A stretch of DNA of 37,428 nt from Candidatus Bathyarchaeota archaeon RBG_13_38_9 (GTDB lineage Archaea; Thermoproteota; Bathyarchaeia; 40CM-2-53-6; RBG-13-38-9), in the NCBI GenBank assembly GCA_001775955.1, contig MEZD01000018.1, positions 49,016-86,443 of the forward strand, read 5' to 3'. This document shows, in pieces, positions 1-37,428 of this stretch (position 1 is its first letter; the number at the start of each line of letters is the position of its first letter). Made by a program: the position numbers and the translations under genes. Below the pieces are notes generated by a model that saw only the letters and a list, made by a program, of their open reading frames with translations, was not told the origin of the DNA and made no database searches.

Positions 1-51
1 CAGTCTGGCTAAACCGCTTCGTCCAGCAATTTATATAGAATAGTCTCTTCG

Positions 52-942
52 CTAAACAAAGTCAAGCCATTTCTGGTATTTTGGATCTTTCCCTTTTACC
101 ACTTCAAAGAACTTGTCTTGAAGTTTCTTTGTGATTGGACCTATAGAACCAGAGCCAATGGTACGACCATCCACTTCTCTAATTGGAGTGACTTCCGCAG
201 CAGTTCCAGTGAAGAAAGCTTCATCTGCCATCAATAATTCATCGCGAAGAATTTCATTCTCAACAACTGTTATTGAAAGGTCCTTTGCTAATGTCATTAT
301 AGAATCCATTGTTAATCCATAGAGAGCTCCAGAGCTTCTAGGTGGAGTTGTTAAACAACCATCTTTCACTATGAATATATTTTCACCTGGTCCTTCTGCG
401 ACTGACCCGCCCATATTTAATAAGATGGCTTCATCAAAACCACAGTCTAGTGCCTCAAGTTTGGCGAAAACAGAATTCAGATAATTGGCACTAGATTTTG
501 CCAATGGTGGGAGTATACGTGTGTCAATACGAATCCAAGAAGAAATTTTACATCTAACACCTTTTTTGAGACCTTCCTCTCCGAGATACGTTCCCCAAGG
601 CCAAACAGCTATGGCAACATTCACTGGATTTTTGCGAGGATTTAGACCCATTTCCCCATATCCATAGAACGCTATTGGTCTGATATAGCATTCCTTGATC
701 TTATTTGTCCTGACCGTTTCTTTGATAGCATTCGTTATATCGCTGGTACTAAAGGGCAAATGCATCATATGTATTTTAGCGCTGTTTTCTAAGCGCTTCA
801 CATGACCGTCAAGTCTGAATATTGCTGGACCTTTAGTTGTATTGTAGCATCTTATTCCTTCGAAAACTGCTGTCCCATAATGAAATGCATGAGTCAAAAC
901 GTGGATCTTGGCGTCATCCCAATCAACTAATTTTCCGTTCAT
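52..942 (-). CDS. ilvE: Branched-chain amino acid aminotransferase (class IV PLP)
   Basis: 296-aa ORF; N-terminus [32 protein letters not shown] and C-terminal [20 protein letters not shown] are typical IlvE signatures. Confidence 0.95.
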
Positions 943-1096
943 CCAGATCTTTTCGGTTTTATCCAGCTCAAATCACCACAATGAGATTTTCCGATTTTTA
1001 AAAAAAATGATATTGTAAATAGTTGAAAGTTGAGATTATGTGCGCTACTATATATATTATCTGGAATAAGCAATTCTAGATCGTGGTCGGATTAAT

Positions 1097-1552
1097 TTGG
1101 ATCAAATAAAGGCAAAGCCCATTGGGTTTGTAAAAACTAAACTTTCGGAAAGCATGCTAAAAAAAAGACATTATAATTCAAATATAATAATTCGTTCGGA
1201 ATATGAGCATGGATTAAAAGGAATTGAAGAATTCTCACATCTTAATGTTGTATTTTGGATGAACCGTATTCATGAAAAGGAAAGAGAGGATCTAAAAGCT
1301 CGTCCTAGAGGTCGTTCAGATATGCCTTTGATTGGAGTCTTTGCTACAAGATCACCACATCGTCCAAATCCTATAGGTCTAACACTAGTCGAATTAGTAA
1401 GAAGGAAAAGGAACATTCTAACTGTAAAGGGTCTAGATGCCATTAACGGAACACCAATTCTTGATCTTAAACCATATGACAAGTGGGACAGTGTGAAAAG
1501 TATACGTGTTCCGAATTGGTTGAAACAAATTACCGATAAAAAGAATGATTAG
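1097..1552 (+). CDS. trmO: TsaA/TrmO-family tRNA (N6-threonylcarbamoyladenosine) methyltransferase-like protein
   Basis: 151-aa ORF with TTG start; KPIGFVKT..., GVFATRSPHRPNPIGLTLVEL and LDLKPYD motifs of the TrmO fold. Confidence 0.88.
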   Translation: MDQIKAKPIGFVKTKLSESMLKKRHYNSNIIIRSEYEHGLKGIEEFSHLNVVFWMNRIHEKEREDLKARPRGRSDMPLIGVFATRSPHRPNPIGLTLVELVRRKRNILTVKGLDAINGTPILDLKPYDKWDSVKSIRVPNWLKQITDKKND

Positions 1553-1638
1553 TCTGCAACAACTGGATCCATCTACAGTAAACGTACATCTCCAGCAAAT
1601 CTTGATTATAAAAAAAAGCTAGACGCGAATTAAGTTAA

Positions 1639-3300
1639 CTATTTCCGGAAGATTTTTTCTAGATCAATTTCAAATGCCCCGACAGGATTCTCTATTTCGA
1701 ATCGCTCTAAGATTCGCGGATGTATTTCACCGATTATACCGGCTTCAACTCCGGAAACTTTGATGGAAGCAACACGTCCTTTAATGAAGGATGAATGCTC
1801 AGTTCGATGAAGACTCCAACCATTTGCTCCTGCATTTCGAAGCAGACTATAAAGGTTGGATTGAATATCTTCATAACTAATTTTATGGTTACAAACTAAG
1901 GCTGCAAGTTTTCTTTGATTAATGGTCTTGGTAGGAGTTATTTCATTTATCTCAACAGTTTCTCCACATTCAAAGATATTTTGTGGGTATGGAACATGCT
2001 TATTGAAACTCAAAAAACTCAACAGACCGGGTATAAGCCAATTCCTGAGAACCGAAAAATCTATGCTCAAAGGATTAGCTATTTTTACAATTTTTTCGCT
2101 TGGTGCATCCATTTTATATGATATTGTATTCTCGCTAGTCATTACATAATTCAAGACCTCTATGAATCCCAAGCCGACCATTAGATCGCGAATCTTTCTG
2201 GTCAATTTCGTGATATTTCTCTCAGACCCTATTGTTGCACTCATTGGCATAGTTGGGTTGAGTTTATCATAGCCATAAGCGATGGCGAGATCTTCCACCA
2301 AGTCTATCTCATGCATTATGTCTGCTCTATATGCAGGTATTATAACTGTAAGAGAATTCTTAGATCTTGGTTTGATCCCATATCTCATCTTTTTTAGTAG
2401 GGAACTTACTTGTCCAGGTTTAAGATCTAAACCTAATACTTCATTAGCATAAGATAGATTCAGATTCCGTCGATAGGGACTTAAATCGGGTGTATCTATC
2501 TTCTTACGATTATAGATAATCGTTGCAATCTCCGCTATTCCTCCTCGTTCGACCAGACTAGATACCATGATATTATTTACAAAATTAACAAGTTTCATGT
2601 CAGTTCCTGTTACATCAAGAATTAAGCTCGTTGTCTCTGGAGTGACTTTAGTTACTATTCCATTTATTATTGGAGGGAGGGAGAGAACTTTTGCATCTGA
2701 ATCAGAAAGTAAAGGATAAACTGGAAAACTTTTGATAATCCACCCATATTCTCTCCCCTTGGGAGTAGATTCTAGTATCTCATTACCATTCATCTCTCTT
2801 GTTTCATCGAGTGGAGTAAACCTGATCTTTTCAGGACGGACCCCTGCATAAGTTAGTTTATGAGTTATTGTTTCAGCATCGTGAATACCGACTGAGACTT
2901 TAGTCCTATTCCTACAGTATGTTAAATGTAATTTTTCTTGAAGCTGCATTATCTGTTTAACAAACGCATCAGTGAATTCTAATTTCTTAACCAAAGCTCC
3001 AGCAATATATGGCCGAACTTTAGTTATTGATCTATCAACATAGATCTTAAGATCACTTTTAGTGAGCTTGTAATTTACTAGACCAGTTTCGATTCCGAGA
3101 AGACCACGCAACTCCCTAGCAATACCTTCAGCACACAGCAGATCAGGTCTATCCGAAGTAACTTCTAGAACGAGTTCATCTCCCGAAAGACTGTCTACTT
3201 CACATTTCATGAGGAAGAGCTTCTCCTTCAATAAACCAATTGGTAATTCTCTCCCTACGAGTCCGCATAGATCATTATACCCCACATTTAGAGTCGGCAA
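1639..3300 (-). CDS. pheT: Phenylalanyl-tRNA synthetase beta subunit (archaeal type)
   Basis: 553-aa ORF immediately downstream of pheS; B5 domain-like region (YRADIMHEIDLVEDLAIAYGYDKLNP) and archaeal PheT N-terminus. Confidence 0.95.
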   Translation of the reverse strand: MPTLNVGYNDLCGLVGRELPIGLLKEKLFLMKCEVDSLSGDELVLEVTSDRPDLLCAEGIARELRGLLGIETGLVNYKLTKSDLKIYVDRSITKVRPYIAGALVKKLEFTDAFVKQIMQLQEKLHLTYCRNRTKVSVGIHDAETITHKLTYAGVRPEKIRFTPLDETREMNGNEILESTPKGREYGWIIKSFPVYPLLSDSDAKVLSLPPIINGIVTKVTPETTSLILDVTGTDMKLVNFVNNIMVSSLVERGGIAEIATIIYNRKKIDTPDLSPYRRNLNLSYANEVLGLDLKPGQVSSLLKKMRYGIKPRSKNSLTVIIPAYRADIMHEIDLVEDLAIAYGYDKLNPTMPMSATIGSERNITKLTRKIRDLMVGLGFIEVLNYVMTSENTISYKMDAPSEKIVKIANPLSIDFSVLRNWLIPGLLSFLSFNKHVPYPQNIFECGETVEINEITPTKTINQRKLAALVCNHKISYEDIQSNLYSLLRNAGANGWSLHRTEHSSFIKGRVASIKVSGVEAGIIGEIHPRILERFEIENPVGAFEIDLEKIFRK

Positions 3301-3304
3301 ACTA

Positions 3305-4813
3305 TCACCACATTAACGTTTTTTCTCGAAGCCAGTCCAATTTTCTTGAATGAATATCTCTAATATCGTCTATTCCAAGTGCTATCATCGCCAACCTGTC
3401 AAAGCCCATTCCCCATGCGATCACCGGAAAGTCTATGTCGAGTGGTTTCAAGACTTCAGGGCGAAACATACCAGCTCCTACAAATTCTACCCATCCCAGT
3501 TTCGGATGCTTAACAAAGGATTCAACACTCGGTTCGGTAAATGGAAAATATCCAGGCTTGAACTTGATTTCTCCGAGACCTAGTGTAGAAGCAAACGTTT
3601 TAAGAAAACCAAGTAGGTGACGCAGATTAATTCCTTTGCCCCCCACTATTCCTTCAAGTTGAGTGAACTCCATAGAGTGTTTTGCATCAAGAACATCTGG
3701 CCTGAAAACTTTTGAAAGACAGAACATCTTTATGGGAGAAACTTTATGCGAGGCAAGATATCTCATAGAAACAGCTGTTGTTTGTGTTCTTAACATAAGT
3801 CTCTCAGCGATTTTTTTGCTCCATTTATATCCCCATCCCGTGGAATCAGTTTTCCATCCATTTTCATGAGTTTCTTTTACTCTCTTAACGAGATCTCGGA
3901 CATCCAAAACTCCAGATTTTGGATGTTCAATATGGTAACTATCATGTATCTCTCTTGCCGGATGATCTTGAGCTTGGTAAAGGACATCGAAATTCCAGAA
4001 TTCTAATTCAACGAGAGGACCTTCACTTTCTGTAAATCCCATAGCCAGAAGGATTCTTCTTGCTTCTTCCATGAATTCAAAATATGCATTCTTTTTTCCA
4101 GGATAGATACTAGGTGGCGATGCGGAGATGTCGTATTCTCTTAAAGTTATGTTCTTCCACTCACCGCTAGTTATTAATTCGGAGGTCAAGGCGGTGATAG
4201 CTGTCGATTGATAATCAGATACATCAATTTGAAAGCCTTCAGATGTGAGTTCTATTTCCCGGTCGACTTTCTGATAGGTCTCAAGAAGATTTCTATTTTT
4301 AAGACGAGATAACGTATTTTTTAAACTTGGATTTAGATCCTCAGACCTAACTTCACCCTTATCACATATTAAGCGAAGAGTCTGTTCATCTTCATCTGCT
4401 TCAACTTTACTAGTCGCCTGAAGATATAAAATTCCCTTACGTTTGTGGATCGAAGCAAGTCTCTTCTTATTTATCCAACCTAAAACAATTGGTATAATAT
4501 CATCTGACAAATGAGATTTTGATATTGCCTCATCAATACTTGCCTCTCCCCCCAATGATAAGACTGCGTTTACAAGACGTGATTCTGGGAGGCCAAGTTG
4601 AGCATAAGATATGCCCTCTTGGTTTAGTCTAATAAGGTCATTTCTTGTTTCATAAATTTCGACGAGACCTCTTTCTGAGAGAGCTAGGGTAGCACGCATT
4701 ACGGCCGTATCCGTTAAACCCGTCTTATCAATTATTTCAGTCATATTCGCTTTACGGCCGAACTCTTTAACGGTTGAAAGAACTTGAATTTCATTCTGTC
4801 TTAACTCTGACAT
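3305..4813 (-). CDS. pheS: Phenylalanyl-tRNA synthetase alpha subunit
   Basis: Class II aaRS motifs (FWNFDVLYQAQDHPAREIHDSY, KVFRPDVLDAKHSMEFTQLEG, GMGFDRLAMI). The ORF track begins at 4915; the ATG at 4813 (MSELRQNEIQVL) is my preferred start. Confidence 0.93.
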   Translation of the reverse strand: MSELRQNEIQVLSTVKEFGRKANMTEIIDKTGLTDTAVMRATLALSERGLVEIYETRNDLIRLNQEGISYAQLGLPESRLVNAVLSLGGEASIDEAISKSHLSDDIIPIVLGWINKKRLASIHKRKGILYLQATSKVEADEDEQTLRLICDKGEVRSEDLNPSLKNTLSRLKNRNLLETYQKVDREIELTSEGFQIDVSDYQSTAITALTSELITSGEWKNITLREYDISASPPSIYPGKKNAYFEFMEEARRILLAMGFTESEGPLVELEFWNFDVLYQAQDHPAREIHDSYHIEHPKSGVLDVRDLVKRVKETHENGWKTDSTGWGYKWSKKIAERLMLRTQTTAVSMRYLASHKVSPIKMFCLSKVFRPDVLDAKHSMEFTQLEGIVGGKGINLRHLLGFLKTFASTLGLGEIKFKPGYFPFTEPSVESFVKHPKLGWVEFVGAGMFRPEVLKPLDIDFPVIAWGMGFDRLAMIALGIDDIRDIHSRKLDWLREKTLMW

Positions 4814-5001
4814 CGTGGTCAACCCATCATTTCGTACATGGCACATTTGAATTGAAAGCATGTCCACATTCCAAACAAGTTTGATAAAAAAGTGGCGTAT
4901 GATCTCAAAATCCAATGGCCTCTACATAATTCCATATACTCATAATATTAAACGCAGAAAGTCTTAGAAATGTAAGTGTGGATCTAGTTAAGGGTGAATA
5001 A

Positions 5002-5256
5002 ATGGAGAATTTATCTGAGATTGGAACAATTGCCCACTTTTACTCAAAAATAGAGGTCTCAGTCATCGACTTGACAGCTCCTTTGAAAGTTGGCGATACA
5101 ATTGTCATTAAAGGATCGACAACCGATCTTGAACAGATTGTTGATTCTATGCAAGTAGAGCATAAGGATATTGAAGCAGCTGAATCAGGACAGTCAGTTG
5201 GTCTTAAAGTTAAAGGAATAGTACGAGAAGGAGATAAAGTCTATAAAAAAATGTAA
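5002..5256 (+). CDS. Small EF-Tu domain-2-like beta-barrel protein (translation factor-like)
   Basis: 84-aa ORF; IGTIAHFYSKIEVSVIDLTAPLKVGDTIVIKG...VGLKVKGIVREGDKVYKK resembles EF-Tu/IF2 domain 2. Confidence 0.75.
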   Translation: MENLSEIGTIAHFYSKIEVSVIDLTAPLKVGDTIVIKGSTTDLEQIVDSMQVEHKDIEAAESGQSVGLKVKGIVREGDKVYKKM

Positions 5257-5268
5257 TATTAGATTCCA

Positions 5269-6867
5269 TCACTTTTGAATATCGATCTTGTTTACTGACC
5301 TTGTTAGAAATGAATCTAAATAACTATCGAAACAATTAGCTTTTTGAAGATATTCTCCATACGAAACTAATGCAGCCATCGCCTGTACAGTGTCCTCTGG
5401 AGCTGGATACGCAGGAATACCGAATTTTTCAAATCTTGACCTCACATAAAAAGCCATTTCCGTCTCACCTATGTCGCAAGCCACAATCGGCTTAATTGTT
5501 CCAGCAGCGACTTTACCTATTCGATCTACAAAATCTTCTTGAATTGCTGGAACATGATGTAGTCCGATTACTATTATCCCATTAACTTCATTATCAGCCA
5601 CAACTATACTCATAGCCTTTTCAAACATTTCAGAAGTTGCTGAACCCGTTAAATCCACAGGATTCCTGTTTTGAACAAAATTTGGTAAGATTCCTTTCTC
5701 TTTCAATTTCTCAAATTTGTTGATAGTTTCATCTGAAAATAATTTAACATCAATTCCACGTAACTCACATGCATCTGATGCCATGACACCTGGACCCCCG
5801 GCATCGGTTATTATAGCAACATTTCTTCCTTGGGCGGGTGGTTGGAATGCTAAACCTTTTCCAATATTGAAGAATTCAGACATGTTATCTGATCTAATTA
5901 CTCCAATTTGAGAAAACGCAGCATCATAGACTGCACTAGCACCACTGATAGAACCTGTATGTGACTCTGCAGCCCTTGCACCTGCTTTTGTTCTTCCTGA
6001 TTTTAATACCACAATTGGTTTCGATTTTGTAACATCCTTCGCTACATCCATAAATGTTCTTCCATGAGTTATACTCTCTATATAGAGAAGAATCGCTCTT
6101 GTTTTATCATCATGATTCAGATAATGTAGTATCTCAGCCTCACTAACATCAACTTTATTTCCAAAACTAACAAACTTGCTTATACCTATCTGTCTTCCTG
6201 TCAGATAGTCAAGTGAAGCAGCTCCAAAAGCACCGCTCTGACTAACCATAGCAATATTGCCTTGCATAGGACGTGGCGTAGCAACCATCACATCTCCTGT
6301 CTTGAGCACCTTTGTCTCTGGAAGAAACAGTGTGTCTACACCAGTGTATGAATCGAAAACGCCTAAACAGTTTGGTCCAAGAATTCTGATTCCGAATTCT
6401 TTAGCGATATTTTTAACTTCATTTTCCAGTTGATCGTTTCCTACTTCTCCAAAGCCCGCTGAGATAACTATCGCTACACTAACACCTTTAGTTCCTGCAT
6501 CACGGAGAACATCAGAAACAGATTTGCTTGGTACAACTATAACTATTGCCTCAATATTTCCTGGAACTTTTCTCAGGGAGGGATAACATCGATGACCAAG
6601 AATACTTTCATCTTTCAGATTTATCGGGTAGATCTCACCCTTGAAAATTCCACGTCTCTTATTCTCAGCGAAGTTCGAGAAAATCACATTACCAGCTTTA
6701 TTGATATGTTTTGAAGCTCCAACAACCGCTATTGAATTTGGATTAAAGAATAGTTCTACCTTTGAATAATGATCATAATCGTTGATTGTAGATTCATGAG
6801 CTAACATTTCTATTCCGAACCATATCGGCGTGAGTATTGATTTTGTCGTTGCAATAAGTCTTTCCAA
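5269..6867 (-). CDS. Acyl-CoA/acetate-CoA synthetase (ADP-forming), alpha subunit / CoA-binding domain protein
   Basis: CoA-binding Rossmann domain (FFNPNSIAVVGASKHINKAGN), ILGPNCLGV, SQSGAFGAASLDY, and ESHTGSISGASAVYDAAFSQIGVIR with the phosphoryl-His region. Start uncertain. Confidence 0.9.
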   Translation of the reverse strand: MERLIATTKSILTPIWFGIEMLAHESTINDYDHYSKVELFFNPNSIAVVGASKHINKAGNVIFSNFAENKRRGIFKGEIYPINLKDESILGHRCYPSLRKVPGNIEAIVIVVPSKSVSDVLRDAGTKGVSVAIVISAGFGEVGNDQLENEVKNIAKEFGIRILGPNCLGVFDSYTGVDTLFLPETKVLKTGDVMVATPRPMQGNIAMVSQSGAFGAASLDYLTGRQIGISKFVSFGNKVDVSEAEILHYLNHDDKTRAILLYIESITHGRTFMDVAKDVTKSKPIVVLKSGRTKAGARAAESHTGSISGASAVYDAAFSQIGVIRSDNMSEFFNIGKGLAFQPPAQGRNVAIITDAGGPGVMASDACELRGIDVKLFSDETINKFEKLKEKGILPNFVQNRNPVDLTGSATSEMFEKAMSIVVADNEVNGIIVIGLHHVPAIQEDFVDRIGKVAAGTIKPIVACDIGETEMAFYVRSRFEKFGIPAYPAPEDTVQAMAALVSYGEYLQKANCFDSYLDSFLTRSVNKIDIQK

Positions 6868-6905
6868 GTCGTTAGAAATAGGCTATTGGAGATTGGCTGT
6901 GGTAA

Positions 6906-6918
6906 AGTTTAATTAAAT
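6906..6918 (+). promoter_or_regulatory. Archaeal TATA-box-like element upstream of the candidate ncRNA
   Basis: AGTTTAATTAAAT lies about 20-27 nt upstream of the inferred RNA 5' end (about 6932). Confidence 0.45.
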
Positions 6919-6931
6919 TCTATGCAATCTC

Positions 6932-7206
6932 TTGGCTGGGGTTGATCATCCTTTAAGGGGCCGTAGATGGATGTCGAATTACGACTATCCAATGCGGATT
7001 CTAGCCAGGGATGACGACAGCCGAATATCCAAATATGAGTTCGGTCGCCAAGGGCTCCAGAAGAGACCTGAATATGGGTTTACTGACCTTTATTGGTATG
7101 AAGAAATTCAGGAGCGCGGGAAGAAACCCGTAGACATATACTATGGCGGAAGTCGAGGGTTCAAAATGGCTTAACACGCCATGATAGTCCCTTCGGCCCC
7201 ACCATT
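6932..7206 (+). ncRNA. Candidate structured non-coding RNA, family not recognised
   Basis: Higher GC than its surroundings. A closing helix UGG(C)UGGGG (6933-6941) pairs with CCCCACCA (7197-7204). Inside are hairpins at 6968-6991, 7021-7044, 7067-7112, 7116-7131 and 7143-7182. A TATA-like box sits upstream and a T-rich tract (about 7236-7260) downstream. Codon usage of the overlapping ORF is atypical. Confidence 0.65.
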
Positions 7207-7304
7207 CGAACCAATTTCGAGGAATTTACGTAAACAAGAAATTTCATTTTTAATATTTTATTAAATTGGTTTTCATTAGGTGACTCAACTCGAGGAAATG
7301 ATGA

Positions 7305-7826
7305 ATGTTTAATCCAATCGTTCCATCCGTTGCCGTGATAGGGGGAAAATCTTCAGGTAAGACTGCGGCTGTAGAAGTAATAGTGCAAGCTCTTAAAAAG
7401 AGAAAATTAACTTCAATGACTGTAAAACACGTGAGCCAGTCAGATTTCAGTGTAGATAAAAAAGGCACTGATACGTGGAGACATTGGAAAGCTGGAGCCG
7501 AAATCGTTTCAACTGTCTCAAATCTTGAGAAGGCCATAATGGTAAGAGATGGTAGAGACTTGAATTTTAATGATTTTAACATTTGGACAAAAAATGTCGA
7601 TGTAACAGTCTTTGAAGGCTTTTCTTACTCATTGTTGAGAGAAGAAAAAGTCGGAAAAGTCATTTGTCTCAGAGACAAGTCTGAGAAGGATAATTATCTT
7701 GTGGATTTGAAAGGAACTTTGATAGCATTGTGCAGTTTTAGAGTTTTAGAAAAAGACACTCTCAGGCTGGGTATTGATGACAATATTCTAGCCGAACGAG
7801 TCTTTGAATTCTGTAAGACCATCTAA
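7305..7826 (+). CDS. mobB: Molybdopterin-guanine dinucleotide biosynthesis protein B (P-loop)
   Basis: 173 aa; Walker A variant VAVIGGKSSGKTAAVEVIVQAL, TVKHVSQ...DTWRHWKAGAE, VDVTVFEGFS. Confidence 0.85.
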   Translation: MFNPIVPSVAVIGGKSSGKTAAVEVIVQALKKRKLTSMTVKHVSQSDFSVDKKGTDTWRHWKAGAEIVSTVSNLEKAIMVRDGRDLNFNDFNIWTKNVDVTVFEGFSYSLLREEKVGKVICLRDKSEKDNYLVDLKGTLIALCSFRVLEKDTLRLGIDDNILAERVFEFCKTI

Positions 7827-7844
7827 GAGAGAGATGTATAATAT

Positions 7845-8696
7845 TTGAAAAAGATCAAAATTGGGCTTGTGGGATTTGGAAGCTGGGGAAAGAAGCATTA
7901 TGAAAGCTGGAAAAGAATTCCTACAGCTAACCTAGTTGGAATTTATGATCCTGCTCATAAAGGAAAATTGTTCACCAACTCGCTTAATCAACTTATTAGC
8001 AAAGCTGATGCAATCGATGTAGTTGTACCAGCGAATAATCTTGTTTCTGTTGCAATTGCCACATTAGAATCATCTAAGGACTTACTAATAGAAAAACCAA
8101 TGGCAATCAATCTACAAGAAGCTAATAAATTGTTGAATGTTGCAAAGCACCAGAACCAATTAATTATGGTTGGCTTTATAGAAAGATTTAATCCCATATT
8201 TGGTAAACTTCATTCAATAATTCAAAAATTAGATGACCACGCAAAAATTTTCTGCCAGAGATCAGGGTCACCTACACTAGTTACCAAACAGACTGGCGTC
8301 TTAAAAGATCTAGCTATCCATGATCTAGATCTGTTAAGATGGTATTTTGGAGAGCCTGACGGTGTAACAATTAAGTCTAAAGACGATTTTTTCCTTAGCC
8401 AAGTTGAGGTAAAATTTGGTAATGTTGAAGCGATCGTAATATCAGACTGTCTTGGTCCAAAAATCAGAAGATGGGTGCTAACATATCCCCACGATAATAT
8501 ATTCGCATATTTTGAGAATAATCGATGGAGACTCTATATGAACGATAAAGAAGTCTCAATAAAATGGCATATGCCACTTGAACGTGAACTCACATATTTC
8601 ACAGAGTGCATTATTAATGAGACAAAACCCTCTCCTTCAATTCAGGATGGCTTTAAAATATTAGAAATCATTGAAAATGCTGAAATTCATCAATAA
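7845..8696 (+). CDS. Gfo/Idh/MocA-family oxidoreductase
   Basis: 283 aa; N-terminal KIGLVGFGSWGKKHYESW, DLLIEKPMAINLQEANKL, GFIERFNP, DLAIHDLDLLRWYFG. Confidence 0.9.
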   Translation: MKKIKIGLVGFGSWGKKHYESWKRIPTANLVGIYDPAHKGKLFTNSLNQLISKADAIDVVVPANNLVSVAIATLESSKDLLIEKPMAINLQEANKLLNVAKHQNQLIMVGFIERFNPIFGKLHSIIQKLDDHAKIFCQRSGSPTLVTKQTGVLKDLAIHDLDLLRWYFGEPDGVTIKSKDDFFLSQVEVKFGNVEAIVISDCLGPKIRRWVLTYPHDNIFAYFENNRWRLYMNDKEVSIKWHMPLERELTYFTECIINETKPSPSIQDGFKILEIIENAEIHQ

Positions 8697-8821
8697 GATC
8701 AATTCGACGAGTTAGATTTAATCAGACCATCATTAATTATCTGTTATGAGTCTCGAAAATCTTACATGATTGTTATTTCATATTAGAAAAATGAGAAATG
8801 GAAATCTAAAGGGTAAAGAAT

Positions 8822-9625
8822 TTGAAAGGGAAAATGATACCTAGTGAAGGCAACAAACCTAAACAGCTATTGTGTCTTAAATGTGGTCAGTTTTCTGAAG
8901 ATGGGACGACATGCATCAGATGCCTTGAAGGTATTCAACTAGGCGATCAGATAATAGATTCTGAAAAACTTAGAAAAGAATTAGTAATCATCTTAGATAA
9001 CTTTGGAAGCGATGTTGCCGCAGCTTTCAAAAAAGATCCAGCTGCCGGTTCAGTAATGGAAGTCTTATATTATCCAGGAATACAAGCTATGCTTCTGCAT
9101 AGAATTGCACATTTCTTTTGGAAATTGAAACTTCCCTACATTCCACGATATCTAAGTCTCACTAGTCGACAGATTACAGGAGTAGACATTCATCCAGGCG
9201 CCAACATCGGCAAAGAGTTCTTCATTGATCATGGTACAGGAGTAGTAATAGGTGAAACGTCAAAGATTGGAAATAACGTGACAATGTATCAAGGGGCAAC
9301 ACTTGGAGGGACAGGTATAACACGTAGTGGTAAAAGGCATCCAACGATAGGAAATGATGTAGTCATAGGTGCAGGTGCAAAAGTTCTCGGACCGATTAAC
9401 ATTGGAGACAGAGTAAAAATAGGCGCCAATTCCGTAGTAACTAAAAATGTTCCTAAAGAGAGCACAGTAGTTGGAGTTCCTGGAATCATTATAGCCAGAA
9501 AAGGTCGTAAGATCCCAAAGATAGATCTTGCACATGGCGAGCTACCTAATCCATTCGTACAGAAAATTCAACAACTCGAAAAACGTATAACTGAACTTGA
9601 AAAACAATTGAATGGAAAGAAATGA
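8822..9625 (+). CDS. cysE: Serine O-acetyltransferase with N-terminal zinc-ribbon-like extension
   Basis: CysE core GVDIHPGANIGKEFFIDHGTGVVIGETSKIGNNVTMYQGATLGGTG...KRHPTIGNDVVIGAGAKVLG; N-terminal CLKCGQFSEDGTTCIRC has two CxxC pairs. Confidence 0.92.
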   Translation: MKGKMIPSEGNKPKQLLCLKCGQFSEDGTTCIRCLEGIQLGDQIIDSEKLRKELVIILDNFGSDVAAAFKKDPAAGSVMEVLYYPGIQAMLLHRIAHFFWKLKLPYIPRYLSLTSRQITGVDIHPGANIGKEFFIDHGTGVVIGETSKIGNNVTMYQGATLGGTGITRSGKRHPTIGNDVVIGAGAKVLGPINIGDRVKIGANSVVTKNVPKESTVVGVPGIIIARKGRKIPKIDLAHGELPNPFVQKIQQLEKRITELEKQLNGKK

Positions 9626-9651
9626 GAAGTTTAATACAATACTAAACTTCT
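9625..9651 (+). terminator. Perfect 9-bp inverted repeat at the end of cysE (terminator-like hairpin)
   Basis: AGAAGTTTA-ATACAATAC-TAAACTTCT overlapping the TGA stop; no U-tract directly after it. Confidence 0.4.
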
Positions 9652-9872
9652 GAATACTAATGTTCAAAAGAAATCTAAAATCCTCTTTGGATCTAGCAAT
9701 CTATTTCTGTATGCATAAACTAGATTCTATGAAAGCCCTTGAAAGCACAATCCGTATATTTGCTATACTTCATACAAGATGCATGGGATGATATTCAGGT
9801 AGTCTGGAACCTATTTTCAAATACTGTATGTAAGTTTGACATCAAAAATGATCACTCAAGCATTAGACGTTT

Positions 9873-10781
9873 ATGCGAAACATAATTAATTCACGTCGGA
9901 ACAACATACCAACTCTGGTACTACTTGCTACGGTATTAGTATTGTTGATATGGTCTTTTCAAACAGGGGTAACTATTGAAAAAGGCATGCCACCCATTAC
10001 AGAATTAAATGTCATTTTACTCCTATTCATAGGTTTTTCAGCCGCCTTGTTTGGTAGTCTCATTGGTATCGGCGGCGGTACAATCGTATTACCCATAATC
10101 CATTTCTGGATGGGTTACGCGCTACCATTCGCTATAGGCACTACCCTGTTTTCCACAATATTTACAGCTAGTTCAGGCGGATATGGACATCTTATTCGAC
10201 AAAATTTAAACCTAAAGGCTATACTTTTGATAGGAGGTGCCGGAATCTTAGGAGTGATCTTAGGTTCTTGGCTATTCACTTTTTTGGCAACACAGGTTAC
10301 TTTGCTAAGATTTTTTCTTGGGTGGGCATTCCTATGGCCAGCTATTTATATGATGCTGGAAGTTGTCAAATCGGAAAAAAATCCTTCAGAAGAAACAAAA
10401 ACAATTCATGAACCTAGATGGGGGTGGGGAGTGCTTGGAATATTTATGGGATTATCAACTGGATTATTCGGTTTGGCAGGCGGCTACATACTAGTACCTG
10501 GTTTGATATATCTATTCGGAGCGCCAGTGTACATAACAATTGGAACTTCTTTGGGTGCAATAATACCACTAGCATTTATCGGAGGTAGCATCAAACTGAT
10601 TCAAGGATTTGTGGATATAAATACGGGACTGCTACTTTCAGCGTCAGCAATAATTGGAGCGCAAGTTGGCTCAGCCACAATTAAGAGATTTAGAACTAGT
10701 ACGTTGAAATTAATATTTGGTGTTTATTTTCTGTATTTCTCTATAAAGTTGATCGCAAGTTACTTTAGCATAACGATTTAG
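9873..10781 (+). CDS. TSUP (TauE/SafE) family sulfite/organosulfonate-type permease
   Basis: 302 aa, multi-TM; GFSAALFGSLIGIGGGTIVLPII and GLSTGLFGLAGGYILVPGLIYLFGAPVYIAIGTSL-like duplicated TSUP motifs. Confidence 0.88.
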   Translation: MRNIINSRRNNIPTLVLLATVLVLLIWSFQTGVTIEKGMPPITELNVILLLFIGFSAALFGSLIGIGGGTIVLPIIHFWMGYALPFAIGTTLFSTIFTASSGGYGHLIRQNLNLKAILLIGGAGILGVILGSWLFTFLATQVTLLRFFLGWAFLWPAIYMMLEVVKSEKNPSEETKTIHEPRWGWGVLGIFMGLSTGLFGLAGGYILVPGLIYLFGAPVYITIGTSLGAIIPLAFIGGSIKLIQGFVDINTGLLLSASAIIGAQVGSATIKRFRTSTLKLIFGVYFLYFSIKLIASYFSITI

Positions 10782-10847
10782 TAATAGTAAGAAGTGCATA
10801 CTAAAAAAAATAGATTGGAAAGATGAGCTTAAGTCAAAGTTATAGAT

Positions 10848-12011
10848 GTGATATCAAATATGATCTCCCAAAGAGCAAGCTCAATTAATCCAAGCTTAAC
10901 ACTTGGAGTTACAGCAACTGCTAAGAAGATGAGGCAAGAGGGTAAAGACGTTGTCAGTTTTGGAGCTGGCGAACCTGACTTTCCTACTCCGCCTAATATT
11001 AAGGACGCAGCCATCAGAGCCATAAATGAAGACTTCACATACTATACACCAACAGCAGGAATTGAACCATTAAGAAAGGCTATTGCAGATAAACTTCGAG
11101 ATTTCAATCATATTTCTTATGAGCCGGAACAGGTGATCGTATCCTGTGGTGGAAAACACAGTCTTTATAATATTATGCAAGTCTTGCTTGACCCGAAAGA
11201 TGAGGTTCTACTTAACACACCTTATTGGGTTAGTTATCTTGAACAGATAAGGTTGGCCGGAGCTATCCCAAAATTAGTATCAAAAATAAATGAAAAAATC
11301 GACTTTGATAATATGAGAAAGCAGGTTACCAATAAAACTAAATTTTTGATATTGAACTCACCGGCCAATCCTGATGGAACCGTGTCTGATGAAAATGAGT
11401 TAAAGTATCTGGCAGATTTTGCACTAGAGCACGATCTCTGGATAGTTTCCGATGAAGTCTATGAGTGTTTTGTTTACAATGGCATTAAGCAAATAAGCAT
11501 CGCCTCATTAAATGATGAAATTATGGAAAAAACGGTTATCTCTAACTCGTTTTCTAAAACATATTCTATGACTGGATGGAGAATAGGTTATACAGCTGGA
11601 CCAAAAGACGTGATAGCATCGATTAATAGACTTCAGGATCATATGACAAGCAATCCTACAAGCATTGCACAAATGGCTGCACTCGAAGCTCTTAATGGTC
11701 CTCAAGACTCTATTAAAAAAATGATCGAAGCATTTGATAAAAGAAGAATGGTTATGGTTACTCGATTGAACGAAATGAAAGGTATCGACTGCAAAATACC
11801 TAAAGGAGCTTTCTACGCCTTTCCAGAGATTAAAAATACTAGCCTCACTTCGATGAAGTTCACCGAGAGACTTCTCAATGAAGAAAATACAGCGGTAATC
11901 CCAGGTGTTGCCTTTGGAAAAGATGATAATATACGTCTGAGCTATGCCACATCCATGCAAGAGATAGAAAAAGGCATGAACAGAATAGAACAATTTTGTA
12001 ATAAACTCTAA
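10848..12011 (+). CDS. Class I/II pyridoxal-phosphate aminotransferase (aspartate aminotransferase-like)
   Basis: 387 aa; VSFGAGEPDFPTPPNI, LNSPANPDGTV, SNSFSKTYSMTGWRIGY (PLP Lys), NIRLSYATS. Confidence 0.93.
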   Translation: MISNMISQRASSINPSLTLGVTATAKKMRQEGKDVVSFGAGEPDFPTPPNIKDAAIRAINEDFTYYTPTAGIEPLRKAIADKLRDFNHISYEPEQVIVSCGGKHSLYNIMQVLLDPKDEVLLNTPYWVSYLEQIRLAGAIPKLVSKINEKIDFDNMRKQVTNKTKFLILNSPANPDGTVSDENELKYLADFALEHDLWIVSDEVYECFVYNGIKQISIASLNDEIMEKTVISNSFSKTYSMTGWRIGYTAGPKDVIASINRLQDHMTSNPTSIAQMAALEALNGPQDSIKKMIEAFDKRRMVMVTRLNEMKGIDCKIPKGAFYAFPEIKNTSLTSMKFTERLLNEENTAVIPGVAFGKDDNIRLSYATSMQEIEKGMNRIEQFCNKL

Positions 12012-12042
12012 AATCAACTTACTATCATAAAAGTTCGTACCT

Positions 12043-12924
12043 TCAAAACAAGAAGTATGTCCCAACAGCAACCATAATTGACGACATGATGACTCTCCAT
12101 GTGATTTTTTCTTTCAAATACAAACTAGACATAATTGCCGCCCATAATGGTGATGATGAACTAAGAGGAGCTGCCCTTGCAACACCGATAAGCTGTATAC
12201 TAAATAAGAATACAATTCCTCCAATGATCATTCCTAGAATTCCTGATAGTAGCAATAGACTAAGATTTTCTTTATTGAGTCTTGACTCGCTAGGTCGCAA
12301 TATAGAAAAAATAAATAAGAAAATAAATAAAAGAGGAAAACGAATAGTATTTGCCTGAATAATATTTATGGTTCTCAAACCAAGAGCTACTAAAGTTGTT
12401 CCTATCGACCAGGATATCGCAGCGGCAAATGCAATTATGAAACCCTTAGTATTTGATTTATCGAAAGCAACATTTCGTTCAAGAAAAATATTGACTATTC
12501 CAAAAAAGATTATGACTGCTCCAAAAGTGTATCTCAAAAGAAAAGGCTCACCTAGAAATACTGTTGCTAACGCTATAGCGAAAAATGGGTAGGAGTATCC
12601 GATTGTATAAGATCTGGAAACACCAATCAAACCAATACTTCTAAAGAGAAGAGTGTCACCTACGCCAAATCCAATTATTGCTGCAATAATAACATAAAGG
12701 GACCCATAGAAATCAAGATAAAATAGATTTTGGAATTCACCCATAAGAAAAGCAATAGGCAACATGGTTGCGACTGAGAATAATGTTTTAAACGCATTTG
12801 CACGGACAGGCCCAACATCCCTTAGAGTCTTCGCTGCAACAACCATCGAACCTGCCCAAAGTATTGCAGCTAATACTGCAAATGCCTCACCAAGCATTTT
12901 TGTCACATGGAAAGTATTTTTCAA
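12043..12924 (-). CDS. EamA/DMT-superfamily transporter
   Basis: 293 aa, about 10 TM segments with duplicated EamA architecture. Confidence 0.85.
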   Translation of the reverse strand: MKNTFHVTKMLGEAFAVLAAILWAGSMVVAAKTLRDVGPVRANAFKTLFSVATMLPIAFLMGEFQNLFYLDFYGSLYVIIAAIIGFGVGDTLLFRSIGLIGVSRSYTIGYSYPFFAIALATVFLGEPFLLRYTFGAVIIFFGIVNIFLERNVAFDKSNTKGFIIAFAAAISWSIGTTLVALGLRTINIIQANTIRFPLLFIFLFIFSILRPSESRLNKENLSLLLLSGILGMIIGGIVFLFSIQLIGVARAAPLSSSSPLWAAIMSSLYLKEKITWRVIMSSIMVAVGTYFLF

Positions 12925-12960
12925 AAAAAATATTGCATAAATAGGATGTGCTTTACTTAT

Positions 12961-13713
12961 TCAATGAATTGTCCAGCCTCCATCAACTGGAATGATTGCT
13001 CCAGTGATCATACTGGACTTATTTGTAGCTAGAAAGCATACTACATTTGCAACTTCCAAGGGAGTAGCTAATCGTTTTAACGGTATTTTATTCATTACAA
13101 AATTTTTGAACTCTTGATCGATTAACATCTCTTTTGTGAATGGTGTTTCAACAAATGTAGGTGCGACGGCATTTACTCTTACGCCGTATTTAGCCCATTC
13201 AAATGCTAGAACTCTCGTCAGTTGATCTACTGCTCCTTTGCTAGAGCAATAAGCCACACGTAAAGGTAGTGCAACTTTTCCAGCTTGAGAAGAGATATTT
13301 ACAATTACTCCTTGCTTTCGTGGGATCATGGATTGTCGACCTATAGCCTGACAACAGAAAAATAATCCTTTCACATTGGTATCCATTATAGTATTCCAAG
13401 TTTCGATTGTGACATCCTCTGCTTTTTGTGGAATGTTAATTCCAGCACTATTTACAAGAATGTCTATTTCCCCGCATTCTTTTCGAATTTTTTGTATAGA
13501 ATTGGAGATCTCTTTTGTGTTCGTCACATCAACAGAGTACCATTTACATTTCCCTACTGATTTTGAGATCTCAGAAGAAGTTTCAGCAAGTTTCTTTTCG
13601 TTTCGTCCTAAGAGGACTAATTCCGCTCCAATTTGGGCCATTTGTATCGCCGATATCTTACCAATGCCGCTTCCTGCACCAGTGACCAAAGCTATTTTTC
13701 CAGAGAGACTCAA
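12961..13713 (-). CDS. Short-chain dehydrogenase/reductase (FabG-like)
   Basis: 250 aa; VTGAGSGIGK, NSAGI, YCSSKGAV (YxxxK), GAIIPVDGGWTIH. Confidence 0.93.
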   Translation of the reverse strand: MSLSGKIALVTGAGSGIGKISAIQMAQIGAELVLLGRNEKKLAETSSEISKSVGKCKWYSVDVTNTKEISNSIQKIRKECGEIDILVNSAGINIPQKAEDVTIETWNTIMDTNVKGLFFCCQAIGRQSMIPRKQGVIVNISSQAGKVALPLRVAYCSSKGAVDQLTRVLAFEWAKYGVRVNAVAPTFVETPFTKEMLIDQEFKNFVMNKIPLKRLATPLEVANVVCFLATNKSSMITGAIIPVDGGWTIH

Positions 13714-13936
13714 TCAGATTCTCACCTATTCGTCTCATCGAACATTGCACGATAAGAGCCTTACTATTTAATTTGATAATGAGAAGATGATCTATTCACA
13801 GTGTACTGATCAAAAGCATATCCTAAATCTAATACAGTAGCGCCAATGATTTAACAATAGTAATTTCGATTTCTACCTTTTAGAATCTTTGACGAAATAA
13901 CTTTTTAGGCGCGTAATACTCTCAATGATTTTCTTA

Positions 13937-15052
13937 TTATATTGTTCGTTTTGAGAGTAGAGTTGCTATTGGGAGGAGGATCATCGTGCTTATCAACAAT
14001 ATTGCTAGATTACCTGCTATACCTTCCAAACCCAGACCGAGATACATTATTCGCCTTAAAGCTTCAATGCCATACGTCCAAGGGAGACTTCTAGATATTG
14101 CTCGACCAGCAGGAGCAAGTACTTCTGGTGCTGAAAATGCTCCTGCTAGCTGAAATAGCGGAAAAGTGATAGCAATTTCTAAAATTGTCAAAGTTGCAGA
14201 ACTGCGAACTCTAGATGAAATCAGCAGACCAAAGGATAAGGTAAACATAGCGATCAATGAGGTCGTTACATAAATTAGTGCTATGTTTCCTTGAATCACT
14301 AAACCATTCCCAACAAAGATGATGAGCATAAATGTAGTCCGCAGTGCGTTTATGACTAGAGTTGATACCATTTTTCCGCTATAAATAGAGAAAATATTCA
14401 TAGGAGTAAGTGCAAGTCTGGGAAACGTACCACGTTCACGCTCCCTGGTCATAGCATTAACTGCATCATCAAAGGCACCCAAAATAATGATCATTCCTAA
14501 CTGCCCTGGCAGTATGAAATCCCCAGTTGGCGGACGTCCCGAAATTGGTCTAGACACTATTTCAACAGAAGCGGTTCTTAAGCCATATTGTTCCATCAGA
14601 TCGTCTAATAGTTCCTGTTTTTGTTCAGTAACCGCTCTAATTATATTCATGCTAGCCATAATCTTCGTATTATCAGTTTGCACTACAACAAATGCTTCTT
14701 GTGCATTAAGAAGTCTATTTCCGAATCCAGCAGGAATAACGAGCGATCCTATTACCTCACCTGATTCAACAACCGCCAAAGCTTTTTCTTCGGTTTGCAC
14801 CAATTGAGCTATACGAACCAATTCGGTTGAAGCTATTTTATCAATGAGAATTTTTGATTCTCCTGATCCATCTAAGTCTGCAATAACGATTGGAACAATG
14901 TTTGGATTACCGAAGGCTGAGGATATCACAATAAATATACTGATCAAAAGGATTGGAAACATTACAGTTAAGGCTAGAGATAATGGGTCTCTGCTAAGCT
15001 GTTTCAGTTCTTTTTGAGCTACAACTACCGTATCACGAATAAGACGATTCAT
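13937..15052 (-). CDS. ABC-2 type transporter permease
   Basis: 371 aa; KELKQLSRDPLSLALTVMFPILLI, large extracytoplasmic loop, C-terminal TM cluster. Confidence 0.88.
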   Translation of the reverse strand: MNRLIRDTVVVAQKELKQLSRDPLSLALTVMFPILLISIFIVISSAFGNPNIVPIVIADLDGSGESKILIDKIASTELVRIAQLVQTEEKALAVVESGEVIGSLVIPAGFGNRLLNAQEAFVVVQTDNTKIMASMNIIRAVTEQKQELLDDLMEQYGLRTASVEIVSRPISGRPPTGDFILPGQLGMIIILGAFDDAVNAMTRERERGTFPRLALTPMNIFSIYSGKMVSTLVINALRTTFMLIIFVGNGLVIQGNIALIYVTTSLIAMFTLSFGLLISSRVRSSATLTILEIAITFPLFQLAGAFSAPEVLAPAGRAISRSLPWTYGIEALRRIMYLGLGLEGIAGNLAILLISTMILLPIATLLSKRTI

Positions 15053-16209
15053 TTGACGAGCCTCTCTCGTGATAATTTTAGCAGTAGATATGCAACTCCA
15101 TAAAACAATATGATTGAGATGGCGATTATCTGCAACTGATAAGTTAGACTCATCAAAGGTTGTCCTATGAGGGTCGTTCGTTTCAGAATATCAATGCCAT
15201 AAGACCATGGAAGAACTGTCGCTATTGTCTGCGATATTCCTCTCAACAACTCTTTATCTATAAAAAAACCGCTGAAGGCAAACAGAAAAAGGATCAGAAA
15301 GAACTCAATGATAACGACAGCCCTTACTCCAATCCCGAATGATGAAACAAGAAAACCAAAACCCATCGTCAGTATCGCAATAAAAAGTACACTTAAAACT
15401 AATGACAAAAGGTTTGCATGTATACTTGCTCCATAAACATAAATCGCTAAACCAAGAACAATGAATGTACGCATAACATTTAGACATACATCATACAAAG
15501 TTTTACCTATCATTATTGATCCTAAACTTACAGGACTAACTAACAAGTGGGAATAAGTCCCCGTTTCTCTTTCTCTTGACATACCACCAGCAATTTCATA
15601 AAATGTTGCAAAGACTACCACCATAGTGAGTGTGATGGTCAGACCAACTGCAAAACCCGAGAAACTAGCCCCCTTCATAACTATCTCCACTCCAACAAAC
15701 TCAATATTGCCTGTCTGCTTTATTCTTGGATTTGGATTGAAATTCGATAGACTTGCGTCAATATTAGAAAGGACTGCATCGTCAACACCAGGGGACCCAT
15801 CATCAACATGAACAATAATTATTCCAGTTTCATTATTCAATAATCTTTTTTCGAATCCCTCGGGTACAACAATCGCAGCATAGAGACCTCCTTTTCCCAA
15901 AGTTGCCAGAGCATCCTCCTCACGATACCCTTGAAGCAACATATTGAAATCCTCGGATCTTACTAGGGACTCGTACAAGCGACCCGAAGCTTCTGAAAGA
16001 TCTTCATCTATAAATGCGATAGGAAGCTCAGAGGTAGCTGAATAAGTCTCGCCTTCTCCTCCCCTTCCCGCTCCTAGAGAGGCCGTGAAAAAGAATGGTA
16101 TAACAACAAGTGAGATAAGAATTGCAGAACGGTTCCGCCTTAATATTCGAAATTCATTGAACATTATTGCAAAGATTTTACTGAAATACTTTAGATTAGA
16201 CATGGTCAA
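15049..16209 (-). CDS. ABC-2 type transporter permease
   Basis: 386 aa; same architecture as the neighbouring permease, with a start/stop overlap indicating co-transcription. Confidence 0.87.
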   Translation of the reverse strand: MTMSNLKYFSKIFAIMFNEFRILRRNRSAILISLVVIPFFFTASLGAGRGGEGETYSATSELPIAFIDEDLSEASGRLYESLVRSEDFNMLLQGYREEDALATLGKGGLYAAIVVPEGFEKRLLNNETGIIIVHVDDGSPGVDDAVLSNIDASLSNFNPNPRIKQTGNIEFVGVEIVMKGASFSGFAVGLTITLTMVVVFATFYEIAGGMSRERETGTYSHLLVSPVSLGSIMIGKTLYDVCLNVMRTFIVLGLAIYVYGASIHANLLSLVLSVLFIAILTMGFGFLVSSFGIGVRAVVIIEFFLILFLFAFSGFFIDKELLRGISQTIATVLPWSYGIDILKRTTLIGQPLMSLTYQLQIIAISIILFYGVAYLLLKLSRERLVK

Positions 16210-16258
16210 TCGTTAACTCATAGAGCGACTAAATTTTATGTAAAATTTCATTAAACAA

Positions 16259-17239
16259 TCATATTTTTTGACGGGCTTTCTCCATGAATCGATCTATTTC
16301 CTCTTCTCCACCTGTTAATGAGATAAACGCTTCTTCAAGTGTAGGTTCTTTTGTATTGATGGCTCTTATCTTTGCTCCTGCATCCAGAAGAATTTTTGTC
16401 ACTGACTCTTCAATTTGTTTATCGCCTTCATCGATACATGAGGCTTTAAGAATCGGATCATCATAAGTGACTTTACATATATTGCCTATTTCTTCAATTT
16501 TTTTAAGTGTACTATGGTCCAAGTTAGGGGTCTCAATTTCGAGAAGAGATTGCTCAGATACACTACTCCTTAATTCTTTTGGTGTCCCCATCTGTATCAA
16601 TCTACCCTCAAAAATTATTCCAACTTTGTCACAGATCATTTCGGGCTCTGTCATATAATGAGTGGTCCAAATAACAGTCACACCTTCATCGCACAATTTT
16701 CTTGTGAATTCCCTGAGTGCCAAAGCTGACTGTGGATCAAGACCTGTAGTCACTTCATCAAGAAAAAGAATTTTAGGATCATGAATTAGCGCAGCAATTA
16801 TCATGGCTTTTTTCATCCAACCTGATGAGAGCTCACCTACCAATCTCTTTGATTTTTCTTTAAAATTAAACATGTCCAGTAGATTATGCATCCTATCCTT
16901 GGCGATGTTGCTTGGCAAATCATATAGAGTGCTGAATAACTTTAGGTTCTCCTCAATCGTTAGATCTTTATATAATGAAACGCCATCCGATACAACACCA
17001 ATTCGCTTCCTAACTTCGGCTGCATCTTTTACAATATCGTACCCTGCAATTTCAGCAGTACCTTCAGAAGGTTCAAGTAATGTACAAAGCATACGAACAA
17101 GTGTTGTCTTCCCAGCACCGTTGGGTCCTAGTAATCCAAACAATTGTCCTTCCGGAATTTCTAGGTGTATACCGTCTACTGCTGTGAAATTACCAAATTT
17201 CTTAGTTAGCTCTTTCGTGACGATCGCAATTTCAGACAT
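16259..17239 (-). CDS. ABC transporter ATP-binding protein (export/daunorubicin-type)
   Basis: 326 aa; Walker A GPNGAGKTTLV, signature VGELSSGWMKKAMIIAALIHDPKILFLDEVTTGLDP, TTHYMTEPEMICDKVGII. Confidence 0.95.
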   Translation of the reverse strand: MSEIAIVTKELTKKFGNFTAVDGIHLEIPEGQLFGLLGPNGAGKTTLVRMLCTLLEPSEGTAEIAGYDIVKDAAEVRKRIGVVSDGVSLYKDLTIEENLKLFSTLYDLPSNIAKDRMHNLLDMFNFKEKSKRLVGELSSGWMKKAMIIAALIHDPKILFLDEVTTGLDPQSALALREFTRKLCDEGVTVIWTTHYMTEPEMICDKVGIIFEGRLIQMGTPKELRSSVSEQSLLEIETPNLDHSTLKKIEEIGNICKVTYDDPILKASCIDEGDKQIEESVTKILLDAGAKIRAINTKEPTLEEAFISLTGGEEEIDRFMEKARQKI

Positions 17240-17411
17240 AGAATTTCACGACTTTTGAGCATAGGCTCCTAGAACCGTCTGTCTAAGTCGATAATAACTG
17301 TTATCTAAAATAGGGGTAATCTCTGTTTCAAGTGTATATAATTAATATACTGATTAGCAAGCAATAATTCTTATATCACTCTTATCCATTTTTCCTCCAT
17401 CCTATGGACAT

Positions 17412-18662
17412 GTGATAACGTTGAAACATTACTTTTTGATGTTAGCAATTTTAATTTTGACTATACCAATTGGAACTTTAAGTTCGGATATCATTGTAGA
17501 AGCAATTGGAATGGGAGAAATTGTAGCCTCTTCTGTTTATTGGGGTACTAATCCATCAGACCCATCAACCGCACAGCCAGGTGATGTAAATGTTCAACTC
17601 TCAATAGTTCTATCAAATATTGGTGATGATTTAGCACGTGATGTTAATGCAACACTGTTCATAGGACCTCCACTTTCTTATACATACTATAAAGATGGTA
17701 AGGAATACTCAGCAACCGCGATTTCAAAAATGGCTGGAGATATGGAAGCTAGATCCAGTTTCACTCTTACATATACTGTTGATGTAGATCCACTTGCTAG
17801 TGAAGGAATCTACCGTTACGACCTCATGACGTCATACAGATCAGCTAGAGAATTGCAACAAGTAGAAAAAACGATGATTATCGACGTTCCTATATGGAGA
17901 GGAGATCTTCGTATACAGAACGTAGTCACATTACCAACAAAACTCTATCCAGCCAACAAACAGGTTGAAATAAAAGTCCAAATCGTTAATTCTGGTCAAG
18001 CCTCAGCCAAGGACCTCCAATTAAAATTAGAACTGAAAGAGCCATTCAGACCGTCATCAAGTGACTCAGATAGACATTATGTAGGATCATTACCACCTGG
18101 ACAAATATCTGAAGCTGGATTCATAGTGGATGTTGATGATAATGCAAAATTTGGCAAATATACCATAGTTATGGCAATCATTAATGAAGACGGTCTTATT
18201 CCGATTGATGAAGTCCAAATATATCTCAATGAGAAAGTCAAATTTGACATCGTAAGCTTAACGCCAACAACGATGGCAGCTGGTGATGCGGGTAGAGTAA
18301 TTAGAGTTGAGTTAAGAAATACTGGCGTTGTTAAAGCAGAATCAGTTAGAGTACAACTTAGGGTAGGTAACTTCTTCTCCGGAACATTGACAGATTTTCT
18401 TGGGACAATGCTTGCCGGAGAGACTAAAGTAGCTTTTTTCACCATGGATGTAGACTCCGATACTCCTGAAAAAGAGTATAATTTTGATCTGAGGATAGAT
18501 TGGACCCAAGAGGATAATTCATTAGATGATACGCTTCGATTATCGCTTGATGTTAAGCCCGCCGAAGTTTCGTTAACTCCGATTTTCTTTGTGGTAGCAA
18601 TAATAGCTGCAGTAGCTTATTATTTCATCCGAAAGCGTAAATCGGAAAAAGCTAGACCCTAG
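17412..18662 (+). CDS. Secreted/membrane-anchored CARDB/NEW3-like (COG1361-type) surface protein
   Basis: 416 aa; N-terminal signal, repeated beta domains (VQLSIVLSNIGDDLARDVNATL, VKVQIVNSGQASAKDLQLKL, VELRNTGVVKAESVRVQL), C-terminal TM + RKRKSEK. Confidence 0.8.
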   Translation: MITLKHYFLMLAILILTIPIGTLSSDIIVEAIGMGEIVASSVYWGTNPSDPSTAQPGDVNVQLSIVLSNIGDDLARDVNATLFIGPPLSYTYYKDGKEYSATAISKMAGDMEARSSFTLTYTVDVDPLASEGIYRYDLMTSYRSARELQQVEKTMIIDVPIWRGDLRIQNVVTLPTKLYPANKQVEIKVQIVNSGQASAKDLQLKLELKEPFRPSSSDSDRHYVGSLPPGQISEAGFIVDVDDNAKFGKYTIVMAIINEDGLIPIDEVQIYLNEKVKFDIVSLTPTTMAAGDAGRVIRVELRNTGVVKAESVRVQLRVGNFFSGTLTDFLGTMLAGETKVAFFTMDVDSDTPEKEYNFDLRIDWTQEDNSLDDTLRLSLDVKPAEVSLTPIFFVVAIIAAVAYYFIRKRKSEKARP

Positions 18663-18711
18663 TAAAAGAAATTAAACCAAATGATGTTAATTTGATTGGA
18701 GCAAATGTTGA

Positions 18712-21700
18712 ATGGTTCACCGGGGTCTTCTCTTTTTCTTCGTAATACTGTTAGTGATCCAACTTTTTTCTCCAGTTTCCGCCCATACAACTATAGGTAA
18801 TCTAAACGATATACCACCTTATTTTAGATCTAATGATCATGAATTAAATCCAACTAACACGTTTGGCACAGCACATGTTCCCGGACCTTTAGCTTACTTA
18901 TGGTCTGGATCTGGTTTCAATTTCTATACAAATACTAGTGGTCCTCCTGGATATCAATCGCCCTTCCAAGATTTTGAACAGCCATTACAAGTTGCAGGTA
19001 ATTCTTATTCTCCCGAAGGAGCGATATTAACTTCAACTCCTAATCAAGATAATATTGGAGATCTTATTCTCGCCATAAATTTTTCACAACCAACAGCTTT
19101 TACATCCCAAGAGAATCCAGCGCCAACGTTTCGTTATAATAACATCACAATATACATTCCAGCTCCTTTAGTCGATAAAAGCGGAGAATTTATTCAAGAC
19201 GGATTTGAACCAGCAGGAAGCATAATTTGGGATCTAGGAGACAGTTCCAATATCCTGACTACGCTGACAGGAGATAATGGACAAATATTCGTCGGTAAAG
19301 CTGACATGAATGATCCCTTCGCACCGGGCTGGTGGGCTATACAAATCTTAGCTACAGGAAGTGGTATAGAATTTACACCAGAAAGAGATTGGAAAGAACA
19401 TTATTACATAAGAATCAATCAATTAAGAGCGCCAGACATTGCTGGAAGATATTTATTTAAGATATTTTTAGGAGGCCATTATCCTGTCAAGAAACAGAGT
19501 GAACCTCTCATTAATAGTACAATGCCTGTAGAGAATTGGCCTGTATTATTAGTGAAAGCAGAATTAGATTCAGTCATCATATATGGAACCTTAAGATATG
19601 GTGAAATCGCAAATCCAGTACTTTATGGAGAGCCAATCAGAGCCCCAGGTATGATTAGAGCAGTTGGAACTGCAATAGATCCTATTACAAACGAACCCAC
19701 AAACAGGCGAGTAGAAGCAAGAGGCTATTTCAATGCTTCTTCAGGAGGCCATTTTGAAATAGAGGGAGTTGCTCCGGGAATTTATGACATATTTGCCAGT
19801 GCAGCAGGTTTTCCTGAACAACTGGTTTCCACTAGCATAATGGTTATTCGAGGACAATCACTCTTATCTGATTTTTATCTGAATCCTGGACCTGAAATTC
19901 GCGGAGAGATATATTCAAAGAATTGTTCTGGTCGGACACCATGGAAGAGTGAGCTCCCAATTAGCGTAGTCATATATGATAGCGATAATTATGTTGAGCA
20001 GAATGTTGACTCTTATTCTCCAATAAATCTAACGCACGCACCATACACATCTTATGTTATCGGGAATACAATATTTGCTTCGGATAAACTGGCAGCACCC
20101 AACGCCCCCAAACAGGTTGCTTTTCCTTGGGAAGGACCAATAAGTTACTATCCCAATACAGCAATTCCCCCGTTCATAGATCCTTTTGGAGTTCATAATG
20201 GTGTAGGGCCATCACAGGTCTGGTGGGTCAGTCCCACAGCTAATTTTGATCCAGTTACAGGACTTGGCTCTGATTCTTCGTCCTTTCGATTCCAATTCGG
20301 ATTTCAGCGTCATTATGGTGCTCCAAAAAGACTCAGCGGTATGGTTCCACAGACATTTGCAACATGGATTGATGGTTTAGGTCCTGGGACATATTTCATT
20401 CGTGCATATGTTAACGGATATATTCAGACAGATATCTCAAGCGCAGTTTTTCGAGATTATCCCGTCACAATTGTTGATAAGCAAACATTAAGTGAGGATC
20501 TATTCCTCGATCTATGGATATCTGGCACGTTGAATTTTACAGTACATTTTCATGATAGTGCAGCAGGATTGCAGACTCAACCGATTGGAGGACCTGACCC
20601 TGGAAGATTTCTATTGGCGGAGGCCGTAGATTCAAGTGGTGAATTAGTAGCCTTCAACTTCACTTATGTTCCTTCCTCATCAAGAAGTGCTACTTTAACT
20701 CTGAATGGTTTAGGCATGGCAGGAGTTATATCGCCACCAGATCCTCGGGCGGGAGTAAAATATTCATTGTTTCGATATCGAGGCATTAGAGATTATGGAA
20801 TCTATCCTGGAACATACTTGCTTCACATATTCATGAGGGGATATATTCATGCTATTCCTCCAGGTGACGAGTCAACTTATCTTGATCAACCAGCGGCTTT
20901 TTCGATTTCATCTTGTGGAAGCTTTTCAAGCCTTAGCACTCATATGTTTAGAGGTGCAGGAATTAATACTACCATTTATTCTATCGACTGGCAAGATCCT
21001 CCCTCAGCGACACCATGGAAGTGGGACGACACTTCTGCCTCGGTCCTAGTCCATGATGTGGCATCGGGTGAACAAATCGATGCGATATATTATTGGGATT
21101 CTATTAGAAACATATGGACTATCCCTAGAACCAACTCTGATTATACAACGATACCATGGCCTAATTGGAAAACCGTATTTGGCTCCTCCTCTAGCTTTCT
21201 AGTCACTAATGGATCCACAGTTCTAGAACGATTCGGACCTGACCTCCCCTCTCCTATCTCCCCATTTCCTGAACAAGACATAGCCAGCAATGTCTTCTTC
21301 CAGTCGTCATTCCGCATCGGATTTCTATACACCTCATTTTTTTATCGAACACCTGATTTCAAATCAACAATAGCAATCTATCCTGGTCAATATGCATTAA
21401 GTAGCTGGACCTATGGGTATGTGCAGGAAGGAGTCACGACTCTTGGTGAACTTGGAAGGCATTTGGTATCGGTAAGAATTGGACATATTGCTGATACATC
21501 TGTGCGACTTATACAAGGTGTTGAGTTTAATCTCAAAATAGTATTTGAAAAAGAAGGGTTACCTACATCAATACCTGCTAACATGTCTATGCGTATTAGA
21601 ATATATGACGATAGAGATGTTCTTGTAGCTGCAGCCTCAACGTCACATGATTTTGGTGAAGTCGATCCATTATCTGATGTTGGTTTCTTCGCAGATGGAA

Positions 21701-22494
21701 ATAAGATATTCGATGCTGGAGGAACAAAACCACCGATTCCAGCAGGAACCCTTCAAGTTGAATATAAGAGATTAACTGGCCTATTCGGTTATGTAGACCC
21801 AATAGAAGGGACTGAAGCATTAAGACGGTTATTCCAATTCTCTCCAAATGTTGGTGTATGGGGAGACTCAAGCACATCAATAATCGGCAAATATAGAGGA
21901 AATTGGCAAGTACTCGTTGAGTTGATTCCTTGGTACAGTCCTTCTGAGTTTTACCCTCCCACAACTGGAATGCTTCATGGCGAAGTCCATCAAACCAAAT
22001 TCAAAATTTTCTTACCATACAACCATCTTGGACCTTTCGAATTAAGAGAAGACGTCATCATACCTAACGCAAATCTCGGGGGAGGGGCCACAGCAGTATT
22101 ATCACTTGACTTAAGAGGAATTGTTACTGGAACAATTTATGCACGAAATATGAGGGGCGATTTCAGAACTGTAAGTTGGGCTACGATATTATTTGAGACC
22201 CCAACACAAATACATCAAACCTATTCATTCGATGGTTTCTATGAATCATATTTACCGTTGGATACCTATATGATAAGAGTGGAAGAACCAGGACTATCAT
22301 ATCAAGATGAGACAATCATCTTACCAGATGCTGGAACCATCACATCTAACGCATATATGTACCAAACCGGAGTACCTATCCCAGAATTTTCAATGTATAC
22401 TTCAACTATACTATCAATCTGTATCTGCATTAGTTATTTCTTAGTTTCAAAAAGGACAAAAGGAAAAAAGAAACCAATTTTTGAAAAACAATAA
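18712..22494 (+). CDS. Giant surface protein with carboxypeptidase-regulatory-like modules and PIPEF-TM-basic C-terminus
   Basis: 1260 aa; signal peptide FVILLVIQLFSPVSA, repeated PGTY...GYI modules, C-terminal PIPEFSMYTSTILSICICISYFLVSKRTKGKKK. Confidence 0.8.
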   Translation: MVHRGLLFFFVILLVIQLFSPVSAHTTIGNLNDIPPYFRSNDHELNPTNTFGTAHVPGPLAYLWSGSGFNFYTNTSGPPGYQSPFQDFEQPLQVAGNSYSPEGAILTSTPNQDNIGDLILAINFSQPTAFTSQENPAPTFRYNNITIYIPAPLVDKSGEFIQDGFEPAGSIIWDLGDSSNILTTLTGDNGQIFVGKADMNDPFAPGWWAIQILATGSGIEFTPERDWKEHYYIRINQLRAPDIAGRYLFKIFLGGHYPVKKQSEPLINSTMPVENWPVLLVKAELDSVIIYGTLRYGEIANPVLYGEPIRAPGMIRAVGTAIDPITNEPTNRRVEARGYFNASSGGHFEIEGVAPGIYDIFASAAGFPEQLVSTSIMVIRGQSLLSDFYLNPGPEIRGEIYSKNCSGRTPWKSELPISVVIYDSDNYVEQNVDSYSPINLTHAPYTSYVIGNTIFASDKLAAPNAPKQVAFPWEGPISYYPNTAIPPFIDPFGVHNGVGPSQVWWVSPTANFDPVTGLGSDSSSFRFQFGFQRHYGAPKRLSGMVPQTFATWIDGLGPGTYFIRAYVNGYIQTDISSAVFRDYPVTIVDKQTLSEDLFLDLWISGTLNFTVHFHDSAAGLQTQPIGGPDPGRFLLAEAVDSSGELVAFNFTYVPSSSRSATLTLNGLGMAGVISPPDPRAGVKYSLFRYRGIRDYGIYPGTYLLHIFMRGYIHAIPPGDESTYLDQPAAFSISSCGSFSSLSTHMFRGAGINTTIYSIDWQDPPSATPWKWDDTSASVLVHDVASGEQIDAIYYWDSIRNIWTIPRTNSDYTTIPWPNWKTVFGSSSSFLVTNGSTVLERFGPDLPSPISPFPEQDIASNVFFQSSFRIGFLYTSFFYRTPDFKSTIAIYPGQYALSSWTYGYVQEGVTTLGELGRHLVSVRIGHIADTSVRLIQGVEFNLKIVFEKEGLPTSIPANMSMRIRIYDDRDVLVAAASTSHDFGEVDPLSDVGFFADGNKIFDAGGTKPPIPAGTLQVEYKRLTGLFGYVDPIEGTEALRRLFQFSPNVGVWGDSSTSIIGKYRGNWQVLVELIPWYSPSEFYPPTTGMLHGEVHQTKFKIFLPYNHLGPFELREDVIIPNANLGGGATAVLSLDLRGIVTGTIYARNMRGDFRTVSWATILFETPTQIHQTYSFDGFYESYLPLDTYMIRVEEPGLSYQDETIILPDAGTITSNAYMYQTGVPIPEFSMYTSTILSICICISYFLVSKRTKGKKKPIFEKQ

Positions 22495-22597
22495 AATAAT
22501 CAACCAATTGAATTATGAAAAAAGAACATTACAATAATGCTCAGTCATAATCAAATATTAGATCACTTAGTTACATCATTTCAATTAGAGAAGGGTT

Positions 22598-22984
22598 CTA
22601 AGGAATATACGCAATGGCTTCAATCTCTATTTTGAATTTTGGATGCATAAGTCCGGATTGGACAGTGGATCTTGACGGAAAACCATGTTGAAAATATGAA
22701 CGATATATCACATCATATTCCTCATGATAAGAAGAATCCGATAAAAAAGCAGTAGTTTTTACGATATTACCAAAAGACCCACCTTCACTTTCAAGTATTT
22801 TTCTAATGTTTTCAAAGATTATTCTCATCTGTTTACTAAATTCTATTGGTATTTCTCCAGTATCAGGATCTATTCCAACCTGACCAGCGATAAAAACAAA
22901 GTCTCCAGCCTTTGTAAAATTAGAATAGGAAGCCCGAGGTTTTGTAATACCATCGATCCAACCTACTCTCTTAATCGAATCCAT
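22598..22984 (-). CDS. RidA/YjgF/UK114 family protein
   Basis: 128 aa; ASYSNFTKAGDFVFIAGQVGIDPDTGEI, RSTVQSGLMHPKFKIEIEAIAYIP. Confidence 0.88.
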   Translation of the reverse strand: MDSIKRVGWIDGITKPRASYSNFTKAGDFVFIAGQVGIDPDTGEIPIEFSKQMRIIFENIRKILESEGGSFGNIVKTTAFLSDSSYHEEYDVIYRSYFQHGFPSRSTVQSGLMHPKFKIEIEAIAYIP

Positions 22985-23053
22985 GCATTATAATAGATAG
23001 AATTCAGACTTATTATTTCTCATATCAATTAAGCTTAAAACAAAATAGACTCT

Positions 23054-23545
23054 ATGAAGAGTGGAGCTAGGCTTTCTATGAGAAAAATGAAAAGTTGGAA
23101 ATTAGGAAGCAGAATTTTCAGGATCTTCGCCTGGCTTCTACCTTATTCACCATTAAGAGTCTTCTTTCATAAGCTATGTGGAGTTAGAATAGGTCAAGGT
23201 GCATATGTGGGCAACTTTGTACTGATGGATGGCCAATATCCTGAATACATAATTATTGAAGATGAGACTTCAATTGCGCCATTTACAATGATTCTGGCAC
23301 ATTCTGGTGCTAGCCCCTTTCATCAGAGGTTCAATCTCTATCATAAAGGACCACAAAGGGTTCACATCAAGAAAGGTGCATGGATTGCTGCTGGCGCAAT
23401 AATACTACCAAAAGTTGTAATAGGTGAAGGGGCTATTGTGGCAGCTGGATCAGTTGTAACATCTGACGTTCCAGACTATGCTGTTGTTGCTGGAATACCA
23501 GCTAAACAAATAAAGGAAGTGCCCACTAAAACTGAAGCCGAGTAA
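23054..23545 (+). CDS. Left-handed beta-helix acyltransferase (hexapeptide repeat)
   Basis: 163 aa; hexapeptide repeats ...IGQGAYVGNFVLMDG..., IKKGAWIAAGAIILPKVVIGEGAIVAAGSVVTSDVPDYAVVAGIPAKQI. Confidence 0.88.
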   Translation: MKSGARLSMRKMKSWKLGSRIFRIFAWLLPYSPLRVFFHKLCGVRIGQGAYVGNFVLMDGQYPEYIIIEDETSIAPFTMILAHSGASPFHQRFNLYHKGPQRVHIKKGAWIAAGAIILPKVVIGEGAIVAAGSVVTSDVPDYAVVAGIPAKQIKEVPTKTEAE

Positions 23546-23585
23546 TCTACTTGGTTGGTTTAAACATCTTATCTTCACTAGAGGT

Positions 23586-24350
23586 GTGTATGTTAGCTCT
23601 ATACAAATGTTGAGAATGTACAACTACCATCGAACTCCATTCGAAATTATTCTACAGAATATTTTCAATATCTTAGAAAAATATGAAGCCAAATTCACAT
23701 TCAGCATAGTGGCGTCAATAGCAAAACAAGATCTGATAGAAAATATAATGAAGAGCGGACATGAGATCGCATCTCACAGCCTTTATCACGTTAAACATAA
23801 GGGTCTTCCTTTCGAAACCCAGCTTCATTATATCAGTAAATCTCTTGAGCTTCTTAGTAACTATGGAGCAAATGTCAAAGGGTTCAGAGCTCCCTACAAT
23901 TCATATGATGCTAATACTTTCAGATGTTTGAATAAATTGAATTTTACTTATGATGCTGGAGTGCGTAGAGAGGAAAGTTATCGAAAAATATTGCAACCTT
24001 TTCATTTAATTGTAGATGATGGTGAGTCAAGATTTGTCTCATTTCCCGTCTTTAATATTAGTGATGAATCACTTGATGAATTACCACAACAAATTGTCCT
24101 CGAAAAATTTCTTGAACATATTAACAACTTACCTGAAAACGGATTAAGTGTACTCCAACTTCATCCTATAAGAATTGGTCAAAAAAAATATCTATCATTT
24201 CTTGACAAACTTGTGTCACATATTACGACAATCGGATATGAAGTGCCCACGCTTACTGAAGTGGTAAATAAAAAATGCACTATGCCTGCTATATGTCTCA
24301 CTGGTGACATCGATTGCTTGTCTTTCAATGATTATCTTAAGAGGATATGA
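23586..24350 (+). CDS. Polysaccharide deacetylase (NodB)-like protein, N-terminal catalytic motif not evident
   Basis: 254 aa; NIFNILEKYEAKFTFSIVASIA, SGHEIASHSLYHVKH (H-x3-H), VKGFRAPYNSYDANTF, LQLHPIRIG; no TFDD-type motif at the N-terminus. Confidence 0.7.
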   Translation: MYVSSIQMLRMYNYHRTPFEIILQNIFNILEKYEAKFTFSIVASIAKQDLIENIMKSGHEIASHSLYHVKHKGLPFETQLHYISKSLELLSNYGANVKGFRAPYNSYDANTFRCLNKLNFTYDAGVRREESYRKILQPFHLIVDDGESRFVSFPVFNISDESLDELPQQIVLEKFLEHINNLPENGLSVLQLHPIRIGQKKYLSFLDKLVSHITTIGYEVPTLTEVVNKKCTMPAICLTGDIDCLSFNDYLKRI

Positions 24351-24575
24351 CAAATGATGACTCTAGAAAAAACAAGTAACAATAATTATGAATTCATTTT
24401 TAGTTTATGTTCGTAATTGTCATCATGTTTTATTGATCATGACATTTTACTTTTTAGTAAGACAAATTTATTCAATGATCACTAAAAGTAAAATCAACAA
24501 AGATCTTTTTTTTAGATTTTTAGACGTTTACTTAATTTTAAATATAGAACTACAATACTTATTACTGTGGTGCGA

Positions 24576-24659
24576 ATGCCAACCAATAAGAAAGCAAAGA
24601 AAAAAGTAACGAAGAATAAAGCAACAAAGAAGAAAGCTGCAAAGAAAAAGAAACGCTAA
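24576..24659 (+). CDS. 27-aa lysine-rich mini-protein (MPTNKKAKKKVTKNKATKKKAAKKKKR)
   Basis: Direct translation, not in the supplied ORF track. In-frame GTG GTG CGA precedes the ATG; a TATA-like TTTTAAATATA lies about 25-30 nt upstream; a strong hairpin + T8 follows. Confidence 0.55.
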   Translation: MPTNKKAKKKVTKNKATKKKAAKKKKR

Positions 24660-24687
24660 TCAAAGTGTTTGATCAATCCTCGAATCT

Positions 24688-24749
24688 CCCTCTCACCATG
24701 AATCCATGTTTGATATACAACAATACAAGGTGAGGGGGAAATTTTTTTT
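24688..24749 (+). terminator. Hairpin followed by T8 (intrinsic-terminator-like)
   Basis: CCCTCTCACC (24688-24697) pairs with GGTGAGGGGG (24729-24738; one G-U), then AAA and TTTTTTTT (24742-24749). Confidence 0.6.
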
Positions 24750-24928
24750 GACATCATATATGACTACATTATTACAAATATTAGTATCCACTTAATATCT
24801 ATAATATTCATAAGTTATTTTTTTACGACACATTGACGTCATCTAATCTCTAACTATAATAGACAAATTTAACGTATACTAAATGTATAAATTATTATTA
24901 TAGACATGTAAATTAAAAGATAACAAAT

Positions 24929-25036
24929 GGGTCCGTAGCTCAGCCTGGATACTTTTGCCAGAAAGAGCACCGGCCCTCTAATATTTTCTTAGAGGAAAGC
25001 CGGTGGTCGTGGGTTCGAATCCCTCCGGGCCCGCCA
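24929..25036 (+). tRNA. tRNA-Arg(UCU) with two inferred introns (24951-24963 in the D-loop; 24981-24997 in the anticodon loop), CCA encoded
   Basis: Acceptor GGGTCCG/CGGGCCC, D-stem GCTC/GAGC, anticodon stem CCGGC/GCCGG, T-loop TTCGAAT, CCA 25034-25036. Removing the two stretches restores a standard cloverleaf. Confidence 0.85.
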
Positions 25037-25461
25037 TAATATTCCTATTCACTATGAGGTTTAATTATCATTTTTTTGTTTGTGAGCCTACTAATAACAT
25101 ACGCTCTAATTATTTGTTTCATAATTATCGTTTTATATTTCATAAAATGTTTTATTTTTTAAAATATATTTTCGATAATGACATTCTATCTAATTAAAAT
25201 ACAGAAATATAATTCAAGATATTATTAGAATATGAAGATAATTAAGTGTGCTTGATAGTAATATTTAACATAATTGCATATTACCTTTTGTTTATTACAA
25301 CTTACAGAAAATAAACTATAACATACTATAGAAAATTATAATAAATTAAGAAAATAATCAAATATCAAAGCATTAACAAATATCTAGTGTCTTACCAAAC
25401 GTTATGACTAAATCATTGATATTCTTAATTTAAAATATTCTTTGATAAAAATAATCAAACA

Positions 25462-26457
25462 CTATTTTGTTCTAAGATATTCAGCAGTTTCCTCTGGAAT
25501 ATGCGTATTTATGTAGATACCAGTTCCTATCTCGAAGCCACCAATATTCCATATACGTGGAATAATTCGTAAATACCAATGTAAATAATTTGAATTTTCG
25601 TTATCTATTGGTGCGGTTTCTATAAAATAATTGAAATCTGGTTGACCTAACGCACGGTCAATTTTACGGAGGATCTCTTGAAGAATTTTGGCAAATTCTT
25701 CCACCTCTGCATCTCCTATATTCCCAAAGGAAGCTTTATGATATCTAGGCAATATCCATACTTCAAAAGGGTAAATTGATGCATAAGGATGAAATGCCAC
25801 AAACCCATCATTTTTGAAGATAATTCTTTTTTCTAATTCCAACTCTTTTTTAATCATAGAACAGTATATGCAACTGTTTAATCTGTTGAAATAATTTGAC
25901 GCGATCTCATATTTACACTTTAAACGTTCTGAAATTATTGGAATAGCAATAATTTGCGAATGGATATGATCTATAGAGGCTCCTGCTGATTCTCCATGGT
26001 TCTTAAAAATCATAACATATTTTACTGGTTTTTTACTCAAGATTTTATACATATCACGATAAGAATGGATAACGGATTTTATCTCAGAATAATCCATACT
26101 TGTAATGGTCATATCATGAAATGGAGATTCTACAATTACCTTATGAAATCCATAACCACTTATGGTCTCAAAATAATTATTAATTAGATTACTCTCAAGA
26201 ACTTCCTCTGAAGATACAGCAGGAAACTTATTGGGTATAACTCTAATTTTCCAAATAGAGGATTTGAAATTATCTTTATAGATCTTTATCGCTGGAGGCG
26301 TTAGCCTCTCATTTCCAATACAGAACGGACAATCATCAATGTAATTTTTAACAATTTTCTTTTTTTTTGATGTTTCAAAATCAGTTGGGCGCTTAATTCG
26401 TTCTTTTGCCATGATTACCCATTCATTAGTGGTAATATCCTTTCTAAATTCTGTCAA
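25462..26457 (-). CDS. galT: Galactose-1-phosphate uridylyltransferase
   Basis: 331 aa; FRKDITTNEWVIMAKERIKRPTDF, CPFCIGNE, NHGESAGASIDHIHSQIIAIP, NYLHWYLRIIPR. Confidence 0.93.
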   Translation of the reverse strand: MTEFRKDITTNEWVIMAKERIKRPTDFETSKKKKIVKNYIDDCPFCIGNERLTPPAIKIYKDNFKSSIWKIRVIPNKFPAVSSEEVLESNLINNYFETISGYGFHKVIVESPFHDMTITSMDYSEIKSVIHSYRDMYKILSKKPVKYVMIFKNHGESAGASIDHIHSQIIAIPIISERLKCKYEIASNYFNRLNSCIYCSMIKKELELEKRIIFKNDGFVAFHPYASIYPFEVWILPRYHKASFGNIGDAEVEEFAKILQEILRKIDRALGQPDFNYFIETAPIDNENSNYLHWYLRIIPRIWNIGGFEIGTGIYINTHIPEETAEYLRTK

Positions 26458-26511
26458 TTACAGCACCATAAAATAGAAGTATTAATGTTCAAAAGAAATT
26501 TGTATTGCATT

Positions 26512-26715
26512 TTATTGCGAAACCTTTTTTGGTAGAGCTTTACGACGTTTCCTTTTCTGAGGATTCGAAGTTAACCTCTTACGGGTGATAATCAAGTCCC
26601 TAGATGCTCTATCCCAAAATGAAGTTTTACAATGAGGACAAAATTTTGGTTTTCTCAGTCTACGAGGCTTCCATACATGGTGGCATTTTCGGCAACGATA
26701 AATTCGCTTTTTCAA
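26512..26715 (-). CDS. Small basic zinc-ribbon protein
   Basis: 67 aa; CRKCHHVW...CPHCKTSFWDRA with a highly basic tail. Confidence 0.65.
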   Translation of the reverse strand: MKKRIYRCRKCHHVWKPRRLRKPKFCPHCKTSFWDRASRDLIITRKRLTSNPQKRKRRKALPKKVSQ

Positions 26716-26872
26716 TTTTTTTCCTCTCAGTTGGCATTAATGGACTATTAAATATCCAATATAAACTAATGAATTTCAATAATTCATTAACCATTATTTT
26801 AACGTGCGCTGATTTAATAATCAAGAATAAATTTATTCCATTTTTTAAACCAAGTTCTTAGATTATTGTAAA

Positions 26873-28288
26873 TTAAATTAGGTTGGCTTTGATTAGCCGC
26901 GAATAAGTACTCTGATTACTTCTTCTTTTTAACATAGTACTAATGGCGAAATAATTTACATTTTCGTTTATTTTTGCCCAAGATGGAAGGAGTATCTGGG
27001 TTGCAGTTGGTTTTCCTAGAAAACTTAGTTTAAAAGTATCATAAAATCTTCTAAACCTGTGCATGTCCATATCTTGTGAATATCTTATTTTTTTATTGAT
27101 CTTCATTTGTTTCTGAATCTTTTTAAAAGCCTTCCAATAGGTAGGTAAAACCCTCAGAGTTTCTTTCTCATATTCAAAGATGATTTCTTCTTTTTCTTTC
27201 TTCGATAATTTAACTCTCTCATTTTCAAGAGTCTTGATCATTCTATTTGTAATTTCGGCAATCATTGTGCTCATGTTCTTTACTGATTGTCCAATATGGC
27301 ATAACAATTCTAGATCGATCTGAGCTATAGTCTCTGGCGAATATTTTCTCATAGCTTGATTTAAAATTGAGAATTCTATACTGTAATCATTTGGAAAACA
27401 GATGTTCTCTAAAAATCCCTTTTTTGCTGAAAATTCCCCTGAAAGCGGATATTTAATTGAATCGAATCCACAGAATATTTTTGGAAATTTTCTTGTAAAT
27501 ATTTTCAATAAGGGAATCGCAAAAATCCGTGTGACACGCCCACCATAAGTATAGTACCCGTAAGGAAATTCATATGTTAGAGTTACTCTATTGTAAAATG
27601 CTTTGGTTATCACATATTTCTGTCTATTTTTTTTTAGCGCGTCAACAATTGGCTCACATAAGGATACAACGAATTCTCGGTTAAAATTCATAATATCAGA
27701 ATCTAGAAAACATAAGATATCTCCTTCTGTTATAGGGACTGCAAGCCACAATGCAGTTCCCTTTCCATAAGGCATCTCAGTTAGGTTGGCTATTTTATTT
27801 ACATTGAATTTTTCCAAGACGTGAAAGATATTTCTATCAAATTGATGTACCGTTCGAACAATAAAATCAAAGTCTCCTCTTTTGGCATTCATAGCCTCCG
27901 CACGATTTTCCCTTAAATTGCGAACTTGTTTTTTGAATAGGTCAAGTTCCTGATATGCTGTCTGAACTACTTTTATTAGAGTTGTATAATCAGGTTGACC
28001 ATTCTGGTCCATTGAGGCGTCAATTACAAGTATTTCGTCAAGATAACCTTGATCAATAAGTTTACTGCACTCTGAAAGCATCTTACCCAGAGTCTGAAGT
28101 TCGAGTTCACGAGTTTTTCTGCCAACATCAATTTTCGTAGGTATAACTAAAGATATTACCAAAGGTCTCCGTAAATCGGCCTCATCAAGAATAAGCGTTT
28201 TCAATTTTTTATTTAAACAATCGTTTAAATCGAAGTTTTTATACGATCCAAGATAAGCAGCCTTAGTCCTCACAATCCTTAACCTCAT
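26873..28288 (-). CDS. Glucosyl-3-phosphoglycerate synthase-like glycosyltransferase
   Basis: 471 aa; SLVIPTKIDVGRKTRELELQTLGKML, ILVIDASMD, PYGKGTALWLAVPITEGDILCFLDSDIMNF (GT-A DxD). Confidence 0.8.
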   Translation of the reverse strand: MRLRIVRTKAAYLGSYKNFDLNDCLNKKLKTLILDEADLRRPLVISLVIPTKIDVGRKTRELELQTLGKMLSECSKLIDQGYLDEILVIDASMDQNGQPDYTTLIKVVQTAYQELDLFKKQVRNLRENRAEAMNAKRGDFDFIVRTVHQFDRNIFHVLEKFNVNKIANLTEMPYGKGTALWLAVPITEGDILCFLDSDIMNFNREFVVSLCEPIVDALKKNRQKYVITKAFYNRVTLTYEFPYGYYTYGGRVTRIFAIPLLKIFTRKFPKIFCGFDSIKYPLSGEFSAKKGFLENICFPNDYSIEFSILNQAMRKYSPETIAQIDLELLCHIGQSVKNMSTMIAEITNRMIKTLENERVKLSKKEKEEIIFEYEKETLRVLPTYWKAFKKIQKQMKINKKIRYSQDMDMHRFRRFYDTFKLSFLGKPTATQILLPSWAKINENVNYFAISTMLKRRSNQSTYSRLIKANLI

Positions 28289-28935
28289 GTCAAATGAGTT
28301 TCCAAATACTTTTTCACGTCAAAGAAATCTGAAACAACTATATCTGCAACATTTTTTATTCTGTCTCCTTTTGGTTTATATGCTATTGAGATATCCGCAC
28401 CATCTAACATGCAATAATCAGAATCACTATCTCCAATAGCAATTGCCATTCCACCAAGGGTACCTTTCAGTGATCTCAATAACCGTAATTTACATATCAG
28501 ATACTCTTGACAACTAGAGGTATGTAGACAACCAGGAATTGTAAGAACTCTACCAGTTAAGATTTCGCCGTCAAATTCTAAAATGTTTCCATAGACTAGG
28601 TCCACAGATATTTTTTCTTTTAACTTATCCGCTAGAAACTTATATCCATCAGTCGCTATCGCTATAATAAAACCTCTTCCTTTTAAAAAAGTGATTAACT
28701 CTATTACTCCAATGTTTAGAGGAATTGAATCAAAGATCTTGGATAATTCGTTTCTATTAATTCCAGAAAAAAGTTGAACTATCTTTTGTGTAACCACTAA
28801 TCTTGGAGCGTCTTTAAAATTGATATCTATCTGTTTGATTTTTGATATTAGGTCGTATCTTTCGCATATAACATCAATTGATCTTTTAGAAAGTATCGTT
28901 CCATCTACATCAAAAATAACAAAATTAGTATTCAA
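28285..28935 (-). CDS. HAD-superfamily phosphatase
   Basis: 216 aa; FVIFDVDGTI motif I, IAIATDGYKF motif II, GMAIAIGDSDSDYCMLDGADISIAYKP motif III; overlaps the upstream glycosyltransferase by 4 nt. Confidence 0.9.
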   Translation of the reverse strand: MNTNFVIFDVDGTILSKRSIDVICERYDLISKIKQIDINFKDAPRLVVTQKIVQLFSGINRNELSKIFDSIPLNIGVIELITFLKGRGFIIAIATDGYKFLADKLKEKISVDLVYGNILEFDGEILTGRVLTIPGCLHTSSCQEYLICKLRLLRSLKGTLGGMAIAIGDSDSDYCMLDGADISIAYKPKGDRIKNVADIVVSDFFDVKKYLETHLT

Positions 28936-28947
28936 TATTAGTTTCCC

Positions 28948-30078
28948 TTATTCAGCTAAAAGCTTGTATAGTTCGAGTGTCTTCTCGGCGCATGAATCCC
29001 AAGTGAATAGTTTCTCAACCCTTTTTCTACCTTCTTTACCCATAGAATAGCGTAGGTCCGTGTCTTTCAGTAGTTGGATTATCGCTTCCGCCATTTTGTG
29101 ATGGTCTCCTGGATTAACAAGAATCCCTGTTTCATTATTTTTCACAATTTCAGGAATCGCGCAGTGATTAAAGGCCACTACAGGTTTACCAGAAGATTGA
29201 GCCTCAGCAGGTGTGAGCCCAAAACCCTCCCACATACTTGGATAACAGAATACATCACAGAGAGAATATAATAATGGTACTTCTTCCTTAGAAATGTAAC
29301 CAGTAAAGATTATTGATTTTCGCATTTTTTTTGATAGTGTTAGATCTTTAATTCTAATCCTATCAAACCTCGTCGCCCCTCCTATGATAAATTTTACATG
29401 AGGCAACTCTTCTAAGATAAGTGGTAGAATTTTTAATAAAAATGGTACTCCTTTGTATGGATCCATTCTACCGAGATATAAGACATTTAAAGAATTCTCT
29501 AAATCATATTTTTCTTTTAGGACTGACGAATTGTGATCTGGCCTAAATCTATTAATATCTACACCATTGTATATTACAGATATTTTTTCTTGGTTGACTT
29601 TATAAAATCTCAATAATACATCTTTGAGATAGTTGCTGACTGAAATAACTCTGTCAACTCCAGTATGAAGCGCCACGATTGTTCCGATTGTATGATCTAA
29701 CATTTTGAGCCTCTGTTTCGGATTGTACCAGCTTCTTATGGGCGCATATCCATGAAAAGTAAAGACATGTGGAACATTTCTTAATGTTCGCACAAAATTT
29801 CCCGTAAAAATTGCAGGATGATAGTGGGTATGAATCATATCAAATTCTTTGGTAATCATACCGCATTTCGCCATAAATCCAAAATGTCGGAAAAATGGCA
29901 GATTGGATCCTGTAAACGTCACTTTCACAGGTTCTATCGGAGAGAGATCTTCCATTGCTTCGCGTGCAAATATTTCAATGGTTATTCCTTTATGTCTCAG
30001 CCTTTTTGATATCTCACTTATATGTACGACTTGACCTGAGCCTTTATGCAATGTCGTTCTAACCATTGCAACTTTCAA
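28948..30078 (-). CDS. GT4-family glycosyltransferase
   Basis: 376 aa; KISVIYNGVDINRFRP, VLYLGRMDPYKGVPFLLK, CDVFCYPSMWEGFGLTPAEAQSSGKPVVAF. Confidence 0.93.
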   Translation of the reverse strand: MKVAMVRTTLHKGSGQVVHISEISKRLRHKGITIEIFAREAMEDLSPIEPVKVTFTGSNLPFFRHFGFMAKCGMITKEFDMIHTHYHPAIFTGNFVRTLRNVPHVFTFHGYAPIRSWYNPKQRLKMLDHTIGTIVALHTGVDRVISVSNYLKDVLLRFYKVNQEKISVIYNGVDINRFRPDHNSSVLKEKYDLENSLNVLYLGRMDPYKGVPFLLKILPLILEELPHVKFIIGGATRFDRIRIKDLTLSKKMRKSIIFTGYISKEEVPLLYSLCDVFCYPSMWEGFGLTPAEAQSSGKPVVAFNHCAIPEIVKNNETGILVNPGDHHKMAEAIIQLLKDTDLRYSMGKEGRKRVEKLFTWDSCAEKTLELYKLLAE

Positions 30079-30320
30079 TAATCATCCCATTTCTAGTCAC
30101 AGATTTTACAAAAAGATATGCGAACTGAAGGTTACGCGCGCTTACCCCCTATGACTATTTCATGATGCTCCATTTTTCAACCAAGCAGACACGTGCATTT
30201 ATGTGTATTGAATACCAAGTGTTATCGACTTTTGGCTACCAAGACTGTTAAATAGCTAAAGTTTATTGTAAGACAAATAAAATCGCAAACTAAAAACTAA
30301 CAAATTCAGCAGGGAATTAT

Positions 30321-30881
30321 TTGACTTTATCTGTAAAAATTATCCCACAATATTTATTCCTAACAAAAGGTGTTGGAAAACATAAGGATTGTCTGCAATC
30401 GTTTGAGTTAGCTTTGAGAAACGCAGGTATACATTATTGCAATATAGTAAATGTTTCAAGTATAGTTCCTCCAGGTTGTAAAATTATTCCACGCGAAAAA
30501 GGATTGTCTATGATTAAACCAGGCGAGATAACCTTTATCGTGATGGCTAGAAATTCAACAAATGAACCGCACAGACTAGTGGCATCTTCAATTGGTGTTG
30601 CAATCCCGTCAGGGGAAAGTGATTACGGATATTTGTCCGAACATCACTCTTACGGGGAAACAGATGAAATAGCTGGAGATTATGCTGAAGATTTAGCTGC
30701 AACAATGCTTGCAACAACTATGGGAATACCTTTTGACCCAGAAACGGCTTGGGATGAGAGAAAACAATTATTCAAAACTAGTACTTCGATAATCAAGACA
30801 ACAAACATAACACAATCTGCCACTGGAGATAAGAATGGACTATGGACTACAGCAATTGCAGCAGCAGTATTTGTTCCCTAA
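30321..30881 (+). CDS. pdaD: Pyruvoyl-dependent arginine decarboxylase
   Basis: 186 aa; [14 protein letters not shown] (expected Ser-Ser self-cleavage site), [34 protein letters not shown]. Confidence 0.92.
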
Positions 30882-30887
30882 TCTTCT

Positions 30888-31562
30888 TTATACTGGTATT
30901 AGATCACAGAAGTAAAATCGTCCATCTCTTAGCACGATGTCACCTAATTCAAACTGTACTCTACGTTTAAACAATGGTCCGTCAAATACATAGGAATGAA
31001 ATTCTCCATTTTCACCCATTGGATCTACATTAGAGGGTAAAGCCGACAGAAATTTATTATCAAACACTCTACCAACAAATTCCTTTGAGAGACTTTTAGA
31101 GTCAACACAGGTGATTACGGATTTGAATCCTAATTTTATGAATTCTTTTGCTAGCTGAAAAGTATCTTTCTTCCACAAGGGAAATAAAGCAGTCATACCT
31201 ATTTTGGATAAATTTTCTTCGCGATATTTTCTTACATCTTCTAGAAAAATATCACCGAAGATTATAGATCTAATACCATTTGGTTTATATTTTTGAAGAG
31301 TACTGACCATTTGAGATTTGTATTCTTTATCTGAGGCATTTTTTTTAATGAATATTTTCTCAAGAGAATAACTCAGATATTCAACTTGCTTTTCCAGCAT
31401 GATTCGACGTATACCATGCATACTAACTCGATCATAATCCTCTGTGATTACAGTTAAAAGAGCTCTTACTTCGAATTTTTTATCTTTAACAGTATTATAG
31501 AGTGCAAGGGTGCTATCTTTTCCCCCACTCCAAGATATAATTATTTTTTCTCTAGAATTCAT
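30888..31562 (-). CDS. Diphthine-ammonia ligase/Dph6-type ATP-pyrophosphatase
   Basis: 224 aa; IISWSGGKDSTLALYN PP-loop, VSMHGIRR, IIFGDIFLEDVRKYRE, ALFPLWKKDT. Confidence 0.88.
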   Translation of the reverse strand: MNSREKIIISWSGGKDSTLALYNTVKDKKFEVRALLTVITEDYDRVSMHGIRRIMLEKQVEYLSYSLEKIFIKKNASDKEYKSQMVSTLQKYKPNGIRSIIFGDIFLEDVRKYREENLSKIGMTALFPLWKKDTFQLAKEFIKLGFKSVITCVDSKSLSKEFVGRVFDNKFLSALPSNVDPMGENGEFHSYVFDGPLFKRRVQFELGDIVLRDGRFYFCDLIPV

Positions 31563-31683
31563 AAGTTTATTACTTCGTGTATTAGATTCAACAGATTCTC
31601 AATATTTCCATAGCTAACGCTAGAAAATATTTATCGCATACGCGCTGATCTATACTATTACTCCTCAGGATTTCCTCAAGACA

Positions 31684-32073
31684 TTAATACGAAGGTAGTA
31701 GCTGTTGTTGTCCATATGGATCGTATCCTGTTGACAAACCTGGATAGTAACCTGTTGACAAACCTGGATAGTAACCTGTTGACAAACCTGGATAGTAACC
31801 TGTTGACAAACCTGGATAGTAACCTGTTGACAAACCTGGATAGTATGAATAGGTTGGCTGCTGTTGCTGTTGTAGTGTAAAAGGATATATGGATTGAGGG
31901 GTTGGTGCGGTCTGTGGATTTTCATAATTTTGTGCTCCAAACCATGGAGAGGTATAGCCGTAATTATATCCTGGTTGAGGGGCATAGTATGGAAGTTGCG
32001 TAGAGTAGGGATTCATAGTCGACAATGGACTGTAGGATGGATATCCGTAAGGATCGTATGGATTATAGGTCAT
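31684..32073 (-). CDS. Tyr/Pro/Gly/Gln-rich low-complexity protein with (YYPGLSTG)5 repeat
   Basis: About 129-aa ORF starting MTYNPYDPYGYPS; AGGTGA Shine-Dalgarno-like motif just upstream of the ATG on the minus strand. Confidence 0.65.
   Translation of the reverse strand: MTYNPYDPYGYPSYSPLSTMNPYSTQLPYYAPQPGYNYGYTSPWFGAQNYENPQTAPTPQSIYPFTLQQQQQPTYSYYPGLSTGYYPGLSTGYYPGLSTGYYPGLSTGYYPGLSTGYDPYGQQQLLPSY
31727..31846. repeat. Five tandem near-identical 24-bp direct repeats (CCTGTTGACAAACCTGGATAGTAA)
   Basis: Copies start at 31727, 31751, 31775, 31799 and 31823; the last differs at its final base. Confidence 0.97.
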
Positions 32074-32282
32074 CAATTTTCACCTAATTCTATTGAAAGC
32101 ATGGATATATCTTAAAGCTTCTTATTATTAATGTGTAAAAATTTCAATTCAATTACTAGCTTGTATGCTGGGCAGCAAACAAATCGATTGCATTAATACG
32201 TATTTAAATCGATGTCACATTCGAAAGCCACATTTTAAATACAATATTTTCCTATAACTAACCAAAAGTAAAGGTGATATGA

Positions 32283-32486
32283 ATGTCTTGGTATTCTCCA
32301 TTACCGTATCCTATTTTTGGGCCACAAAGAATCTCATACCCTGGATATTACCAATCAATCTTTTCGCCATATTTTCCATTTCCAGTAATTCCGTCTTTAT
32401 CTCCAGACTTGGCTTGGAGAGCACCATGGTATGCTCAAGAGATAGGCGTAGCTAGGGCAAGTCCCAGACAGTTCTTTCAGTGGTAA
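32283..32486 (+). CDS. Small aromatic/proline-rich protein of unknown function
   Basis: 67 aa MSWYSPLPYPIFGPQRISYPGYYQSIFSPYFPFPVIP...; preceded by AAGGTGATATGA (archaeal SD). Confidence 0.6.
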   Translation: MSWYSPLPYPIFGPQRISYPGYYQSIFSPYFPFPVIPSLSPDLAWRAPWYAQEIGVARASPRQFFQW

Positions 32487-32683
32487 ACATCCAACCTTCT
32501 CAATTTTAAATATAGAATTTTTTTTAAAAAATCACTTTAACAATTACTTAATTATTTTATCAAGCGCGTGCATATGCTTTCAGAGAGTTAAGATTAAACT
32601 CTCCCATTATCATAATAGAGGAAAAGATTAGACAAGTGAGTAAATCATAACGATGTTTAACATGAATATTCGATGGCTCACTA

Positions 32684-33288
32684 TCACCATTTTTCTATAG
32701 ACATTGCAAGGATTTCTTGTATGGAAAGACGTTTCTCAGGTTTCCCTGCAAAAGATTCTTTCTGAGTAGAAGTCCGTAGAACGACGGCTGTATCAGCACC
32801 CTCCCCCGTACCTCCGACCGAGATTACCTTTGTTGATGATCCAATTTTTCCAATTTCCACGGCTGCGACCGATATCTCAATGGCTACTTTCATGCCTTGA
32901 CCAAAGACATATAGTGTCTCCGCAATGAGCTTCCACGTATCACCACATAGTGGAAGGAATGTGATATCAAATATATTTCTACGCAGATGTATTTCATTCT
33001 CAGAAGATTCATCTAATCGATTTCGAATAAGTTTTCCAAGGCACCTTTATCCGGATATGATATCTGTTTACACGCTTTCATTACTTCATCTTCTGAAATA
33101 GAGATTATCTTAGTTTCTTTCCCCAATTTATTTACAAAATTTTCTAATGTACGGCCAGTTGTCATGGGAACTATAACTGCTGCCACATCTCTCATTCTTA
33201 GCCTTTCTTTAGTGATTTCAATGACAGAATTTGTATTCAGAAAGCCAGGAGATTCGAAATACATTACATTTCCTTTATGTACGGACAT
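32684..33288 (-). pseudogene. COG1751-like pyruvate kinase alpha/beta-domain protein interrupted by a frameshift
   Basis: ORFs 33013-33288 and 32684-32893 join into one protein if one base is added in the A4 run (plus-strand TTTT at 33032-33035). Confidence 0.75.
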
Positions 33289-33379
33289 AATAGTTCTCTC
33301 TCATTTTCTAATGAAAAACTTCTAAATAATAATGATCAATTTATCATACCGGGCATAATATAGGCCATGTTGAATAAGT

Positions 33380-35632
33380 ATGAGATTAATTCATTCGGTG
33401 GCTATGCTAGCCATAGTCTGCATTATACTACAAGTTTCGATTTCCAACGGGTCACCGGATGATGAGGAAATTAGTTATGTGAATGGGTATGTATTTGAAG
33501 CTTACAGTGATGGAAACCCCATTATTTTCGCTTGGATCTCAGTTTACGATAACAATACATTAATAAATAAAGGATTAAGCGGACAAAATGGTTCTTACTC
33601 TTTTGCTCTGGAACCTGGAATTTACAATGTACATATTGAAAAAACCGGTTTTATTCCACAAAACGCATTTGTAGTTCTGGAACTAGAAACTTCACTCAGG
33701 ATAGATTTCTATCTAGAAAAAATGCAATCACCATATGAAGTATCAATATTTGTAACTGGAATTCCAGAAATAATCTATCCGGAGATGCTAATCGACAATA
33801 ATTTTTCTGGATATGCTCTCAATGGTACTATAATTCAGTTCATAGAAAATAGTACACATAGCATAGTGTTGAATCAAGTTGTCAATGGCAGTATACGTTA
33901 TGTACCATCAGAGGAAGAAACTCACATTGTCACAGAAACAGAAACAATAGTAATTCCATATCATACACAATATAATGTTACCTCCAATACAAATCAATGG
34001 ATAAATGACTGGTATGATGAGGGCACTATTCATCTTGAAGCAAGTGAAACAGTAGACCTTGGCAATTCTACCCGTTTATTATTTGATGCATGGCTCAAAG
34101 ATGGTAAAGCCATAAAACAAAATCCGATCATGCTAGATGTTAATTCAAGTTTTCATCTTGATACCAAATATCGAAAACAATTCTATCTTAATCTATCCTC
34201 AGAGATGAGCACCGTCAAAGGAAGTGCCTGGTATGACGAAGGTTCAATAGCTGAAATTTCTGTTGAAGATGTCACCATAGGATCATTACCTTTTGCATAC
34301 AGATTTTCTGGTTGGAGGGGAGATATAGAGAGTCGAAATGCAACGGAATTTTTACTAATGGATGAACCTAAACAAATACATGCTGAATGGGAAAGGATTG
34401 AAGTAGTTCAGATCGAAAAACTAGATCCAATTTACAAAGCAATCATCAACATAAGTCTCCTCATTTTCACCGCGAAGATTTTTAGTGGATTATTCGCTAG
34501 GGTCAGACTTCCTGAAGTATTAGGTGAATTAACAGCAGGGATGATCTTGGGGCCTTATGCTTTAGGTGGAATTATTATTCTAGGAGCCCCTTTAATGGAT
34601 TTAAACGAGTACGTGCAAGTATTCGCAGAAGTAGGAGCAATTCTTCTTCTTTTTATTGCAGGATTAGAGGTCAGTTTTGGTCAATTTAAAGCTGTAGGCG
34701 CCAAATCTTCCGTTGTGGGTGTCTTCGGCGTCATAGTCCCATTTCTTCTAGGAATATATCTTCTACAATTCTTAGGCTTTGACTGGAATGTCAATTTGTT
34801 GATAGCTGCAACTCTTACTGCTACTAGTATAGCAATAACGGTTAGAACTCTCGAAGATATTGGCAAACTTAACTCAGAAGAAGGAAGCATAATGATCAAT
34901 TCGGCGGTAATAGATGATGTACTTTCATTAGTTGTTTTGGCTGTAATTTTATCAATTGTCACCTCAGGGGTAGTGCCTCTTCCTTCTGAGATAGCTTGGA
35001 TTCTATTTCGAACCTTAGCATTTTGGCTACTTTTGATGGCAATTGTATTGACAATAGCCCCTCGACTTATCACACGTGCTGAACGATGGAAGGCTAGAGG
35101 GACCGTTGAAGTGGTTGCAACAGCTACATGTTTCGGAAGCGCTGTAGCAGCAACAGCCATAGGATTGTCTCCGATTGTTGGCGCCTTTGCAGCCGGCATG
35201 GCCATAGCAAGCTCCCGCATGCTAGCAAGAGTTAGAGATTATATAGAAAAACTAAGCATCCTATTCTCACCAATATTCTTCGCTTACATTGGAGCCCAAT
35301 TTAACATCAAGGCCTTGAGTTTTGAAAGTCTATTGTTGATAGTGACTTTGGTAGTAATAGCTGTTATAAGCAAACTTCTAGGATGTGGTCTTCCCGCCAT
35401 GATTGCGCTCAGGAACATAAAAGGAGGCTTTAGAGTAGGCATAGGAATGATCTCTAGAGGAGAAGTCGGATTGATAATCGCTGGTATAGGAGTAACCTCA
35501 GGTATCTTAACCCAAAATATCTATGGTGCAGTTGTGGCTATGGTGATATTTACTACCATCGTCACGCCGATAGCTCTTAGATGGGTTTATACTGAGAAAA
35601 AGCATGGTATAGAAGATCCAAAAATTGAATAA
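33380..35632 (+). CDS. CPA2/Kef-type cation:proton antiporter with N-terminal secreted beta-rich ectodomain
   Basis: 750 aa; signal peptide, carboxypeptidase-regulatory-like domain (GLSGQNGSYSFALEPGIYNVHIEKTGF), two WYDEG(T/S) repeats, then LPEVLGELTAGMILGPYALGG...INSAVIDDVLSLVVLAV antiporter core. Confidence 0.88.
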   Translation: MRLIHSVAMLAIVCIILQVSISNGSPDDEEISYVNGYVFEAYSDGNPIIFAWISVYDNNTLINKGLSGQNGSYSFALEPGIYNVHIEKTGFIPQNAFVVLELETSLRIDFYLEKMQSPYEVSIFVTGIPEIIYPEMLIDNNFSGYALNGTIIQFIENSTHSIVLNQVVNGSIRYVPSEEETHIVTETETIVIPYHTQYNVTSNTNQWINDWYDEGTIHLEASETVDLGNSTRLLFDAWLKDGKAIKQNPIMLDVNSSFHLDTKYRKQFYLNLSSEMSTVKGSAWYDEGSIAEISVEDVTIGSLPFAYRFSGWRGDIESRNATEFLLMDEPKQIHAEWERIEVVQIEKLDPIYKAIINISLLIFTAKIFSGLFARVRLPEVLGELTAGMILGPYALGGIIILGAPLMDLNEYVQVFAEVGAILLLFIAGLEVSFGQFKAVGAKSSVVGVFGVIVPFLLGIYLLQFLGFDWNVNLLIAATLTATSIAITVRTLEDIGKLNSEEGSIMINSAVIDDVLSLVVLAVILSIVTSGVVPLPSEIAWILFRTLAFWLLLMAIVLTIAPRLITRAERWKARGTVEVVATATCFGSAVAATAIGLSPIVGAFAAGMAIASSRMLARVRDYIEKLSILFSPIFFAYIGAQFNIKALSFESLLLIVTLVVIAVISKLLGCGLPAMIALRNIKGGFRVGIGMISRGEVGLIIAGIGVTSGILTQNIYGAVVAMVIFTTIVTPIALRWVYTEKKHGIEDPKIE

Positions 35633-35691
35633 GTTCATATTAAAAAAATCAAAACATCGAATGAAATTTCTTGTATGAATTTTATTACGTT

Positions 35692-36621
35692 CTACTCTTT
35701 CAAATATTCAAGATATTTTATCGCATCAATAGCCGCTTGACATCCAGATCCAGCTGAAGTTACTGCTTGACGATAAATCCAATCAGCTACATCACCAGCC
35801 ACAAACACTCCTTCTTTGGCAGTTTCTGTATTGTTTTGAACCTTGATATATCCAGCTTCATTTAGTTCAAGTTGAACTTTAAAAATTCCAGTATTAGGTA
35901 TGTATCCGATTGCTATGAATACTCCATCACACCTATATTCTTGAGTCCCTTCATTTTTCAAATTTAACAATCTAACACCTTCAACTTTTTTTTCTCCACA
36001 TATTTCTTTTACCACATGACTCCAGAGAAATTTTATATTTTTTATCTTGAATACTCTTTCTCGTATGATCTTAATCGCTCTCAACTCATCTCTCCTATGA
36101 ACCACAGTAACACTTCTTGCTATATTTGACAGAAATATCGCATCTTCGATCGCGGTGTCACCACCTCCAACCACCATCACATCTTTATTCTTAAAGAAAT
36201 ATCCATCACATGTAGCACAATATGAGATCCCTTTTCCTCTAAGCCTTTGTTCTGATTCGAGCCCAAGCAATCTCGCTGAGGCACCAGTCGCCACAATTAC
36301 TGCATCTGCCTCATAATCAGTGTTATCTACAATGATCTTTAAAGGCCTCTTCGAGAAGTCAACATTTGTCGCCTCACCAGATATGAATTCTGCTCCTAAA
36401 CGTTCAACTTGTTTTCTAAATAGATTCATAAGTTCTGGACCCATTATAGGCTCTGGAAACCCTGGATAGTTCTCTACTTCCGTCGTCCAAATTAACTGTC
36501 CACCTGGGTTTGGACCTTCGACAACAGTTGTCTTTAACCCTCCCCTAACTGCATATATCGCAGCTGTTAATCCTGCAGGACCAGAACCTAAAATGATTAA
36601 ATCGGTCAGTGCCATCACCAA
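35692..36621 (-). CDS. trxB: Thioredoxin-disulfide reductase
   Basis: 309 aa; ILGSGPAGLTAAIYA, YCATCDGYFF redox motif, VVGGGDTAIEDA, GVFVAGDVAD. Confidence 0.95.
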   Translation of the reverse strand: MVMALTDLIILGSGPAGLTAAIYAVRGGLKTTVVEGPNPGGQLIWTTEVENYPGFPEPIMGPELMNLFRKQVERLGAEFISGEATNVDFSKRPLKIIVDNTDYEADAVIVATGASARLLGLESEQRLRGKGISYCATCDGYFFKNKDVMVVGGGDTAIEDAIFLSNIARSVTVVHRRDELRAIKIIRERVFKIKNIKFLWSHVVKEICGEKKVEGVRLLNLKNEGTQEYRCDGVFIAIGYIPNTGIFKVQLELNEAGYIKVQNNTETAKEGVFVAGDVADWIYRQAVTSAGSGCQAAIDAIKYLEYLKE

Positions 36622-36789
36622 ATATCCATGAAGCGCGCGATTGATTCATCATCACTTTAACTTTAGTTAAGCATTTTGATATGTGATTTACTTGAATGAG
36701 AGAATTTGTTCATTAATATATCATCAAAGACCAATTTTAAGAGCATCAATGGAAAGTTACAAGAAAGTCGTCTAGGTGCTTTGTACTAA

Positions 36790-37428
36790 ATGGAGTTAAC
36801 TGGACTTTTCGTTGCGGCAGTCATACCTACTGTATTTATACTTTTATTAATAGTTAAGAAAGACCGCTTTGAAAAAGAACCTTTCAGACTGTTACTTGCA
36901 ACATTCATTTTGGGTGCACTTTCAATTATTCCTGCAGTGCTTATGGAACTGTACCTCTCCAATTTTCTGGCTGAACCAGAGGAGCCTTTATCTGACATAA
37001 TAGGTCTTGTTCTTCATTATCTTATCGTAGTGGCAATTGTTGAAGAATCATGTAAATTCTTGGCTACTCTTCCAGCATATAGATCAAAAGCATTCAATGA
37101 ACCTATGGACGGCATTGTCTATGCCGTAGTTGCTTCACTTGGATTTGCGACTGTCGAGAATATAATTTATGTTCTAAGTGGAGGATGGCTTGTTGCTTTA
37201 TTACGTGCTTCTTTGAGCGTTCCTGGACACACTTTCTTCGGAGCAACTATGGGTTACTATCTTGGTAGGTCAAAATTCGTTTATCGATGGAGTATGATTA
37301 CATTTGCTCTCATTATCCCAATATTTTTGCATACAATTTATAATATCATAATTTCAATAGAACTTGGATTAATCAGTCTTGCCTTGGGCATCATCTTCAT
37401 TTTCTTTCTTTATCATAGAGTAAAAAGT
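36790..37428 (+). CDS. PrsW-family intramembrane metalloprotease (partial, runs off window)
   Basis: Direct translation MELTGLFVAAVIPTVFILLLIVKKDRFEKEPF...VEESCKFL...FNEPMDGIVYAVVASLGFATVENI...VPGHTFFGATMGYYLG; EExxK, ExxEN and HxxxG-type motifs. Confidence 0.85.
   Translation, partial: MELTGLFVAAVIPTVFILLLIVKKDRFEKEPFRLLLATFILGALSIIPAVLMELYLSNFLAEPEEPLSDIIGLVLHYLIVVAIVEESCKFLATLPAYRSKAFNEPMDGIVYAVVASLGFATVENIIYVLSGGWLVALLRASLSVPGHTFFGATMGYYLGRSKFVYRWSMITFALIIPIFLHTIYNIIISIELGLISLALGIIFIFFLYHRVKS

Follow-up and report, generated by a model that had tools for sequence, protein, structure and literature searches.

A tRNA-Trp(CCA) gene with five introns in Bathyarchaeia

Archaeal tRNA introns that present a BHB motif are excised by EndA, and the exons are ligated by RtcB (PMC4090602). 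The closest described systems are the tRNA-Trp(CCA) of Haloferax volcanii and the Pyrococcus sR50 case, in which this kind of tRNA-Trp intron harbors a nested box C/D RNA guiding methylation at residues 34 and 39 (PMC4090602, PMC7994747). Several non-canonical BHB introns within one tRNA gene, intron gain by transposition and a two-subunit-type EndA are described for Thermoproteales and other Thermoproteota (Sugahara 2008; Fujishima 2010; PMC4033280; PMC8450103); intron transposition in Thermoproteales is known from Fujishima 2010, as cited in PMC4033280. According to reviews and the tRNAscan-SE 2.0 report, an archaeal tRNA gene contains three introns at most (PMC8450103, PMC4033280, PMC3293823). 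A 2024 Asgard study describes many multi-intron tRNAs in Atabeyarchaeia and Freyarchaeia (PMC11291895); these intron-rich sets belong to a different lineage and may hold higher per-gene counts. A literature search for tRNA introns in Bathyarchaeia found no papers devoted to them.

The locus described here resembles the Haloferax and Pyrococcus tRNA-Trp in its CCA anticodon and its 37/38 intron, which has a typical length (65 nt, with a median of 65 nt in PMC4090602) and contains D'/C' boxes, a guide for residue 39 and complementarity to the anticodon loop around C34. It differs from them by four further introns, by a C instead of a U at residue 39, by terminal C/D boxes that are unrecognisable and by variant letters in D'/C' (CNGA / TGANGA). 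With the multi-intron genes of Thermoproteota it has in common several non-canonical BHB introns and, as argued below, probable intron gain by transposition and a two-subunit-type EndA; unlike them, it belongs to Bathyarchaeia and carries five introns. Five introns in one tRNA gene exceed the maximum of three stated in the reviews.

Architecture of the tRNA-Trp gene

The window, a stretch of 37,428 nt, contains a divergent gene (5269-6867, minus strand) whose product is a CoA-binding/succinyl-CoA-ligase-like (ADP-forming acyl-CoA synthetase) protein and, to its right, mobB (7305-7826, plus strand). Farther left, positions 5002-5256 of the plus strand encode an 84-aa protein that is EF-Tu domain 2-like by a sub-threshold Pfam match and adjoins a pheS-like gene. 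For the tract between the acyl-CoA synthetase gene and mobB, a first-pass annotation had proposed an unrecognised structured RNA of about 275 nt (6932-7206). Much of what it described is borne out. The complementary segments it listed are all present where it placed them, the tract is richer in G+C than its flanks (0.41-0.51 vs 0.29-0.40 in 100-base windows), a TATA-like tract precedes it and a T-rich tract lies beyond 7240. The predicted fold is more stable than those of dinucleotide shuffles (-102.8 vs -80.3 kcal/mol, z = -4.2, with 0 of 200 shuffles as good). By inspection the annotation had recognised no SRP helix-8, RNase P, 5S or tmRNA signature. Rfam gives no match at gathering and no relevant family at E <= 10, and ARAGORN gives no tRNA or tmRNA match on the window.

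The tract is indeed a structured non-coding RNA gene, but its family is known. It is almost certainly the precursor gene of a Bathyarchaeia tRNA-Trp(CCA) with five BHB introns and a TATA element (Table 1), whose transcript EndA and RtcB would process and whose canonical intron would guide the modification of C39. The functional unit is accordingly 6957-7204, plus strand, and not the extent first given. Removal of the five introns leaves 77 nt, in which ARAGORN recognizes a full four-arm cloverleaf tRNA-Trp(cca), with the archaeal D-arm GTCTAGCCAGGGATGAC and the anticodon loop CTCCAGA (7055-7060 and 7126). On the unspliced gene ARAGORN calls nothing, even with anticodon-loop introns permitted. 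Rfam and ARAGORN miss the gene because the introns interrupt the D arm, the anticodon stem, the anticodon loop, the variable loop and the T loop. The gene structure, its conservation, the precise absence of introns in relatives, the BHB geometry, the covariation and the presence of the enzymes are established here.

Table 1 Features of the tRNA-Trp locus, in positions of the window
Feature	Position	Strand	Evidence
Putative TATA-like promoter element AGTTTAATTAAAT	6907-6919	+	sequence; similar AGTTTAATTAAA / CTTTAATTAAA in the G006 / G004 orthologues
Leader element TGGCTGGGG, complementary to acceptor 3' strand and CCA (7197-7204)	6933-6941	+	conserved in the order, in genes with the 10/11 intron and in family f3
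Exon 1, tRNA 1-10 (acceptor 5' strand GGGGCCG, 6957-6963; T8 A9 G10)	6957-6966	+	ARAGORN, orthologue alignment
Intron 10/11, 33 nt, BHB central helix CCGT/GCGG, 4/4 pairs	6967-6999	+	precise absence in relatives, BHB scoring
Exon 2, tRNA 11-28	7000-7018	+	ARAGORN on spliced sequence
Intron 28/29, 33 nt, within anticodon stem	7019-7051	+	absent in relatives; hairpin covaries
Exon 3, tRNA 29-37, anticodon CCA (7057-7059) within CTCCAG	7052-7060	+	ARAGORN
Canonical intron 37/38, 65 nt, box C/D-like guide RNA	7061-7125	+	D'/C' layout kept in relatives
D' guide GGGTTTA, matched to AAACCC, which straddles the 3' splice site	7076-7082	+	matched variants in relatives
Box D' CTGA	7083-7086	+	sequence, relatives
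Box C' TGAAGA; k-turn-like with D' and CC/GG stem (7087-7088/7095-7096)	7099-7104	+	relatives
TTCAGGAGC, 8/9 complementary to anticodon loop GCTCCAGAA	7107-7115	+	9/9 version in relatives
Exon 4, tRNA 38-45	7126-7133	+	ARAGORN on spliced sequence
Intron 45/46, 18 nt, BHB central helix CCGT/GCGG, 4/4 pairs	7134-7151	+	absent in relatives, BHB scoring
Exon 5, tRNA 46-59	7152-7165	+	ARAGORN on spliced sequence
Intron 59/60, 22 nt, T loop, hairpin TGGC/GCCA	7166-7187	+	absent in relatives; hairpin covaries
Exon 6, tRNA 60-76 (acceptor 3' strand CGGCCCC, discriminator A73 = A7201, encoded CCA; 7194-7204)	7188-7204	+	ARAGORN

Conservation, splice-site geometry and covariation

In a first search, which covered the window's genome together with 60 relatives, nearly every member of the order proved to have the tract, but certain parts of it were regularly missing. 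The match in genome G014 ends at window position 7165 and restarts at 7188 with no gap in G014; the bases flanking this junction, GGGTTCAAA on one side and TCCC on the other, are those of the tRNA T loop. We then scanned 257 genomes of the class with a pattern built on the canonical intron and the sequence on either side of it. The 118 non-identical candidates were aligned with the mature tRNA by dynamic programming, in which an intron could be placed at any position. Across the class the genes contain one to five introns. All five are present in six genes (G000, G003, G004, G006, G012 and G017), which represent several genera and two families, the window's own and one other; G008 has four, and its contig end falls inside the fifth. 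A further gene among the 118 that the script reported with five introns (L194, genome G059) was discarded as a false match, with a score of 21.5 and 12 mismatches. At the lower end of the series, the gene of Bathyarchaeota JdFR-04 (L051, MTLR01000163) has the 37/38 intron alone and otherwise the same exons.

This one-intron relative, a plain tRNA-Trp, bears on the idea of an archaeal tmRNA-like molecule with tRNA-like ends around an insert. The 5' GGGGCCG and the 3' GGTTC...CCACCA do resemble tmRNA ends, but a full D arm and a full anticodon arm are present between the introns and neither Rfam nor ARAGORN reports a tmRNA, so that we assign this reading a negligible probability. The orthologues also dispose of the open reading frame at 6932-7174, which the first-pass annotation had doubted. 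Its 80 codons are open from a TTG, but it has no Pfam match and is not conserved: the inserts of the orthologues are not multiples of three, and their longest stop-free stretches vary in frame and span 28-75 codons. We regard the frame as spurious, and a coding gene as the least probable of all the explanations considered.

Each of the four non-canonical introns (10/11, 28/29, 45/46 and 59/60) is precisely missing in some relatives. Intron 10/11 is absent from G005, G009, G016, G019, the genomes of family f3 and JdFR-04; intron 28/29 from the f3 genomes and JdFR-04; intron 45/46 from G013 and JdFR-04; and intron 59/60 from G014 and all f3 genes. That every gene found has the 37/38 intron follows from the search pattern, of which this intron was a required part. 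Among the individual genes, that of G013 (L015) has a 28/29 intron of 91 nt, compared with 16-45 nt in relatives. A MAG of another family (G188) carries, on JAGTRG010000039.1, a second tRNA-Trp (L048/L167) almost identical to that of G009 (L005), which is probably contamination of the MAG.

Splice sites were scored as a BHB with a 4-bp central helix between the exon and the 3' part of the intron, flanking 3-nt bulges and a cut after the second base. The full central helix is formed in 7 of 7 introns at 10/11, 27 of 27 at 45/46, 25 of 35 at 28/29, 8 of 10 at 59/60 and 19 of 110 at 37/38, and none of the 189 introns at these five positions has fewer than three of the four pairs. Shuffling of the intron letters gives a full helix in 1-5% and at least three pairs in 8-22% of cases. 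Where the alignment was ambiguous the boundary with the better BHB was picked, which introduces a mild bias into these counts. In the window itself four pairs are present at 10/11 and 45/46 and just three at 28/29, 37/38 and 59/60.

When the six genes with all five introns are compared, the stems of the tRNA and the intron hairpins are paired in 97.0% of cells, compared with 26.9-55.7% when the structure is slid, and they contain 13 double-sided changes. Compensatory changes occur at three pairs of the 28/29 hairpin, at two pairs of the 59/60 hairpin (TGGC/GCCA, TGGT/ACCA, TAGC/GCTA, TAGT/ACTA) and in the 10/11 hairpin. Of the internal hairpins in the first-pass annotation, two are real intron hairpins (6969-6990 and 7021-7044, the latter covarying) and the others are not. 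CCUGAAU/AUUCAGG, GCGGG/CCCGU and AUGGCG/CGCCAU are local coincidences, with no double-sided change and 56-95% of cells paired in orthologues; so is AAGGG/CCCTT, its CCCTT being the 3' strand of the T stem. The end-closing helix and the long-range fold built on it are not conserved as a fold, and what survives of them is the strand 6933-6941, which is part of an order-conserved leader element. A new structured RNA class of about 275 nt working as one unit would explain the stable fold and the absent Rfam match. It would leave unexplained that the exon segments make up a complete tRNA-Trp, that the inserts are individually gained or lost in relatives and that the proposed long-range helices lack covariation; we give it hardly any probability.

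The pattern of the tRNA-Trp gene has no second copy in the assembly. As the genome is 75% complete, a second tRNA-Trp could exist elsewhere, and together with the unusual number of interruptions this is what a decayed pseudogene with random inserts would have in its favor. Against such decay, the exons form a perfect cloverleaf, the same architecture recurs in six genomes that span two families and several genera, and the BHB motifs and compensatory changes have been maintained; with no other copy of the pattern in the assembly, we consider a pseudogene very improbable. The genome also encodes a tRNA-synt_1b (Tyr/Trp-type) protein.

The canonical intron and proposed intron gain within the gene

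The layout of D' and C' with the CC/GG stem in the 37/38 intron is kept in 111 related Bathyarchaeia tRNA-Trp genes. In the pairing of the D' guide with its target (GGGTTT/AAACCC) the fifth base ahead of box D' faces C39. Guide and target change together: GGGTAT accompanies ATACCC in several relatives, and GGGTCT accompanies AGACCC in one. In several f3 genes the match of the D' guide is lost. The variable bases of D' (CNGA) and C' (TGANGA) are G/A in 41 genes, T/A in 17, T/C in 17, C/G in 15, G/C in 10 and other combinations in 11, counts too mixed to be used as covariation. Genes for fibrillarin and Nop5 are present in the genome, adjacent to each other, and by analogy with the known tRNA-Trp introns these proteins would 2'-O-methylate C39 under the direction of the D' guide. 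The anticodon-complementary segment, TTCAGGAGC, has in many relatives the counterpart TTCTGGAGC, which matches the anticodon loop at 9/9 positions. It is possibly a guide for C34, a BHB partner, or both; no canonical D box (CUGA) is found at the N+5 distance from it, and the 37/38 intron has no clear box C.

Comparison of the non-canonical introns provides insights on their origin. The exon hexamer CCGTAG precedes both intron 10/11 and intron 45/46, and each of the two introns ends in GCGGA; one central helix, CCGT/GCGG, therefore serves both. In G012 the two introns (acaaaacattggcggac at 10/11 and acaaaacattggcggaa at 45/46) are identical at 16 of 17 positions, which suggests that an intron was copied within the gene. 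As the 45/46 intron is far more widespread, being found in 27 genes compared with 7 for 10/11 (8 if we count G014, where the aligner put the boundary at 8/9), copying from 45/46 to 10/11 would be the simplest reading. Introns at 59/60 with the same ends (TTCAAA|AT...ATGA..) are observed in other tRNA genes of the order (L198-L210), for example a Glu(CTC)-like gene.

The leader element and proposed processing of the transcript

The leader GGGG lies 24-27 nt past the centre of the TATA element, approximately at the expected transcription start. It is complementary to the tRNA 3' end in 8 of 8 genes that have the 10/11 intron and in 16 of 16 genes of family f3, where the element reaches nine bases, GGTGGGGCC, and extends into the CCA. 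The element is found in none of the five remaining genes of the order and in just 2 of the 87 genes from elsewhere in the class. We also considered a sixth intron, which would separate the GGGGCC copy of the leader from the acceptor, and rejected it, since the upstream GGGG would face the GGGG at the intron end, these cannot pair and no BHB would form. Within the window's own genome, a tRNA-Arg(CCG) (L058, C9:18734-18809) has in its leader a stretch, AGCGGGC, that matches the 3' end of the same tRNA as a complement (P 0.002 by shuffling), and six other tRNAs are without such a leader. Seventeen tRNA matches are given by Rfam in this genome, and ARAGORN recognizes four, one of them with no defined anticodon. 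Because most of its tRNA candidates (L060-L073) are missed by ARAGORN and appear to bear introns, the whole tRNA set is probably intron-rich.

Folding predictions that include the leader place the 3' strand of the tRNA on the leader and abolish the acceptor stem in all 8 and all 16 element-bearing genes. For the five genes of the order that have no element the mean predicted acceptor probability is 0.91, and for the remainder of the class it is 0.77. In the window, G006, G004 and G013, the 10/11 BHB helix has a predicted probability of 0.00-0.23 when the leader is left out and of 0.92-1.00 when it is included; in the four other genes no such rise is predicted. Shuffled leaders produce the same effect less often, yet sometimes, because they too are G-rich.

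The genome encodes two PF01974 (EndA-type) proteins together with RtcB, as expected for a two-subunit splicing endonuclease, an enzyme that accepts non-canonical sites. We infer the transcription, splicing and methylation of the locus, and a role of its leader, as follows. Transcription would proceed from the TATA element, the two-subunit EndA would excise the five introns and RtcB would join the exons to the 77-nt tRNA. Formation of the 10/11 BHB would require the release of tRNA bases 5-8 (CCGU), which the acceptor stem normally holds paired. At its start the transcript would repeat the acceptor 5' strand (GGGG, in relatives up to GGTGGGGCC), and this copy could pair with the tRNA 3' end, including the CC of CCA, and so open the acceptor stem. 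We therefore offer, as a tentative and rather doubtful proposal that follows the predicted folds, that the leader may be a built-in decoy strand that prevents the acceptor stem from closing before the 10/11 intron is excised; RNase P would then remove the leader once this intron is out. Five introns and a decoy leader would together make an ordered, self-scheduled splicing pathway. We claim no order of splicing from the predictions, because the BHBs other than that at 10/11 do not dominate the predicted ensemble. Since family f3 has the element without the 10/11 intron, its distribution shows that the putative element has another or older role.

The five-intron gene shows how a tRNA can vanish from Rfam and ARAGORN scans, and where MAG-based work on this lineage reports that tRNA-Trp is missing, the absence could be an artefact. 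The differing sets of introns at the same sites within the order, with one to five introns per gene across the class, provide a natural series for tests of intron gain. The decoy leader, if true, would be a new way to order the steps of RNA processing.
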